From the NCBI RefSeq assembly GCF_000355695.1, contig NC_020891.1, forward strand, positions 372,001-436,000: 64,000 nucleotides of DNA, in the 5' to 3' direction. Source of the DNA: Clavibacter nebraskensis NCPPB 2581 (lineage in GTDB: Bacteria > Actinomycetota > Actinomycetes > Actinomycetales > Microbacteriaceae). Both the position numbers and the translations under genes were made by a program. The notes beneath the pieces were generated by a model, which ran no database searches, was not told where the DNA came from, and saw nothing but the letters and a program-made list of their open reading frames with translations. Positions 1 to 64,000 of this stretch are shown one piece after another (the stretch's first letter is position 1; each line of letters opens with the position of its first letter).

Positions 1-1086
1 CCCCGGACGCACGCCGTCCCAGGTGAGCCCGAGCAGGAAGTGGTCGCCCAGGTCGAGCCGGGTGGGCTCCGCGTGCGCCGCGATGTGGAGGGGCGCGCAT
101 CGCGCGAGCCGCTCCACGATGGATGCAGGAGGCCGCTGGACGAGTCGGGGCCCTGCCGTCGTGCTCGCCAGGTCCAGGGTGCGAGGCAGGGACATCGCGC
201 CGCGCCAGGGCGCCGAGGGGATCGCCGCCGCATAGCGCCAGTTGCTCATCCAGCCGAGCATGACCACGGCCGCGTCGGGGGCGTCGGAGAAGGTGACCCC
301 GGCGTAGAAGTCGGTGCCGTGGTCGAGGCGCAGCGGATCCGGTGTCGCCGAGGTGAAGGCACGCCCGTCGAATCGCCCGACGAAGTAGCTCATGGAGGAG
401 CCTCCCGGATCGGATCGGCCGTCCACGGGGTTGGTGCTGAACGTGAGCACCCAGGCGACGTGGTCGGGATCACCGTCGACGGCGAGCGGGAAGAGGTCGG
501 GGCACTCCCAGACGACGCCCTCCTCCCCGTAGGGACCGAAGTCGCTGAGGTGCTCCCACGTGCGGAGGTCCGGGGAGGAGTAGAAGAGGATCCGGCGCTC
601 CTCCGCCTCGACGGCGAGCAGCACCCAACGGGCGGTGCCGTCGTCGTCGGTGACGCGGATGACCTTCGGGTCGCGGAAGGACGAGGTGCCACGATCCAGG
701 ACGGGGTTGTCCGGGTCCGGCCTCCAGGTCATGCCGCCGTCGGTGCTCGTGGCCCGGGACTGCGCTTGGTGGCCGTCGTCGTAGGCGCTCGTGTACAGGG
801 CGGTCAGCTCGCGCGAGCCGGGAGACGAGACGACGACCGACCCCGAGTAGATCTGCTCGCCGGGACGATGCGGGAGCGCGACGGGGTGCTCGACCCAGCG
901 CTCCAGGTCGGTGCTCGTCGCGTGCCCCCAGCTCATGTTGCCCCAGTCCGCGCCGAGCGGGTTGTACTGGAAGAAGAGGTGCCACAGGCCGTCGTGGTGC
1001 ACGAGGCCGTTGGGGTCGTTCATCCAGTTGCGGCGTGGCGTGAAGTGGAACCGCGGCCGCGGGAGGAGGGTGTCCGGCGCGCTCAA
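1..1086 (-). CDS. GH32 beta-fructosidase (levanase/inulinase/sucrase type), 3' end outside the window
   Basis: Hydrolyses beta-fructofuranosyl bonds in sucrose, levan or inulin. All three GH32 catalytic motifs are visible: WMNDPNG near 1008-1025 (nucleophile Asp), FRDP near 671-682 (transition-state Asp) and WECPDLF near 493-513 (acid/base Glu). There is no ATG upstream. The best start is TTG at 1086, whose TTGA overlaps the stop of the lacI-type gene, so translation is probably coupled; this start is inferred. About 362 residues are inside the window, and the C-terminal beta-sandwich presumably continues beyond position 1. It is the last visible gene of the sugar operon and no signal peptide is seen, so it may act on imported sugar. 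Substrate cannot be fixed from sequence. Confidence 0.9.
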   Translation of the reverse strand, partial: MSAPDTLLPRPRFHFTPRRNWMNDPNGLVHHDGLWHLFFQYNPLGADWGNMSWGHATSTDLERWVEHPVALPHRPGEQIYSGSVVVSSPGSRELTALYTSAYDDGHQAQSRATSTDGGMTWRPDPDNPVLDRGTSSFRDPKVIRVTDDDGTARWVLLAVEAEERRILFYSSPDLRTWEHLSDFGPYGEEGVVWECPDLFPLAVDGDPDHVAWVLTFSTNPVDGRSDPGGSSMSYFVGRFDGRAFTSATPDPLRLDHGTDFYAGVTFSDAPDAAVVMLGWMSNWRYAAAIPSAPWRGAMSLPRTLDLASTTAGPRLVQRPPASIVERLARCAPLHIAAHAEPTRLDLGDHFLLGLTWDGVRPG

Positions 1087-2102
1087 GTCGACGCGCGCGG
1101 GATCGGCGGGCAGGCGATGAGGTGCGGGTGCCCGGGCGACACGGTCTCCAGGCCGAGCAGCACCCGGATGCCGGCCGCGCCGAGCTCGTAGTGCGGCAGC
1201 GCGACGGTCGTCAGGGCCGGGCGCAGATGCGCGGCGATGACGTCCTGGTTGTCGAAGCCCACGACGGCGATGTCCTCGGGGATCCGCAGCCCGTGCTCCC
1301 GCAGCCCGTCGTAGAGGCCCATCGCCACGCGGTCGTTGTGGCAGAACACCCCGGTGGCCTGCGACTCGATGATCGAGCGGACGCTCGCGTAGCCGCCATC
1401 CTGCTGGGGCGTCGCGTCGAACACCAGCGCGGCGTCGAAGTCGATGTTCGCGCCGGCCAGGGCCGATCGGTAGCCCGCGAGCCGCCCGTCGCGCGCGGGG
1501 GAGTCCGTGGTCGTGTTGATGAACGCGATGCGGCGGTGACCGGCGGCGATCAGCTCCTCGGTCGCGGCCCGTCCGCCCTGCTCCTCGTCGGGCACCACGG
1601 CGGGCAGGCCGCTGCCCACGGCGAAGCAGTCCACGAGCACGGCGTCGGTCTGGTGCAGCAGGTCGGGCACGCTGATCTCGCGGTGATACCAGGTCGAGTA
1701 GAGGATGCCCTGCACCTGGTGCTCGAGCATCATCGCGATCGCCTCCTCCTCCACCGCCGCGTCGCCCTCGGTGTTGGCCACGAGGAGGACGTAGCCGTGC
1801 TTCCACGCCTCGTCCTGCGCACCGTGGATGATCTGCCCGGCGAACGGCGTCGTGGCGATGGCGTCCGCGACGAGCCCGATGAACCGGGAGAACCCCTGGC
1901 GCAGGGTCTTCGCCAGCGCGTTCGGCCGGTAGCCGAGGCGGATGACGGCCTCCTGGACTCGCTGTCGGGCGTTCTCGCCGATCCGTGCGCCCGGCTTGTC
2001 GTTGATCACGTGCGACACCGTGGCGACCGACACCCCGGCTTCCTTGGCGACGTCGCGCATGGTCACCGCGCTCGTGCTGCGTCCGTGCTCCGAGGCGCTC
2101 AT
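1083..2102 (-). CDS. LacI-family transcriptional regulator
   Basis: A 339-residue repressor with an N-terminal LacI helix-turn-helix (TMRDVAKEAGVSVATVSHV, about residues 14-32) followed by a periplasmic-binding-protein-like effector domain. The start is ATG 2102, which overlaps the stop of the upstream permease gene (ATGA); an in-frame ATG farther upstream would run through that permease and is rejected. Its place inside the sugar transporter/GH32 operon points to control by a fructose-containing sugar or its phosphate (inference). Likely targets are the two CG-centred inverted elements at 6926-6983, which would make the operon autoregulated. Confidence 0.93.
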   Translation of the reverse strand: MSASEHGRSTSAVTMRDVAKEAGVSVATVSHVINDKPGARIGENARQRVQEAVIRLGYRPNALAKTLRQGFSRFIGLVADAIATTPFAGQIIHGAQDEAWKHGYVLLVANTEGDAAVEEEAIAMMLEHQVQGILYSTWYHREISVPDLLHQTDAVLVDCFAVGSGLPAVVPDEEQGGRAATEELIAAGHRRIAFINTTTDSPARDGRLAGYRSALAGANIDFDAALVFDATPQQDGGYASVRSIIESQATGVFCHNDRVAMGLYDGLREHGLRIPEDIAVVGFDNQDVIAAHLRPALTTVALPHYELGAAGIRVLLGLETVSPGHPHLIACPPIPRAST

Positions 2103-3007
2103 CCCTTGGTCGCCCCGCTCTCGAGGCCCTGGATCATGGCCTTGTTCAGCACGAGGAACACCAGGAGGAGCGGGGTGACCGAGACGCACACCGCGGCGAA
2201 CGTCGCGGTCCAGTCCGTGTTCCCCATCGCGCCGATGTAGTTCTGCAGACCGAGCGGGATCGTCTTCAGCCCGTCGGAGAGCACGAAAGTGTTCGCGAAG
2301 ATGAAGTCGTTCCAGATGAAGATGCTGTTCACCAGGACCACGGTGATGATCGTGTTCGCGGACAGCGGGCACGTGATGCGGAAGAAGATCCGGTACGGGC
2401 CCGCGCCGTCCAGGGACGCCGCCTCGTACATCTCCGCGGGGATGTACTCGTAGAACGAGGAGAACAGGTATACCGCCATCGGCAGCGCGAACGCCGCCAG
2501 CGGGATGATCATCGAGAGGTGCGTGTCCAGGAGACCCACCCGCGAGTAGTCGATGAACAGCGGCACGAGCGCGATCTGCACCGGGACGATGATCCCGAGC
2601 AGGAACAGCGCGCGCACGGCGCGGCTGAACCGGAAGCCCAGCACCTGCAGCGCGAACGCGGCCATCATGCCGGCGACGACGATCACGGCGCTCGCCCCGA
2701 GGGTCACGATCAGGCTGTTGACGATGTTCAGGCCCAGGTCGCCGCCCGCGAAGGCGCGAGCGTAGTTGTCCAGCGTGAACTCCGAGGGGAACGCGAACGG
2801 GTCCCCGCCCGCGAAGTCCGACGCCGTGCGGAAGCTCGTGATGAGGAGCCAGGCGAGCGGGTACACCTGCACGACGAGGATGGCGACGATCGTCACGGTG
2901 AGGAGGGCCCGCCGGACGCGGAGCCGCGGGGAGTACGTCGGGCGCCGACGCGCCGCCCCCGTGCGCGGGAGCCCGTCGGTCCGGTGGTCGAGGGTGGGCG
3001 TGGTCAT
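2099..3007 (-). CDS. Carbohydrate ABC transporter permease (MalG/UgpE type)
   Basis: 302-residue inner-membrane permease with a proline/arginine-rich cytoplasmic N-terminus, then about six membrane helices. The EAA-type loop (YEAASLDGAGPYRIFF) that contacts the ATPase lies two thirds of the way along. The start is ATG 3007, overlapping the stop of the preceding permease (ATGA). It pairs with the gene at 3004-4020 and the binding protein at 4013-5353. No ATPase gene is seen here, so the importer probably uses a shared MsiK-like ATPase encoded elsewhere, as is usual for actinobacterial sugar importers. Confidence 0.93.
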   Translation of the reverse strand: MTTPTLDHRTDGLPRTGAARRRPTYSPRLRVRRALLTVTIVAILVVQVYPLAWLLITSFRTASDFAGGDPFAFPSEFTLDNYARAFAGGDLGLNIVNSLIVTLGASAVIVVAGMMAAFALQVLGFRFSRAVRALFLLGIIVPVQIALVPLFIDYSRVGLLDTHLSMIIPLAAFALPMAVYLFSSFYEYIPAEMYEAASLDGAGPYRIFFRITCPLSANTIITVVLVNSIFIWNDFIFANTFVLSDGLKTIPLGLQNYIGAMGNTDWTATFAAVCVSVTPLLLVFLVLNKAMIQGLESGATKG

Positions 3008-4020
3008 GAGTCGTCCCTTCGACGCAGGAGCAGGAAGATGATGCCGACGGCCACGAGGCACTCGACGACGATGAAGACGGAGACGGTGCTCGCGTACCCG
3101 TAGTCGGTGTGCACGAAGGCCGTCTTGTACATGTAGGTGGTGAGCAGCTCCGACGACTGGCCGGGGCCGCCGTTCGTCAGCAGGTAGGGGATGTCGAAGC
3201 CGCGCAGGGCGAAGGTGGTCGCCATGATCGTCGTCGTGGTCCACACCGGGCGGATGTACGGGAACCGGACCCTCCAGAACAGCTGCCACCAGGTCGCGCC
3301 GTCGAGGCGCGCCGCCTCCTCGAGCTCACGCGGCACGGCGAGGAGCGCGGCGTAGATGATGAGCATGTAGAGGCCGGTGAAGCGCCACCCCTCGGGCACG
3401 GAGACCGCGGCGAGGACGGTGGACACGTTCGACAGCCACGCCGTCTCCAGCGAGCCGAGCCCGACGAAGCCCAGGGCCTGGTTGAGCAGGCCCGCCGGAT
3501 CGAGGGAGTAGATGCGCTGGAAGAGGATCGCGATGGCCACGGTCGAGATGACCGCGGGGAGCAGGTACAGCGTCTTCACCAGCTCGCGGGCGCGGGGCAG
3601 CGCGCTCACCAGGCTCGCGACGATGAGCGCACCGCCCAGCTGCAGCACCAGGCAGATGGCCAGGTACGCGAGCGCGTTCCCGAACGACGTCCAGAAGACG
3701 TCGTCGCGGGTCAGCATCTTCACGTAGTTGTCGAGCCCGACGAACCTCATGTCGGTGATGCCGTCCCAGCGGAAGAAGCTGAGCACCAGCGACTGGCCGA
3801 TCGGGAGGAGCACGGCGAAGCCGTAGACGACGAGCGGCGGCAGGAGGAACACGAGGACGGACAGTCGTGATCGGCGCGGGAGCATCGACCCCGGCGCCGG
3901 CGCCGGCGCGCGTCGGGGGACTCGCGCCGCGACCTCGCGGGCGGCGGCGGCGGCAGGTCGATCCCCGGTGTTGTCGGCGACCGGTCCCCCGGCCGCAGCC
4001 CTCTCGACGAGGTCAGTCAT
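3004..4020 (-). CDS. Carbohydrate ABC transporter permease (MalF/UgpA type)
   Basis: 338-residue permease. After an Ala/Pro-rich cytoplasmic N-terminus of about 50 residues come six predicted membrane helices, with the EAA loop LEEAARLDGATWWQLFWRV near residues 235-253. ATG 4020 overlaps the end of the binding-protein gene by 8 bp, and its stop overlaps the next permease start (ATGA). It forms the heterodimeric channel with the downstream permease. Confidence 0.93.
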   Translation of the reverse strand: MTDLVERAAAGGPVADNTGDRPAAAAAREVAARVPRRAPAPAPGSMLPRRSRLSVLVFLLPPLVVYGFAVLLPIGQSLVLSFFRWDGITDMRFVGLDNYVKMLTRDDVFWTSFGNALAYLAICLVLQLGGALIVASLVSALPRARELVKTLYLLPAVISTVAIAILFQRIYSLDPAGLLNQALGFVGLGSLETAWLSNVSTVLAAVSVPEGWRFTGLYMLIIYAALLAVPRELEEAARLDGATWWQLFWRVRFPYIRPVWTTTTIMATTFALRGFDIPYLLTNGGPGQSSELLTTYMYKTAFVHTDYGYASTVSVFIVVECLVAVGIIFLLLRRRDDS

Positions 4021-5353
4021 CGCTGTTCTCCGTGAGGGAGGCGTCCATGGTCTCGATGAAGGCGTCCGGGGTGATGTCGCCCTGGACGAGGAGCGTCAGC
4101 TCCTGCTGCAGGCGCGTGTTCGTGGCCGGGTCGAGCTGCGTGTCCCACGGCATCGCGATGGTGCTGCCGAGCCCGTCCGCCTGCGCCACGGCCCGCGAGT
4201 ACAGCGGCGTCGCGTCCGTCGGGATCGCTGTGGTCGCCGTCGTCGTGGGAGAGAGGGCGCCGGTCGCCGCGTAGAGCTCGGGGTAGCGCTGGAGCGCGAA
4301 GGCGAGGAAGTCGCGCACCAGCGGGTCGTAGGTCCGGGAGTTCACCGCCATGCCGATCCCCGATGGCGCCATGTACTCGTCCGCGTCGGTCACTGCGCCG
4401 TCGATCGTCGGCAGCGTGAAGTAGTCGACCGCGCCGCGCACGCTCGGGTCGAGGGCGTCCGTGGCGAGGTTCGCGAGCTCCCACGTGCCGATGTTGTAGA
4501 TCGCGGCCTTCCCGGAGGTGAACTGGGCCTGCGCGTCGGCGTACCCGGTCGCGGAGAAGCCGTCCTGGAAGCAGCCGGCCTTGCCGAGCGAGGACAGCCA
4601 CTCCGCGGCCTTGCGACCGGCGGGATCCGCGAACGACGCCTTGCCGGACTTGAGGTCCTTCAGGTACTGCGGTCCCGCCATGCGGAACGGGTAGTAGGCC
4701 ATGTAGCGCTCGAGCGGCCACTGGTCCTGGCCGTCCAGCGCGATCGGGGTGATGCCCTTCGCGCGTAGCGCCTCGCACATGGCGGGGAAGTCGTCGAGGG
4801 TCGCCGGGATGTCCACGCCCGCCTGCCTCAGGAGGTCGGAGTTGTACCAGAAGAACTCCATCTGGAACTCGAACGGGACCATGCGCAGGGATCCGTCGTC
4901 GAAGCGCTGGTAGTCGAGGGCCGCCGTGCGGTATTCGTCGGCCACGCCGAGGTCGGTGAGGAGCGCGTCGACGTCCATCATCCGGCCCTGCGAGGCGAGC
5001 TTCTGCGCGAACGGGGTCGCGTCCGTGTCGAACAGCTCCGGCAGCTTGTTCGCCGCCGCGAGGGTCTCGTACTTCTGGATGTAGGAGGGGCGGTCCGGTG
5101 TGGTGATGAGGTTGAGGGAGAAGCCGGGGTGGTCGGCGGCGTACTCGTCCGCGATCTTCTCCATCGTGGTGATGACCCCGCCGTCGGCGGGGCGCGAGAG
5201 GAGCCAGGAGATCTGGCGCGGGACGATCTCCCCCTCCGGGTGGACGTCCTGCGGATCGGCACCGGAGGTGGCGCCGGCGCAGCCGGTGATCAGCAGGGCG
5301 ACGGCGGCGGTCGCGGCGGCCAGTGACGAGGCCCTGCGGCGTGAGGTGGGCAT
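4013..5353 (-). CDS. Sugar ABC transporter substrate-binding lipoprotein (family 1)
   Basis: Extracellular solute-binding protein of about 446 residues. The N-terminus has an Arg-rich n-region, a hydrophobic core and lipobox LITGC with Cys25, so it is a membrane-anchored lipoprotein. I chose ATG 5353 over the in-frame ATG 5368 because GGAG sits 9 nt upstream of 5353. The rest matches family 1 binding proteins for oligosaccharides. It is the first transporter gene, 78 bp after the GH32-like gene, and overlaps the next permease by 8 bp. The ligand is probably a fructo-oligosaccharide or sucrose, inferred from the two GH32 genes. Confidence 0.9.
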   Translation of the reverse strand: MPTSRRRASSLAAATAAVALLITGCAGATSGADPQDVHPEGEIVPRQISWLLSRPADGGVITTMEKIADEYAADHPGFSLNLITTPDRPSYIQKYETLAAANKLPELFDTDATPFAQKLASQGRMMDVDALLTDLGVADEYRTAALDYQRFDDGSLRMVPFEFQMEFFWYNSDLLRQAGVDIPATLDDFPAMCEALRAKGITPIALDGQDQWPLERYMAYYPFRMAGPQYLKDLKSGKASFADPAGRKAAEWLSSLGKAGCFQDGFSATGYADAQAQFTSGKAAIYNIGTWELANLATDALDPSVRGAVDYFTLPTIDGAVTDADEYMAPSGIGMAVNSRTYDPLVRDFLAFALQRYPELYAATGALSPTTTATTAIPTDATPLYSRAVAQADGLGSTIAMPWDTQLDPATNTRLQQELTLLVQGDITPDAFIETMDASLTENSDD

Positions 5354-5431
5354 GGGTGAGGTCTCCATCGACTCGGTGGTGGGTGGTGCTGCGGGTGGGG
5401 TGCGGGAATGCGGGTGAGGGGGCGTGCAGGG

Positions 5432-6910
5432 TCAGCGGGTGGAGGCGAGGAGCTCGCGGTCGGGTGCTGCGGCGGGCGCGGCGTCGCTCTCGCGGGAGGA
5501 GAGGGCGGTGGTGAGGAACGTGACGCGTCCCTCGCCGACGAACACGCCGACGCGGCCGGCGGTGCGGTCGTAGAGGCGCGTGCTCAGCACGACGGCGTCG
5601 TCGACCGTGGCGATCAGGAGGTCGCCGTCGACGATCACCTCGAGCGCGTGCACGCCGGGGTCCAGGCGGCAGGGGCGTTCGAGCTCCACCGCGAAGGGCA
5701 CGTCGCCGGAGATCTGCCACTGCTCCGTCCCCGTGCTCCGACGGGGCCACCGGTCCATCACGAGCCGGTGCCGCTTGGGCTCGAGGCGCACGATGTACGC
5801 CTCGTCCCCGTCGTCGCTGGCCCGCAGGAGCACGCCGCACTCGGTCGTCGCCCCCTGGATGTCCATCGTGGTGACCAGGCGGAACGACGCAGGCGCGTCG
5901 GCACCCACGAGCGCATGGGCGTACCCGTCCGGTGCGTCGAGGGAGGTCGGCGCGTCCCATATCGAGGCCTCCGGACGGTCGAAGGTGTCCCGCAGCTCCG
6001 CGGTGGGATGGAACGCGAGGGTCCCGTCCTCCCGCTGCTCGGCCTCCACCACCGACAGGGTTCCGGCCCACTGCCAGCGGCCGTCGTCGTGTGAGCCCTC
6101 GCGGCTCGCGATCCAACCGAAAAAGAAGCGCCGGCCCTCGCGCTCCGCCGACTTCGCGGCGTAGAACGCACGCCCGTCGATCGTGTCGTGCTCAGGGACG
6201 ATCCACGGACCGTGGAGATCGCGGGACATCCGGTAGCGGGTGGTGAACGCGTCGCTGAATTCCGAGGACACGAGGTACCACCAGCCTCCCCATCGGAAGA
6301 CCTCCGGGCACTCGTGGGCGATGTACCGGCGGGGGTCCCAGAAGGGCTCGTCCGGGGTCCAGGTGGCGAGGTCGCGTGAGGTGCACTGGGCGATCACGCC
6401 CCGCCGCCGCGGAGCGCCGTCCATGTGGCGGGCCGTGATGAGCATCCGCCACAGGCCGGCCTCCTCGTCGCGGAAGACGAAGGGATCGCGCCAGTCGGCC
6501 GACTCGTAGCCGTCGGTGGCGCCGAACGTGTGCTGCGGATGCTTCGTCCAGGAGGTCATGCCGTCGTCGCTCGTCGCGTGCATCACGAGCTGCAAAGGCA
6601 GCCCGTCCTCGCCGACGCGCTCCGGGTTCTGGCCCGTGTAGAAGAGGTGGTGCACGCCGGCGCCGTCCAGGACGACGCTGCCCGTGTAGACGTTGAAGTC
6701 GGCGGCCGACGCGCCGCCGGACTCCAGCGCGACGCCCCGGTCGGCGAAGTCGACGAGGTCCGTCGTGGTGAGGCGGTGCCACGGCATGCCCTCCTTGGGC
6801 TGCGCGCGCGTCTCGTGGAGGTAGAAGAGGTGGAAGACGCCACCCTCTTGCCAGGGGATCAGGTCCCCGACCCAGGCATCGGTGGGTTGGTGGAAGCCTC
6901 GCTGGTGCAT
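5432..6910 (-). CDS. GH32-like glycoside hydrolase, first gene of the sugar operon
   Basis: 492 residues. A five-bladed GH32/GH68-type catalytic domain is suggested by Asp16 in VGDLIPW (replacing the usual WMNDPNG block), RDP at residues 141-143 and HECPEVF with Glu200. The C-terminal part (about 310-480) looks like the GH32 beta-sandwich. No signal peptide is seen, so it is probably cytoplasmic. ATG 6910 has GGAG at suitable spacing. The altered first motif places it away from classical sucrases; fructan-oligosaccharide hydrolase or fructosyltransferase activity are alternatives. It is the promoter-proximal gene, directly downstream of the LacI-type operator candidates. Confidence 0.85.
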   Translation of the reverse strand: MHQRGFHQPTDAWVGDLIPWQEGGVFHLFYLHETRAQPKEGMPWHRLTTTDLVDFADRGVALESGGASAADFNVYTGSVVLDGAGVHHLFYTGQNPERVGEDGLPLQLVMHATSDDGMTSWTKHPQHTFGATDGYESADWRDPFVFRDEEAGLWRMLITARHMDGAPRRRGVIAQCTSRDLATWTPDEPFWDPRRYIAHECPEVFRWGGWWYLVSSEFSDAFTTRYRMSRDLHGPWIVPEHDTIDGRAFYAAKSAEREGRRFFFGWIASREGSHDDGRWQWAGTLSVVEAEQREDGTLAFHPTAELRDTFDRPEASIWDAPTSLDAPDGYAHALVGADAPASFRLVTTMDIQGATTECGVLLRASDDGDEAYIVRLEPKRHRLVMDRWPRRSTGTEQWQISGDVPFAVELERPCRLDPGVHALEVIVDGDLLIATVDDAVVLSTRLYDRTAGRVGVFVGEGRVTFLTTALSSRESDAAPAAAPDRELLASTR

Positions 6911-6925
6911 ATCACTCCGTCGTGA

Positions 6926-6983
6926 TGATTAATCGGTTATCCAGACCCAAGCACACTTGCGGTGCGTGATCAACCGTTTAATC
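6926..6983. promoter_or_regulatory. Paired LacI-type operators upstream of the fructan/sugar operon
   Basis: Two related elements face each other in the gap before the GH32-like start: TGATTAATCGGTTA at 6926-6939 and GATCAACCGTTTAATC at 6968-6983. Read on opposite strands they share AACCG(A/T)TTAATCA. A CG-centred imperfect palindrome is typical of LacI-family operators. They lie about 40 bp centre to centre, and the operon encodes its own LacI regulator. No confident -35/-10 pair was found. Binding is inferred. Confidence 0.6.
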
Positions 6984-7039
6984 AGATTCGGCGCGACCGA
7001 TTCGACGGGCCCTCGCGTCGGCGCCCGGGGAGCGGGGCC

Positions 7040-7402
7040 CTACGGCCGCTCGTCCACCACGCCCACGAACCGGCTGCCGATCCCGTCGACCTCGCGGCGG
7101 GCGAGGCCGAGCGCGGGCTCGGGGAGCTCGTCGGGGGAGTGGCGCTCGCAGGAGAGGTAGGAGAACTCCGGCCACCACTTCTTCGGGCGCACGGCCTCGG
7201 TGAAGCCGCAGACCTCGCACGTCAGCTGCACCCAGACGGGCCGCTTGCCGGTGGAGTTGGCGCGGGACTGCGCGAGCCAGGCGGGCGGATCCTGGTCCAT
7301 CGCGGCGATCTCGGACTCGGGGACGCGCCCCGGGATGCCGTGGCGCGTGGCCATCTCCAGCGGGATGCCCAGCCGCAGCGCGGCCTCTCGTCTCGTGATC
7401 AT
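7040..7402 (-). CDS. Conserved hypothetical protein, DUF5997-like, with a Cys cluster
   Basis: 120 residues starting at ATG 7402 (MITRREAALRLGIP). The N-terminus resembles a short MerR/excisionase-like helix-turn-helix. The middle carries LTCEVCGFTE, then KKWWPEF and SCERH, so CxxC plus C/H could bind zinc. It resembles an uncharacterised actinobacterial family (I believe DUF5997). It is divergent from ohrR, sharing an 88-bp intergenic region. Function unknown. Confidence 0.7.
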   Translation of the reverse strand: MITRREAALRLGIPLEMATRHGIPGRVPESEIAAMDQDPPAWLAQSRANSTGKRPVWVQLTCEVCGFTEAVRPKKWWPEFSYLSCERHSPDELPEPALGLARREVDGIGSRFVGVVDERP

Positions 7403-7490
7403 GTCGCTCCAGGGTACGCGGCGGCGTGCGCGGCCTGAGCATCGGCCGAGATGGATTGCGCACAACCTTGTTCCGTGGCAGGGTCGGAGC
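7403..7490. promoter_or_regulatory. Divergent promoter region with candidate OhrR operator
   Basis: Between the DUF5997-like gene and ohrR. TTG-CGCA-CAA at 7456-7465 is a short inverted element about 25 bp before the ohrR start and could be part of an OhrR site. The arms are only 3 bp, so this is weak. OhrR/MarR regulators usually bind their own promoter. Confidence 0.3.
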
Positions 7491-8027
7491 ATGACCGGAA
7501 CCGAGAGCTGCCCGCCCGTCGACGAGACCGCGCCCCGCGCGCGCATCGCCGACGAGCTCGTCTGCTTCTCGCTCTACACGGCATCGCGATCCACGACCCA
7601 GGCGTACCGCGCGCTCCTCGCACCGTGGGGCCTCACCTACCCGCAGTACCTCGTGCTGGTGCTGCTGTGGTCGGGCGACGACCGCACGGTCACCGAGCTC
7701 GGGCAGCAGCTCGACCTCGACTCGGGCACGCTGTCGCCGCTGCTCGCGCGGATGGAGGAGGCCGGCTTCATCACGCGGCGTCGCATCTCCGCCGACCAGC
7801 GCGTGGTCACGGTCTCGCTCGCCGAGCGCGGCCGCACCGTGCGGGCCGAGCTCGCGCACGTGCCCGCGGCCATCATCCGCGGCATGGGCCTCGACCTCGA
7901 CCGCGCGCGCCAGCTGCTCGCGACCCTGCACCTACTGACCGCGGGCATGCAGGACGCCACGGCCGAGGCGCTCGCGCACCCCGCGACACGGCCGGCCGAG
8001 GCGTCGGCGCGCACCCGCACCGCCTGA
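7491..8027 (+). CDS. ohrR: OhrR, organic hydroperoxide-sensing MarR-family repressor
   Basis: 178 residues. The conserved peroxide-sensing cysteine is Cys25 in ELVCFSLYTASRSTTQAYR, the signature of OhrR rather than generic MarR. A winged helix follows (TVTELGQQLDLDSGTLSPLL, then the wing ISADQRVV). Start is ATG 7491, with GGAG immediately upstream (GGAGC-ATG, close spacing); the reading frame stays open upstream but without plausible signals. ohr follows 61 bp downstream, so this is the standard repressor-enzyme pair induced by organic peroxides. Confidence 0.93.
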   Translation: MTGTESCPPVDETAPRARIADELVCFSLYTASRSTTQAYRALLAPWGLTYPQYLVLVLLWSGDDRTVTELGQQLDLDSGTLSPLLARMEEAGFITRRRISADQRVVTVSLAERGRTVRAELAHVPAAIIRGMGLDLDRARQLLATLHLLTAGMQDATAEALAHPATRPAEASARTRTA

Positions 8028-8088
8028 TCCGCACCACCCCATCCCCACCCACGGCCGCCACGAGCGGCCACGAACGGAAGGAACCGAC

Positions 8089-8511
8089 ATGGACGCCCTC
8101 TACACCGCCGAGGCCCTCGCCACGGGAGCCGGCCGCGACGGCCGCGTGGCCGTCAGCGACAGCGACCTCGCGCTCGACCTCTCCATCCCCAAGGCCATGG
8201 GCGGATCCGGCGAGGGCGCGAACCCCGAGCAGCTCTTCGCCGCCGGCTACGCCGCGTGCTTCCACTCCGCGCTGCAGGGCGTCGCCCGCGCGCGCAAGGT
8301 GAAGATCGCCGACTCGAGCGTGGGAAGCCGCGTGAGCATCGGATCCAACGGGCAGGGCGGCTACCAGCTCGCCGTGCACCTCGAGGTCGTCATCCCCGGG
8401 GTCGAGCACGACCTCGCGCAGGAGCTCGCCGACCAGGCGCACCAGGTCTGCCCGTACTCGAACGCGACCCGCGGCAACATCGAGGTCGTCGTCACGGTCT
8501 CGGACGACTGA
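8089..8511 (+). CDS. ohr: Ohr, organic hydroperoxide resistance protein
   Basis: 140 residues, the full length of the OsmC/Ohr family. Reactive Cys57 (YAACFHSAL) and resolving Cys121 (QVCPYSNATRGN) are both present. Ohr is a dithiol peroxidase that reduces fatty-acid and other organic hydroperoxides in the cytoplasm. GGAAGGAACCGAC precedes the ATG as ribosome-binding site. The stop overlaps the next start (TGATG). Confidence 0.95.
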   Translation: MDALYTAEALATGAGRDGRVAVSDSDLALDLSIPKAMGGSGEGANPEQLFAAGYAACFHSALQGVARARKVKIADSSVGSRVSIGSNGQGGYQLAVHLEVVIPGVEHDLAQELADQAHQVCPYSNATRGNIEVVVTVSDD

Positions 8512-8918
8512 TGGCCGGCGTCGCCCGCACGTCCTTCCCGCGCACCGCCGCCCGCGTGGTGCTCGGCTCGTTCCTCGCGTTCGCCGGGGTCACGCACCTC
8601 ACGGTGGCGCGCGAGGAGTTCCGCGCGCAGGTCCCGAAGTCGCTGCCGGTGCCCGAGGACGTGACCGTCGTCGGATCCGGCATCGTCGAGATCACGCTCG
8701 GCTCGGCCCTGCTGTTCGCGCGCTCGCGCCGCGGCTTCGCGGGCTGGGCGGCCGCCGCGTTCTTCACGGCGATCTTCCCGGGCAACATCGCGCAGTACGT
8801 GCACAAGCGCGACGGCTTCGGCCTCGACACCGACGGCAAGCGCCTCGGCCGCCTGTTCTTCCAGCCGGTGCTCATCGCGGTGGCGCTGTGGTCGACGGGT
8901 GCGCTGCGGAAGCGCTGA
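8511..8918 (+). CDS. DoxX-like small membrane protein
   Basis: 135 residues with about four hydrophobic segments (VVLGSFLAFAGVTHL, VGSGIVEITLGSALLFA, FAGWAAAAFFTAIFPGNIA, FFQPVLIAVALW). This resembles the DoxX family and the conserved FPGNIAQY segment of its members. Translation is probably coupled to ohr through TGATG at 8509-8513, so a role in oxidative-stress membrane physiology is possible but unproven. Confidence 0.8.
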   Translation: MAGVARTSFPRTAARVVLGSFLAFAGVTHLTVAREEFRAQVPKSLPVPEDVTVVGSGIVEITLGSALLFARSRRGFAGWAAAAFFTAIFPGNIAQYVHKRDGFGLDTDGKRLGRLFFQPVLIAVALWSTGALRKR

Positions 8919-8932
8919 TCCGCTTGCTCCGC

Positions 8933-8972
8933 CGACGGCGGGACGATCCTCGACGAGGGCGTCCCGCCGTCG
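8933..8972. terminator. Bidirectional hairpin between convergent genes
   Basis: CGACGGCGGGACG at 8933-8945 pairs perfectly with CGTCCCGCCGTCG at 8960-8972 (13 bp, 14-nt loop). It lies between the convergent DoxX-like gene and the RES gene. No U tract, as usual in this GC-rich genome. Confidence 0.75.
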
Positions 8973-8993
8973 TGCGTCAGCCGGGGCGGGGCG

Positions 8994-9614
8994 TCAGGCG
9001 AGACGCAGCACCGTGACGCCGAGCGGCCGGCACATCTCGTAGAGCCTCGCGAACCCATCGGCGTCGTCGAACCACCAGCGGTACGCCGGATCCGGCTCGA
9101 GGTCGCCGGCGTCCACGCGGTCGCCGAAGAGCGCCATGGCGCGTCGTCCGGCGGCCTGCCGCGACGGATACGCGAGGCCGTCGAACCCCGCCGTGTGGGC
9201 AGCCTCGGCCCAGGCGACCGTGTGCGGGTAGTCGGCCGCATCCGTCGCGCAGACCGAGTCCGCACGCACGCGGAGCGCACGAGGCCCACCTCCCACGAGC
9301 GATGCCAGTCGGAGATCCCGCGTCACGATCAGGCGCGAGCAGCGGCGGCCCGCGACGTCCATGCCGCCGACGACACCGCCGGACAGCGGGACGTCGTGGA
9401 GGACCGTCTCGCACACCGCGACGTCCTCGGTGTCTCCGGCGTACAGGACCGGGACGATGGGGTCGCCGAAGAACGCGAAGCGGGTCGGCGCGCCCACGCC
9501 CGGGTTGAACTCGGATGCGCCGAACCGGGCGGAGTGGATGCGGTGGATGCGCGACCCGACTTCGACGACCTCCGGGATCGCCGTGAACGGCGACGGCGGT
9601 GCGGGCGCGCTCAC
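8994..9614 (-). CDS. RES-domain toxin (NAD+ phosphorylase/glycohydrolase family)
   Basis: 206 residues. RES toxins deplete cellular NAD+. Candidate conserved residues are the RIHR/ARFG arginines near the N-terminus, Glu in VCETVLHD and Ser in YPSRQA. GTG 9614 overlaps the stop of the upstream antitoxin gene (GTGA). It is downstream of its antitoxin, the usual RES-Xre order. The toxin reading frame looks intact, which matters because the antitoxin frame appears broken. Confidence 0.85.
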   Translation of the reverse strand: MSAPAPPSPFTAIPEVVEVGSRIHRIHSARFGASEFNPGVGAPTRFAFFGDPIVPVLYAGDTEDVAVCETVLHDVPLSGGVVGGMDVAGRRCSRLIVTRDLRLASLVGGGPRALRVRADSVCATDAADYPHTVAWAEAAHTAGFDGLAYPSRQAAGRRAMALFGDRVDAGDLEPDPAYRWWFDDADGFARLYEMCRPLGVTVLRLA

Positions 9615-10221
9615 CAGGCGACGGCCCAGGCGCGCGTCGCGGCGTCGAGCACCAGGTCGGGCTCGTCGAGGTGGTCCACCGGGCGGCGCGCGTCCCCGCG
9701 GAGGTAGGTGGTCGGGCGGCAGAGCCAGGCCACCACGTCCCGCGACTCCAGCTCGTGCTCGCGCCCGAGCGCGATGAGGCGGGGGATCACGGGCCGGATG
9801 GCCTCCGCGTGGAACTGGAAGCCCGGGTAGACGTACCTGTTCGTGCGCCGGAGCCCGAGGATCCTGCCCGCCGTCCGCAGATCGCTCGCGTAGGCGCGGT
9901 TCGGTCGCGCGCCGAGCGCGGCCGACACGTCGACGCTCGAGAGGAACCCGAACTCCGCCTCGACGGCCCGCCAGAAGAGCTCGGTGTCGTTCAGGCTGCT
10001 GACGACTCCCGTCGGCAGCTGTTCGGCCAGCCGGGAGAGGACGTCGGACAGGGCGGCGGTCTCCGTGTAGATGGCCGTCTGCCGGGCGATGAAGCGCTCG
10101 AAGTCCGACGACGCGTCCGCGGTGACGGAGCGGCTGTAGGCCTCGAGCGTGCGGCGTTGGTGAGCGCTGAGGGCGGCCGCGCAGGGGTCGTGTGGTCGTG
10201 CTGCGGCTGGGCGTGAGACAT
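9611..10221 (-). pseudogene. RES-Xre type antitoxin (MbcA-like), apparent frameshift near the N-terminus
   Basis: The conserved body reads in one frame from about 10190 to 9611. It has a helical N-terminal region (HQRRTLEAYSRSV), a segment resembling an HTH (FGFLSSVDVSAALG to NRYVYPGFQF) and the toxin-binding C-terminus (VIPRLIALGREHEL to RRPVDHLDEPDLVLDAA). That frame has no ATG, GTG or TTG start before GTG 9928. The only well-signalled start, ATG 10221 with GGAG 6-7 nt upstream, is in another frame and would need a -1 shift near 10165-10200. Either a one-base deletion (real or sequencing), ribosomal frameshifting, or an unusual start explains this. The stop overlaps the RES start. Confidence 0.6.
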
Positions 10222-10247
10222 GGGGAGGCTCCGATCCTTACGCGGTA

Positions 10248-10270
10248 ATTGTAGCGTCAGAAACGTCTGA
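10248..10270 (-). promoter_or_regulatory. Antitoxin promoter and candidate autoregulatory operator
   Basis: Reading the minus strand, TACAAT at 10253-10248 is a near-consensus -10 placed about 27 bp before ATG 10221. Just upstream lies TCAGA-AACG-TCTGA (10257-10270), an inverted repeat where an antitoxin could block the promoter. No good -35 is seen. Function inferred. Confidence 0.5.
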
Positions 10271-10374
10271 TCCGCTGCCGGATGCTTCCGCCCTCGACCG
10301 CGGGCAGCGGGGCCGGGAGTCTGGACGCACCCGCCACGCCCACGGCCCTGCGTCTCGAAGGAGAGACCAGTCCC

Positions 10375-10505
10375 ATGATCTCCGTCGACCTGCCCGTCAC
10401 CGACCTGCCCGTCACCGACCTGCCGACGGGAACGTGCTCGAGCTGGTGCACACGGATCCGGTCCCGGCGGGTGGGGTGCCGCACGTGGGCGGCGCCACCG
10501 CCTAG
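10375..10505 (+). pseudogene. Remnant of a VOC (glyoxalase-fold) protein
   Basis: GGAGA precedes ATG 10375, which encodes MISVDLPVTDLP, a typical VOC opening. About 55 bases later another frame reads DGNVLELVHTDP and ends at TAG 10503-10505, a typical VOC ending. Roughly 80-90 central residues are missing and the two parts are out of frame. A 15-base unit (GACCTGCCCGTCACC) is duplicated at the junction. The rest of 10222-10613, apart from the antitoxin promoter, shows nothing else I can name. Confidence 0.55.
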
Positions 10506-10613
10506 CTCCCGCCCGCCTTCCTGGCAAGCCCCCGGCGCATCGCACACGATGCTCGATGCCCGGAGCAGGGTGGAGGGGCGACGGTTTCGCCGCACGAAGA
10601 AATAGGAGCCCCT

Positions 10614-11570
10614 ATGTACTTCCACGCACAGACCTGGATCAACGAGATCGCCGACGGCGAGCCCGACCCCGCCGCCGCGAACGCGCTGCAGGAGGGCCTC
10701 GGCGGCCAGTTCGGCGAGATGCGCACGATGATGCAGTACCTCTTCCAGGCCATGAACTTCCGCGGGGCGTCGGCGAAGCCGTACCGCGACCTGATCCAGG
10801 GCGTCGGCACCGAGGAGATCAGCCACGTCGAGCTCATCGGCACCACCATCTCGCGCCTGCTCGACGGCTCGCCCGAGTACACCGGCAAGCTCACCGACCC
10901 GCTGGACACCCCGGGCAAGGGCGGCAAGACCCCGCTCAACATCGCGCTCGACACCAGCAACATCCACCACTACCTCGTGGGCGCCCAGGGCGCGCTGCCC
11001 GTCGACTCGGTCGGCAACCCGTGGAGCGGCAGCTACGTCTACAACTCGGGCAACCTCCCGCTCGACCTCCTCTACAACGTCATGCTCGAGTCGACCGGCC
11101 GCCTGCAGAAGTGCCGCATCTACGAGATGACCGACAACCCCGTCGCCCGCGCCACCGTCGCGTACCTCATCGTCCGTGACCAGGCGCACGAGAACGCGTA
11201 TGCGAAGGCGCTCGAGACGCTCGGCGTCGACTGGGGCAAGCTCCTGCCGATCCCGAAGACCAACGCCGAGCAGTTCCCCGAGGTGAAGAAGCTCGTGGAC
11301 CTCGGCCTCCAGAGCAAGCAGTACAGCTTCGACCTCGACGGCAAGAGCGAGGCCGGCCGGATCTTCCAGGGCGCGTCGCCCTCGAACGACGGCACCGACC
11401 TGACCGCGACCGAGCAGGCGCCCGAGGGCTTCCCGTCCTCCATCGCGCCGGAGCGGCTCGAGGAGTTCGCCCCGGGTCTCGACAAGGACCTGCTGGCCCT
11501 CGTGCAGGAGACGGCCGAGCGCGAGCTCGCCGACATCGAGGCGTTCTACGGGCCGACCGCGAAGGCCTGA
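10614..11570 (+). CDS. Manganese (non-haem) catalase
   Basis: 318 residues. Dismutates hydrogen peroxide with a di-manganese centre in a ferritin-like four-helix bundle. Visible ligands: Glu35 in GQFGEMRTMMQY and the ExxH pair in EEISHVEL (Glu68, His71); a second helix pair includes YEMTDNPVARATVAYLIVRDQAHENAY. AGGAGCCCCT precedes ATG 10614. It stands alone, followed by a terminator. Confidence 0.93.
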   Translation: MYFHAQTWINEIADGEPDPAAANALQEGLGGQFGEMRTMMQYLFQAMNFRGASAKPYRDLIQGVGTEEISHVELIGTTISRLLDGSPEYTGKLTDPLDTPGKGGKTPLNIALDTSNIHHYLVGAQGALPVDSVGNPWSGSYVYNSGNLPLDLLYNVMLESTGRLQKCRIYEMTDNPVARATVAYLIVRDQAHENAYAKALETLGVDWGKLLPIPKTNAEQFPEVKKLVDLGLQSKQYSFDLDGKSEAGRIFQGASPSNDGTDLTATEQAPEGFPSSIAPERLEEFAPGLDKDLLALVQETAERELADIEAFYGPTAKA

Positions 11571-11593
11571 TCCGCGTCACCCGATCCACGCTG

Positions 11594-11623
11594 CGGCGCC
11601 GTCTCCTGCGGGAGGCGGCGCCG
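11594..11623 (+). terminator. Hairpin terminator after the Mn catalase gene
   Basis: CGGCGCCG at 11594-11601 pairs with CGGCGCCG at 11616-11623, with an inner CTCC/GGAG stem and a short loop. It starts 24 bp after the stop codon. Confidence 0.65.
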
Positions 11624-11823
11624 TCGTCGCATCCGCGCCCTGTCCGCCTCGCCCCCCGAGGGCGCCCGACCTCGACCTCGCCGCGGGCGCGTGGTTCCAT
11701 GGAGGCATCGGCTGCGCGTCCTCGGGACGCATCCCACGCGGGTCAGGCGATGACGCGAGACGGGCCGCGCCGCATCGGCGCCCCGGGCGGAAGCTCCGCC
11801 ACGCGAGTGTCCGGGGGGATGCG

Positions 11824-13089
11824 ATGCACGCCTACGAGCTGCTCAGGCCGATGATGCGCGCCTTCTACGCGAGCGCCATGGCGGCGTCGACGGGCGTGCC
11901 GAAGCCGGTCGACGCCGCCTCCATCCTCGTCGAGGGCGAGGATCCGGACGCGATCCTCCTCCTCGGCAACGGGCCCGCGCACGGCTGGGGCGTCGTGACG
12001 CACCAGCTCTCGCTCACCGGGCACCTCGGCCGCGCCGTGACCGCGCGCACCGATCGTCCGTGCGCCGTCACCTTCATCGGCGACGAGACGATGAACGTCT
12101 CCTCCGCCCTCGCCTGGATCGGCGACCACGACGTCGCCGCCTACGACGCCGTGGTCGTGGTGCTGGGGATCAACGACGCCGTCCGCCTCACCCGCGTGCC
12201 CGTGTGGCGCGAGCGCTTCGTCGAGCTGATGGACGCGCTGGTCGCGAGCACGCGGCCCTCGGCTCGGATCCTCGTGGCCGGCATGCAGCCCGTGCGCTCG
12301 GTCACGCCGTACGACAGCGCGCTCGGCGGCATCGCCCAGCGGCACGCGGAGCGGCTCGACCGCGAGGCGCGCGAGGTCGTGGACGCGACCGAGCGGGCGT
12401 CCTTCCACCCGCTCGGCGCCCCGGAGCTCGAGCCCGACCGCCCGCACGGGTCGTCGCGCGTGTACCGGAGCTGGGCCCGGGAGATCGCCGACGCCGCGGC
12501 GCCGCTGCTCGCCGAGGTGCGCGAGGCGGAGGGCGCGAGCCGGGCGCCGCACCGGCCGGTCGAGCCGGCCTTCGAGTGGGCGGGCACCGCGCGGCTCGTG
12601 GAGCAGGCCCGGTACGGCGGATCCGCGGAGCTGCAGCGCCTCGCCGTCCAGGCCCAGGAGCGGTTCGACGTGGACGTCGCGGTCGTGAGCCTGCTCGACG
12701 GCGACCGCCTCTGGTACGCGATGAACACCGACCGGCTGCCCTTCTCGATCCCGCGCGACATGGCGTACTGCGCGACCGTGGTCGCCGACGACGACGCGCT
12801 CGTCGTGCCCGACGCCCAGCGCGACCCGCGCTTCGCCGGCAACCCGTTCATCGACATCACGGGCATGGACTTCTACGCCGGCTACCCGCTGCACTCCTCG
12901 GACGGGGAGCCCATCGGGACCTTCTGCCTGCTGGACCGGCGGACCCGCGCGGCCTCCGCGGTGTCGATCGAGGGCCTCCGCGAGATCGCGCTGCAGGCGG
13001 AGACGGAGCTGCAACGCTACGAGACGGGGCCCGCGGACGCCGCAGCCGGCGGCGGCAGGACCCCGGACGGCGCCGACACGGACGGGTGA
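11824..13089 (+). CDS. SGNH/GDSL-hydrolase-like domain fused to a GAF domain
   Basis: 421 residues. Residues 1 to about 240 follow the SGNH plan: a block I position, block III GIND (VVVLGINDAVRL) and block V DRPH. However, block I reads LLGNGPAHGWG instead of GDS, so the nucleophilic serine is absent. Residues about 255-400 form a GAF domain (DVDVAVVSLL, YCATVVADDDALVVPDA, DPRFAGNP, GTFCLLDRR), of the type found in signalling proteins. No signal peptide, so cytoplasmic. Possibly a sensor with a non-catalytic ligand-binding SGNH fold; activity is unknown. Confidence 0.8.
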   Translation: MHAYELLRPMMRAFYASAMAASTGVPKPVDAASILVEGEDPDAILLLGNGPAHGWGVVTHQLSLTGHLGRAVTARTDRPCAVTFIGDETMNVSSALAWIGDHDVAAYDAVVVVLGINDAVRLTRVPVWRERFVELMDALVASTRPSARILVAGMQPVRSVTPYDSALGGIAQRHAERLDREAREVVDATERASFHPLGAPELEPDRPHGSSRVYRSWAREIADAAAPLLAEVREAEGASRAPHRPVEPAFEWAGTARLVEQARYGGSAELQRLAVQAQERFDVDVAVVSLLDGDRLWYAMNTDRLPFSIPRDMAYCATVVADDDALVVPDAQRDPRFAGNPFIDITGMDFYAGYPLHSSDGEPIGTFCLLDRRTRAASAVSIEGLREIALQAETELQRYETGPADAAAGGGRTPDGADTDG

Positions 13090-13121
13090 CCGCGTCGACG
13101 CCGCCGTGCGTCAGACGTGCG

Positions 13122-13994
13122 TCAGCCGCAGTGGCTCAGCGACGCGCTGATCGGCCCGGTGGCCGCGGGTGCCGGGCAGATGCGCGCGGCGGCCGACTCG
13201 TCGTCGTTCAGGTAGCGGTCGAGGAACGTCGTGACGGTCGAGCGGATGGTGTCGTTCGGGATCCGCTCGCCCGCGCCGTGCCCGGCTCCCCGGAGCTCGA
13301 GGTACTGCTTGGGCGTGGCCGCCGGGAGGGACCGGTACATGCGCTTGCCCATGAGGAACGGGAAGGCCACGTGGTCGGACTGGCCGGTGATGATGAGCGA
13401 CGGCGTGGTGACCGCCCGGTAGTCGACGCGCACGTCGAACGGCATCGGGGCGATCACGGCCTTCAGCGTGTGCCGCGCCTCGGCCGCAGCCAGCACGCCG
13501 CCGCCGGCCATGGAGTAGCCGAGCTCCGCGACGCGGTCGGGGTCGATCTCGTCGGCCGCGGCGCTCGACCCGGTGAGGTAGTCGGAGGCCGCGAGCATCT
13601 CGTCGGCCCGCGCTTGCGGGGGATCCTGCGTGCCGTTCGTGTCGATGGTGAACACGACGAAGCCGGCGGCGGCGAGGTCGGTGCCGTACCAGCGCATGTC
13701 GGCCTGGGTGTCGCCGTAGCCGGGGGTGACGACGACGGCGCCGAGCTTCGTGCCGGCGGACACCTGCGGGGCGAAGATCGTGCCGCCGCCGAAGCCGGAG
13801 ACGTCGTCGCGCGGGACCGTGATCTCGTCCACCCCGCCGGCCTCGTCGGCGTGGGCCGTGACGGGTCCGGCCAGCGCCGCGGCGCAGGCGAACGCCAGGA
13901 CGAAGGCGGTGGTGAGGGCGGTGGGGCGGGTGCGGCGTCGGGGGAGCAGGGGGGCAAGGTGCCTCCGGGCATCTCGGTCGTCCGCGCGGTCCAT
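13122..13994 (-). CDS. Secreted cutinase/PET-hydrolase-like alpha/beta hydrolase
   Basis: 290 residues. A long basic N-terminus, then a hydrophobic signal core ending AHA-DEAGG. The mature part follows the actinobacterial cutinase/PET-hydrolase pattern: VVTPGYGDTQADMRWYG (oxyanion region), GFVVFTIDTNGTQD, nucleophile Ser in GYSMAGGG (the usual GHSMGGGG), LKAVIAPMPF, PSLIITGQSDHVAF (Asp), LELRGAGHGAG (His), and two C-terminal cysteines 16 apart for the family disulfide. It probably hydrolyses cutin or triacylglycerol esters outside the cell. Start ATG 13994 has only a weak ribosome-binding site. Confidence 0.8.
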   Translation of the reverse strand: MDRADDRDARRHLAPLLPRRRTRPTALTTAFVLAFACAAALAGPVTAHADEAGGVDEITVPRDDVSGFGGGTIFAPQVSAGTKLGAVVVTPGYGDTQADMRWYGTDLAAAGFVVFTIDTNGTQDPPQARADEMLAASDYLTGSSAAADEIDPDRVAELGYSMAGGGVLAAAEARHTLKAVIAPMPFDVRVDYRAVTTPSLIITGQSDHVAFPFLMGKRMYRSLPAATPKQYLELRGAGHGAGERIPNDTIRSTVTTFLDRYLNDDESAAARICPAPAATGPISASLSHCG

Positions 13995-14164
13995 CCCGTT
14001 CGGATCGTGGAGACCGTAGGGGGTCGCGGGCGGCGCGCGGGCCGATCCTCCTCAGCGACCACGCGGTGCCGGGGCTGGGGAGGATCGCCGACCGCGCCTG
14101 CGAGCCTCCTGATCGGATCCGGCCCACCCGGGTCACCCGCGGAGCCCCCGCCGTAGGCTGACGC

Positions 14165-16603
14165 ATGGCCTCCGACACCGCACCCCGAGACCCGTCCGCG
14201 CCCCTCTACCTCGACGTCGTCGACGGCTGGTGGCGCGCCGCCAACTACCTCTCCGTCGGGCAGATCTACCTGCTGGACGACCCGCTGCTCGAGCGGCCGC
14301 TCACGCGCGACGACATCAAGCCGCGCCTCCTCGGGCACTGGGGCACGACGCCGCTGCTGAACTTCGTCTACGCGCACCTCAACCGCGTCATCATCGAGCG
14401 CGACCTCGACATGATCTACATCGCCGGGCCCGGCCACGGCGGCCCCGGCATGGTCGCGAACGCGTACCTCGACGGCACCTACTCGGAGCTGTTCTCGGCG
14501 GCGACGCCCGACCGCGACGGGATGCGGCACCTCTTCCGCCAGTTCTCGTTCCCGGGCGGCGTGCCGTCGCACGCGGCGCCGGAGACGCCCGGATCCATCA
14601 ACGAGGGCGGCGAGCTCGGCTACTCGCTCGTGCACGCGTACGGCGCGGCGCTCGACAACCCCGACCTCGTGGTCTCGTGCGTCATCGGCGACGGCGAGGC
14701 GGAGACCGCGACCCTCGCCTCCAGCTGGCACCTGAACAAGTTCCTGAACCCCGAGTCGGACGGCGCCGTGCTGCCGATCCTCAACCTCAACGGCTGGAAG
14801 ATCGCGAACCCGACGGTGCTCGCGCGCATCCCCGAGGAGGAGCTGCTCGCCCTGTTCACGGGCTACGGCTACTCGCCGCGGATCGCCTCGGGCGGCTTCG
14901 ACGGCGAGGACCACTTCGCCGTGCACGAGCGGTTCGCGCTCGCGCTGGCCGACGCGCTCGACGAGATCAGCCGGATCCAGCTGGCCGCCCGCACCGGCGG
15001 CAGCGAGGAGCGGCCGGCCTGGCCCATGCTGATCCTCCGCACGCCGAAGGGCTGGACCGGTCCGCGCGAGGTCGACGGCAAGCAGGTCGAGGGAACGTGG
15101 CGCGCGCACCAGGTGCCGCTCTCCGGGGTCCGCGACGACGAGGACCACCTCCGCCAGCTGCAGGAGTGGCTCGAGAGCTACCGCCCGCACGAGCTCTTCG
15201 ACCGCGACGGCCGGCTGACGCCCGCGCTCCAGCCGAATCGGCCCGAGGGCGACCGGCGGATGAGCGCGAACCCGCACGCGAACGGCGGCCTGCTGCGCCG
15301 CGACCTCCGCCTGCCGCCGCTCGAGGTGGACGCGATCGACCTGAGCGACGGCCGCGGCGTCATCGCCGAGCCGACCCGCGTGCTCGGCGGCTGGCTGCGC
15401 GACGTGATCGCCCGCAACCCGCTCGACTTCCGGATCTTCGGCCCCGACGAGACCGCCAGCAACCGCCTCGACGACGTCTACGAGGTGACGGCGAAGGCCT
15501 GGCAGGGTGAGGTGCTGCCGGTCGACGAGCACCTGGCTCACGAGGGCCGGGTCATCGAGATCCTCAACGAGAACATCACGCAGGGGCTGCTCGAGGCGTA
15601 CCTGCTCACGGGGCGGCACGGGCTGTTCACCTCCTATGAGGCCTTCATCCACATCGTCGACTCGATGTTCAACCAGTACGGGAAGTGGCTCGAGTCGAGC
15701 TCGAAGGTGGAGTGGCGGCGGCCGGTCGCGTCGTTCACGTACCTCCTCTCGTCGCACGTGTGGCGGCAGGACCACAACGGCTTCTCGCACCAGGACCCCG
15801 GCTTCCTCGACCACGTCGTGAACAAGCGGGCCGAGATCGTGCGCGTGTACCTGCCGTTCGACGCGAACTCGCTGCTCGTCACCATGGACCACTGCCTCCG
15901 CGGCACCGACCTCATCAACGTGGTCATCGCGGGCAAGCAGCCGACCGCGAGCCTCCTCTCGCTCGAGGAGGCGCGGGCGCACGGGGCGCGCGGCGTGGGC
16001 GTGTGGGAGTGGGCGGGCACCGAGGTGCCCGGGCTCGAGCCCGACGTGGTCGTCGCGTGCGCGGGCGACATCCCGACCGTGGAGGCGATGGCGGCCGTGC
16101 AGATCCTCAAGGAGGAGATCCCGCAGCTGCGCGTGCGCTTCATCAACGTGGTCGACCTGATGCGGCTGCAGGACGCGACGCAGCACCCGCACGGCCTCGA
16201 CGACGGTTCCTTCGACGCGCTCTTCACGCGCGACAAGCCCGTGGTCTTCGCGTTCCACGGCTACCCGTCGCTGATCCACCGCCTCACCTACAAGCGCCAC
16301 AACCACGAGAACCTGCACGTGCGCGGCTTCGTGGAGCAGGGCGGTACGACCACGCCGTTCGACATGCTGATGCTCAACGACCTCGACCGGTTCCGGCTCG
16401 TGATGGACGTGATCCGCCGCGTGCCGCACCTCGAGACCACCTACGCGGCGCTGTCGCAGCGGATGGACGACGAGCGGATCGCGCACCGGGTGCACACGCG
16501 CCAGTTCGGCGAGGACATGGCCGACGTCTCGGGCGCGGAGGGGCTGCCGTTCGCGGACCCGAACCGGCAGACGGCGATCGACACGGGCGACGACAACGCG
16601 TAG
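14165..16603 (+). CDS. xfp: Xylulose-5-phosphate/fructose-6-phosphate phosphoketolase
   Basis: 812 residues, full length. A TPP enzyme cleaving xylulose 5-P or fructose 6-P with phosphate to give acetyl phosphate plus glyceraldehyde 3-P or erythrose 4-P. Visible blocks: [19 protein letters not shown], the [12 protein letters not shown] segment, TPP-binding [24 protein letters not shown] and [19 protein letters not shown]. Begins at ATG 14165 and ends in TAG. No acetate kinase or phosphotransacetylase gene is adjacent. It would give a bypass from fructose 6-phosphate produced from fructan sugars. Confidence 0.97.
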
Positions 16604-16608
16604 CGGGG

Positions 16609-16641
16609 CCGCGGGCCGGCCGGGGGATGGCCGGCCCGCGG
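16609..16641. terminator. Bidirectional hairpin after xfp
   Basis: CCGCGGGCCGGCC (16609-16621) pairs perfectly with GGCCGGCCCGCGG (16629-16641), 7-nt loop, 5 bp after the xfp stop and before the convergent VOC gene. Confidence 0.8.
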
Positions 16642-16660
16642 GGCGTGCGGCCGGCGGCGC

Positions 16661-17014
16661 CTACTCGGTGCGCGGCCCGTGGTCGAACAGGCCGATCGCG
16701 TTGCCCTCGCTGTCGCGCACGTAGGCCCAGCGGTCGGTGTCGTTGAGCATCTGGATCCCGCCCATCGCCGATCCGCCGTGCGCCTCGACCTGGGCGACCG
16801 TCTCCTCGATGGAGTCGACCGTGACGACGATGGTGGCATGCGGCACGTCCGCACGCCGATGGAGGTCCCCATTGATCCCCTCATCCGAGCCGGTGAGGAT
16901 CATGCCCGCGTCCTCCCCCCACGGCTCGTAGCGGAAGCCGAAGACGGCGGAGTAGAATGCGCTCGCGCGCGCCATGTCGTCGGCGGGGATCTCGAAGTGC
17001 TCGACAGCGGCCAT
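16661..17014 (-). CDS. VOC-family (glyoxalase/bleomycin-resistance fold) protein
   Basis: 117 residues from ATG 17014. Two beta-alpha-beta-beta-beta modules: VEHFEIPADDMARASAFYSAV opening the first, and ATIVVTVDSIEETVAQVEAHGG opening the second; ends with VRDSEGNAIGLFD. Metal-dependent enzyme or ligand-binding role; substrate unknown. Confidence 0.85.
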   Translation of the reverse strand: MAAVEHFEIPADDMARASAFYSAVFGFRYEPWGEDAGMILTGSDEGINGDLHRRADVPHATIVVTVDSIEETVAQVEAHGGSAMGGIQMLNDTDRWAYVRDSEGNAIGLFDHGPRTE

Positions 17015-17081
17015 GCGCCATGATCCTGCGAGTGGGGAAATCCCGTCAAGGACCGGCGCGGAACCGGCGGCGACCACGACG

Positions 17082-17117
17082 ACGGCGCCGCCACCTCCGA
17101 GGAGGTGACGGCGCCGT
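17082..17117 (-). terminator. Hairpin terminator after the repeat protein gene
   Basis: ACGGCGCCG plus CCACCTCC pairs with GGAGGTG plus CGGCGCCGT over about 16 bp with one mismatch and a tiny loop, 19 bp beyond the stop of the minus-strand gene ending at 17137. Confidence 0.7.
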
Positions 17118-17136
17118 GGACGATGCGGGTCGGGCA

Positions 17137-20100
17137 TCAGCGGACGAGCTGCGCCCCTGCCGGAGCGACCCGCGTGACCGCCTTCGCGACGATGGAGATC
17201 GAGTCCCCGGCGCGCACGACGATCTCGGACTTGTCGGCGTAGACGCCGCCGTTCCACCAGTACGCCTTGGCGTTGTAGTCGGCGTTGTAGTCGGCGTCGT
17301 AGTACGTAATCGCGACGTTGTAGGTGCCCGGCGTCAGATCGCGGAGGAAGGCGGGATCACCGTTCCATGCCCAGCTGTAGAACTTCCGGACACCGTCCTG
17401 ATACAGGGACACCAGCGCTCTGTCCGGGTCCCACCCTGCCGCCGCGAGACCCGTCACTTGCACCGTTACGGACGGGCTGACCGCCAACTGCACGTCTACC
17501 CGCGGCATGGGCGTTCCGCGAGCGGCGGTGTAGGTCGTCGATGTCTCCAAGGACCCCGTCCCGCCGGCCCACCGTGTCTCGTAGACTGGCGCTGACGACC
17601 GGCTGCTGCTCACAAGTACCTTGTACTTCCCAGGAGCTATCGCAGGGAAGGCGTAGTAACCGCCGGCATCTGCGGTGACGTTCATGGTCGTCAGACCCTC
17701 CAGGTCGTCTTGGGGGACTAATGAGACTTGAGCACCACCAAGGGAACCCGTCGGCGACGTTATCTGTCCTGCGAGACGAGTGCCGGGTGTCAGCACCGCA
17801 TTGACGCCGATGACGGCTTGGCCCCATTGAGATACTGTGACCGTCTTTCCGGACGCCCGGGTGTCCGAGTCCCCGAACCACTCGCCGACCACGGCGCCGT
17901 CATTAGGCGTGGGAGAGCCGAAGCGCACCTTGTATGTACCAGGGACGATGTCCCGCACGGTGAACCTTCCACCCCAGTCTGTCCGGGTCGCGCCGACTTC
18001 GGCGCCGTCGCCATCAGTCCTGAAGATCGAGACCGGGACGTCGCCCGTCAACTCGTCAGTAGCCGAGACGGTTCCGCTCACCGAGGCGTATCGCTTGACG
18101 ACCACGTCAATGGTCATCGTGCCATTCGACTGCACAGCGAAGGTCTGGGCTGACTTGAGGTCGTTGGTCTGTCCGAAGTACTGGATGATGTACTCCCCGG
18201 CGACCTCGACCTCGACACGCAGCCCATACTCGCGGGGCCGGATGTCCGACATGGAGTAAGCGCCGTTCCCGATAGCAGCCGAGTAGTCGGCCCAGCCGTA
18301 TTCGGGGTTGACCAGATCGATGTTGCCTTCTGTGACCAGGTTCTGCGGATCCACGAAGTCGAGGTAGACGTTGCCGACGACTTTTCCGTTCCAGGGCTGC
18401 TCGGGAGGCTGTGTGTCCATCCCGACGACGGCTGCCGTGCGTCCGCTCGTACGTGCGACGGCCGAGTAACTAGGTGCGGTCCCCGTCACAGTCGCAGTTA
18501 TGCGTTTTCCGATATCGGCCGAGCCGGGCGTGTAATCCTGCGCATTGGCCCCGTCGATTTTCACGTCATTCGCGTACCAGACGAACGTAAAGGACGGCTT
18601 CGGATTCCAGATGCCCGGAACCACGCGGAGGGGATATCCAACTCGTGCATCGCCCACGATCACCGGCTGCGTCGACGCGATCGCCGGCTTGCCGACCGCG
18701 GCCGTCGCGACGCTCGTCTTGCTCGTCGTGATGTAGCCCGTGGCCTTCGCCGTGATCGTCACCGTGATCGTCTTGCCGAGGTCCGCCGTGCCGACCGTGT
18801 AGGTCGACCCGGTGGCGCCGGTGATCGCGGTGGTGCCCACGGTCCACTGGTACGTGAACGCCGGGGCGGGGGACCAGGATCCGGTCGCCGCGGTGAGGAC
18901 GCCGCCGACCGAGGCGGACCCGCTGATGGTGGGCGATGACGCGATCGCGAACGCCTTCGCGGCGGGTGCGGCGACGACCGCGGCCGAGCCGGCGCTCGTC
19001 TTCGAGGCCGACGTGTAGCCCGAGCGCGCCCCCGTCACGGTGACGGTGATGCGCTTTCCGACGTCCGCTGCGACGGGGACGTAGGTGGAGGCGGTCGCGC
19101 CCGAGATGGCCACGTTCGACGCGAACCAGCGGTACGTGAACGTCGTCGGGACGGGTACCCAGGTGCCGGGCGCCGCGGTCAGGGTCGCGCCGACCTGGGC
19201 GGTGCCGCTGAGGGTGGGCGTCGGCACGGTGGTGAACGTCGACGGCGAGGTGACGGGCGCGGTGACCACGGCGGCGCTGACCGCGCTGGTCTTCGAGGCG
19301 GTCGTGTACCCGCTCCGCGCGCCGGTGACGGTGACGGTGATCCGCTTGCCGAGGTCCGCGGCGACGGGCGAGTAGGTCGAGGCGGTCGCGCCGCTGATGG
19401 CCACGTTCGCGGCGAACCAGCGGTACGTGAACGTCGTCGGGACGGGTGCCCACGTGCCGGGGACGGCGGTGAGCGTCCCGCCGACCTGCGCGGATCCGGT
19501 GAGGGTCGGCGTCGGGACGGTGGTGAACGTCGCGGGCGTGGTGACGGGCGCGGCCGCGACGGCGGCGCTCGCCGCGCTGGTCTTCGCGGCGGTCGTGTAG
19601 CCCGAGCGGCTGCCGGTCACGGTGACGGTGATGCGCTTGCCGACGTCGGCGGCGACCGGCGTGTAGGTGGACGCGGTCGCGCCGGTGACGGCCACGTTCG
19701 CCACGAACCAGCGGTACGCGAAGGTCGTCGGCACCGGTGCCCACGTGCCGGTGGCCGCGGTGAGCGGGGTGCCGACCTTCGGGGTCCCGCTGATCGTCGG
19801 TGTCGGCACCGTCGTGAAGGCGACGGGGGAGGGCGCGGCCGCGACGGTCGCGGTCGCGGCGCTCGACTTGGCGAGCGACGTGTAGCCGGCCTTGTTCGCG
19901 GTCACGGTCAGCGTGATCTTCTTGCCCAGGTCCGCGGCGACGAGCGTGTACGCGGACCCGGTGGCGCCGGAGATCGCGAGCCCGTTGCTCCACCACTTGA
20001 ACGTGAACGAGTCGGGCTGCGGCGCCCAGGTGCCGGTCACGGCGAAGAGGGTGGAACCGACCTGCGCGGTGCCGGTGATGGACGGCTGGGGCGCGGTGGT

Positions 20101-20244
20101 GAAGGTGACGGCGGTGGTACCGACGGCTGCGGTGCCGACGGGCGCGTCGGCGGCGATGGCGCTGGTCGCCATGCCCGCCTGAGCGGAGGCCACGAGGGCC
20201 AGCGAGATGAGGCCGACGAGGGCGCGTCGGCGTGCGGTTGTCAT
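17137..20244 (-). CDS. Large secreted repeat protein with Ig-like and carboxypeptidase-regulatory-like domains
   Basis: 1035 residues. Start ATG 20244 is chosen because AGGAG lies just upstream; an in-frame start at 20283 would add 13 residues without support. Signal peptide of about 24-32 residues (cleavage near AQA or AIA). Residues about 45-600 are six beta-sandwich repeats of roughly 95 residues, each with FTTVPTPT-like opening, GTWAPVPTTFTYRW, ISGATASTY and GKRITVTVTG. The rest (about 600-1035) has several SdrD-B/carboxypeptidase-regulatory-like modules (GGRFTVRDIVPGTYKVRF, GGYYAFPAIAPGKYKVLV, LRDLTPGTYNVAITYYDAD). No LPXTG-type anchor, so released or non-covalently held. Likely an adhesin or surface structural protein; unproven. 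Confidence 0.85.
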   Translation of the reverse strand: MTTARRRALVGLISLALVASAQAGMATSAIAADAPVGTAAVGTTAVTFTTAPQPSITGTAQVGSTLFAVTGTWAPQPDSFTFKWWSNGLAISGATGSAYTLVAADLGKKITLTVTANKAGYTSLAKSSAATATVAAAPSPVAFTTVPTPTISGTPKVGTPLTAATGTWAPVPTTFAYRWFVANVAVTGATASTYTPVAADVGKRITVTVTGSRSGYTTAAKTSAASAAVAAAPVTTPATFTTVPTPTLTGSAQVGGTLTAVPGTWAPVPTTFTYRWFAANVAISGATASTYSPVAADLGKRITVTVTGARSGYTTASKTSAVSAAVVTAPVTSPSTFTTVPTPTLSGTAQVGATLTAAPGTWVPVPTTFTYRWFASNVAISGATASTYVPVAADVGKRITVTVTGARSGYTSASKTSAGSAAVVAAPAAKAFAIASSPTISGSASVGGVLTAATGSWSPAPAFTYQWTVGTTAITGATGSTYTVGTADLGKTITVTITAKATGYITTSKTSVATAAVGKPAIASTQPVIVGDARVGYPLRVVPGIWNPKPSFTFVWYANDVKIDGANAQDYTPGSADIGKRITATVTGTAPSYSAVARTSGRTAAVVGMDTQPPEQPWNGKVVGNVYLDFVDPQNLVTEGNIDLVNPEYGWADYSAAIGNGAYSMSDIRPREYGLRVEVEVAGEYIIQYFGQTNDLKSAQTFAVQSNGTMTIDVVVKRYASVSGTVSATDELTGDVPVSIFRTDGDGAEVGATRTDWGGRFTVRDIVPGTYKVRFGSPTPNDGAVVGEWFGDSDTRASGKTVTVSQWGQAVIGVNAVLTPGTRLAGQITSPTGSLGGAQVSLVPQDDLEGLTTMNVTADAGGYYAFPAIAPGKYKVLVSSSRSSAPVYETRWAGGTGSLETSTTYTAARGTPMPRVDVQLAVSPSVTVQVTGLAAAGWDPDRALVSLYQDGVRKFYSWAWNGDPAFLRDLTPGTYNVAITYYDADYNADYNAKAYWWNGGVYADKSEIVVRAGDSISIVAKAVTRVAPAGAQLVR
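18690..20110 (-). repeat. Tandem coding repeats, period about 290-297 bp
   Basis: Five high-GC units of the Ig-like repeat start near 20110, 19820, 19530, 19236 and 18945; the second to fourth are nearly identical in DNA. A sixth, divergent unit continues into the lower-GC part to about 18440. Boundaries are approximate. Such repeats can change number by recombination. Confidence 0.8.
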
Positions 20245-20533
20245 GGTGCTCCTGGATCCGGGGGCCGCCTCGGGTGCGACCATCGGCCATGCTTACTGGG
20301 GTCTCGCAGGTGTTGTCGTGTACCCAGTTCGGGCTTTTCGTGGGCAATGGTGCCCGGACCGGCCGTTCGGACCGGCGCGGGGTGCGGACCTCAGTAGCGG
20401 GGGCGGACGTCCTCGGGCGCTTCGTGGCCTTCGCGAGGAGCGCACCCGCCGCCCGCGGGGGTCTCCCGTACCGTGGTGAGCACCGCCGGCCGACGGCGCC
20501 CCACCCGCACCGACCCGCTCCCGGAGGCTCCGC

Positions 20534-21196
20534 ATGGCCGCATCCACCCGCATCCTCCCGCCCCGGATCAGCGACCCGCGGCTCGAGCGGCTAGCCGACG
20601 GCGACCCGTCCGACCTCGACGCGCACGCGTCCTTCGAGCGGCTGCGCTTCGCCGACGCCGACCTCTCGGACGCCGACCTCGTCGACATCGGGTTCGAGGA
20701 GTGCGCGCTGGAGCGGATCCGCCTGCACGAGGCCGACCTCACGGCCGCGAGCCTCGTGGACGTGCTCGCGTCGCGCCTCGACGCGCCCGTGCTGAAGGCG
20801 CCGCGGATCCGGATGCGCGACGTGCGCCTCGAGGGCTCGCGCGTCGGGTCCGCCGAGCTCTACGACGCGTCGCTCTCCTCCGTGCACATCACCGACTGCC
20901 GGCTCGGCTTCGTGAACCTGCGCGGCTCGAAGATCACCGATCTGCTCATCACCGACTGCGCCATCGAGGAGCTGGACCTCCGCGGCACGTCCGGCATGCG
21001 CATCGCCTTCGCGCGCACCACCATCGGCACGCTCGACCTGGCCGACTCGAGCCTCACGCACCTGGATCTCCGCGGCGCCGAGATCCACGACCTCGACACC
21101 CCCGACGGCCTCCGCGGCGCCGTGCTCGACTCGACCCAGCTCATGGCGCTCGGCCCGGTGTTCGCGCGGCACTTCCGCGTGCGCGTGGAGGACTGA
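20534..21196 (+). CDS. Pentapeptide-repeat protein
   Basis: 220 residues. Degenerate A(D/N)LXX repeats run through most of the chain (FADADLSDADLVDI, LHEADLTAASLVD, DVRLEGSRVGSAELYDASL, LDLADSSLTHLDLRGAEI), predicting a right-handed quadrilateral beta-helix. Some family members mimic DNA and protect gyrase; nothing here proves that role. ATG 20534 follows GGAGGCTCCGC. The 289-bp gap upstream holds the divergent promoter region of the repeat protein; I see no further gene there. Confidence 0.85.
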   Translation: MAASTRILPPRISDPRLERLADGDPSDLDAHASFERLRFADADLSDADLVDIGFEECALERIRLHEADLTAASLVDVLASRLDAPVLKAPRIRMRDVRLEGSRVGSAELYDASLSSVHITDCRLGFVNLRGSKITDLLITDCAIEELDLRGTSGMRIAFARTTIGTLDLADSSLTHLDLRGAEIHDLDTPDGLRGAVLDSTQLMALGPVFARHFRVRVED

Positions 21197-21201
21197 CGCG
21201 A

Positions 21202-21723
21202 TCAGCCGGCCGACGGGACCCGCAGCTTGAAGCCCACGTGCGAGCGCGCGTAGCCGAGCCGCTCGTAGAAGCGGTGCGCGTCGACGCGGGCGGCGTCGCT
21301 TGTGAGCTGGACGAGGGTCGCGTCGAGGGCGGGCGCGGCGGCGTCCGCGACCCAACGCATCATCGCGCCGCCGATGCCGGAGGAGCGCATGTCGCTCCGC
21401 ACGCGGACGGCCTCGACCTGGAGGCGGGAGCTGCCGCGGCGGGCCATGCCGGGGATCAGGGTGAGCTGGAGGGTGCCGACGAGGGCGCCGACCGCATCGG
21501 TCGAGATGAGCAGGTCGTTGGCGGGATCGGCGAGGATCCGCACGAGCGCGTCGCGGTAGAGGTCCGTGTCGGCCGGATCCGCGCGGTCGCCGCGCGAGGC
21601 GCTCACGGGATCGTCCGCGAGCAGGGCCATCAAGGGATCGAGGTCGGCGGACGTCGCGCGGCGGAGGACCACGCCGGCGACGCGCGCCGCGAGCGGGACG
21701 GGGAGGACGAGGGGTGCGAGCAC
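21202..21723 (-). CDS. GNAT-family N-acetyltransferase
   Basis: 173 residues. Start is GTG 21723, preceded by GGAGG about 8 nt upstream; an internal GTG at 21672 lacks such a signal. GNAT core: VVLRRATSADLDPL, acetyl-CoA loop VRSDMRSSGIGGAMMRW and the C-terminal ARVDAHRFYERLGYARSHVGF. Substrate unknown. Confidence 0.88.
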   Translation of the reverse strand: MLAPLVLPVPLAARVAGVVLRRATSADLDPLMALLADDPVSASRGDRADPADTDLYRDALVRILADPANDLLISTDAVGALVGTLQLTLIPGMARRGSSRLQVEAVRVRSDMRSSGIGGAMMRWVADAAAPALDATLVQLTSDAARVDAHRFYERLGYARSHVGFKLRVPSAG

Positions 21724-21755
21724 GCCCCCATCCTCCCCGCCGCGCGCTGGTCGGG

Positions 21756-22550
21756 CTAGGCCGACGCCAAGCCGGACGCCCGCGCCACGTGCGCGAGCAG
21801 CCGCTCGATCAGCATCCGGCGGAGGTCCACCGACGACCAGCCGTGATCCGCGCCCTCCACGGCCGTGAAGGTGGCGCCCGGCAGGAGCTCGCCGTACCGG
21901 GCGCCGTAGGCGACCGGCACGACCTCGTCGGCCGTGCCGTGCAGCACCTCGGCGGGGCCGGCGTACGCGGCGACCGGCCCGTAGACGTCGACGCCCGCGA
22001 GCACCTCGTCCGGGAAGCCCATGCCGAGGCCCATGCCGGCGACGTCGACGACGCCGCGCTCGCGGGCCGCCGCCAGCGGCACGCTCATCACCCGGCCGTG
22101 CTCCGTGATGTCGTCGACGACCACGCCGGCCGGCGACCACAGGGTGAGGCTCGCCACGAGCTCCGGCGCGCGGGCCGCGGCCAGCGCCGACTCGACGCCG
22201 CCGAGGCTGTGGGCGACCACGTGCACGGGGCCGTCCGCGTCCTCGGCGAGGGTGCGGATCATCGCGGACACCTGGTCGACCTCGTCGAGCAGGCGCACGT
22301 CGGCGAAGTCGCCGTCGCTCACGCCGTGCCCGAGCCGGTCGTACGCGCGCGCCGCCGTGCCCGAGGCGGCCAGCGCCCGGGCGACGGGGACCCACAGGCC
22401 GTGGCCCCCGGTGCCCGAGTCGCTGAACCCGTGCACGAGGAGCGCGGCGGGTGCGCCGGGGCGCACGGTGCCGTGCTCCCAGCCGCGGATGGTGCGCCCG
22501 CCGTGGTCGAGCGCGAGCGGGGCGACGCGCGGCGCCGGGGCCGCGCCCAT
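21756..22550 (-). CDS. Alpha/beta-hydrolase (lysophospholipase/esterase-like)
   Basis: 264 residues from ATG 22550. LLVHGFSDSG oxyanion region, nucleophile Ser in VVAHSLGGVE, Asp in LHGTADEVVP and His in GADHGWSS. No signal peptide. Its start overlaps the stop of the phenolic acid decarboxylase gene (TGATG), so the two are probably one operon; an aromatic-ester substrate that releases a phenolic acid is conceivable but speculative. Confidence 0.88.
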   Translation of the reverse strand: MGAAPAPRVAPLALDHGGRTIRGWEHGTVRPGAPAALLVHGFSDSGTGGHGLWVPVARALAASGTAARAYDRLGHGVSDGDFADVRLLDEVDQVSAMIRTLAEDADGPVHVVAHSLGGVESALAAARAPELVASLTLWSPAGVVVDDITEHGRVMSVPLAAARERGVVDVAGMGLGMGFPDEVLAGVDVYGPVAAYAGPAEVLHGTADEVVPVAYGARYGELLPGATFTAVEGADHGWSSVDLRRMLIERLLAHVARASGLASA

Positions 22551-23080
22551 CAGTTGCGGCGGTCGGCGAAGCCGGCCGGGAGGTCGGCGGGGGCGGTGTC
22601 GACGACGGTCTCGTCGTCGGCGCCCACGAACTCGTACAGGGTGATGTGCGCGAACTCCGGCACGACGTAGATGGGGTACGTGGGGCCCTCGTCGCGGTAG
22701 GCGCGCATCTGCTCGAGGTGGTCGTTCTGGAAGAGCACGGTCTTGGATCCGTCCTCCTCCACCCAGCGCGGGAAGAAGATCGTGCCGTGCAGCACGCGGG
22801 CCGCCGGGACGATGTTCACGACGACGCTCGTGCCGGTGGGCTCGTTCCACGAGACCTTGAAGACGCCCTCGGCGAGGGCGACGAGGTCGACCGTCTGGTC
22901 CTTGACCCAGCGGCCGCCGACCATGCCGGTGTGGATCCGGTAGTCGATGGTCGTGGCGTTCTTCACGTACATCTCGTACTGCCAGCCGTTGGCGTACGTG
23001 TAGATGAGGCGGTGTCCGACGAGGGGGCTGAGGTCCTGAGCGGGCACGGGGTGCTCGACGCTCGTGGTGATCGTTGTCAT
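22550..23080 (-). CDS. padC: Phenolic acid decarboxylase
   Basis: 176 residues from ATG 23080; an alternative in-frame GTG at 23113 would add 11 residues. Non-oxidatively decarboxylates ferulic, coumaric and caffeic acids to vinyl phenols. The family signature is clear: [70 protein letters not shown] and [18 protein letters not shown]. Divergent from a MarR-type gene that is probably its phenolic-acid-responsive repressor. Consistent with contact with plant cell wall phenolics. Confidence 0.93.
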
Positions 23081-23090
23081 GCGGAGAGCC

Positions 23091-23136
23091 TGACACCGAT
23101 ATGCGTTTGTCACAAGCGCAGTTTCCTGGGTATCCT
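23091..23136. promoter_or_regulatory. Divergent padC/marR control region with inverted repeat and leaderless-type promoter
   Basis: TGACA at 23091-23095 and TGTCA at 23108-23112 form an inverted repeat with a 12-bp spacer, a plausible MarR-type site. On the plus strand TTGTCA (23107-23112), 18 bp, then TATCCT (23131-23136) ends only 6 bp before ATG 23143, so the regulator transcript may start at its own initiation codon. The left arm sits within 16 bp of the padC start. Confidence 0.5.
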
Positions 23137-23142
23137 CGGTGC

Positions 23143-23691
23143 ATGCCCGCCGACGCGTCCGACCAGGAGCTGCGGGCCGTCGCCCGACGCCTGGGCTCGG
23201 AGCTCGGGCCGTTCCGCCGCCGGCTCATGAACGCGTCGCGGAGCGCCGCCGACCTGCCCGACCTCCCGGACGCGCAGGTCGAGGTCCTCCGCCGGCTCGA
23301 GGCCATCGGCTGGGCCACGCCCACGGGTCTCGGCCGCTCGCTCGGGCTCGCGCGCTCCACCGTCAGCAACCTCGTCCTCGCCATGGAGCGCGACGGGCTC
23401 GTCGACCGGCGCCTCGTGGAGGGCGACGGCCGCAGCAGCGAGGTCGGGCTCACGGACCATGCACGGGATCTGCTCCGCACCTTCGACCGCTCGGCCGAGG
23501 GCGTGCTCGTGGGCGCCCTCCTCCGGCTCACGGCCGAGGAGCGCCGCGACATCGCCCGCGCGCTGCCGGCGCTCGAGGCGCTGCACGCAGCCATCGGGGG
23601 CGAGGTGCCGCGCGCGCACGAGGAGAGCGCCGCGGACGCGACGACGCGCCGCCGGGCGGGGAGTCGATCCCCGTCCGACGGCGCGTCGTGA
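23143..23691 (+). CDS. MarR-family regulator, probable repressor of padC
   Basis: 182 residues. Winged helix: [21 protein letters not shown] and recognition helix [19 protein letters not shown], then wing [18 protein letters not shown] 23143 has no Shine-Dalgarno sequence and lies directly after a -10, consistent with leaderless translation. Divergent placement beside phenolic acid decarboxylase suggests it senses phenolic acids (inference). Confidence 0.85.
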
Positions 23692-23709
23692 CGTCCTGAG
23701 CCGGTCCGC

Positions 23710-24330
23710 TCAGCTCGCGTGGGCGGGCGTGCGATCGGCCGGTGCGCGTTCCGCGGCGGCGCGATCCCCGTCCTCCGCGACGCCGCAGCCGCGGACCGCG
23801 TCGGCATCCGCGTCCGCGGGCAGCGCGTCCCCGCCGGCGTTGAGCCGCGCGAGGTAGCCGGCGAAGGCGTCGAGGTCGGCGCGCGTCCACCCGCCGAGCC
23901 CGCGGATCAGGCGGCTGCCGCCCGCGGCGTCGTCCGCCTCGATCCCCGCGCGGCCCGCCGGGGTGAGCGCGAGAACGCGCACCCGGCCGTCCTGCGCGTC
24001 GGCCCCGACCTCCACGAGCCCCAGGTCCTGGAGCTGGCGGAGCTGGCGGCTGACCACGCTGCGGTCGACGCCGAGCTGGTCGGCGACGGCGCTCGCGTGG
24101 GCCGCGCCGCAGCGGCGGATCACGCGGAGCATCTTGTAGCCGATGGGCGGCAGCTCCGGGTGGATCCGCGACGCCGCCTCCCGGGTCGTCGCCCGGATGC
24201 GCGCGGCGAGCGCGGTCATCTGCTCCTCCACCGCGGCGATGCCCGCGGCGATCCCGTCGGCCGTCCCGTCGGCGACGCCGGGGGAGTCACCCGCAGCGTC
24301 GCCCACGGGGGAGCGGTCCTCGTCGGTCAT
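23710..24330 (-). CDS. MarR-family regulator of the adjacent efflux pump
   Basis: 206 residues from ATG 24330. Winged helix in the middle: AAHASAVADQLGVDRSVVSRQLRQLQDLGLV, wing VGADAQDGRVRVLAL. The start overlaps the stop of the MFS gene (ATGA), so pump and regulator are co-transcribed, pump first. The long Ala/Asp-rich tail is unusual and probably disordered. Confidence 0.88.
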   Translation of the reverse strand: MTDEDRSPVGDAAGDSPGVADGTADGIAAGIAAVEEQMTALAARIRATTREAASRIHPELPPIGYKMLRVIRRCGAAHASAVADQLGVDRSVVSRQLRQLQDLGLVEVGADAQDGRVRVLALTPAGRAGIEADDAAGGSRLIRGLGGWTRADLDAFAGYLARLNAGGDALPADADADAVRGCGVAEDGDRAAAERAPADRTPAHAS

Positions 24331-26087
24331 CGGCGGGAGTCGACCCCGGCGTCCTCGGCCTCGGGGATCCGGATGGATCCCGTCGGGTTCGCCTCGCCGA
24401 CCGGGGTGAGCGCGACGGCGCCGGCGGATGCGCCGATGAGCGCGTCCTCGGCGTCCGTGCGATGCACCTCGCGGGCGTCGACCGCGGTGGCGGCCTTGTC
24501 GCTCTTCAGCTGCACGGCGTTCTTGCTGCCGAGCTGCGCGTTGGGCAGGAAGATCACGGCCACGAGCGACACGATCGCGAGCGGCACGCTGTAGAGGAAC
24601 ACGTCGCCGATGCCCACGCCGTAGGCGCTCTCGACCACGGTGCGCACCGCCGGGGTGAGCGAGTTGACCTGCGGGATCACGCCGGAGCCGAGCGCCTGCG
24701 CGGCGACGGCCTGGTCGGCCGGGGCGAGCTTCATGATCCCCGCGGTGATCTCCGACGCGATGATCGTGCCGAGGATCGAGCCCAGCACCGAGACGCCGAC
24801 CGTGCCGCCGAGGCTGCGGAAGAACGTGACCGCGCTGGTGGCGACACCGAGGTTCTTGACCTCGATGGCGTTCTGCACCACGAGGACGAGGTTCTGCATG
24901 AGCATGCCGAGTCCCGCGCCGAGCACGAACATGTAGATCCCGACGAGCAGGAAGTCGGTGTCGTAGCGGAGCGTGGACAGCAGGCCCGTACCGGCGACGA
25001 TGAGGACGGCGCCCGAGATCATGATCGTCTTCCACTTGCCGCGACGGCTGATCAGGTTGCCGAACACGGTCGAGGAGATGAGCAGGCCCGCCATGAGCGG
25101 GATGGTGAGCAGACCCGACTGCGTCGGCGTGGCGCCGCGCGACAGCTGCATGTACTGCGCGAGGAAGACCGAGGTGCCGAACAGCGAGATGCCGACCGCG
25201 AGGCTCGCGAGCACGGAGAGCGTGAAGGTGCGGTTGCGGAACATCGTGAGCGGGATGATCGGCTCGGCGACCTTGAGCTCGGTGACGACCGCGGCGATCA
25301 GCAGCACGACGGCGCCGCCCGCCATGAGGTACGAGGTGCCCGAGGCCCACTCGAACTGCTTGCCGGCCTGCGAGACCCAGATGAGCAGGAGCGAGACGCC
25401 GCTGGCGATGAAGACCGCGCCGAGGTAGTCGACGTGCACCTTGCGCTTCGGGTGGGCGGGCAGGTGGAGGGTGACCTGCAACAGGATGATCGCGATGATC
25501 GCGATGGGCAGCGCGATGAAGAAGTTCCAGCGCCAGCCGAACGCGTCGGTCACGACGCCGCCGAGGAGCGGGCCGCCGACGGTGCCGACGGCCATGACGG
25601 CGCCGAAGAGGCCGGCGTAACGGCCGCGGTCACGCGGGCTGATGATGTCGGCCATGATGATCTGGCTCAGCGCCGCGAGCCCGCCGGCGCCGAGGCCCTG
25701 GAGCACGCGGAAGACGATGAGCGTCTCGGTGTTCTGCGAGAAGCCGGCGAGCGCGGATCCCAGCACGAAGGTGCCGAGGGCGAGCTGGATGAGCAGCTTG
25801 CGGTTGAAGAGGTCGGCGAACTTGCCCCAGAGCGGCGTGCTCACGGTGGTGGCGAGCAGCGTCGCGGTGACGACCCAGGTGTAGCCGGACTGGTCGCCCT
25901 TGAGGTCGCTGATGATGATCGGCAGCGAGGTCGAGACGACGGTGCCGGCGAGGATCGAGACGAACATGCCGAGCAGGAGGCCCGACAGGGACTCGAGGAC
26001 CTGGCGCTTCGACATGGATCCGTCGGCCGAGACGGTGCGGCGGGGGGCCTTCGCGGGTGACGCGGTGGCCGGGTGGTGCTGGGACAT
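24327..26087 (-). CDS. DHA2-family (EmrB/QacA type) drug efflux MFS transporter
   Basis: 586 residues, about 14 membrane helices. Motif A-like GKFADLFNRKLLIQ after helix 2, motif C-like [17 protein letters not shown] around helix 5, and TWVVTATLLATTVSTPLWGKF typical of the EmrB branch. Exports amphipathic compounds by proton antiport; substrate unknown. GGAGG precedes ATG 26087. Transcribed from a near-consensus promoter at 26115-26143. Confidence 0.92.
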   Translation of the reverse strand: MSQHHPATASPAKAPRRTVSADGSMSKRQVLESLSGLLLGMFVSILAGTVVSTSLPIIISDLKGDQSGYTWVVTATLLATTVSTPLWGKFADLFNRKLLIQLALGTFVLGSALAGFSQNTETLIVFRVLQGLGAGGLAALSQIIMADIISPRDRGRYAGLFGAVMAVGTVGGPLLGGVVTDAFGWRWNFFIALPIAIIAIILLQVTLHLPAHPKRKVHVDYLGAVFIASGVSLLLIWVSQAGKQFEWASGTSYLMAGGAVVLLIAAVVTELKVAEPIIPLTMFRNRTFTLSVLASLAVGISLFGTSVFLAQYMQLSRGATPTQSGLLTIPLMAGLLISSTVFGNLISRRGKWKTIMISGAVLIVAGTGLLSTLRYDTDFLLVGIYMFVLGAGLGMLMQNLVLVVQNAIEVKNLGVATSAVTFFRSLGGTVGVSVLGSILGTIIASEITAGIMKLAPADQAVAAQALGSGVIPQVNSLTPAVRTVVESAYGVGIGDVFLYSVPLAIVSLVAVIFLPNAQLGSKNAVQLKSDKAATAVDAREVHRTDAEDALIGASAGAVALTPVGEANPTGSIRIPEAEDAGVDSRR

Positions 26088-26100
26088 GTTCCTCCGGGTA

Positions 26101-26144
26101 GTTGACTACAAGCAACCATATGCCGATGGTGGACATTTGTCAAC
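26101..26144 (-). promoter_or_regulatory. Near-consensus sigma-A promoter and operator for the efflux operon
   Basis: On the minus strand TTGACA (26143-26138), exactly 17 bp, TATGGT (26120-26115). GTTGAC (26101-26106) and GTCAAC (26139-26144) form a widely spaced inverted repeat overlapping the -35 and the start region, and GTTG-N8-CAAC (26101-26116) is a second small one. The MarR gene of the operon is the obvious candidate regulator. Confidence 0.7.
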
Positions 26145-26296
26145 GATCGCAGCTACTGCGCAGCGCCTACCGCAGCGACGGCAAAGATGCAACAGGCGGC
26201 GAATTCGGGGTAGGAGCGCCACCCGTGCCGCACCTCCTCCTTCCCTCTCCAACCGAGGGATGCACACGGCGCCCTCATCGGGGATGAGGAGGAATC

Positions 26297-27489
26297 GTGT
26301 CGTCAGTTCAAGGGGACGAGCACCGATCGTCGAAGCTCTTCGAGCATGTGTCCTCCACGGACCCAGGGTGGAGGGCAGACCCGGCGAAGCTCTTGGCCGC
26401 GGCGAGGCGCTGGCATCCCATCGCGTCCTGCACCCTGCCGAGGTTCGACGTCGACGCGTTCCAGCGGCGTCACGGCTTGCCCTCGGGGGCCCGGTCGCAG
26501 CGGGCCCGTGCACACCCGAGGCGGTGCTCGGGGTGATGAATGAAGAGAGATTCCGAAAGGGACCGTCGCACTTCCCCTGGGATGCATCCGGAGACGTCCT
26601 CCGGCGCGTCGCCGACGCGATCCGATGTGGGCGCCCGGTGAAGGTGGTGCTCCCGTCTTTCGCGGGTCGGCCGCACAACCCTGCGGCGCACCGGCGAGTG
26701 GCCCCTGATCTCGGCGAGCTCTACGCGTTGCAGCTCCTGAAGAACATCTCCGACGCCGTGTCAGTCGTCTATGCACCCGGCGTGCTGTTCACCCTGGTGC
26801 TGGACGGTCGCGCCTATCGGCCCTTCTACGGTTAGAGCGACGATGAGGCGATGCCGTATGGCGACAACGTGAGGAAGCAGATCGACCTGCTCGGTGCGCG
26901 CGGGCGCATCCAGGCGGTGGACATGCACGACGTGATGCAGGCGAGAAGCGAGGAGCTTGCCTCCATCGACCTGGCGGTGAGGGAGGAGGTGACTCGGCTG
27001 TGGGCCTCGAACCGCTTCACGCATCGGCGGGATCTCGTCCGGGCCCTCCGGCAGGGGACGGAGACGACAGCCATCTCGGCGGCCTTCATCGAGCTCAACA
27101 AGAGAGGCGGCCTCGATGGGGTGGACGTCGCGGCGCTTTTGCGAGAAGCAGATGAGATCCTCGAAGAGCGGGCCGATCGGACCGCCTTCGAGTACGCCGT
27201 GCTCCTCACCAAGCTGCGCGAACTCGATGTGCTGGGGCGCGCGTTCCCTCACGCGGTGCGCGGCACGGTCCATCCGAAGCCGGGGCAGTACTCCCCTCGA
27301 ATCAAAGACGATGCCACCCGCATCAGCCCCTGGCACGGCGTCGCCATCGAACACCTGGACGGGCGCATCGTCACGGAGTACGAGGCGTTCGTCTACCAGG
27401 ACTTCGAACAGTACGAGGCCGTCTTCGTCGCCGGGGATGAGGCCCCGTTCTTCTACAGGCGACGGGGCACCCCGTCAGCGAGCGCGTGA
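26297..27489 (+). pseudogene. Isonitrile synthase (PvcA/DIT1 family), broken by a stop and probably a frameshift
   Basis: Two parts in one frame match the DIT1/PvcA family, which makes isocyanides from tyrosine or tryptophan and ribulose 5-P. Part one (ATG 26536 to TAG 26833-26835) holds VKVVLPSFAGRPHNP, PDLGELYALQLLKNI and FTLVLDGRAYRPFYG. Part two (ATG 26851 to 27489) holds DEAMPYGDNVRKQID, VRGTVHPKPGQYSPRI and ISPWHGVAIEHLDG. From ATG 26536 the whole would be 317 residues, near the family length. A stronger start, GTG 26297 behind GAGGAGGAATC, opens another frame (79 residues) whose TGA overlaps ATG 26536 (TGATG). Composition is lower in GC than neighbours, suggesting transfer. No PvcB-type oxygenase is present. 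Confidence 0.7.
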
Positions 27490-28736
27490 TCGGCAGCGGC
27501 GCGAATGCTGATGTCGGCCGTTTCCGGTCACGACCGCTCAGGGCGCTCGTGGCGGCGCAGGTGGCCGCTTCCACCGGTGCGGGCCTCTCGCTCACGATCG
27601 CGAGCGTCGCCGTGCTCGAGCTGTCGGGTTCGGAGAGAATCGCAGGTCTTGCGCAGACGGCGATCGTGGTCGGCGCCAGCGTGCTCACGATCCCGGTCTC
27701 TCGACTCGCGGCCCGAGCAGGCCGGCGGTGGTCTCTCGGGCTGGCTTACGCCCTCGCGATGCTCGGGGCGCTCGTGTGCGCCGCAGCCATCGCGGCGTCG
27801 GCGTGGGAGGCGGTGCTCTTCGGTCTGACTCTGGTGGGAGGCGGTACTGTGGCGGGCCTAGCGGCGCGCTTCGCCGCGGCCGAGACAGCCCGACGGCCCC
27901 GTGATGCGGCTCTGGCGATCGCATTGGTCCTCTGGGCGTCGACCGTCGGGTCAGTCGTCGGACCGAATCTGGTGTCGCTGACGGGAGTGGGTGCGTCGTC
28001 CGGGGCCTTCATGCTCCTCGCGGCCCTCTATGCGATTGCTGCCCTCGTCGTCATGCTCGCGGTCCCGAGCTCGCCACCCCGCCCGAGTCGCGCCCGTGCG
28101 CGATCCTCCCCGGCGACCGTGATGCGCGTCCTCCGTGGTCGACCGGCTGCGTCCGCCGGCATCGGTCTCAGCGCCATCGTGCACGTGACCATGGTCGCGC
28201 TGATGGCCATGGCGCCGGTGCACCTTCATCACGACATGGCACCCGATGCGGTCGTGGGCCTCGTCATGAGCGGCCACCTCGCGGCCATGTACGGCCTGAG
28301 TCCGCTGTTCGGTCTCGTCATCGCACGGCACGGCACGAGGGGATCGGCCATTGCCAGCATGATCATCGTGTGCTGCGCGGGGGGCATCCTCGCGCTGTCC
28401 GCCTCCGGCGACGAACTGGGCTTCGGACTCGGCTTGGCGCTCCTCGGCATCGGGTGGTCCATGGGGATGGTCGCAGGATCCGCGCCCGTGGTCGAGGCAC
28501 TCGAGCCCGACGAGCGACTCGCGACGCAGGGGACGACGGACCTCGTGATCAACGTCGGCGGAGGAGCGGCCAGCGTCGTCGCCGGGGTCATCGTCGCCGG
28601 GCAGGGTTACGCCGCCCTTGCCACCGCGTTCGCCGTCGGGGTGGGACTCGCGACGGTCGGCGCCTCATGGGTGGGCCTGCGTCGCCGGTGCAGACCTCAG
28701 CCGCACGTGGAGGCGGAGCCCCCGCGTCGGGAGTAG
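27486..28736 (+). CDS. MFS transporter, probable exporter coupled to the isonitrile locus
   Basis: 416 residues, about 12 membrane helices, motif A-like SRLAARAGRRWSLGL after helix 2. GTG 27486 overlaps the stop of the isonitrile synthase frame (GTGA), so it depends on translation of the interrupted gene upstream. Its frame is intact. Export of the isocyanide product would fit, but substrate is an inference. Confidence 0.85.
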   Translation: MIGSGANADVGRFRSRPLRALVAAQVAASTGAGLSLTIASVAVLELSGSERIAGLAQTAIVVGASVLTIPVSRLAARAGRRWSLGLAYALAMLGALVCAAAIAASAWEAVLFGLTLVGGGTVAGLAARFAAAETARRPRDAALAIALVLWASTVGSVVGPNLVSLTGVGASSGAFMLLAALYAIAALVVMLAVPSSPPRPSRARARSSPATVMRVLRGRPAASAGIGLSAIVHVTMVALMAMAPVHLHHDMAPDAVVGLVMSGHLAAMYGLSPLFGLVIARHGTRGSAIASMIIVCCAGGILALSASGDELGFGLGLALLGIGWSMGMVAGSAPVVEALEPDERLATQGTTDLVINVGGGAASVVAGVIVAGQGYAALATAFAVGVGLATVGASWVGLRRRCRPQPHVEAEPPRRE

Positions 28737-28788
28737 ACCGGGATGATGAGCCGGTCATCGGACCGGCCTCGGAACGAGGAGGAACCCC

Positions 28789-29145
28789 ATGATCGATTCG
28801 GTGGCGACGGTCTGGCTGCCCGTGCAGGACATGACGCGCGCGGTGGCGTTCTACCGCGACGCGCTCGGTCTCACGGTGACGAGCGAGGACGCGGACTGGA
28901 GCGAGATCGACGCGGACGGCCTGATGATCGGGCTGAACGCGCGCGAGGAGGCGGGCGGCTCGAAGGGCGGCGGGGCGGTCATCTCGTTCACGCCCGAGGG
29001 GTCCATCGAGGACGAGCTGGAGCGGATCCGCGCGCGCGGCGCCGAGATCACGGGCGAGATCAGCGACCACGAGTGGGGCCGCATCCTCCCGTTCCAGGAC
29101 AGCGAGGGCAACGACCTGCAGCTGTACACGCCGCCCGCGGGCTAG
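28789..29145 (+). CDS. VOC-family protein
   Basis: 118 residues. SVATVWLPVQDMTRAVAFYRDALGL opens the first module and the end FQDSEGNDLQLYTPP is typical; candidate metal ligands are few, so enzyme or binding protein remains open. GAGGAGGAACCCC precedes ATG 28789. Confidence 0.87.
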   Translation: MIDSVATVWLPVQDMTRAVAFYRDALGLTVTSEDADWSEIDADGLMIGLNAREEAGGSKGGGAVISFTPEGSIEDELERIRARGAEITGEISDHEWGRILPFQDSEGNDLQLYTPPAG

Positions 29146-29161
29146 GGGCGGCGGGCGCCGC

Positions 29162-29467
29162 TCACGGCAGCGGCTCGAGGTCGACGTGCACGTCGTCGCC
29201 GACCTCGAGGCCGTGGGCGTCGCGGATCGCGCGCTTGACCGGGAGGATCCACGTGCCGTCGCCCTGCGGGAAGACGGACGTGCGCCAGGTCGTGGTGCCG
29301 ACGCGAACCCGCACGGGCACGGATCCGAAGCCGCGGCGCCCGGCCTGTCCCATCTCGCGCAGCATCGGGGCGAGGTCGACGGGCAGGGACACGAACGTCC
29401 AGAGCTCGCGCCGCGCCTCCCACGCCCAGAGCGGCGCGGTGAAGTCGAGGGGGAGGTCGTCGCTCAT
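29162..29467 (-). CDS. DUF1905 domain protein
   Basis: 101 residues from ATG 29467 (a GTG directly before it at 29470 is an alternative). The beta-rich DUF1905 pattern is clear: DFTAPLWAWEARRELWTFVSLP, RRGFGSVPVRVRVGTTTWRTS and WILPVKRAIRDAHGLEVGDDV. Function unknown. Confidence 0.85.
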   Translation of the reverse strand: MSDDLPLDFTAPLWAWEARRELWTFVSLPVDLAPMLREMGQAGRRGFGSVPVRVRVGTTTWRTSVFPQGDGTWILPVKRAIRDAHGLEVGDDVHVDLEPLP

Positions 29468-29490
29468 CACTCGACCCTACGGGGGCGCGC

Positions 29491-30009
29491 TCACCAGTCG
29501 GCGCGGTCGGCGACGAGCGCGGCGACCTCCGCCGGGGTGCGGGACGTGGCGTCGATCGCGAGGCCGCCGAGGCCCGCCGCGTCGATGATCGCGGCGAGCT
29601 CCGGAGCGCGGTCGCGGTGCCAGGCGAGGGCCGCGGCATCGTCGCCGTGGCGGGCGTCGAGCCGCGCGCGCACCGCGTCGGCGTCGACCGCGAGTCGGAC
29701 GAGCAGCGGGTCGCGGGATCCGAGCGCGTCCGCGTATCGCGGCAGGTCGCCGGTGTGCTCGACGACGGCCGCGACCACCACCACGCGCGCCCCGGCCTCG
29801 CGGTAGTTGCGGGACAGGTCGCCGAGGTTGCGGAGCGCCAGCTCCTGCTGGAACGGATCCGCGGGCGGTGCCGGGTGGAGCAGGCGCACGGCGTCCATGT
29901 CGACCAGCGCGTGCGGGATCCCGCGCTCGGCGAGGAGGTCACCGAGCGCGTGCATCGTCGTGGTCTTGCCCGCGCCGACGGTCCCGGTGAGGATCACGGC
30001 GTCCGTCAT
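29491..30009 (-). CDS. P-loop kinase-like protein (adenylylsulfate kinase/nucleotide kinase fold)
   Basis: 172 residues. Walker A GTVGAGKTTTMHALG at residues 9-23 and a DMD motif near residue 38 (VDMDAVRLL), then NLGDLSRNYREAGARVVVVAAVV. Resembles small kinases of the APS-kinase type but the substrate is unclear. Lies 6 bp after the gene ending at 30016, in one transcription unit. Confidence 0.78.
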   Translation of the reverse strand: MTDAVILTGTVGAGKTTTMHALGDLLAERGIPHALVDMDAVRLLHPAPPADPFQQELALRNLGDLSRNYREAGARVVVVAAVVEHTGDLPRYADALGSRDPLLVRLAVDADAVRARLDARHGDDAAALAWHRDRAPELAAIIDAAGLGGLAIDATSRTPAEVAALVADRADW

Positions 30010-30015
30010 CGCATC

Positions 30016-30918
30016 TCAGCTGCCGCCCGTGACGAGGTCGCACTCCAGCTCGTCCGCCGCCGCCGCGACGACCTCGAAGGAGGCGGCGCCCGCGCGGATC
30101 GTCACCGTCGACATGCCGACCCAGCGCGGGTGCGGCTCGGCGGTCGTGCTCGAGATGGCGTGAAGGAGGATCCGGAGGCGGTCGATGGAGAGCGTCGCGG
30201 TGCGGCGGCGGATGACCTGGTCGCGGCGGGTGAGGATCAGCAGCTCGCGCGGCGAGCACGCGGCGACCGCGCCGGCGAGGCTCATCGGACGGAGGCGCTG
30301 CAGCGCGCCCAGGAGGCCGTCGGCGGTGGGCACGAGCGGCGTGCGCGGGCGCGACGACAGGTAGCGGAGCTGCGGATCCCGGGAGGCCAGGTCCCAGTAC
30401 GCCGCCGCGACGCCGGCCTCGTCGTGCCCGACGTCGATGCGCGGGGTCGCCCGCGGGGTCCGCGTCGGGCAGGAGCTCGGCACGCCGGCGGACTCGGCCG
30501 CGAGCGTCATCAGCAGCTCGGTCAGGTCCACGACCACGTCGGCGGATGCGCCGTTGAACGGGATCCGGAGGGCCTGGCCGTCGGCCGTGTGCACCGTGAG
30601 CAGGCCGTCGAGGAGGTCGACGCGATCGCGGACGGCGACGAGGTCGGCGAAGGGGATGCGCCGGGCGGTGAACGCGGATCCGACGCGCGAGAGCACCTCC
30701 AGGTCGCGGTCGCCGACGACGAGGAGGTGGTCGTACAGGTCCATCGACGGGTCGGTGTCGCGGCGCGGGATGTCGCGCGGCACCTTGAGCACGAGACGTG
30801 CGGCGAACGGATCGACGCCGTGCGGGCGGTAGAGGCGGGGGATCTCGTCGGCGGTGCGGACGGTGTCGATCCACGGGCCGAAGGCGTCGTGCTCGGCGGT
30901 TCTGGCGTGCGAGGTCAC
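30016..30918 (-). CDS. Conserved hypothetical protein, 300 residues
   Basis: Starts at GTG 30918. I do not recognise the family. No signal peptide or clear membrane helix. Two regions alternate short beta strands (DLYDHLLVVGDRDLEVLSRV, FADLVAVRDRVDLLDGLLTVHT), reminiscent of a PH-like fold; the C-terminal part has LLILTRRDQVIRRRTATLSID. Probably co-transcribed with the kinase-like gene downstream. Confidence 0.65.
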   Translation of the reverse strand: MTSHARTAEHDAFGPWIDTVRTADEIPRLYRPHGVDPFAARLVLKVPRDIPRRDTDPSMDLYDHLLVVGDRDLEVLSRVGSAFTARRIPFADLVAVRDRVDLLDGLLTVHTADGQALRIPFNGASADVVVDLTELLMTLAAESAGVPSSCPTRTPRATPRIDVGHDEAGVAAAYWDLASRDPQLRYLSSRPRTPLVPTADGLLGALQRLRPMSLAGAVAACSPRELLILTRRDQVIRRRTATLSIDRLRILLHAISSTTAEPHPRWVGMSTVTIRAGAASFEVVAAAADELECDLVTGGS

Positions 30919-31009
30919 CCCGCGAACGTATACCGCGCTCCGGCGCCCGCGGCAGGGGCATGCGACCCCTCTCCGGGGCGGTCGCCCGTGTGCTACGGCA
31001 GCGGCCGCG

Positions 31010-31639
31010 TCAGCCCTCGATCAGGTCGCGCTCGGGCGGCACGGAGGTCCACAGCCCGACGACCCGACGTGCCAGCGCCTCCTCGAGCCCGCCGAGCGCC
31101 TTGACGACGAAGATCGTGGTGCGCGCGGGGGATCCGGCCTTGGAGAACCCGCGGTCGACGGCGCGCACCCACGTCTCGGCGGCGATCTTCGCGGTCGAGT
31201 AGTTGGCGCCGCCCGGGTACGGGCGCTGCACGGCGGTGGAGGAGACGATCGCGAGGCGGCCGGCGTCGGACGACTGCAGGTCGGCGTCGAACGCGCGCGT
31301 GGTGTTGCGGAGCGTGGTGACGAGGCGCTCGTGCAGGAAGTCCCAGTCGTCGTCGGTCTGGCCCTCGAGGCCGTTGCCGCCGCGCCAGCCGCCGACGAGG
31401 TGGATCAGGCCGTCGACGCCGCCGAGGTCGGCCCGGATCCGCGCGGCCAGGTCCACGACGGCCGCGTGGTCGGCGAGGTCGCACACCTCGCGGCGCTCGG
31501 CGTCGACGTCCGCGAGCCGTCCGGCGTCTGTGCCGACCGCGACGACGCGCGCGCCCGCCGCCGTGAGCTCGGCGCACACGGCCCGGCCCGCGGCGCTCGA
31601 CGCGCCCGCGACCACGACCACGCGGCCGTCGACGCTCAC
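31010..31639 (-). CDS. Short-chain dehydrogenase/reductase
   Basis: 209 residues. Nucleotide-binding VVVAGASSAAGRAV near the N-terminus, then LIHLVGG and the YSTAK catalytic pair. GTG 31639 overlaps the stop of the DUF6421 gene (GTGA), so the two proteins are made together. The fold is short for an SDR, with a small C-terminal part. Confidence 0.85.
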   Translation of the reverse strand: MSVDGRVVVVAGASSAAGRAVCAELTAAGARVVAVGTDAGRLADVDAERREVCDLADHAAVVDLAARIRADLGGVDGLIHLVGGWRGGNGLEGQTDDDWDFLHERLVTTLRNTTRAFDADLQSSDAGRLAIVSSTAVQRPYPGGANYSTAKIAAETWVRAVDRGFSKAGSPARTTIFVVKALGGLEEALARRVVGLWTSVPPERDLIEG

Positions 31640-33057
31640 GCGGCCTGCCCCGTGATCCCCGCGGTCGAGGAGATGACGTCGCGCATCTTCTTCTCCAGCG
31701 CCTCGAAGAACATGCTGAGCGGGAACTCGTCGTCGAGCACGAGGTCGGTGAGGCCCTTCGGCGGACCGTCGAGCGGCAGCGCGTCCGGCCCCTTCGCCCA
31801 GGTGGACGCGGGGTGCGGCGTGACCGTCTCGGTGACCATCGCGTAGGCGGCCAGCCAGTGCGCGGTCTTCGGCCGGTCGATCGAGCGCCAGTAGAGGTCG
31901 TTCACCCGGTCGGCGAGCGCCACGACCACGTCGGCGACGTCGTCCCAGTCGATCGTGAGGCGCGTGTCGGTCCAGTGCAGCACGTGGTGCTGGTGCAGCC
32001 AGGCGAACAGCAGCTGGCCGCCGAGGCCGTCGTAGTTGCGGACGCGGGAGCCGGTGATCGCGAACCGGAAGATGCGGTCGAAGATCACGGCGTGCTGCAC
32101 CATGCCGGCGCGCTCGAGGAGGGCGTCGTCGGCGGCGGTGCGCTCGGCGGGATCCACCGCGGCGAGCCGGCGCTGGATGCGGACGGCCTCGCGGAACGCG
32201 GTGAGGTCGCAGCGCAGCTCCTCGATCGAGTAGAGGAAGAACGGCATCCGCTGCTTGATCATGAACGGGTCGAACGGCAGGTCGCCGCGCATGTGCGTGC
32301 GGTCGTGGATGAGGTCCCACATCACGAAGGTCTCCTCCGCGAGCCGCTGGTCGTCCAGCAGGCGCCGCGCGTCCTCCGGCAGCTCGAGCTTCGTGACCTC
32401 GGCGGCGTGGCGCACCACGCGGCGGAAGCGGGCGGCCTCGCGGTCGGCGAAGATCGCGCCCCAGGTGAAGGTCGGCACCTCGCGCATGGCGACCGTCTCG
32501 GGGAAGAGCACGGCCGAGTTGGTGTCGTAGCCGGGCGTGAAGTCGACGAAGCGGATGGGGACGAACAGCGCGTTGCCGTAGTCGCCCGCCTCCAGCTCGG
32601 CGACGAACTTGGGCCAGACGACCTCGATGAGCACGGCCTCGACGAGGCGGCTGGCGCTGCCGTTCTGCGTGGTCATCGGGAAGACCACGAGGTGCCGGAT
32701 CCCGTCCACGCGGTCGCGCTGCGGCTGGAACGCGGTGAGGGCGTCGAGGAAGTCGGGGACGCCGAGGCCCTGGTCGACCCAGCGGGCGAAGTCGACGTCG
32801 AGGGCTGCGAGGTAGGCGGCGTCGTGCGGGAAGAGCGGGGCGAGCGCGCGCACGGAGTCGCGGATCACCGTGATGAGCCGGGCGGCCTCCGCGTGGTGCG
32901 CGGCCTCGGGGATCGACCCGTCCTTGGCCTGCATCGGCTGGAGCGCGACGGCGGCGTCCTTGAGGGCGAGCCAGGCGGGGGAGGAGGCGACGGTGCTCGC
33001 GTCCTCGACGACCTCGGGCTCGCCGATGACGGCTGCGGGGGCTGCGGCGCTGGACAT
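31636..33057 (-). CDS. DUF6421 family protein
   Basis: 473 residues from ATG 33057. I recognise this as the actinobacterial DUF6421 type. No signal peptide. Notable conserved-looking blocks: HLVVFPMTTQNGSASRLVEA, MWDLIHDRTHMRGDLPFDPF, FAITGSRVRNYDGLGGQLL and WLHQHHVLHWTD. His/Asp-rich blocks could hold a metal. The overlap with the SDR gene suggests a two-component enzyme or pathway, function unknown. Confidence 0.75.
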   Translation of the reverse strand: MSSAAAPAAVIGEPEVVEDASTVASSPAWLALKDAAVALQPMQAKDGSIPEAAHHAEAARLITVIRDSVRALAPLFPHDAAYLAALDVDFARWVDQGLGVPDFLDALTAFQPQRDRVDGIRHLVVFPMTTQNGSASRLVEAVLIEVVWPKFVAELEAGDYGNALFVPIRFVDFTPGYDTNSAVLFPETVAMREVPTFTWGAIFADREAARFRRVVRHAAEVTKLELPEDARRLLDDQRLAEETFVMWDLIHDRTHMRGDLPFDPFMIKQRMPFFLYSIEELRCDLTAFREAVRIQRRLAAVDPAERTAADDALLERAGMVQHAVIFDRIFRFAITGSRVRNYDGLGGQLLFAWLHQHHVLHWTDTRLTIDWDDVADVVVALADRVNDLYWRSIDRPKTAHWLAAYAMVTETVTPHPASTWAKGPDALPLDGPPKGLTDLVLDDEFPLSMFFEALEKKMRDVISSTAGITGQAA

Positions 33058-33155
33058 GGATCGACCTCCGATCGTGCGGGTGCGTGCGGTCCCTCCACCG
33101 TATCCGCGGGATCGGCGTCGCATCCTGTCCCGCGAGCGGGTTCCGCGCGTGGATC

Positions 33156-33187
33156 CCGCCGCGCACGCAGCATCCGTGCGTGGGCGG
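33156..33187 (-). terminator. Hairpin after the GNAT gene
   Basis: CCGCC (33156-33160) and CGCACG (33162-33167) pair with CGTGCG (33175-33180) and GGCGG (33183-33187), 6 bp past the stop of the minus-strand GNAT gene. Confidence 0.55.
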
Positions 33188-33193
33188 CAGGGG

Positions 33194-33781
33194 CTACGCC
33201 TCGTCGTCGTCCGGCACGGGAGTCGTCGTCCCCGTCTCGTGGTCGCGGCGCAGCACCGCGTAGCCGACGGAGGCGCGCGGCTCGCCGCCCGCGACGGGCC
33301 AGCCGTCGCGGTAGTGCGCCTCCTTCACGAAGCCCGCGCGCACGAGCACCCGGCGCATCGCCCGGTTGTCGTCGCGGGTCTGCGCCTCGAAGCGCGTGAC
33401 GTGGGGGTACGTGCGGAACACGTGCGCGGTCAGCGCGCGCACCACGGGCGCGCCGAGCCCCCGGCCGCGCCAGGCCTCGGCGAGGCGCAGGTCGAGCAGC
33501 ACCCCCGGATCCTCGAGGTCGTCGAGCACCGCGAGGCCCACGCGGCCGTGCCCCTCCACGTCGATCCAGAGCGCCGCGTGCGCGGGCCCCGCGAAGTCGC
33601 CGTCCGCGATGCGCGCGTCGACCTCCGCCGCGGTGGGCCGCGGGCGCATGTGGAAGGGGAACGCGTTCCCGGTGAGGAACGCGCGGATCCCATCGACCTC
33701 GGCGTCCACGTCGACGGGCACGAGGCGCACCTCCGGCGTCGCGGCGGCGTCGGCGGTGTCGGTCGGGGAGGTCGAGGTCAT
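33194..33781 (-). CDS. GNAT-family N-acetyltransferase (RimJ/RimL-like)
   Basis: 195 residues from ATG 33781 with AGGAGACCCCC before it. Core motifs: ALWIDVEGHGRVGLAVLDDL, LAEAWRGRGLGAPVVRALTAHVF (acetyl-CoA binding) and DDNRAMRRVLVRAGFVKEAH. Probably acetylates a protein N-terminus or small amine; substrate unknown. Divergent from the phosphate transporter. Confidence 0.9.
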   Translation of the reverse strand: MTSTSPTDTADAAATPEVRLVPVDVDAEVDGIRAFLTGNAFPFHMRPRPTAAEVDARIADGDFAGPAHAALWIDVEGHGRVGLAVLDDLEDPGVLLDLRLAEAWRGRGLGAPVVRALTAHVFRTYPHVTRFEAQTRDDNRAMRRVLVRAGFVKEAHYRDGWPVAGGEPRASVGYAVLRRDHETGTTTPVPDDDEA

Positions 33782-33895
33782 GGGGGTCTCCTGTCGGCGT
33801 CGGCGGTGCGGCCCTCCACAGGCGCGGATGAACAGCGGGTGAACCCGGCTGTCCTCCGTAGAGGGGACAGGCGGGCAGGGCGCAAGCTCGTCGCC

Positions 33896-35113
33896 GTGGA
33901 TCCCTTCATTCTCCTCGTGCTCGTCGTCATCACGGCGCTCGCCTTCGACTTCACCAACGGCTTCCACGACACGGCGAACGCGATGGCCACATCCATCGCG
34001 ACCGGCGCGTTGAAGCCCAAGGTCGCGGTCACGCTCTCCGCCGTGCTCAACCTGGTGGGCGCCTTCCTCAGCATCGAGGTCGCGCTCACGGTCACGAACG
34101 CGGTCGTGAAGATCCAGGACAAGTCGGGCGCCCCCGACCCGGCGCTGCTGCAGGGCGGCGGATCCGCGCTGCTGCTCATCGTGCTCGCGGGCCTCATCGG
34201 CGGCATCGTGTGGAACCTGCTCACCTGGCTGCTCGGCCTCCCGTCGAGCTCCTCGCACGCGCTGTTCGGCGGCCTCATCGGCTCGACGCTCGCGGGCCTC
34301 GGGCTGAACGGCGTGAACTGGGCGGGCGACGGATCCAAGCTCGACGGCGTCGTGGGCAAGGTGATCCTGCCGGCGCTCATGTCGCCGATCCTCGCGGGGG
34401 CGGTGGCCGCCGTCGGCACGTGGCTGGTCTTCCGCATCGTCGGCAACCTCGCCGGCCGCGGCCTCGACCGCACCTTCCGCATCGGCCAGATCGGCAGCGC
34501 CTCGCTCGTCTCCCTCGCGCACGGCACGAACGACGCGCAGAAGACCATGGGCGTCATCACGCTCGCGCTCATCGCGGCGGGCGGCTGGACCGACACGGAG
34601 TCGGTGCCGTTCTGGGTGAAGATCAGCTGCGCGCTCGCCATCTCGCTCGGCACCTACATCGGCGGCTGGCGCATCATCCGCACGGTCGGCAAGGGTCTCG
34701 TCGAGATCGACACGCACCAGGGCATGGCCGCCGAGAGCTCGTCGGCCGCGGTCATCCTCGCGTCCAGCCACCTCGGCTTCGCGCTCTCCACCACGCACGT
34801 CGCCACCGGGTCCATCCTCGGCTCCGGCGTCGGCCGGCCCGGCGCGCAGGTGCGCTGGCGCGTGGCGCTGCGCATGGTCGTGGCGTGGATCATCACCCTC
34901 CCGGCCGCCGCCCTCGTCGGCGCGGTCATGTGGTGGCTCGGCCACCTCATCGGCGGAGCGGCCGGCGGCATCGCGATGACGCTCGTGCTCGTCGCCGTCT
35001 CGATCACCGTCTACGTCCGCTCGCGCAAGGACGACGTGGGCGCGCACAACGTGAACGACGAGTGGTCCGACGAGAAGGCCGCCCGCCCCGCCCCCCAGCC
35101 CGCCGACGCCTGA
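33896..35113 (+). CDS. Low-affinity inorganic phosphate transporter (PiT family)
   Basis: 405 residues from GTG 33896. The two inverted PiT signatures are clear: DFTNGFHDTANAMATSIATG near the N-terminus and SLAHGTNDAQKTMGVI after residue 200. About ten membrane helices. Imports phosphate with a divalent metal, driven by protons. First gene of a three-gene unit, 11 bp before the next. Confidence 0.95.
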   Translation: MDPFILLVLVVITALAFDFTNGFHDTANAMATSIATGALKPKVAVTLSAVLNLVGAFLSIEVALTVTNAVVKIQDKSGAPDPALLQGGGSALLLIVLAGLIGGIVWNLLTWLLGLPSSSSHALFGGLIGSTLAGLGLNGVNWAGDGSKLDGVVGKVILPALMSPILAGAVAAVGTWLVFRIVGNLAGRGLDRTFRIGQIGSASLVSLAHGTNDAQKTMGVITLALIAAGGWTDTESVPFWVKISCALAISLGTYIGGWRIIRTVGKGLVEIDTHQGMAAESSSAAVILASSHLGFALSTTHVATGSILGSGVGRPGAQVRWRVALRMVVAWIITLPAAALVGAVMWWLGHLIGGAAGGIAMTLVLVAVSITVYVRSRKDDVGAHNVNDEWSDEKAARPAPQPADA

Positions 35114-35124
35114 AGGATCCCGCC

Positions 35125-35436
35125 ATGCTCCCCCTCTTCCTCTCCGCGGTCGGCCAGGTCGCCCTCGTCGCCCTCGTCCTCGGCGCGGGCCTGCCCGCCC
35201 TCTTCGCGCTCGGGGTGCGGTCGTTCGCGCTCGCCAGCCCCGACACGAGCGGCCGCGTCGCCGGATCCGACTCCGCGCGCCGCATGCCGCCCGTCGTCCT
35301 CCGGGCGGTCGGTGCCCTCTGCTACGCGGTCGTCGTCCTCGCCGTGGTCGCGGGCCTCACGCTCATCATCGCGACGGGCTTCGGCCAGTCGGTGAGCTTC
35401 GAGCACGTCATCCCGACCTTCACCTCGAAGGGCTGA
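35125..35436 (+). CDS. Small membrane protein of the PiT operon
   Basis: 103 residues with two hydrophobic helices (LFLSAVGQVALVALVLGAGL and GALCYAVVVLAVVAGLTLII) around a Ser/Arg-rich loop. Begins 11 bp after the transporter with GAAGGATCCCGCC as ribosome-binding site. Not recognised by family; its position suggests a PiT accessory role. Confidence 0.78.
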   Translation: MLPLFLSAVGQVALVALVLGAGLPALFALGVRSFALASPDTSGRVAGSDSARRMPPVVLRAVGALCYAVVVLAVVAGLTLIIATGFGQSVSFEHVIPTFTSKG

Positions 35437-35438
35437 TC

Positions 35439-38556
<3,118 letters not shown>

Positions 38557-38559
<3 letters not shown>

Positions 38560-38577
38560 TCCCCGTCGACGGGATCA
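38557..38577 (+). terminator. Short hairpin overlapping the efflux gene stop
   Basis: TGATCCC (38557-38563) pairs with GGGATCA (38571-38577), 7-nt loop; the first three bases are the stop codon. Modest stem, so termination is possible, not certain. TTGACA at 38582-38587 right after could be the -35 of the SRPBCC gene. Confidence 0.45.
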
Positions 38578-38679
38578 CCCGTTGACACGGCCGCCCGCGG
38601 CTGGTCGACTCACGGCAGGGCCGTCGTCCCCTGAGGGGCGGCGGCCTGTCCCGTCCGCCCCGCACCACCGGAGGTCGCC

Positions 38680-39123
38680 GTGAGCGAGCCCATCGTCATC
38701 ACCCGCACCTTCGCCGCCCCGCGGGAGCGCGTGTTCGACGCGTGGACCACGCCGGCCGACTTCTCCGCGTGGTTCGGCACCGCCGCGGTCGACGTGCCGC
38801 TCGACACCCTGCGCATGGACGTGCGCGTCGGCGGCGCGTGGAGCGCGGTGATGCGGCTGCCCGACGGCGGATCCATCGACTGGGCGGGCGAGTACGTCGA
38901 GCTCGACCGGCCGTCGCGCATCGCGATGACGATGACGGACCGGCCGGACGCGCCCGCGGGCGAGCCGCTCACGGTCGACCTCGAGGAGGTCGCGGGCGGC
39001 GCCTCGCGCATGACCATGACGCAGCGCGCGGGCGAGTTCACGCCCGAGCAGCGCGCGATGACGATCCAGGGCTGGAGCGCGTTCCTCGACGTGATGGAGG
39101 GGCTGGTCGCGCCGACCGGGTGA
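38680..39123 (+). CDS. SRPBCC/AHSA1-type protein
   Basis: 147 residues from GTG 38680 behind GGAGGTCGCC. START/Bet v1-like opening ITRTFAAPRERVFDAWTTPADFSAWFG, then WAGEYVELDRPSRIAMTMTD and the end MTIQGWSAFLDVMEGLVAPTG. Hydrophobic-ligand or Hsp90-activator-like fold; role unknown. A decayed copy of its 3' end lies beyond hipA (41104-41164). Confidence 0.9.
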   Translation: MSEPIVITRTFAAPRERVFDAWTTPADFSAWFGTAAVDVPLDTLRMDVRVGGAWSAVMRLPDGGSIDWAGEYVELDRPSRIAMTMTDRPDAPAGEPLTVDLEEVAGGASRMTMTQRAGEFTPEQRAMTIQGWSAFLDVMEGLVAPTG

Positions 39124-39212
39124 CCGCTGCTGGTCGTGTCCGCATCCCATCCGCTGACTCGACCTCGTGATCAGCGGGGTCGCCATGGAACGCGAATGCG
39201 CCATGACGCCGA

Positions 39213-39257
39213 TGTCACATGGACATTCCATTTAGCGCGTGTAACATGGGCGTTACA
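39213..39257. promoter_or_regulatory. hipBA promoter and tandem HipB operators
   Basis: TGTAAC-N6-GTTACA (39240-39257) is a perfect 18-bp palindrome. A related imperfect copy, TGTCAC-N6-ATTCCA, lies at 39213-39230, 27 bp centre to centre. TGGACA (39220-39225) with TAACAT (39242-39247) at 16 bp can serve as -35/-10, covered by both sites. Autorepression by HipB is expected for this family. Confidence 0.7.
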
Positions 39258-39279
39258 TCACGAGGTGAGGGGAGCGAGC

Positions 39280-39771
39280 ATGCGCGCATCGTGGTCGGCG
39301 GATCTCGGTCGCATCGCGCGCCAGCGGCGGTTGGACCTGGGGTGGTCGCAGGAGGAACTGGCCGCGAAGGCGGAGGTGACGCGTCAGTGGTTGACGCGCT
39401 TCGAGACGGGCAAAGGCGATCCCACGCTCTCGAAGGTGCTGCGCGTCCTACGGGCACTCAAGCTGCATGTGGATGTGGCCGCCGAGGAGCGTGTCGCGGT
39501 CACGCGGCCCCGCATGACGATCCCGGTCTACAAGCCCGCAAGCGTGGACACGTCTCATCTCGCTGCCGCCCTGGAGCAGTTCGCCCTCGTCGCTTCGCGG
39601 GTGAAGAAGCCCGATGAGAAGGCACTGGCGGCTGCTCTGGTCGCGATGCAAGACACCATGGCGGGGGCGATGGAACGGTTGTCGCGCTCCCAGCAGCAGA
39701 TGCGGGGACAGGGGCAGCTCCCCTCCCGCTCCCGGTCTGCTCGCGGGGAAGATCATGAGGAGGCGAAGTGA
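39280..39771 (+). CDS. hipB: HipB-type Xre antitoxin
   Basis: 163 residues from ATG 39280 with GGGGAGCGAGC upstream. N-terminal Xre HTH: LGWSQEELAAKAEVTRQWLTRFETGKGDPTLSKVLR; C-terminal extension of about 90 residues, long for HipB, ends in a basic Ser/Arg/Gln-rich segment. Neutralises HipA and represses the operon. Stop overlaps hipA (GTGA). Confidence 0.88.
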   Translation: MRASWSADLGRIARQRRLDLGWSQEELAAKAEVTRQWLTRFETGKGDPTLSKVLRVLRALKLHVDVAAEERVAVTRPRMTIPVYKPASVDTSHLAAALEQFALVASRVKKPDEKALAAALVAMQDTMAGAMERLSRSQQQMRGQGQLPSRSRSARGEDHEEAK

Positions 39772-41081
39772 TCCGGGTCCTCGATGTGCGCCTATACGGC
39801 GTGCTCGTCGCCACCCTCGAACAGATCCGGCCGCGTGAATACGTCCTGGAATACACCAGAGAGTGGAGCGAAGAGGAAGATCTGCCTGTCTCACTGTCCC
39901 TTCCCGTCACGCAGCGGCGGCATGAAGGGGCAGTGGTGTTCCACTTCATCGACAACCTGTTGCCGGACAGCGGCCCTGTGCGCGATGCATGGGCGAGGGA
40001 GGCGGGACTCGCGGACACGGAGCCGTTCCAGCTGCTCGCCGTACACGGTGCAGACGTCGCTGGTGCCCTGGAGTTCTACCCGGCAGGGGAGGAATCCCGC
40101 TCGGACGGTCATCTGGAACCGCTCAGCCACGAATCCATAGCCGAGCGCATCCGGGCCATTCGAGACGATCTGCCCGACCCGGCGCTCGTGGAAGGCGAGG
40201 CAGGCCGTTTCTCCCTGGGAGGCGCCCAGGGCAAGTTCGCCCTGGCTCTCCGCGGAGGCGAGTGGTTCGCACCGACCGGCGTGCACCCGTCCAGCCACAT
40301 CTTCAAGCCCAAGGTCGGTGCCCTCGCTGACGGGGAGATCATCGAGCACGTGACGATGACGGCGCTACCGTTGCTCGGCATTCCCGCCGCCCGGACCGAG
40401 ATGCTGGACTTCGACACTGAGCGGTCCCTCGTGGTCACCCGCTTCGATCGACAACCCGCGGCGGACGGCGGCCTGACGCGCTTCCATCAAGAGGACCTCG
40501 TGCAAGCGACCGGCACCCCGCGGTTGAAGAAGTACCAGAAGGACGGCGGCCCGGGATATCGCGACATCCTCGGCCAGCTCAGCCGCATCCCGGACAGCGA
40601 GATCTCCGCGCTCGCGAGATCCCGATTCGTCGAGGCGCTCTTCGCTTCGTGGTTCCTGCTGAACACCGACGCCCACGGCAAGAACTTCTCGCTGAGGCAC
40701 GCTGCTCCCGCGTTCGATCTGACCGAGATGTACGACTTCTCGTCCCTGTTGCCCTACATCCGGCCACGGGGAGATGCGCCGCGAGACCTGCTCCATGCCT
40801 TCGGTGCGACGCGGATGTCCATGGCCATCGCAGGGCGGTATGAGGCGGAATCGATGGGTGCCTTCGAATGGGCCGCGGTTGCGCGAGAAGCGGGCATGCC
40901 GGGCGATGCGTTCATCCAGTGGGCCAAGGACTTCGTGTCCATCGCGCCCGCCGTCTTCCGTCTCGTCGCGGGGGGCCTGCGCGAGGCGCATCGGACGTCG
41001 ACCGTCGAGACGATGCTCGATCGGTTGGAGACGCGCTCCGAGCAAGTGCTGCGCATCTTGGATCGGGAGATCCGCATCTGA
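39768..41081 (+). CDS. hipA: HipA-type serine/threonine kinase toxin
   Basis: 437 residues from GTG 39768, full length. HipA N-terminal subdomain (VRLYGVLVATLEQ, LSLPVTQRRHEG, FIDNLLPD), ATP-binding loop region (SLGGAQGKFALAL), SLVVTRFDR, catalytic loop NTDAHGKNFS and Mg-binding YDFSSLLPY. Family members phosphorylate glutamyl-tRNA synthetase or related targets and cause growth arrest. Codon use and GC are lower than the flanking genes, pointing to acquisition. Confidence 0.92.
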   Translation: MIRVLDVRLYGVLVATLEQIRPREYVLEYTREWSEEEDLPVSLSLPVTQRRHEGAVVFHFIDNLLPDSGPVRDAWAREAGLADTEPFQLLAVHGADVAGALEFYPAGEESRSDGHLEPLSHESIAERIRAIRDDLPDPALVEGEAGRFSLGGAQGKFALALRGGEWFAPTGVHPSSHIFKPKVGALADGEIIEHVTMTALPLLGIPAARTEMLDFDTERSLVVTRFDRQPAADGGLTRFHQEDLVQATGTPRLKKYQKDGGPGYRDILGQLSRIPDSEISALARSRFVEALFASWFLLNTDAHGKNFSLRHAAPAFDLTEMYDFSSLLPYIRPRGDAPRDLLHAFGATRMSMAIAGRYEAESMGAFEWAAVAREAGMPGDAFIQWAKDFVSIAPAVFRLVAGGLREAHRTSTVETMLDRLETRSEQVLRILDREIRI

Positions 41082-41103
41082 TCCCACCTTCCACGCGAGA
41101 GGG

Positions 41104-41164
41104 CGATCCAGGGCTGGGCGCGTCGCTCGACGCGGTGGAGGGGCTGGTGGCCCCGACGCTCTAG
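41104..41164 (+). pseudogene. 3' remnant of a second SRPBCC gene
   Basis: About 60 bases align to the last 60 of the intact SRPBCC gene at 38680-39123. The shared blocks GATCCAGGGCTGG and GTGGAGGGGCTGGT (GATGGAGGGGCTGGT in the intact gene) and the ending (VEGLVAPTL-stop versus MEGLVAPTG-stop) show descent from a paralogue; a one-base deletion separates the frames. It directly follows hipA, so hipBA separates an intact copy from a truncated one. Confidence 0.7.
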
Positions 41165-42843
41165 CGCGTGCGGCTGGCGGCCCGGTCCTGTCGCGGCCGC
41201 CGCACCACGCCGACCGCGGTGATCCCCGCCGCGCCGAGCGCGAACGCGAGGACCGCGAGGAACGGCAGCTCGTCGGCCGACATGCCCGTGGCCGCCAGCG
41301 TGTCGCCGCGCGCGGCGGAGGCGTCGGCGGCGGCGAGCTCGGCGGGCGAGCCGGGGAGCCGACCGGGGTCGGAGGCACCGGGCGAGGTCGTCCCGGGATC
41401 CACCACGGCGGCGCCCGTGAGGCAGCGGCGCACCTCTCCGACGTCGTAGAACAGCGAGCCGGCCGCGATGGGCGTGCAGCCCGCGCGGAACGGGATCGCC
41501 TTCTCGTCGTAGAGCATGCGCACGATGGCGCGGCCGCTCGCGTCGCGGAAGACGTCCCACTGCACGTTCGCGGCCATGGGCGTGACGGTCTCGCCGCGCC
41601 AGGCGTTCGTCGCGTACGTGTACGGGGCCTCCGGCGTCACCGGCTGCGTCGAGCCCGGCAGGCCGAGGAGCGCGGCGAACGGGATGATCGTCTCGGCGTG
41701 CGCGAAGCGGAAGGTCGCGGCGGTGGAGGATCCGGCGAGCCGCGCGTCCATCGAGTCGAGGAAGTCGTCGAGGAGCGGCGTCGCCATCCGGTAGGTGATG
41801 TCGCTGCCCTGGAACGCCGGGCCCTTCGAGTAGAAGTCCTCGGAGTCGAGCAGGTAGGCGAACCACTCGGTGTCCGCATCGTCGCCGGAGAAGTAGCGGT
41901 CGAAGTCGACGCTGACCTCCTCCGTCATGTCGGGCGCGATGATGTAGAGGTTGTAGAGCATCATCGCGGCGTCGAGCTCGTCGTCGACGTGGGTGCCGCC
42001 GTCGCCGCCGTCGACGAAGTGGTACTGCCCGGCCGCGAGGCGGTCGACGAAGGCGGGCGTGTAGATCCGCTCGAGCAGGCGGCGCGCGGCCTCGTGGCTG
42101 CGGGGCTGGGCGTAGATGGCATCGACCGCGGCGGTCACCGCGGGCCCGTCCTCGTAGGCCTGGTAGTCGGCGTTGGCGGCCGACTTGTGGAAGTAGAGCG
42201 TGGCGGGGTCCTTGGCGATGTCCTTCGGCAGGTGCGAGGCGAGGAGCGGATCCGCCCGCTTCAGCCCCTCCGCGAACGCCGTGCCCGACGCGGTGGCGCG
42301 CGCCTCGCCCGAGCTCTCCAGCGCGACGGTGTCGGATCCCGCATCGATGGCGGCGAACAGCGACGGCAGCCGCTCGACGACGCGTGCGCCGATGCCGCGG
42401 TGCTGGTCGGCGCCCTGGCCCGTGAGGTTGCCGTAGCCGAGCTTCTTGTTCGCGGCCGTGAGCTTCGCGACCTCCGGGCCGAGGGTCTGGCCGAGCGTCG
42501 TGAGCGCGCCCTCGGAGCGGGCCTGCTCCCACACCTGCGTGGTGAGCGAGTCGTACTTGAAGCTCGAGAGTGCACGGGATCCGTGGCGCGCGACCGACTC
42601 CGTGTAGACGGGCGCGAACCCGGCGGGCGCGGGTGCGAGGTCGGCCGCGGTGCCCTGCGGGGCGTACGGGGTCTTGCTGCTGTAGTACGGGCGGTCGGCG
42701 GTGCCCGTGCCGGCCGCGGCGCCGGTGCCCGTGCCCGTGTCGGTCGCGGCGAGCGCCGGGAGGGCGGATCCGCCGCCGGCGATCCCGAGGGCCAGCGCGA
42801 GCGCGACGGAGGCGGACAGGCGGCGGCGGGTGCGGAGGCGCAT
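41161..42843 (-). CDS. Cell-wall-anchored histidine acid phosphatase (phytase/MINPP-like)
   Basis: 560 residues from ATG 42843 with AGGA upstream. Signal peptide ending LPALAA. Catalytic ESVARHGSRA (Arg86, His87, Gly88) and the proton-donor region RFAHAETIIPF. C-terminus: LAATG at residues 516-520, a hydrophobic helix and RRPRQDR, the layout of an LAxTG sorting signal used by class E-type sortases of high-GC actinobacteria. Probably releases phosphate from phytate or other organic esters at the wall. Confidence 0.85.
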   Translation of the reverse strand: MRLRTRRRLSASVALALALGIAGGGSALPALAATDTGTGTGAAAGTGTADRPYYSSKTPYAPQGTAADLAPAPAGFAPVYTESVARHGSRALSSFKYDSLTTQVWEQARSEGALTTLGQTLGPEVAKLTAANKKLGYGNLTGQGADQHRGIGARVVERLPSLFAAIDAGSDTVALESSGEARATASGTAFAEGLKRADPLLASHLPKDIAKDPATLYFHKSAANADYQAYEDGPAVTAAVDAIYAQPRSHEAARRLLERIYTPAFVDRLAAGQYHFVDGGDGGTHVDDELDAAMMLYNLYIIAPDMTEEVSVDFDRYFSGDDADTEWFAYLLDSEDFYSKGPAFQGSDITYRMATPLLDDFLDSMDARLAGSSTAATFRFAHAETIIPFAALLGLPGSTQPVTPEAPYTYATNAWRGETVTPMAANVQWDVFRDASGRAIVRMLYDEKAIPFRAGCTPIAAGSLFYDVGEVRRCLTGAAVVDPGTTSPGASDPGRLPGSPAELAAADASAARGDTLAATGMSADELPFLAVLAFALGAAGITAVGVVRRPRQDRAASRTR

Positions 42844-43051
42844 GGGTTCCTGCTGGAGCGGGCGCGGCGCGGGGTGCGCGCGGCGGCGGGTGCGGGTCGG
42901 TCGCGGGTGCGACGGGGCCGACGCTAGGCGGATCGCATGACGCGGCGGTGTCCCGACGCTGAACGGGAGGGGCGACGGCCGCGGCGCCGGGTGCGCGTCG
43001 GGGCCGGCCGGGTCGCCCGTAGGGTGAGAGGACGCGCACGAGGGGAGTCGG

Positions 43052-43981
43052 ATGATCGGGGTGCTGACCGGCTTCGCCATCATCGGCTTCATCATCGCCG
43101 TGGGCTACGGCGTCGGCCGGTCCGGGATCGCGGGGCCGGGCGCCCAGCACTCCCTCAACCGGGTCGCGTTCTTCGTCGCGACGCCCGCGCTGCTGTTCAC
43201 CGTGCTCGCGAAGGCCGACCTGCACGTGGTGTTCTCGGCGTTCCTGCTCACGTCGGCGAGCGCGGTGGCCGTGGCGGCGATCCTCTACCTGGTGGTGGCG
43301 CGGATCCTCTTCCGTCGGCCGGTCGCGGAGACCACCATCGGCGCGGCGTCGGCGAGCTACGTCAACGCCAACAACATCGGCCTGCCGGTCGCGATCTACG
43401 TGCTCGGCGACGCCCAGCTCGTGGCGCCCGTGCTGCTGCTCCAGCTGCTGGTGCTCGCGCCGACGACGCTCACGGTGCTCGACATCTCGAGCCGCGGGTC
43501 CGCGTCGGTGGTCGGGATCCTCACCCAGCCGCTGCGCAACCCGATGATCATCGCGTCGATGCTCGGCATCCTCATCGCGATCACCGGGCTCCCGGTCCCC
43601 GACGCGATCTACGAGCCCTTCCGGCTCATCGGCGGCGCGGCGATCCCCATCGTGCTGATGGCGTTCGGCATGTCGCTGGTGGGGCGGAAGCCGCTCGCGC
43701 CCGGATCCGGTCGCGGCGAGATCATCGTGGCCTCGGTGATCAAGACGGTGGTTATGCCGCTCGCCGCGTTCCTCGTGGCCCGGTTCGCGTTCCACCTCGA
43801 CGCGCCGCAGACGTTCGCGGCGACCGTGATCGCGGGCCTGCCGACCGCGCAGAACATCTTCAACTTCGCGTCGCGCTACGAGCGCGGCGTGGTGCTCGCG
43901 CGCGACACCGTGCTGATCACGACGGTCGCGTCGATCCCGGTGCTGCTGGTGATCGCGGCGCTGCTCGCGCCCGGCACCTGA
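43052..43981 (+). CDS. AEC-family transporter (auxin efflux carrier-like)
   Basis: 309 residues, about ten helices in two inverted halves. Conserved ASYVNANNIGLPVAIYVLG and FGMSLVGRKP to VIAGLPTAQNIFNFASRY, the two crossover regions of the family. Prokaryotic members transport dicarboxylates or other anions; auxin transport cannot be assumed. GAGGGGAGTCGG precedes ATG 43052. The 208 bp upstream, shared with the phosphatase gene, hold no other feature I can see. Confidence 0.9.
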   Translation: MIGVLTGFAIIGFIIAVGYGVGRSGIAGPGAQHSLNRVAFFVATPALLFTVLAKADLHVVFSAFLLTSASAVAVAAILYLVVARILFRRPVAETTIGAASASYVNANNIGLPVAIYVLGDAQLVAPVLLLQLLVLAPTTLTVLDISSRGSASVVGILTQPLRNPMIIASMLGILIAITGLPVPDAIYEPFRLIGGAAIPIVLMAFGMSLVGRKPLAPGSGRGEIIVASVIKTVVMPLAAFLVARFAFHLDAPQTFAATVIAGLPTAQNIFNFASRYERGVVLARDTVLITTVASIPVLLVIAALLAPGT

Positions 43982-43990
43982 CGGCGGGAC

Positions 43991-44149
43991 CTAGCGGCGG
44001 CGGGTCGTCGCGGCGCGCTGAGCGGCGCGCTTCTGCGAGCGCTTCGCCATCTGCGCCTTGCCCTTGGCCATGGCGGCCTTCCCCTGGCGGCTGCGCAGGA
44101 AGCGGCGGATGACGGGGACGGCGACGAACAGGAATCGGATCAGCGGCAT
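43991..44149 (-). CDS. Small basic hypothetical protein, 52 residues
   Basis: ATG 44149 is preceded by CGAGGAGCACC, a strong ribosome-binding site. The chain begins MPLIRFLFVAVPVIRRFLRS, then KAAMAKGKAQMAKRSQKRAAQ and ends TTRRR; more than a quarter of its residues are Arg or Lys. A short hydrophobic start followed by a cationic helix suggests membrane or nucleic-acid association. Convergent with the AEC gene. Function unknown. Confidence 0.72.
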   Translation of the reverse strand: MPLIRFLFVAVPVIRRFLRSRQGKAAMAKGKAQMAKRSQKRAAQRAATTRRR

Positions 44150-44276
44150 GGTGCTCCTCGGGGGATCTGCGCGGATCGGCGGACCTGCACCTCTCGACCC
44201 TGCCAGGTATGGGCGCGCGCGACCGGGATCGGGGCGGATGCGGCGGGGAGCGGCCAGGCCTGCGACCCGGGGAGGC

Positions 44277-44537
44277 CTGCCCGTTCGGATCGTCGAGCGC
44301 GACCCAGGCGCTGCCGACCCCGACGCCGTGCTCGTCGAGCCCGCGCAGGAGCAGGGTGCGCCGCGTCCGGATCCCGTCGGGGAGCCACTTCGCGGTCTCC
44401 GCCGCCGCCCGCTCGAGCGCGCCGTCCGCGGGCTAGGCGCCCGCCTCGACCTGACGGGCCGCGTAGTCCTCGTCGGCGGCGGCCATCATGCGGGCGAACT
44501 CGGGCGGGGTCATGGGGCGCACGGTCACGGAGGGCAT
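44277..44537 (-). pseudogene. GNAT acetyltransferase fragment with internal stop and missing 3' half
   Basis: ATG 44537 opens VTVRPMTPPEFARMMAAADEDY, a GNAT start, but TAG at 44435-44433 interrupts the frame after residue 34. The same frame continues with DGALERAAAETAKWLPDGI and SAWVALDDPNG, as in this GNAT subfamily. After about 44277 the acetyl-CoA-binding half is absent. Confidence 0.7.
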
Positions 44538-44632
44538 GCCGCGGATGGTCGCAGGGGCGGGCGCGGCCGCGGCCGGGCTGTCCACGGCGGCTGGGGACGC
44601 TGTGCATCCGTCCCCACGCGCCGGGCCGGGCG

Positions 44633-45544
44633 TCAGCCGCGCGGGCGCTCCCCGTCGCGGATCCACGCGACCTCGGCGCGCAGCAGCTCGGCGCCCGGGC
44701 CGACGGGCGCGTAGCCGAGCGCGAGGGACGCGCGCGTGTCGAGCGGCACGATGCGTCCGCGCCAGCCGAGCTCGTCGGCGATCACGGCGACGACGTCGGC
44801 GGCTGTCAGCGGATCCGGGTCGGCGGCGTTGAGGATCCGCGTGCCCGGAACGTCGGCCGCGTGCGCGATGAGCGCCGCCGCGTTCGCCGCCGCGGTGAGG
44901 TGGTCGACGGACGCGCCGCGGTCGGCGAGCTCGATCGTCTCCGCACCCGCGAGCATCCGCTCGACGATCGCTCGGGTGCGGGCGTTCCTGGCCCAGCGGC
45001 CGTGCACCTTGGAGGGGCGGATCACCGTCACCGGCAGCCCGCTGTCGACGGCCGCGCGCTCGACGGCGGCCTTCGAGGGCGCGTAGCCCTCGCGCGTGAA
45101 GGGGTCGGTGTCGTCGGCCGCGGGCGCGAGGGTGGGGTTCTCCTCGGGGATGGGCACGGGGAAGTGCGGTGGTTCGTCGCCGTTGACGTGCCGGCCCGCG
45201 TCGTCGACGTACACGGCGCGGGAGGAGGCGACGACAACGGATCCGCTCACCCGCATCGCCGGGAGGAGGGCCTCGACATCGGCCGCCGTGAACGCCACGA
45301 GGTCGACGAGCAGGTCGACTCCGTCGTCGGCCAGCCGCTCGATCGCGCGGGCATCGGACCGGTCGACCGCGTGGAAGCGCACGCCCAGGTCGGCGAGCGC
45401 GGCGGGCATGGCGAGCGGATCGCGGCCTGTCACATCCACCGACCACCCGTCCCGGGCCAGCCGCTCTGCCGTCGCCCCGCCGATGGCACCGGTGCCACCG
45501 AGGACGAGGGCGCGACGCGAGGAGGAGGACGAGGGGGAGGGCAC
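44633..45544 (-). CDS. NAD(P)-dependent epimerase/reductase-like protein (extended SDR)
   Basis: 303 residues from GTG 45544. Rossmann motif LVLGGTGAIGGATAERLARDG, then VVASSRAVY and YAPSKAAVER in the catalytic YxxxK position. Substrate pocket unknown; resembles nucleoside-diphosphate-sugar epimerase-like reductases. Confidence 0.87.
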   Translation of the reverse strand: MPSPSSSSSRRALVLGGTGAIGGATAERLARDGWSVDVTGRDPLAMPAALADLGVRFHAVDRSDARAIERLADDGVDLLVDLVAFTAADVEALLPAMRVSGSVVVASSRAVYVDDAGRHVNGDEPPHFPVPIPEENPTLAPAADDTDPFTREGYAPSKAAVERAAVDSGLPVTVIRPSKVHGRWARNARTRAIVERMLAGAETIELADRGASVDHLTAAANAAALIAHAADVPGTRILNAADPDPLTAADVVAVIADELGWRGRIVPLDTRASLALGYAPVGPGAELLRAEVAWIRDGERPRG

Positions 45545-45610
45545 GGTCGTCGAGCCTAGGGGGAGGCGCGAGTGAGGCGTGACGGAGCACCGGTCCGGCA
45601 GGATGGGCGC

Positions 45611-46003
45611 ATGCCCCTCCACGAATCCGAGGTCCGGCTGATCGACGCGGCCGAGGCGCTCGCCGGGACGCTGGGCGCGGATCCGGACCACACCATGGCG
45701 GCCGCGGCCCTCGACGCCGCCGGCCGGATCCACATCGGCGTGAACGTCCTGCACTTCACGGGCGGCCCGTCCGCGGAGCTCGTCGCGCTGGGCGCCGCGG
45801 CCGCCGCGCACGCGGGACCGCTCGTGGCGATGGCGGCGGTGGGCGACGGCGGCCGCGGCATCGCCCCGCCCTGCGGCCGGTGCCGCCAGGTGATGCTGGA
45901 CCTCCAGCCCGGCATGCGCGTGGCGGTGCCCGGCGTCGACGGACCCGAGATGGTCGCGATCCGCGACCTGCTGCCGGTCTCGTACGCGCGGCCCGACGCC
46001 TAG
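45611..46003 (+). CDS. Cytidine/blasticidin deaminase-like protein with an altered zinc ligand
   Basis: 130 residues. The deaminase fold is evident: DPDHTMAAAALDAAGRIHIGVN, HFTGGPSAELVALGAA and PPCGRCRQVMLD. Catalytic Glu (SAE) and the PCxxC ligands are present, but the first zinc ligand, normally Cys or His before A-E, is Ser (codon TCC, one base from TGC). It may be inactive or bind metal differently. Confidence 0.85.
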   Translation: MPLHESEVRLIDAAEALAGTLGADPDHTMAAAALDAAGRIHIGVNVLHFTGGPSAELVALGAAAAAHAGPLVAMAAVGDGGRGIAPPCGRCRQVMLDLQPGMRVAVPGVDGPEMVAIRDLLPVSYARPDA

Positions 46004-46049
46004 GCGGACGAAGTCGCGTGCGGCGCGCGCGTGCCGCGGGGGCGGCGAA

Positions 46050-46105
46050 TGGTGGAGAGCTCCGGAAATCGAACCAGACGAGGCACCCCGATAGGTGCGC
46101 TCCCC
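46050..46105 (-). ncRNA. tRNA-like element, 56 nt, ending in CCA
   Basis: On the minus strand: GGGGAGC (46105-46099) pairs with GCTCTCC (46060-46054), one G-U, followed by A and CCA (46053-46050), like an acceptor stem. T-arm-like stem TCTGG/CCGGA (46078-46074 and 46065-46061) holds loop TTCGATTT, 8 nt instead of 7. One more hairpin, GCACC-TATCGG-GGTGC (46098-46083), and a 4-nt linker replace the D and anticodon arms. It sits alone between convergent genes. Could be a decayed tRNA, an integration scar or a small tRNA-mimic RNA. Confidence 0.42.
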
Positions 46106-46199
46106 GAATGGAAGACAACCTAGCGGATCCGCCTGGGCTGCCGCACCTCGGCCGTCGCGCACGGGACGCCGGCGTCCCGACACGGGTGAGGAGGGGACG

Positions 46200-46934
46200 T
46201 CAGCCGCCGACCGTCCGGACCCGGACCGACTCGCCGCCTACCCGCTCGAACACCAGCGTGGTGCCCAGGGGGAACGCGTCGCGGAGCTCCTGCGGCTGGT
46301 CGGCCGTGACGACGAGCGCGGTGCGCGCGGGGACGGCGCCGGTCGCGCAGCCGGGCACGCCGCTGACCTCACCGTCCTGCTCTGCCGGGCCGGCGACCAG
46401 GCACGTCGCCTCGACGCCCGTGGTCGGGTCTGCCACCGGGATCCGCGCCACCGAGATCCCGTGGAACGCGGCGAACAGCGATCCCGGCGCGATGGATCCG
46501 GTGTCGACCGACAGGTAGGTCGCGTTGTCGGGCACCGGCGGCGGCTCCAGCTCGAGCACCGCGACCGTGCCGCGCGCGTCGCCGAGCCACCAGGCGGTGC
46601 CCCCGGCCGCGGCGACCGCGACGATCACGAGGGAGGCGGCCCAGGCGGCGGCGAGACGGGGGCGGTTGCGGGTGCGCGTCCGTGGGCGCCGCACTGCGGA
46701 TCGGTCGTCGCGCGGATCAGCGGCGGCCGGGTTCCCGGTGTCCGGGACCGGCGCCGACGCGTCGGCCGGGCCGTCGTCCTCGTGCATGGCCGTCCCGCCG
46801 ACGGGGCTCGCACCCTCCCGCTCCTCGAGCTCCCGCAGCCGCGCGGAGGCGGCGGCGTCGCGCGGATCCCGATCCGGCCCGAAGACACGGCGGCGCAGCT
46901 CCGCGAGCTCCGCGCGCCGGTCGTCGTCGTCCAT
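46200..46934 (-). CDS. Hypothetical single-pass membrane protein
   Basis: 244 residues. Charged cytoplasmic N-terminus (about 95 residues, Asp/Glu/Arg-rich, LAELRRRVFGPDRD), one membrane helix (AAAWAASLVIVAVAAAGGTA) and an extracytoplasmic beta-rich domain with two cysteines (VEATCLVAG, VPGCATG) that may form a disulfide. Family not recognised. Confidence 0.7.
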   Translation of the reverse strand: MDDDDRRAELAELRRRVFGPDRDPRDAAASARLRELEEREGASPVGGTAMHEDDGPADASAPVPDTGNPAAADPRDDRSAVRRPRTRTRNRPRLAAAWAASLVIVAVAAAGGTAWWLGDARGTVAVLELEPPPVPDNATYLSVDTGSIAPGSLFAAFHGISVARIPVADPTTGVEATCLVAGPAEQDGEVSGVPGCATGAVPARTALVVTADQPQELRDAFPLGTTLVFERVGGESVRVRTVGG

Positions 46935-46967
46935 CCCCGCATCGTGTCACGGGGCGGGCGATCCCGC

Positions 46968-47843
46968 TCAGCAGGCGGCGTAGGCGTACGCGTCGTCGCT
47001 CGCCGGCACGAGGTCGCGGTCGCGCACGATGGCGCGGGGTGCGGGATCCAGCGCCCGGATCCGCGCGCAGGCCCCCTCGGCCGTGTCGAGCAGGTCGTCG
47101 GTGTACTCGACGTCGAGCACGTGCGGGCCGTAGACGGCCGTGTAGTCGGCGCACTCGGACCAGCGGTCGCACTCCTCGGCGATCGCGAAGTCGAAGCCGG
47201 CCTCGTCGCGACCGCGGGATCCGATGTCGGTGGTGTTCTTCTGCGCGACGGCGAGGCCCCGGTCGTGCGCGTGATCCACGAGCAGGGTCGCGAGGGCCAG
47301 CGCGTCGTCCGTGTCCAGGGCGCCCGCGGAGCGGTACCAGGAGTCGAGGTTGTCGAACTCGACGGCCGGGAAGCCGGCGTCGGTGCAGCGGTCGACCGCG
47401 GTCGCCTGCCGGGCCGCGATGGCCGTGCGCTTCTGCGCGGTCGAGGTGTCGAGGATGTACTCGTCGTCCCAGTTCGGATCCACCAGCGGGCCGTCGTCGC
47501 CCTGCACCAGCAGGTCGTCGGGCCAGGTCTCGCCCGGCTGGGTCTGGAAGCCGTTGACGTAGCAGATGCCGTACGCGCCCGCGGCGGGCTCGTCCGTGCT
47601 GTCGCGGACGACGATCCCCGCGTCCGCCGGCACGGGGGAGGCCCCGCCGAGCTGGTAGTCGAAGCCCGTGCCGACGGGCGGCAGCGTGACGGCCGCGGTC
47701 GGGTCGGCGGCGAGCACGCCGGTCGCCGCGGCGGAGTCGGGCGCTCCCGTCGCCGCGGACCCGGGACGCGGATCCGCCGACGCGCAGCCGGAGAGGACGA
47801 CGAGGGCGGCGGTCGCGAGGGCGGCGGAGAGGAGGGGGCGCAT
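46968..47843 (-). CDS. Secreted lipoprotein, GH114-type (endo-alpha-1,4-polygalactosaminidase family)
   Basis: 291 residues. Lipobox LSGC with Cys20. TIM-barrel GH114 pattern: LPPVGTGFDYQLGG, YGICYVNGFQTQPGE, FPAVEFDNLDSW, LAVAQKNTTDI and FAIAEECDRW. The Asp/Glu in VEFDNLD and AEEC are likely catalytic. Substrate possibly an alpha-linked galactosamine exopolysaccharide; not certain. Confidence 0.85.
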   Translation of the reverse strand: MRPLLSAALATAALVVLSGCASADPRPGSAATGAPDSAAATGVLAADPTAAVTLPPVGTGFDYQLGGASPVPADAGIVVRDSTDEPAAGAYGICYVNGFQTQPGETWPDDLLVQGDDGPLVDPNWDDEYILDTSTAQKRTAIAARQATAVDRCTDAGFPAVEFDNLDSWYRSAGALDTDDALALATLLVDHAHDRGLAVAQKNTTDIGSRGRDEAGFDFAIAEECDRWSECADYTAVYGPHVLDVEYTDDLLDTAEGACARIRALDPAPRAIVRDRDLVPASDDAYAYAAC

Positions 47844-47852
47844 GATCCGACC

Positions 47853-48287
47853 CTAGGCGGGGCGATCCGCCGCGCCCACCACCCGGAAGCGCTCCATCAC
47901 GATCTCGGTGTCGTCGTCGAGCCGGAACCCGTCGGGCAGCTCCGCGAGCACCTCGGCGGATCCCCAGAACTCCTCGTGCCCCGCGCGCCACTCGGCGACC
48001 GTCGTGAATCCCTCGCCCTCGTCCACCGCGTGCGCGAGCGGCACGTCGGCGAGGCGCGCGACCTCGACGGACGTCGTCTCGACCACGAGCACCGGCTGCC
48101 CGGCGGAGTCGATGACGGCGCCGCGGGATCCGACGACCGGCAGCTCCTCGTCGTCGGCGTCGTACTGGACGAGCAGCGAGCTCGTCGAGGTCTTCTCACC
48201 CGAGACGATGGCGGCGACGAGCCGGTCGCGCAGCGGCCCCGGGAACGCGAACTCGACGGGCGGGAGGTCGGCGCCGGGCGTCGTCAT
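47853..48287 (-). CDS. ASCH domain protein
   Basis: 144 residues from ATG 48287. ASCH pattern: VEFAFPGPLRDRLVAAIVSGEKTSTSS, VVGSRGAVIDSAGQPVLVVETTSVEV, HAVDEGEGFTTVAEWRAGHEEFW. Family members bind or cleave RNA or modified nucleosides. An upstream in-frame start lies in poor context and is rejected. Confidence 0.87.
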   Translation of the reverse strand: MTTPGADLPPVEFAFPGPLRDRLVAAIVSGEKTSTSSLLVQYDADDEELPVVGSRGAVIDSAGQPVLVVETTSVEVARLADVPLAHAVDEGEGFTTVAEWRAGHEEFWGSAEVLAELPDGFRLDDDTEIVMERFRVVGAADRPA

Positions 48288-48376
48288 GCGTCGATCGTAA
48301 GAGCCGCCCCGGACGCCGCGCGCCCGCCGGGCCAGGCTGGACGGGACCCCACGACCCACGGAGGAAGGCGCAGCGC

Positions 48377-49285
48377 ATGAGCGAGATCCGCAACGGCGGC
48401 AACCAGTACGAGATCCAGGACCCGATCGCGCAGTACCCGTCCCCGCCGTTCCCGCAGCAGGAGCAGACGGGCCCGGGTGATGAGCTGAGGTTCGAGCCGA
48501 CGCCCGACCACGGCCAGGACAGCTACGTCGGCTTCGGCCGCCTGACGGGCCGCAAGGTCCTCATCACGGGCGCCGACTCCGGCATCGGCAAGGCCGTCGC
48601 CATCGCGTTCGCGCGCGAGGGCGCCGACATCGCGCTCAACTTCCTCGACGAGGAGCTCGAGGACGCGCGCGACACCGCGTCCACGATCGAGGCCGACGGC
48701 CGCACCGCCGCGCTCGTGCCCGGCGACATCTCCGACGAGACCGCGTGCCAGGACATCGTGCAGGCGTCCGTCGCGGCGCTCGGCGGCCTCGACTGCCTCG
48801 TGATGGTCGCCGGCTACCAGCGCAACGAGGACGACATCCTCGACCTCGACTCCGAGCAGCTCGACCGCACGATGAAGACCAACGTGTACTCGCTGTTCTG
48901 GCTGAGCAAGGCCGTGATCCCGCACCTCCCCAAGGGCGGCAGCATCATCACGACCAGCTCCTCGCAGGCGTACCAGCCGAGCCCCGACAAGATCGACTAC
49001 GCGGTCTCGAAGGGCGCGATCCGCAACTTCACGCAGGGGCTCGCGCAGCAGCTCGCGCCGAAGGGGATCCGCGTCAACTCGGTCGCGCCCGGCCCGTTCT
49101 GGACCGTGCTGCAGCCCGTCGGCCAGTCGGCGTCGGACGTGGAGGAGTTCGGATCCCAGTCGGTCTACGGCCGCCCCGGCCAGCCGGCGGAGATCGCGGC
49201 GACGTACGTGTTCCTCGCGAGCCAGGAGTCGAGCTTCACGAGCGGCGAGACCATCGCGGTCACGGGCGGCACGCCCGTCCACTGA
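48377..49285 (+). CDS. SDR-family oxidoreductase (YghA/general-stress type)
   Basis: 302 residues. N-terminal extension of about 50 residues (YPSPPFPQQEQTGPG), typical of the YghA/GsiB-associated SDR group, then VLITGADSGIGKAVAIA, catalytic YAVSKGAIRNF and SVAPGPFWT. NADP-dependent alcohol or sugar-alcohol dehydrogenase; substrate unknown. Confidence 0.92.
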   Translation: MSEIRNGGNQYEIQDPIAQYPSPPFPQQEQTGPGDELRFEPTPDHGQDSYVGFGRLTGRKVLITGADSGIGKAVAIAFAREGADIALNFLDEELEDARDTASTIEADGRTAALVPGDISDETACQDIVQASVAALGGLDCLVMVAGYQRNEDDILDLDSEQLDRTMKTNVYSLFWLSKAVIPHLPKGGSIITTSSSQAYQPSPDKIDYAVSKGAIRNFTQGLAQQLAPKGIRVNSVAPGPFWTVLQPVGQSASDVEEFGSQSVYGRPGQPAEIAATYVFLASQESSFTSGETIAVTGGTPVH

Positions 49286-49316
49286 CCAGGCGGCGGCGGA
49301 TCCGCGGCGGGGCGCG

Positions 49317-49889
49317 TCAGAACAGGCGCGCCCCGTCGCCGTCGCCGTCCCCGTCGACGAGCGGGCGCTCGGTGCGGAGCACGGCCGGGCCGACCGTGAG
49401 GATCCCGTCGCCGAGCGGCTCGCAGCGCACCCCGCCGCGGCCGCGGAGCGCGCGGAAGGCGCCGGGCGCGAGCATCACGTCCATCCACGCGCACGGGTTC
49501 GCCGGGCGGTGGCCCTGGAACTCCACGGGTCCGTCGCCCGAGTCGAGGCTGAAGCGCATGCCGCGCAGCCGGTCGGCGTCGACGCCGCGCAGCAGCACGT
49601 TGCGACGCGTGTCGACGGGATCCAGGCCCGCCTCCACCCCGAGCTCCTGCGCCGCGCGCTCCACCGACTCGACGGCCATCACCGTCACGGCGGCGGTGCG
49701 GTGCGCGCGCTGCCCGAAGTAGCGGTCGCCGACGATCCCGAGACCGGCGCGCACCCGCACCGAGACCCGAGACGGCGGCTCGCCCGGCTCGTCCCGGGGT
49801 CCGTCGGCCGGGCGTCCCTCGAGCCGGTGCACCGGCGAGGCGACGAGGAACGCGATCTCCACGCGCTGCTCGTGCGGGAGGTCGGCCAT
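49317..49889 (-). CDS. MOSC domain protein
   Basis: 190 residues from ATG 49889. LGIVGDRYFGQRAHRTAAVTV, then DTRRNVLLRGVDADRLRGMRF and Cys in NPCAWMDVM, the MOSC cysteine environment. May handle sulfur from a molybdenum-cofactor sulfurtransferase. The Gly/Asp repeat at the C-terminal end (DGDGDGDG) is probably disordered. Confidence 0.88.
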   Translation of the reverse strand: MADLPHEQRVEIAFLVASPVHRLEGRPADGPRDEPGEPPSRVSVRVRAGLGIVGDRYFGQRAHRTAAVTVMAVESVERAAQELGVEAGLDPVDTRRNVLLRGVDADRLRGMRFSLDSGDGPVEFQGHRPANPCAWMDVMLAPGAFRALRGRGGVRCEPLGDGILTVGPAVLRTERPLVDGDGDGDGARLF

Positions 49890-49996
49890 CCGGGAATCGT
49901 ACGTCGTATAGCACGGGGTACGTCGAGCCGGGGCGGACGCTCCACTCGTGGCTAGGATCGATGAGCGGGACGGGTTGACCGCATCCGGGGGGTCAC

Positions 49997-51697
49997 GTGG
50001 GCGAGCTTGCTCCCTCCGACGAGCGGCGTGGTCACGCATCCCGGGCGCAGGCGAGGTTCCGCAGCATGACGCTGTCCAAGCCGCTGCACGCGCAGCTGCC
50101 CTTCATCCTGAGCCTCGCCGTGGTCGGCGTCGTCGCGGGCACCGGCGACCTCTCCTCCGTGGCGGCCCCCGGGTTCGTCGCGGGCGCCGTCATCGCCGCG
50201 ATCGTCACCATCGTCGCGGCCGTCGTCCCCTGGGAGCGCATCGACTCCGACTGGGTGGCCGTGCTGCCGATGCTCGACTTCGTGGCGCTCGCCCTCTGCC
50301 ACGGCGCGATCGCCGACCAGGTGCCGTCGACCGCGTTCCTCATCGTGTTCCCCGTCATCTGGCTGGCCTACGCCTTCGCCCTGCACGTCCTGTGGCTCGG
50401 CGCCCTCGGCACGGCGTCCGTGCTGGCGCTGCCCTACCTCCGGACGGGCACCCTGCCGGAGGGCACGACCGGCTGGTCGCACCTCGTCGTGCTCCCGCTC
50501 GTGATGCTCCTCGTGGCCGTCGCCGTGAACCTGCTCGCGCAGCAGCTGATCCGGCAGCACGCGCGCCTGGAGGAGATGCAGCTCGAGCTGACGGGCACGC
50601 TCGTCGACCTGCAGGAGCGCAACTCGATCATCGACGGCGTGCTCGACGCGATCGACGACACCGTCATCGTGCTCGACGCAGCAGGCCGCATCATGCTGCG
50701 CAACCGGGCCGCGCGGGACCTCATGGCGCTCGCCGACCCCGCCGACCCGGACGACCCCGTCATCGGCCGGCTCGTCTACGAGGAGGACCGCATCACCCTC
50801 GTGCCGCCCGAGCGGCAGCCCGTGGCCCGGGCGCGCGCCGGCGAGGTCGTCGGACGCGAGGTGTACTGGCTGGGCGAGGGCGGCGCGCAGAAGGCGGTGC
50901 TCGCGTCGGTCTCCCCGCTCGTGGACGGAGCCGGGCGGATGTTCGGCACGGTCGTCGTCAGCACCGACGTCACGGCGCTCGCGCTCGCGGTCACCGAGCG
51001 CGAGGACTTCGTGGCGAGCGTCTCGCACGAGCTGAAGACGCCGCTGACCTCGATCCTCGGGTACGTCGAGCTCATCGCCGACGACCTCGTGGAGGACGAC
51101 ATCGACGACCGGATCACGGCCGCCCGCCTCGCGATCGTCGAGCGCAACGCGCAGCGCCTCCTCGGCCTCATCGGCGACCTCCTCACCGCGGCGCAGCACC
51201 GGCTCGCCGTCAATCGCAACCTCGTCGACGTGGGCGAGATCGTCGAGAACGCGCTCGACGTGATCCGCCCGCACGCGCAGGCGAGCGGCGTCACCCTGGT
51301 CGAGCCGGAGTACGAGGAGCTGGTCGCCGAGGTGGACGCCGTCCGCATCGGCCAGGTGCTCGACAACCTGCTCAGCAACGCGGTGAAGTACACGCCGGAG
51401 GGCGGCACGGTCACCACCGAGGTGGACGTCGACGGCGACCACCTCCGCCTCTGCGTCACCGACGACGGCGTGGGCATGTCGGCGGAGGACACGGCGCAGC
51501 TGTTCACGCGCTTCTTCCGCACGAACTCGGCCCGCGCGAGCACGGTCGCGGGCGTGGGGCTCGGCCTCAGCATCACCCGCTCGATCGTGGAGGCGCACGA
51601 CGGGTCCATCGAGGTGGAGAGCGCCCTCGGCGTGGGCACCACGATGCGCGTGCGGCTGCCCCTGCGCGTCGGGTATGCCACATCGCGGCCGACTTGA
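49997..51697 (+). CDS. Membrane sensor histidine kinase with PAS domain
   Basis: 566 residues from GTG 49997 (GGGGGG upstream). About six N-terminal helices (residues 27-190), a short coiled coil, PAS region (about 205-330), HisKA with His344 in SVSHELKTPLTSILGYVE, then HATPase boxes DNLLSNAVKYTP, DDGVGMS and GVGLGLSI. Signal unknown. Likely partner is the convergent OmpR-type regulator at 52800-53660. Confidence 0.93.
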   Translation: MGELAPSDERRGHASRAQARFRSMTLSKPLHAQLPFILSLAVVGVVAGTGDLSSVAAPGFVAGAVIAAIVTIVAAVVPWERIDSDWVAVLPMLDFVALALCHGAIADQVPSTAFLIVFPVIWLAYAFALHVLWLGALGTASVLALPYLRTGTLPEGTTGWSHLVVLPLVMLLVAVAVNLLAQQLIRQHARLEEMQLELTGTLVDLQERNSIIDGVLDAIDDTVIVLDAAGRIMLRNRAARDLMALADPADPDDPVIGRLVYEEDRITLVPPERQPVARARAGEVVGREVYWLGEGGAQKAVLASVSPLVDGAGRMFGTVVVSTDVTALALAVTEREDFVASVSHELKTPLTSILGYVELIADDLVEDDIDDRITAARLAIVERNAQRLLGLIGDLLTAAQHRLAVNRNLVDVGEIVENALDVIRPHAQASGVTLVEPEYEELVAEVDAVRIGQVLDNLLSNAVKYTPEGGTVTTEVDVDGDHLRLCVTDDGVGMSAEDTAQLFTRFFRTNSARASTVAGVGLGLSITRSIVEAHDGSIEVESALGVGTTMRVRLPLRVGYATSRPT

Positions 51698-51796
51698 GCT
51701 GATCTTGTCCCCACCTTGATCCGATCCGGCATCCGGCGGTGTCACGCTCGGAGGACGACGGGGCCACCCGTCCGACACGAGCGATCGAAGGACCGG

Positions 51797-51934
51797 ATGA
51801 TCCCCCACGACCACCCCGCGAGCTGCACCCGAGCCGCGCGCACCGGGTGCCGTGCCGGATCCACGGATGCGCGGCCGGTGCCCGACGGCAGCCTCCCCGG
51901 TCCTTCCGATCGTCTCGTCGGCGGCCGGGCGTGA
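51797..51934 (+). CDS. Small hypothetical ORF, 45 residues, coupled to the HPt-like gene
   Basis: ATG 51797 has GAAGGACCGG as ribosome-binding site; its TGA overlaps GTG 51931 of the next gene (GTGA). Composition is Pro/Arg/Ser-rich with two cysteines (CTRAARTGC). It may be a short leader whose translation opens the HPt-like gene. Weak as a protein. Confidence 0.4.
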   Translation: MIPHDHPASCTRAARTGCRAGSTDARPVPDGSLPGPSDRLVGGRA

Positions 51935-52620
51935 ACGCCCATGCCGCCCGTGTCCCGCAGCTCCCCCCGCTCCTCGACGTCCGCGTCCTGGAGCAGCTGC
52001 TGGCCGAGCTGTCGGACGTGCCCGGCGCCGTCCGCCTGTCCGTCGTCCCCGCGACGGACGCCCCCGCTCCGCCTCCCGGTGTTCCCGCGCCGGGCGGCGT
52101 GACCCCGCCACGCGGCCACCCCGAGCCGCGCCGCGGGACCCCGTCGTCCGGATCCCCCCTCCCGGACGACCGCCTCGCGACCCGTGGTGCCCCCGCACCG
52201 GGTCGCGGGCAGGCGCCGGCCGGAACCCCCCGTCCGGTCGGCGCCCCCACCTCCACCCCGGATCCCGCTCCCGTCGGGCCGACCTGTCCCGGCGCGCTCA
52301 CCGACGGGCAGCACGCCTGCGTCGACTTCCTGCGCTTCTTCGTCGACCTGTGGCCGAGCCGCTGGGAGCGCCTCGACGTCGCCGTGCGCGCCGGCGACCG
52401 GCCGGCCGCGCTCGACGCGTCCCTGAGCGTGAAGAGCTCGGCGGCGATGGTCGGCGCGCTCCTGCTCAGCGACGTCGCGGGGCAGCTCGAGCGGGCCATC
52501 CGCTCCGCCGATCACACCCGCGCCCAGGCGATGCTGCCGGAGCTCGGCGAGGTGGGCGAGCGGAGCATGGACGCGATGCGCGCGTGGATCCGCGCGGAGC
52601 GGGGGCACCCGCCCGACTAG
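51931..52620 (+). CDS. HPt-like protein lacking the phospho-acceptor histidine
   Basis: 229 residues from GTG 51931. A Pro-rich linker of about 90 residues separates an N-terminal segment from a helical HPt domain (WERLDVAVRAGDRPAALDAS, SVKSSAAMVGALLLSDVAGQLE, MDAMRAWIR). In HPt domains the acceptor reads HxLKxS; here the aligned position is Leu (LSVKSS, codon CTG). It cannot phosphorylate there, so it may be a docking or inhibitory protein for the neighbouring kinase. Confidence 0.72.
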   Translation: MNAHAARVPQLPPLLDVRVLEQLLAELSDVPGAVRLSVVPATDAPAPPPGVPAPGGVTPPRGHPEPRRGTPSSGSPLPDDRLATRGAPAPGRGQAPAGTPRPVGAPTSTPDPAPVGPTCPGALTDGQHACVDFLRFFVDLWPSRWERLDVAVRAGDRPAALDASLSVKSSAAMVGALLLSDVAGQLERAIRSADHTRAQAMLPELGEVGERSMDAMRAWIRAERGHPPD

Positions 52621-52736
52621 ACCCGTGCGCGAGGCCGCCCCGACGGCCGACGCGCACGCCCGACCGGCTCCCGCGACAGGCCGGTCGGAGGAACGGACCG
52701 GGATCCCACCCGAGGGGACCCCGATCCACGGCGCAG

Positions 52737-52767
52737 CTGCCGCGGGACCCGACCGGTCCCGCGGCAG
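52737..52767. terminator. Bidirectional hairpin between HPt-like and response-regulator genes
   Basis: CTGCCGCGGGACC (52737-52749) pairs perfectly with GGTCCCGCGGCAG (52755-52767), 5-nt loop, between convergent genes. Confidence 0.8.
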
Positions 52768-52799
52768 CCCCTGAGGCCCTCGGCGTCGGTGCCGGCGGC

Positions 52800-53660
52800 T
52801 CAGCCGCGCCGCGGCGCGAGCCGGTAGCCGACGCCGCGCACCGTCTGGATCCACCGCGCCTCGCGGGGGTCGTCGTGCAGCTTCCGGCGGAGGTTGCCGA
52901 GGTGCACCTCGACCGCGCGCTCCTCCGGCTCGGTGGAGGAGGCGACGGCGTAGGAGCCGCTGCGGATGTCGCGCACGAGGTCACCCTTGGTGCGCACGCG
53001 CCCGCCGCTCGCGAGGATGGAGGCGAGCAGGTCGAACTCGGTGCGCGTGAGGTCGACCGGCTCGCCGTCGACCGTGACGTGGCGCGTGCCCTCGTCGAGC
53101 TCGAGGCCGTTGTGGCGCAGGACGTCGTCGTCCGCGGGCGCGGGCTCGGTCGGCATCGCGGGCGAGATGACAGGCGCGGTGGCGGGGGCCTCGGGCTGCG
53201 CCGGCTCGTCCGCCTCGACGGCGGGGCTCGCGGGGCTCGGGGCCGCCGGGACGCCGGCCGCGGGCGTCGCCGTAGCGTCCCCGCCGCCGCCGCGCGGTCG
53301 CCGCATCATCGCGGAGATGCGGGCGCGCAGCTCGCGCGGTCGGAACGGCTTCACGATGTAGTCGTCGGCGCCGGCCTCGAGCCCGAGCAGGGTGTCGACC
53401 TCCTCGCCCTGGGCGGTGAGCATGACGATGTAGGCGTCGCTCACGAGGCGGATGCGCCGCGCGGCCTCGAACCCGTCGAAGTCGGGCAGGCCCACGTCGA
53501 GCGTGATGACGTCGGGGGAGACCTCCTCGGCCAGCCGCACGCCGTCGGTCGCGGTGCTGGCGGAGTGCACCTCGAAGCCGCCCTGGCGCAGGACCACCTC
53601 GAGCAGCTGGCGGATGTCGCCGTCGTCCTCGATGACCAGAGCCACACGTCCGCTGTCCAC
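52800..53660 (-). CDS. OmpR/PhoB-type response regulator
   Basis: 286 residues from GTG 53660 (GGGGGG upstream). Receiver domain with acidic pocket EDD at 11-13, phospho-acceptor Asp55 (VITLDVGLPDFDG) and Lys in YIVKPF. An unusually long Ala/Pro/Glu linker of about 55 residues leads to a winged-helix DNA-binding domain (EFDLLASILASGGRV, VEVHLGNLRRKL, IQTVRGVGYRL). Convergent with the kinase and HPt-like genes. Confidence 0.92.
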   Translation of the reverse strand: MDSGRVALVIEDDGDIRQLLEVVLRQGGFEVHSASTATDGVRLAEEVSPDVITLDVGLPDFDGFEAARRIRLVSDAYIVMLTAQGEEVDTLLGLEAGADDYIVKPFRPRELRARISAMMRRPRGGGGDATATPAAGVPAAPSPASPAVEADEPAQPEAPATAPVISPAMPTEPAPADDDVLRHNGLELDEGTRHVTVDGEPVDLTRTEFDLLASILASGGRVRTKGDLVRDIRSGSYAVASSTEPEERAVEVHLGNLRRKLHDDPREARWIQTVRGVGYRLAPRRG

Positions 53661-53791
53661 TACCGCCCCCCTCGCATGCCGCACGAGCGGCCGATCTCCC
53701 GGATCCGCGTCAGGCGCGCCGGGACTCCCACGCTAGCGGACCGTCGGGGCCCCGCCCCCGCGGCGGCGGGATGGGGTACGGGCGATCGGGA

Positions 53792-54427
53792 TCAGGTGAT
53801 GGGGGAGGACCCGGGCACGGCGACGAGCACGATCACGGCGCCGAGGATGTACGCCGCGAGCGACGCGCCCACGCCGATCAGCAGCACCAGCCAGGGCCGG
53901 GTGCGACCGCGGATCATGCCGACGAGCGCGACGACGACGGCGATCCCCGTGAGCATCAGCGGGCCCGCGACGGCGGTCACGTAGCCGATCGTGAAGAGCG
54001 AGTCGCGGCAGACGTAGGCGTCCACGTCGCACGCGTCGGTGACGAAGATGAGGCCGAGACCCAGGGAGGCGATGCTGCCGCCCACGACCGCGGCGACGAG
54101 CATCGAGACCAGCGTGGTGACGAGGATCCGGCGGTCGATCCGGCGGACCCAGCGGGGCACCCAGTCCGGGCCGGGCAGGTCCTCGTCCCGGCGCCCGCGG
54201 GCGTCGTCCCGGCGAGCGGCGGAGGCATCGCGCGCCACGCTCCGCTCCGACGGGCGGCGGATGACCTCGGTCACGTCGGGGTCCCGGGGCGACCGGCGCG
54301 GGATGGTCGGCAGCGTGGCCTTCGGCAGCTGGGGCAGGCGTCGGCTGAGGGCGGGCGGGCCGGCGGAGCGGCGTCCGCGGTCGGCGCGGCGGCCGCGCTC
54401 GGGGGTCGCATCGTCGTCGGGGGTCAC
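53792..54427 (-). CDS. Hypothetical membrane protein
   Basis: 211 residues. Long basic, disordered-looking N-terminus (about 105 residues, Arg/Pro/Asp-rich), then helices ILVTTLVSMLVAAVVGGSIAS, VTAVAGPLMLTGIAVVVALVGM and WLVLLIGVGASLAAYILGAV, with a Cys-containing loop (DACDVDAYVC). Family not recognised. Confidence 0.7.
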   Translation of the reverse strand: MTPDDDATPERGRRADRGRRSAGPPALSRRLPQLPKATLPTIPRRSPRDPDVTEVIRRPSERSVARDASAARRDDARGRRDEDLPGPDWVPRWVRRIDRRILVTTLVSMLVAAVVGGSIASLGLGLIFVTDACDVDAYVCRDSLFTIGYVTAVAGPLMLTGIAVVVALVGMIRGRTRPWLVLLIGVGASLAAYILGAVIVLVAVPGSSPIT

Positions 54428-54506
54428 GGCACGAGACTACGGGGCGCGTCCCGCCGGGCCGGAATCGGCGGCGGGAGCGGCCACCGAGCGGCCGGGCGCG
54501 GGCGGG

Positions 54507-55343
54507 TCAGAAGATCATCGGCCGGTCGTCGTCGAGCTCGGTCTCCACCTCGAGGTCCACGGCCACCGGCACGTGGTCGCTCGGGCCGTCGCCCTTGCGC
54601 TCGTCGCGGTGGATCCGGGGCGCGTCCACGAGCTCGGCGAACCGGTCGTTGCCGAGGATGAAGTCGATGCGCATGCCCTCGTCCCGCGGGAACCGCAGCT
54701 GCTGGTAGTCCCAGTACGTGTAGCCCTCGGGGATCGACGGCCGCACGACGTCGGCGAGCCCGGCCTCGAGGAAGGCGGCGAATGCGGCGCGCTCCGGCTC
54801 GGAGGTGTGGGTCTTGCCCTCGAAGAGCGCGGGATCCCAGACGTCGGTGTCGAGCGGCGCCACGTTCCAGTCGCCCATGAGCGCCAGCGGTCTGGCGGGA
54901 TCCGCGGCGAGCCAGGCGCGCGTGTCGGCCGCGAGCGCGCCCAGCCACTCGAGCTTGTAGGAGTAGTGCGGGTCGTCGAGGCCACGGCCGTTGGGCACGT
55001 ACAGGCTCCAGAGGCGGACGCCCGCGACGGTCGCGCCCATCGCGCGGGCCTCGAGCGGCGGCTGCCCGGAGGCGTCGGGCTTGCCGAAGCGGGGCATCCC
55101 CTCGAACGTCGTCACGACGTCCTCGAGCGGCAGGCGGCTCGCGATCGCGACGCCGTTCCACTGGCTGAGCCCGTGGACGGCGACCTCGTAGCCCGCCTCC
55201 TCGAACGCCTGCAGCGGGAACTGCTCGGGCTTGCACTTGATCTCCTGCATGGCCAGCACGTCGACGTCCTCGCGCACGAGCCAGTCGACGACGCGACCCA
55301 CGCGGGTGCGGATGGAGTTGACGTTCCAGGTGGCGACGCGCAT
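54507..55343 (-). CDS. xthA: Exodeoxyribonuclease III
   Basis: 278 residues. AP-endonuclease/3'-5' exonuclease of base excision repair. Motifs: ATWNVNSIRTR, MQEIKCKPEQFP, LMGDWNVAPLDTDVW, MRIDFILGND and SDHVPVAVD. Full length for the family. Confidence 0.95.
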   Translation of the reverse strand: MRVATWNVNSIRTRVGRVVDWLVREDVDVLAMQEIKCKPEQFPLQAFEEAGYEVAVHGLSQWNGVAIASRLPLEDVVTTFEGMPRFGKPDASGQPPLEARAMGATVAGVRLWSLYVPNGRGLDDPHYSYKLEWLGALAADTRAWLAADPARPLALMGDWNVAPLDTDVWDPALFEGKTHTSEPERAAFAAFLEAGLADVVRPSIPEGYTYWDYQQLRFPRDEGMRIDFILGNDRFAELVDAPRIHRDERKGDGPSDHVPVAVDLEVETELDDDRPMIF

Positions 55344-55401
55344 GCGTCCACGGTACCGGGCGGCCGGGACGTGTCCGGGCGCGGGGACGGGACGGGACTG
55401 A

Positions 55402-55800
55402 TCAGCCGATGCTGCCGATGCGCACCGTCACGGCCGCGCGCGCGGCGTCCTCGGCGCCGATCGACTCGGCGAGGCGCGCGCGGACGGCATCGACCGCGGC
55501 GCGCGCGGTGTCGCTCGCGCGGCTCGACGCGTCCACCGCGATGGACGCCTCGACGAGCACGGTGCCCTCGCCGGTCTCGACGGTCACGAGCCGCTCGGTC
55601 GCGGTGGACGACCCGGCGACGACGCCCTCGACCACCTGCTGGGCCGCGAGCAGGATCGGCGAGCGCGGCGCGTAGACGTCGGCCACGCCCGCGACGCCGC
55701 GGAGCACCGCGGTCAGATCGCGCGACAGGTCGGCCGGGGAGGGGGGTGGCACGGGGAGCGGCGCGGGCACGGCGGCCGACGCGTCATCGTCGAAGGTCAT
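55402..55800 (-). CDS. Short Asp23/Gls24-like hypothetical protein
   Basis: 132 residues from ATG 55800 (GGAGG plus GGAG just upstream). VADVYAPRSPILLAAQQVVE and TVLVEASIAVDASSRASDTA suggest a divergent relative of the envelope-stress Asp23 fold, but similarity is weak. Overlaps the preceding gene by 17 bp. Confidence 0.68.
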   Translation of the reverse strand: MTFDDDASAAVPAPLPVPPPSPADLSRDLTAVLRGVAGVADVYAPRSPILLAAQQVVEGVVAGSSTATERLVTVETGEGTVLVEASIAVDASSRASDTARAAVDAVRARLAESIGAEDAARAAVTVRIGSIG

Positions 55801-56407
55801 CTCCGGCCTCCTCCTGCACGGGACGCGCCTGCACGTCCACCACGGTCACGTCGATCGCCTCGACGCGCAGCTCGGTGTGCCGGAGCAGGGCCGCGTGGAC
55901 CCGCTCGCGCACGCGCTGCGCGAGCTCGGGCAGCGAATCCCCCCACACGACGCTCAGGGTGAGCGCCACCCGCACGGGCTCGCCGGCGCGCGTGACGTCG
56001 CCGTCGAGCGTGCACCGGCCGACGAGGACGCCTGGCACCTCGTCGCCGGCCTGCCGCACCAGGGTGCGCACGGCGCCCTCGGTGAGCGCGAGGCGCACGG
56101 CCGGATCCGGGTGGGAGAGCGGGATGTCGCGGCCGGCGCGCGACTCCCGGCTGATGTGGGCGAGCACGCCGCGGAAGAAGTCGTCGCCCGGGGCGTCGGC
56201 CTCCTCCGCCTCGACCTCCACGAGCTCGCGGCCGAGGTCGCGCATGTGCTCGAGGGCGCGCAGCGCGTTGCGGGTCTCGGGGTCGTCCTCGTAGGCGGCG
56301 ATGCGCGGGGTGCGCCCGCGGTCGAGGTAGTCGGCGAGGGCGGCCATGTCGAGGGGCGCGCCGTCGGCGTGGAGCGCGGGTCGCCCGCCCGGTCCCGTGC
56401 CGCTCAT
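55784..56407 (-). CDS. Asp23/Gls24-family envelope stress protein
   Basis: 207 residues; start ATG 56407 overlaps the sigma-factor stop (ATGA), with ATG 56413 as an alternative. Residues about 85-205 carry Asp23-type beta strands (RCTLDGDVTRAGEPVRVALTL, VRERVHAALLRHTELRVEAIDVTVVDV). An N-terminal helical part (LADYLDRGRTPRIAAYEDD) resembles an anti-sigma-like or adaptor segment, so it may regulate the sigma factor. That is inference. Confidence 0.78.
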   Translation of the reverse strand: MSGTGPGGRPALHADGAPLDMAALADYLDRGRTPRIAAYEDDPETRNALRALEHMRDLGRELVEVEAEEADAPGDDFFRGVLAHISRESRAGRDIPLSHPDPAVRLALTEGAVRTLVRQAGDEVPGVLVGRCTLDGDVTRAGEPVRVALTLSVVWGDSLPELAQRVRERVHAALLRHTELRVEAIDVTVVDVQARPVQEEAGDDLRR

Positions 56408-56958
56408 CGCCATGCCTCCATGCTCGTCATCACCGTGGTGCGCGCCCGGGACAGCCGGCCGCGCACGGTCGAGGGCGTCGCGCCCAGCCTCTCCGCGATC
56501 TCCTCGTAGGAGAAGCCTCCCACCTCGCGCAGCATCCACACCTCGCGCTGCTCGCGGGGCAGGCCGTCCAGCACGCCAGCCAGCGCGCGCATCTGCGACG
56601 ACGTCTCGGCGTCGCGCTCGGGGGACGTGAGGCGGTCGGGGATCTCGTGGTCGTCGATGTCGTCGACGGGGCGGCGGGCGCGGATCCGGTCGATCGACTT
56701 GCGGCTGACGATCTGCAGCAGCCAGCTCTTCACGCGGTCGGGCTTCTCGAGCGTGGGCATGCGGTCCCAGGCGGTGATGAGCGCCTCCTGCACGGCGTCG
56801 TCGGCGTCGGCGCGGGATCCGGTGAGGCGGATCGCGAACGCGCGCATGTAGGGAGCGTGCCGGCGGACCAGGACCTCGAAGGCCCGGGCGTCGCCGTCGG
56901 CCGCGCGCTCGGCGAGGATGCCGTCGCCCGCGTCCTGCACGGAGGAGGAGAGGGCCAT
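56404..56958 (-). CDS. ECF-type RNA polymerase sigma factor
   Basis: 184 residues. Region 2: FEVLVRRHAPYMRAFAIRLTGSRADADDAVQEALITAWDRM; region 4: LPREQREVWMLREVGGFSYEEIAERLGATPSTVRGRLSRAR. No classic zinc anti-sigma gene is adjacent; the co-translated Asp23 protein takes that place. Controls an envelope-stress set, judging by neighbours. Confidence 0.92.
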   Translation of the reverse strand: MALSSSVQDAGDGILAERAADGDARAFEVLVRRHAPYMRAFAIRLTGSRADADDAVQEALITAWDRMPTLEKPDRVKSWLLQIVSRKSIDRIRARRPVDDIDDHEIPDRLTSPERDAETSSQMRALAGVLDGLPREQREVWMLREVGGFSYEEIAERLGATPSTVRGRLSRARTTVMTSMEAWR

Positions 56959-57090
56959 GCCGTACCTCCGCGTGAGCTGGGAGACGAGGCGGATCCGGGA
57001 GCGATCCGTGACGGACCACGCCGTCCGTGCGTCTCACCCATGACTACCACAGCAGCGCCCGGGCGACCGGGCATCACGAGGAGGAACCGC

Positions 57091-57549
57091 ATGAGCGACA
57101 CCAGCACCCCCACCCCCGCGGACGTCACCCGCGTCGCGCCCGCGAGCACCGGGTTTACGGGGGGAGTCCTCGCCCAGGGCGACACCACCGTCACCGACGG
57201 CGTCATCGCCAAGGTCGCCGGCCTCGCGGTCCGCGACATCCCGGGCGTGCACGCGCTGGGCGGCGGCGCGGCCCGCGTCATCGGCCAGCTCCGCGACCGC
57301 ATCGGCCAGACCGACCTCACGCAGGGCATCGCCGTCGACGCCCAAGAGGCCGGCGTCGCCTTCGAGGTGACCCTCGTCGCCGAGTACGGCGTGCCGCTCC
57401 AGGACGTGGCCGCCGACGTGCGCGCCGCCATCTCCGACGCGGTGACCGAGCTCGTCGGCCGTCCGGTGACGCGCGTCGACGTCACGGTCGCCGACATCGT
57501 CATGCCGGGCGAGGGATCCGACGACGCCGCCGAGGCGCCCGCCGTCTGA
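57091..57549 (+). CDS. Asp23/Gls24-family envelope stress protein
   Basis: 152 residues from ATG 57091, behind GAGGAGGAACCGC. TTVTDGVIAKVAGLAVRDIPGVHAL then VAFEVTLVAEYGVPLQDVAADVRAAISDAV and VTRVDVTVADIVMP, the classic Asp23 pattern. Divergent from the ECF sigma gene across 132 bp, so possibly its target. Confidence 0.9.
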   Translation: MSDTSTPTPADVTRVAPASTGFTGGVLAQGDTTVTDGVIAKVAGLAVRDIPGVHALGGGAARVIGQLRDRIGQTDLTQGIAVDAQEAGVAFEVTLVAEYGVPLQDVAADVRAAISDAVTELVGRPVTRVDVTVADIVMPGEGSDDAAEAPAV

Positions 57550-57567
57550 CCCGCTCCCGCTCGGCCC

Positions 57568-57602
57568 GACGGGCCGCCCGTCCTCGCGACGGGCGGCCCG
57601 TC
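57568..57602 (+). terminator. Strong hairpin after the Asp23 gene
   Basis: GACGGGCCGCCCGTC (57568-57582) and GACGGGCGGCCCGTC (57588-57602) pair over 15 bp with a 5-nt loop, 18 bp after the stop. Confidence 0.85.
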
Positions 57603-57646
57603 GTCGCGTCCGCCGGCCTCGCAGATCGCGGGCGTAGCTTCGGGGG

Positions 57647-58582
57647 ATGACCGACGACACCGCTGCCGCGCCCGCCACCTCCCCCGCGACCGACGTGCCG
57701 CCCCGCGTGGCGCTCCTCGGCACCGGCGTCATGGGATCCGGCATGAGCCGCTCGATCCTCCGCACGGGCCTGCCCCTCACCGTCTGGAACCGCAGCGCCG
57801 AGAAGGCCGCGCCCCTCGCCGACGACGGCGCGACCGTCGCCGGCAGCGCCGCCGACGCCGTGCGCGAGGCCGACGTCGTGGTGATCATGCTGTTCGACCA
57901 GGACGCCGTGCTCGAGGTCCTCGCCGAGGTCGCGCCCGCGCTCCGCTCGGACGCCGTCGTGCTCCAGTCCTCCACCGTCGGCGTGGATGGCACCCGCCGG
58001 ATCGCCGCGCTCGCCGCCGAGCACGGCCTCCGCTTCGTCGACGCCCCCGTCCTCGGCACGCGCGGCCCCGCCGAGCAGGGCCTCCTCGTGCACCTGGTCT
58101 CCGGATCCGAGGCCGACCTCGCCGTCGCCCGCCCCGTCCTCGAGGCGACCGGCTCGCGCAGCGTGGTCGCCGGGTCCGACGCGGGACCGGGATCCGCCCT
58201 CAAGCTCGCGTGCAACGCGTGGATCGCGTCCATCACCGCCGCCACCGGCCAGTCGCTCGGCCTCGCGCGGCTGCTCGGCGTCGAGCCGCGCCTCTTCCTC
58301 GACGCGATCGCGGGCGGCGCGGCCGACACCCCGTACGCGCACCTCAAGGGCGGCGCGATGCTGTCCGGCGAGCTCGCGCCCTCGTTCGCGCTCGACGGCC
58401 TGCTCAAGGACGTGACGCTGATGCTCGCCGCGCTGGACGGAGCCGACGCGCACGACTTCGACACCGCGATGCTCGAGGCGCTCCGCGAGACGTACGCGGA
58501 GGCGTCCGCGGCCGGCCACGGCGGCGACGACGTGGCTGCGGTCGGCACGGTGTTCGGCCTGCCGACCTCGCCCGACGCCTGA
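57647..58582 (+). CDS. 3-hydroxyisobutyrate dehydrogenase-family NAD(P) oxidoreductase
   Basis: 311 residues. Rossmann ALLGTGVMGSGMSRSILRTG, VWNRSAEKAAPL, VIMLFDQDAVLEVL and the family helix GPGSALKLACNAW containing the catalytic Lys. Acts on a beta-hydroxyacid; which one is unknown. Confidence 0.92.
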   Translation: MTDDTAAAPATSPATDVPPRVALLGTGVMGSGMSRSILRTGLPLTVWNRSAEKAAPLADDGATVAGSAADAVREADVVVIMLFDQDAVLEVLAEVAPALRSDAVVLQSSTVGVDGTRRIAALAAEHGLRFVDAPVLGTRGPAEQGLLVHLVSGSEADLAVARPVLEATGSRSVVAGSDAGPGSALKLACNAWIASITAATGQSLGLARLLGVEPRLFLDAIAGGAADTPYAHLKGGAMLSGELAPSFALDGLLKDVTLMLAALDGADAHDFDTAMLEALRETYAEASAAGHGGDDVAAVGTVFGLPTSPDA

Positions 58583-58599
58583 TCCGGTCGGCGTCCCGC

Positions 58600-58619
58600 C
58601 CGCCCGTCGCGCCGGGCGG
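58600..58619 (+). terminator. Short GC hairpin after the oxidoreductase gene
   Basis: Seven base pairs (CCGCCCG with CGGGCGG) and a 6-nt loop, 18 bp past the stop codon. Confidence 0.45.
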
Positions 58620-58648
58620 CGCGGTTCCCCGCCCGTAGGATCGGCTGC

Positions 58649-59203
58649 GTGACGACCTCCGACGCGCGCCAGCAGCTCATCGACCACATCAAGCGGGACG
58701 CCGTCTTCCACGGCGACTTCACGCTGACGAGCGGCAAGAAGGCCAGCTACTACGTCGACCTCCGCCGCGTGAGCCTCGACCACCGCGTCGCGCCGCTCAT
58801 CGGCCAGGTCATGCTCGACCTCATCGCGGACGTGCCCGACGTCGCCGCGGTCGGCGGGTTGACGATGGGCGCGGATCCCATCGCCGCCGCGATCCTGCAC
58901 CAGGGCGCCGCGGTCGGCCGCGGCTACGACGCGTTCGTCGTGCGCAAGGAGCCGAAGGACCACGGCCGCGGCCGCCAGGTCGAGGGCCCGGACCTCCAGG
59001 GCAAGCGCGTCATCGTCGTCGAGGACACCTCCACCACCGGCGGATCCCCGCTGAAGGCCATCGAGGCGCTGGAGAAGGTCGGCGCGGAGATCGCCGCGGT
59101 CGCCGTCGTCGTCGACCGCTCGACCGACGCCCGCGAGGTGATCGAGGCCGCCGGCCACCGCTACCTGTACGCGATCGGCCTCGAGGACCTGGGGCTCGCC
59201 TAG
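58649..59203 (+). CDS. pyrE: Orotate phosphoribosyltransferase
   Basis: 184 residues from GTG 58649. Joins orotate to PRPP in pyrimidine synthesis. PRPP loop VIVVEDTSTTGGSPLKAIEAL, plus DFTLTSGKKASYYVDLRRV and GLTMGADPIAAAI. Stop TAG overlaps the next start by one base. Confidence 0.95.
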   Translation: MTTSDARQQLIDHIKRDAVFHGDFTLTSGKKASYYVDLRRVSLDHRVAPLIGQVMLDLIADVPDVAAVGGLTMGADPIAAAILHQGAAVGRGYDAFVVRKEPKDHGRGRQVEGPDLQGKRVIVVEDTSTTGGSPLKAIEALEKVGAEIAAVAVVVDRSTDAREVIEAAGHRYLYAIGLEDLGLA

Positions 59204-61269
59204 TGAGCGGGGTGCCCGGCGGTGGATCCGGATCGGGTCGCGACGACGACCCGTTCGCGATCCGTCCCGCGACGGACGCCGACCGCGAGCGTCCCACGCG
59301 GCCGCTCGCGCCGATCGGCTGGGGCCTCGCCGCTGATCCCGATCCCGCGCCCGTGCCCGCCGAGCGGGATGGCGTCGGCGCCGCGGACGCCGGCGTGGAT
59401 CCCGGGCCCGCCGACCCGACGCCGCCCGCCGACGGCGACATCCTCGCGGGCATCGTGCCGCTCGATCCGACGGACGACGACGCGCGCGTCGCCCCGCTCG
59501 ACCAGGTCGATGCCGCCCCCGACGCCCACGACCCCGAGGTCGACCTCGACGCGCCGGCGCCCGAGCCCGGCATCGCCGCCGCCCCGGTCGACGCGGGCGA
59601 CGTGGAGTTCCCTGGCGAGCCCGATCCCGGGTACGTGCCCGCGCCCGCGGCCGACGCGCCCGGCGAGCCGCTCACGGGCGACGTGCTGTCCGGCGAGGTC
59701 GAGGCGGATCCCGCACCAGTGGACGACGCACCCGCCGAGCGGGTGCTCGAGCCGGTCGACGACGCGCGCGACGTGGACCTGCCGGTCGTCCCCGCGGATG
59801 CGCCGGTGGTCGACGCCGAGCTCGTCGAGGATCCCGCCGACGAGGCCGCGGTCGAGGCCGACGCCCCCGACGACTCGGTGCAGCTGACGCCCCTCCGCGA
59901 CGAGCAGGCGGACGAGGACGCGGGGGTCGTCGACGACCCCGCCGACGCGCCCGATGCCGACGCTCCCGATGTCGATGTCGATGTCGATGTCGACGACGAG
60001 GACGTGTCCCCGGCGCCGCTCGCCCCCGCGGCCGCCGCGGCGCGCGCCGCCGCGATGGCGTGGGCATCGGGATCCGCCCCGGCTGCTGCGCCCGCCGCCG
60101 CCGCCTCCGCCGTGCCTGCTGCGCCCGCCGAGCTGCCCGACGCCGCGCCGACCGCGGATCTCCCGGAGACCGCACCCGCGTCCGAGACCGCGTCCGAATC
60201 GGATGTCGCGCCCGAGCCCGAGACGGCCGTGCTGCCGTCGCCGGTGGTCGGGACGTCCGACGCCGACGCCGACGCCGCACCCGAGCGCGCCGCCGACCCG
60301 ATCGCCCCCGCCGCCGAGCCGGTCGACGCCATCGCCCTCCTCTTCGGCGACGTCGCGACGGATCCCGACGACGCGCGCGCCGGCGCCGCCGACGCGGATC
60401 CCGCCGACCGCGCAGCCGACACCGACGCCGGGGACGACCGCACGCGCCTCCTCCCGGCCGCCGGTGCTGCTGCTGCCGGTGCCGGCCCCGCCCCGCGCAC
60501 CGACCGCGACGCCCCCACGGTCGCCGCCCCGGCCGCCTCTCCGCGTCCGGATCCCACCCCGCGCCCCCTGCCGGTCCCGCCCCCGTACGCGGCCCCGCCC
60601 GCGCCCCGGGCGCCCGCGCCGCGCGCACCCGTCCTCGACGCGCCCCGCGTCCCCGCCCCACCCGCCGCCGCGCCGCCGCGCGGACCCCGCGGCCCGCGTC
60701 GCACCGGCCTCTGGGTCGGCGGCGCGATCCTCCTGGTGCTGCTCCTCGTCGGCCTCTTCTACCTGGGCCAGCGGCTCGCATCCGGCCCCGCGCCCGACGC
60801 CGCCCCCGTCGCGACCGCGACCCCCGAGGCCACGCCGACCCCGTCGCCCACCCCCACGGATCCCGTGCAGGGCCCGGCCGCGGCCGGCACCCAGGCGTGG
60901 GACGCGCTGCTCGGCGGCGAGTGCATCGACCCGTACTCCACGCCGTGGGAGGAGGAGTTCACGGTCGTCGACTGCGGCTCCGAGCACCACGCGCAGATGG
61001 TCGCGCGCGTCGCCCTGCCGCAGACGGGCGACGCGTTCCCCGGCGAGGAGGCCGTGCGCGACTCCGCCGACGAGCTCTGCATCGCCGACACCGTGATCGA
61101 CTACGCGGCGGCCCGCGCCTACTCCGACGTGCAGTACCAGTCGGCCTACCCGATCACGCAGGACGAGTGGACGGCGGGCGACCGCGACGCCTACTGCTTC
61201 GTCTCGCGCGCCGGCGGCGGCACCTTCACGGGCAGCATCGGCGTCCCGCAGCCGCCCGTCGTCCCCTAG
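59203..61269 (+). CDS. Large acidic single-pass membrane protein with a septum-formation-like C-terminal domain
   Basis: 688 residues from GTG 59203. Residues 1 to about 480 are extremely Asp/Ala/Pro/Glu-rich and almost surely disordered; a Pro/Arg-rich segment (480-500) precedes one membrane helix (GLWVGGAILLVLLLVGLFYLG, about 503-523). Outside lie a Thr/Pro linker and a 130-residue domain with four cysteines (GGECIDPYS, VDCGSEHHAQMVA, ELCIADTV, AYCFVSR), similar to actinobacterial septum-formation (Septum_form) domains. Coupled to pyrE by a 1-nt overlap. Role in envelope or division is inference. Confidence 0.8.
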   Translation: MSGVPGGGSGSGRDDDPFAIRPATDADRERPTRPLAPIGWGLAADPDPAPVPAERDGVGAADAGVDPGPADPTPPADGDILAGIVPLDPTDDDARVAPLDQVDAAPDAHDPEVDLDAPAPEPGIAAAPVDAGDVEFPGEPDPGYVPAPAADAPGEPLTGDVLSGEVEADPAPVDDAPAERVLEPVDDARDVDLPVVPADAPVVDAELVEDPADEAAVEADAPDDSVQLTPLRDEQADEDAGVVDDPADAPDADAPDVDVDVDVDDEDVSPAPLAPAAAAARAAAMAWASGSAPAAAPAAAASAVPAAPAELPDAAPTADLPETAPASETASESDVAPEPETAVLPSPVVGTSDADADAAPERAADPIAPAAEPVDAIALLFGDVATDPDDARAGAADADPADRAADTDAGDDRTRLLPAAGAAAAGAGPAPRTDRDAPTVAAPAASPRPDPTPRPLPVPPPYAAPPAPRAPAPRAPVLDAPRVPAPPAAAPPRGPRGPRRTGLWVGGAILLVLLLVGLFYLGQRLASGPAPDAAPVATATPEATPTPSPTPTDPVQGPAAAGTQAWDALLGGECIDPYSTPWEEEFTVVDCGSEHHAQMVARVALPQTGDAFPGEEAVRDSADELCIADTVIDYAAARAYSDVQYQSAYPITQDEWTAGDRDAYCFVSRAGGGTFTGSIGVPQPPVVP
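59968..59991 (+). repeat. Hexanucleotide tandem repeat, GATGTC x4
   Basis: Four perfect in-frame copies encoding (Asp-Val)4 inside the acidic region of the 688-residue protein. Copy changes would add or remove two residues without frameshift. Confidence 0.9.
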
Positions 61270-61306
61270 TTGCGGCCGGCCGCCTGGCCGGGTCGCCGCC
61301 CGCTGA

Positions 61307-62104
61307 TCAGAGCTCGGACTCGACCGGCTCCGGGTCCAGCAGCTCGGTCACGCCCGACAGCACCTCGTCGGGGCGGAACGGGTAGCGCTCGATCTCGGCC
61401 CGGTCGCTGATCCCCGTGAGCACGAGCACGGTGTGCAAGCCCGCCTCGATGCCCGCGATGATGTCGGTGTCCATGCGGTCGCCGATCATGCCGGTGCTCT
61501 CGGAGTGCGCACCGATCTTGTTGAGCGCCGAGCGGAACATCATCGGGTTCGGCTTGCCGACGATGTACGGCTCCTTGCCCGTGGCCTTCGAGATGAGCGC
61601 GAGCACCGCGCCCGTCGCGGGCAGCACGCCCTCGGCGCTCGGGCCTGTCGCGTCGGGGTTCGTCGCGATGTAGCGCGCGCCGCCGTTGATGAGGCGGATC
61701 GCCCGCGTGATCGCCTCGAAGGAGTAGTTGCGCGTCTCGCCGATGACCACGAAGTCGGGCTTCGTGTCGGTCATGATGAAGCCCGCCTCGTGCAGCGCGG
61801 TCGTGAGGCCGGCCTCGCCGATGACGAAGGCGGATCCGCCGGGCATCTGCTGCTCAAGGAACGCGGCGGTCGCGAGCGCGGACGTCCAGATCGACTCCTC
61901 GGGAACGTGCAGGCCGGACGCCCGGAGCCGGGCCGAGAGGTCGCGCGGCGTGAAGATGCTGTTGTTGGTGAGCACGAGGAAGGGCTTGCCCTGGTCCTGC
62001 CACTGCTGGATGAGGGCCGCCGCGCCGGGCAGGGCCTGGTTCTCGTGCACCAGCACGCCGTCCATGTCGGTGAGCCAGCAGTCCATCTCGTCGCGCGTCG
62101 CCAT
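61307..62104 (-). CDS. HAD-IIA phosphatase (NagD/UmpH-like)
   Basis: 265 residues. Nucleophile motif WLTDMDGVLVHEN, motif II VLTNNS, substrate cap with NPDATGPSAEG, and motif III/IV GKPNPMMFRSAL with GDRMDTDIIAGIEAG. Dephosphorylates a nucleotide or sugar phosphate; exact substrate unknown. Confidence 0.93.
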   Translation of the reverse strand: MATRDEMDCWLTDMDGVLVHENQALPGAAALIQQWQDQGKPFLVLTNNSIFTPRDLSARLRASGLHVPEESIWTSALATAAFLEQQMPGGSAFVIGEAGLTTALHEAGFIMTDTKPDFVVIGETRNYSFEAITRAIRLINGGARYIATNPDATGPSAEGVLPATGAVLALISKATGKEPYIVGKPNPMMFRSALNKIGAHSESTGMIGDRMDTDIIAGIEAGLHTVLVLTGISDRAEIERYPFRPDEVLSGVTELLDPEPVESEL

Positions 62105-62182
62105 GGGGTTCCCTCTCGTCGTGGCACGAGGCTACCGCCGGGGGATGCGCGGCCGCCGGGCCGGAGGGGAGGCGTCACCCGA

Positions 62183-62228
62183 TGTCCGCCGGGCGGCCGC
62201 CGCGGTGTCCGCCGGGCGGCCGCCGCGG
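62183..62228. repeat. Perfect 23-bp direct repeat upstream of the phosphoesterase gene
   Basis: Positions 62183-62205 and 62206-62228 are identical, starting TGTCCGCCGGGCGG. A partial third copy begins at 62229. Each unit contains an inverted CCGCCGGGCGG-like core. Lies 28 bp before ATG 62257, in the promoter/leader region. Confidence 0.85.
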
Positions 62229-62256
62229 TGTCGGCCGGGCCCCGTAGGGTCGGCGC

Positions 62257-63162
62257 ATGCACGCACTGCCTCCCGGATCCCTGCGCCTCGTCCACCTCAG
62301 CGACACCCACCTCCTGCGCGACGGCGGCCTGCACCAGGGCGTGGTCGACACGGGCGCCGCCCTCGAGCGCGTCCTCGTCGAGGCCGACCGCGTGCCTGGC
62401 GTGCGGCTCCTCGTCGGCTCGGGCGACCTCTCGGAGGACGGCACCCCCGAGTCGTACGCGCTCCTGCGCGAGCGGCTCGTGCCGTGGACGTCGTCGCGCG
62501 GCGCCGCGCTCGTGCTCGCGCCCGGCAACCACGACATCCGCTCGGCCTTCCGGCTCGTGCTCGGCGACGGGCACGGCGGCCCCGGCACCGACGACGGCCG
62601 GGATCCCGCGGCCGTCCCGCCCGTCGACGGCGTGACGATCGTGGACGGCTGGCGCATCGCGACCCTGGACACCTCCGTGCCGGGCAAGGGCTACGGCGCG
62701 CTCCGCGAGCAGCAGCTCGACGGGCTGCGCGAGCTGCTCGCCACGCCGGCTGAGCACGGCACGGTCCTCGTGCTGCACCACCCGCCGGTGCCCGCGCCCA
62801 CGACGCTGCACGAGTCGCTCGCGCTGCAGGGGCCGGAGCGGCTGGCCGAGCTCGTGCGCGGCAGCGACGTGCGCGTGATCCTCTCGGGCCACTACCACCA
62901 CCACATCGTGGGATCGCTCGCGGGCGTGCCCGTGCTGGTCGCGCCGGGCGTGGCGAACGAGACGGACGTGGCGGCGGAGCCCGGCACGGAGCGCATCGTG
63001 CGCGGATCCGGCTTCCTCGTGGTCGACGTGCGGCCGGACGGCGGGGTCACCTCGGTCGAGGTGCGGGCGCACGCGGAGGGCGACGGCGACGAGGTCGCGC
63101 TGCTCGACGCGGAGCTGGTGCAGCGGATCACGGTGGAGGCGGGCGCACCCGTCCTGCCGTGA
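62257..63162 (+). CDS. Calcineurin-like metallophosphoesterase (CpdA-type)
   Basis: 301 residues. All metal motifs present: HLSDTHLL, GSGDLSEDG, APGNHD, VLHHPPVP and LSGHYHHH. Class III cyclic-nucleotide phosphodiesterase-like; 3',5'-cAMP is a plausible but unproven substrate. Downstream of a 23-bp tandem repeat. Confidence 0.92.
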   Translation: MHALPPGSLRLVHLSDTHLLRDGGLHQGVVDTGAALERVLVEADRVPGVRLLVGSGDLSEDGTPESYALLRERLVPWTSSRGAALVLAPGNHDIRSAFRLVLGDGHGGPGTDDGRDPAAVPPVDGVTIVDGWRIATLDTSVPGKGYGALREQQLDGLRELLATPAEHGTVLVLHHPPVPAPTTLHESLALQGPERLAELVRGSDVRVILSGHYHHHIVGSLAGVPVLVAPGVANETDVAAEPGTERIVRGSGFLVVDVRPDGGVTSVEVRAHAEGDGDEVALLDAELVQRITVEAGAPVLP

Positions 63163-63183
63163 CGACAGCCCCCGGGCATGAGC

Positions 63184-63214
63184 AGAGGCGGCGACCCCGA
63201 GGGTCGCCGCCTCT
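63184..63214. terminator. Bidirectional hairpin between phosphoesterase and CsbD genes
   Basis: AGAGGCGGCGACCC (63184-63197) pairs perfectly with GGGTCGCCGCCTCT (63201-63214), 3-nt loop, between convergent genes. Confidence 0.85.
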
Positions 63215-63235
63215 CCTGGCGCTGCTGGTGCGTCT

Positions 63236-63406
63236 CTACTTGAAGACGTCCTTGACGTCCTCGCCGGCCTTCTTGGCGGACGCGGCGGTCTGGTCCTTCT
63301 GACCCTCGGCCTTGAGGCTCTCGTCGCCCTTGTGCTCGCCGAGCGCCTCCTTGGCCTTGCCCGCGATGTCCTGAGCAGCGTTCTTGATCTTGTCGTCGAG
63401 ACCCAT
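63236..63406 (-). CDS. CsbD-family stress protein
   Basis: 56 residues from ATG 63406, preceded by GAGGAGGAGATC. Small, hydrophilic, helical: DKIKNAAQDIAGKAKEALGE and KAEGQKDQTAASAKKAG. CsbD-like proteins belong to general stress regulons. The longer upstream frame to 63502 lacks support. Confidence 0.92.
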   Translation of the reverse strand: MGLDDKIKNAAQDIAGKAKEALGEHKGDESLKAEGQKDQTAASAKKAGEDVKDVFK

Positions 63407-63473
63407 GATCTCCTCCTCACTGAGGCCACCCGGTGCAGCCTTCGACTGGACTGTAGGACGGCCGAGTTCTGAA

Positions 63474-63493
63474 CACCTGACAGATGCCAGGTG
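63474..63493. promoter_or_regulatory. Palindrome upstream of the CsbD gene
   Basis: CACCTG (63474-63479) and CAGGTG (63488-63493) with an 8-bp spacer, 68 bp before the CsbD start on the minus strand. Candidate regulator site; no regulator identified. Confidence 0.4.
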
Positions 63494-63589
63494 CGTGTCC
63501 ACTGAACGAAACGCGAGGCGGTGGACCCTCCGCGCCGATCGGGCAAGGTCCTTCCGCCGGGCCCCGCGCCGCCCCTAGGCTCCCTGACC

Positions 63590-64000
63590 GTGATCCTCTT
63601 CGGGCTGCTGCCTCTCCTCGTGGCCGTGTGCGCGCTCGTCGACCTCATCACGCGCCCGGACGACCAGGTGAAGCACCTGCCGAAGCTCGTCTGGATCCTG
63701 CTCATCGTCTTCCTGCCGCTCATCGGCAGCATCGTGTGGTTCTGCGTCGGCCACGACTGGGATGCGCGGCGCGAGCCCGTCGGCCCGCCGGACCGGAGCG
63801 CGGCCTACGAGCGCGCCGCGGCGGCGGTCGACCGGCGGGTCCGCAGCACCGAGCAGCAGCTCGCCGACCTCGAGGAGGAGGAGCGGCACTACGCGGCGCT
63901 CGCCCGCATGAAGCAGCTCCAGGCCGCGCAGGCGGTGCAGGCCGCCCGGGCCGCGGGATCCGCGCGGGCGCCGCGGGCCATCGAGCCGGGATCCGCCGCC
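63590..64000 (+). CDS. PLDc_N-domain membrane protein, 3' end outside the window
   Basis: At least 137 residues from GTG 63590. PLDc_N pattern: LLPLLVAVCALVDLITRP, KHLPKLVWILLIVFLPLIGSIVWFCVG, two membrane helices, then an Arg/Ala/Glu-rich coiled-coil tail (RVRSTEQQLADLEEEERHYAAL). The C-terminal end is not visible. Confidence 0.85.
   Translation, partial: MILFGLLPLLVAVCALVDLITRPDDQVKHLPKLVWILLIVFLPLIGSIVWFCVGHDWDARREPVGPPDRSAAYERAAAAVDRRVRSTEQQLADLEEEERHYAALARMKQLQAAQAVQAARAAGSARAPRAIEPGSAA

What the first reader, a model, noticed from the sequence alone, without database searches (positions are those of the whole stretch)
26297..28736. Interrupted isonitrile synthase plus exporter: a decayed or unusually expressed isocyanide locus
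The PvcA/DIT1 family makes isocyanide natural products, used as antibiotics or metal-binding agents. Here the coding frame is full length but split by TAG at 26833-26835, exactly where family members read straight through, with restart ATG 16 bp later. Upstream, a strongly SD-led GTG frame ends in TGATG on the synthase ATG, hinting at either a frameshift or a coupled leader peptide. The exporter is intact and no PvcB oxygenase is present. The lower GC suggests transfer.
Basis: partly seen in the sequence, partly recalled or inferred. Interest (0 to 1): 0.72.

Follow-up and report, generated by a model that had tools for sequence, protein, structure and literature searches.

The report
Broken enzyme gene beside intact exporter
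A bacterial genome that fits a maize pathogen carries a foreign two-gene unit whose small-molecule-making enzyme gene is broken while the pump gene beside it is intact, and the same lopsided decay is seen in several related loci, which suggests that the pump may be worth keeping by itself.

Summary
A DIT1/PvcA-family (PF05141) gene is broken at TAG 26833-26835 in front of an intact MFS exporter. The upstream GTG frame is not a leader peptide but the enzyme's own N-terminus, out of frame, so there are at least two lesions. The ~2.56 kb unit is absent from this site in 17 of 17 congeneric genomes: it was acquired. Genome length fits Clavibacter nebraskensis NCPPB 2581. Five intact two-gene copies (Rathayibacter, Mycetocola, three genomes of another genus) have one uninterrupted enzyme frame, so a two-subunit enzyme is rejected. 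"Isonitrile synthase" is a family label only: the clade keeps 19 of 53 columns invariant in 12 canonical members and scores 32 bits against PvcA's cut-off of 600. New here: among 13 related loci, four of four broken synthases keep an intact exporter, two loci have an intact exporter and no synthase, none has an intact synthase without an intact exporter. Best reading: a decayed mobile synthase-exporter cassette whose exporter outlives the enzyme. The product is unknown.

The parts
26149..28708 (.). Acquired stretch, absent from congeners
   Evidence: 17 of 17 same-genus genomes match the left flank to 26148 or 26154 and the right flank from a point between 28709 and 28728, with 23-72 bp of their own between. 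No terminal repeats or target-site duplication were recognised at the edges.
26287..26293 (+). Shine-Dalgarno-like AGGAGGA before the GTG
   Evidence: Read from the sequence.
26297..26536 (+). GTG frame: N-terminal part of the synthase, out of frame with the rest
   Evidence: 62.5% over 48 aa to Rathayibacter, 55.6% over 63 aa to Mycetocola, 35-48% to three others.
26536..26835 (+). Middle piece of the synthase, ending in TAG 26833-26835
   Evidence: PF05141 2.7e-10; 77.8% over 99 aa to Rathayibacter.
26851..27489 (+). C-terminal piece of the synthase
   Evidence: 71.4% over 206 aa to Rathayibacter, 50% to G848.
27486..28736 (+). Intact MFS exporter gene
   Evidence: PF07690 2.2e-24; 50% over 346 aa to the Rathayibacter partner, 32% to that of G848; no stop inside.
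28709..28736 (+). Last codons and stop of the exporter, in sequence shared with the empty-site flank of some congeners
   Evidence: Flank alignments.
24327..26087 (-). Resident EmrB-type efflux gene (left neighbour, not part of the cassette)
   Evidence: TIGR00711, 247.8 bits, over the cut-off of 230.2; the tested part (25500-26087) lies in the flank matched in 17 of 17 congeners.
28789..29145 (+). Resident glyoxalase-family gene (right neighbour, not part of the cassette)
   Evidence: PF00903, 48.7 bits.

Best explanation
This is the decayed remnant of a small mobile two-gene cassette: a DIT1/PvcA-family enzyme and, overlapping or abutting its stop codon, an MFS exporter. The cassette entered an ancestor of this strain between a resident emrB-type pump gene and a glyoxalase-family gene (shown: empty site in 17 of 17 congeners). 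In intact relatives the enzyme is one protein of 385-417 aa which probably turns the amino group of an amino acid into an isocyanide or N-formyl group (inferred from the family), and the exporter moves the product out (inferred from the pairing). Here the enzyme gene has a frame change and a stop, from which I infer that it is dead as an enzyme, while the exporter is open and conserved (shown). Ribosomes could still reach the exporter at its own GTG or by hand-over through the overlapping frames (inferred).
For: The N-terminal frame and both pieces align in order to five intact homologues. Intact cassettes: Rathayibacter sp. VKM Ac-2856 (L069), Mycetocola tolaasinivorans (L070), G848, G1263, G1274. 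Both window genes are most similar to Rathayibacter, then Mycetocola, then the G848 group. Neighbours differ: a pantoate ligase gene in L069, a chaperonin gene in L070, transposase genes around G848. Empty site in 17 of 17 congeners. Relative-rate test: C piece 23 window-specific against 8 Rathayibacter-specific replacements, chi2 7.26; exporter 43 against 35, chi2 0.82.
Against: No substrate or product is known to me for any member of the clade. The relative-rate excess is in the C piece only (N-terminal part 7/7, middle 5/4), is p about 0.007 before correction for four tests, and uses Mycetocola as outgroup, which the synthase trees do not settle (0.304 and 0.714 for conflicting groupings). 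A codon count is weak for the C piece (nonsynonymous/synonymous 37/26 against 27/30) and leans the same way for the exporter (114/59 against 86/61). Window-Rathayibacter dN/dS of the C piece is 0.22, so most divergence predates the decay. One assembly only: a sequencing error cannot be excluded for either lesion; other strains of the species were not available.
Confidence: 0.85

Rival explanations
1. The exporter is kept by selection: the enzyme is costly and repeatedly lost, while the exporter persists because it protects against, or moves, the product made by neighbours that still have the enzyme.
For: 13 loci of the clade: 5 intact synthase with intact exporter; 4 broken synthase with intact exporter (window, G1362, G1382, G1479); 2 intact exporter and no synthase match (G1235, exporter 97% identical to that of G848; G1284, 52%); 2 broken exporter and no synthase match nearby (G1304, G1285:C4); 0 intact synthase without intact exporter. 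In 4 of 4 broken copies the C-terminal frame is open up to the exporter start region. Exporter dN/dS is 0.14-0.43 in 9 of 10 pairs, the tenth saturated.
Against: Events are not fully independent: G1382 and G1479 sit at the same locus as the intact Rathayibacter copy. The 6-to-0 sign test gives 0.016 only under independence. If the product is toxic, the order of loss is forced without any later benefit of the exporter. Synthase remnants look as constrained as exporters: dN/dS of C-tails 0.27-0.30 against exporters 0.36-0.42 for the same three pairs, and 0.18 against 0.23 for G1362-G848, so pairwise values do not show selective retention. Two orphan exporters are broken. Outside the clade, G1285:C1 has an open distant family member beside an MFS gene that appears in two frames. 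Exporters without synthase were sought in one genus only.
Confidence: 0.3
2. The stop and the frame change are errors of this assembly and the gene is intact in the living strain.
For: Only one assembly was seen; all other pieces of the frame are open and well conserved.
Against: Two separate lesions in one gene of a complete genome; faster replacement in the C piece; broken copies also in three other genomes.
Confidence: 0.1
3. The separate frames are functional: a two-subunit enzyme or a coupled leader peptide.
For: TGATG overlap of the first two frames and an ATG 15 bases after the TAG.
Against: Five of five intact relatives have one uninterrupted frame, which includes the supposed leader.
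Confidence: 0.03

Closest known systems
PvcA and other isonitrile synthases (PDB 3e59, 9dh4, 9dhm)
   Same: Sequence relatives over the PF05141 domain: the intact Rathayibacter homologue matches 3e59 at E 1.6e-13.
   Different: All five intact cassette enzymes keep only 19 of 53 columns invariant in 12 canonical members; three invariant lysines are R, A and Q in all five. The domain match starts at residue 99-129 against residue 49 in 3e59. No PvcB-type gene in the window's genome. NCBIfam PvcA equivalog 32 bits against a cut-off of 600.
Yeast Dit1
   Same: Same Pfam family; most likely makes formyl tyrosine (PMC7345447, passages).
   Different: Acts with the P450 Dit2 (same passages); no direct sequence comparison with Dit1 was made here.
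Fungal isocyanide synthase gene clusters with an MFS gene
   Same: About 60% of fungal clusters hold at least one MFS gene (PMC10153163, passages).
   Different: That preprint says all characterised bacterial and fungal clusters also hold tailoring enzymes; here synthase and exporter stand as a pair with unrelated neighbours.

Membership tests
PF05141 DIT1_PvcA | Score over the curated cut-off of 26.4 bits | tested here: met
   Middle piece 40.6 bits; C piece alone 15.3. Intact relatives 68.3, 73.0, 70.4 and 76.5 bits (L069, L070, L064, L066).
L-tyrosine isonitrile synthase PvcA (NCBIfam NF045653 equivalog) | Score over the cut-off of 600 bits | tested here: not met
   20.9 and 11.8 bits for the window pieces; 31.7 and 31.6 for two intact relatives.
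Isonitrile synthases | Residues invariant in canonical members | tested here: not met
   19 of 53 columns kept by all five intact relatives. Which of these are catalytic was not established.
Isonitrile synthases | Isocyanide product from an amino acid and ribulose-5-phosphate | not testable with these tools
   Needs an enzyme assay.
PvcA-PvcB pathway | TauD-type (PF02668) oxygenase partner | tested here: not met
   0 of 1 genome.
MFS transporter | PF07690 over the cut-off of 33.4 bits | tested here: met
   86.4 bits.
Two-subunit enzyme | Same split conserved in relatives | tested here: not met
   0 of 5 intact relatives split.

The most novel reading that the evidence does not exclude
A mobile enzyme-plus-pump cassette of a new DIT1/PvcA clade behaves like a producer-immunity pair: the enzyme is repeatedly destroyed, with the end of its frame left open into the exporter, and the exporter is kept by selection as a stand-alone tolerance gene against an unknown small molecule made by neighbours. 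In this plant pathogen it would be an immunity relic with a live pump. (Lowered from 0.33 to 0.30 on recheck, because of the G1285:C1 case and the constrained remnants.)
Probability: 0.3. Interest if true: 0.6.

Novelty: new variant of a known kind. Interest (0 to 1): 0.42.

Why it matters
It corrects a tempting label (isonitrile locus) and defines a small synthase-exporter cassette found in three Microbacteriaceae genera and one further actinobacterial genus. If the exporter is kept for protection, the cassette is a two-gene model of how producers turn into non-producing tolerant strains, and the exporter offers a handle on an unknown metabolite.

Tried and rejected
Leader peptide and two-subunit enzyme: rejected. 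Transfer judged from GC alone: too weak. Transposon ends or target-site duplication at the island edges: none recognised. Regulatory palindrome: a 7-bp stem beside the Shine-Dalgarno sequence is in the window but in none of six relatives, and the fold is unremarkable (z -0.68). RNA families and tRNAs in the window: none. Viral contigs: no relative. Plasmids: only distant family members at 22.9-28.8% identity. Phages: no match. Defence-system models: none for three proteins. Structure prediction of the intact Rathayibacter enzyme on a two-row alignment failed (mean pLDDT 38.3), so no fold search was run. The first genome-contig scan, with the C piece, found no relative.

Rows dropped or faulty: L018 was taken from the wrong strand and corrected. 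The row L003:1-3 in alignment A2 was a meaningless placeholder. G1238 (52-residue match), G085, L017, L018 and G1285:C1 (distant members) were left out of the cassette tally. Of 28 exporter matches, the 20 at 37% identity or less were left out. The neighbours of the canonical family members (L003-L015, L019-L021) were not examined.

Literature: Clavibacter with isocyanide gave three papers, none on such a locus by title and abstract start. PF05141 is named in two papers, both on fungi by title. A six-term search gave 40 papers of which 15 were listed; none of those 15 contains 'isonitrile' or 'isocyanide'. Isocyanide synthase with transporter, bacteria and gene cluster gave 26 papers, 25 listed. 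Within those searches I saw no description of this cassette.

Full report
What is in the window. The window lies at 372001-436000 of a single-contig genome of 3,063,596 bases. That equals the length listed for Clavibacter michiganensis subsp. nebraskensis NCPPB 2581 (PMC4059874, Table 2, passage seen), so I take the strain to be C. nebraskensis NCPPB 2581; no tool named it. Between a resident EmrB-type efflux gene (24327-26087, minus strand) and a glyoxalase-family gene (28789-29145) lie a GTG frame of 79 aa, an ATG frame of 99 aa that ends in TAG 26833-26835, an ATG frame of 212 aa, and an MFS gene of 416 aa that overlaps the previous stop by 4 bp.

The enzyme gene is broken twice. The middle and C-terminal pieces match PF05141 in order and match intact homologues at up to 78% and 71% identity. 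The GTG frame matches the N-termini of all five intact homologues compared (62.5% over 48 aa to Rathayibacter). It is therefore the first part of the same protein in another frame, and the frame changes somewhere in about 26475-26536. I neither read the gene through nor mended it.

Intact relatives. A scan of genome contigs with a 68-residue core alignment found two: Rathayibacter sp. VKM Ac-2856 and Mycetocola tolaasinivorans. Each has an uninterrupted enzyme gene (385 and 387 aa) directly followed by an MFS gene (401 and 399 aa). In 394 genomes of the class, 17 including the own matched the Pfam family; of three low-scoring ones whose ORFs I listed, G848 carries the same pair. In 151 genomes of G848's genus, 6 matched the synthase: G848, G1263 and G1274 intact, G1362 with an internal deletion, and two distant or short matches.

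It arrived by transfer. In 17 of 17 congeneric genomes the two flanks lie 23-72 bp apart, and 0 of these 17 has the family. One of them (L037) has a separate IS481-type insertion further right. No insertion-sequence ends or duplications were recognised at the island's edges. Intact cassettes have different neighbours: a pantoate ligase gene in Rathayibacter, a chaperonin gene in Mycetocola, repeated transposase blocks around G848. GC is only mildly low.

What the enzyme probably does. The clade is supported at 0.998 in the C-piece tree and 0.963 in the middle-piece tree and is distant from canonical isonitrile synthases. Of 53 columns invariant in 12 canonical members, 19 are kept by all five intact cassette enzymes; three invariant lysines are R, A and Q in all five. 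The best solved relative is PvcA 3e59 at E 1.6e-13. Dit1 of the same family is reported to make formyl tyrosine and not an isocyanide (PMC7345447, passages; contested in PMC10153163, section 23). I commit to an isocyanide or formamide of an amino acid at about 0.6, and to an isocyanide specifically at about 0.35. Export by the partner MFS is inferred from pairing: five of five intact synthases of the clade have it next door.

The lopsided decay. Beside the window, G1362 has an in-frame internal deletion (243 aa left), G1382 an in-frame deletion of about residues 49-312 with further changes in conserved motifs, and G1479 only the last ~82 residues. All four have an exporter without stops (416, 404, 406 and 406 aa for window, G1362, G1382, G1479; the starts are my choice). 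G1235 has an exporter 97% identical to that of G848 and no synthase match; G1284 likewise at 52%. G1304 (one TGA inside) and the C4 locus of G1285 (two frames) have broken exporters and no synthase match nearby. Of these 13 loci none has an intact synthase with a missing or broken exporter. Outside the clade there is a case that does not fit: G1285:C1 has an open distant family member beside an MFS gene seen in two frames. In the four broken copies the C-terminal frame is open to a stop that overlaps the exporter start by 4 bp (window, G1362, and G1382 with the start assumed) or lies four bases before a GTG (G1479).

How to read it. A simple reading is that loss of the enzyme is tolerated, loss of the exporter first is not, and translation into the exporter is preserved. 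A stronger reading is that the exporter is kept for protection. The data do not separate the two: the loci are not independent (6 to 0 gives 0.016 only if they were); pairwise dN/dS of exporters (0.14-0.43 in 9 of 10 pairs) includes time before the losses; and the synthase remnants show similar or lower values (C-tails 0.27-0.30 against 0.36-0.42 for the exporters of the same three pairs; 0.18 against 0.23 for G1362-G848).

Age of the decay. Window-specific replacements exceed Rathayibacter-specific ones in the C piece (23 against 8, chi2 7.26) but not in the N-terminal part (7/7), the middle (5/4) or the exporter (43/35). The outgroup used, Mycetocola, is supported by the exporter tree (0.922) but not settled by the synthase trees. 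A codon count is weaker, and leans the same way for the exporter. No further stop lies in the C piece. The break is probably recent on the scale of the divergence from Rathayibacter.

Verdict. Ordinary decay of an acquired gene explains the stop. What lifts the case is a synthase-exporter cassette that I did not find described and the recurrent survival of the exporter.

Noticed in passing
L037:370-1332 (minus strand), congeneric genome G016: An IS481-type transposase gene has inserted into the same emrB-glyoxalase intergenic region, close to the site of the window's island.
   Followed up: partly
L064:2700-14003 (G848): The intact cassette lies among repeated transposase blocks, direct and inverted, with arms up to 750 bp at 100%.
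   Followed up: partly
L068:7057-9516 (G1285:C1): A distant DIT1/PvcA member (25% to G848) is followed by an MFS gene that appears in two overlapping frames.
   Followed up: partly
window 26098-26109: A palindrome-like GTAGTTGACTAC lies just upstream of the resident emrB gene, near the island's left edge; seen by eye, not tested.
   Followed up: no
L017:1180-2424 and L018:1093-2370: Two divergent PF05141 genes in other genomes of the class pair together in the trees (0.994 and 0.974).
   Followed up: no
L065:3441-10811 (G1263): A nearly identical copy of the G848 cassette sits in other surroundings, with transposase- and resolvase-like frames nearby (named by eye).
   Followed up: no
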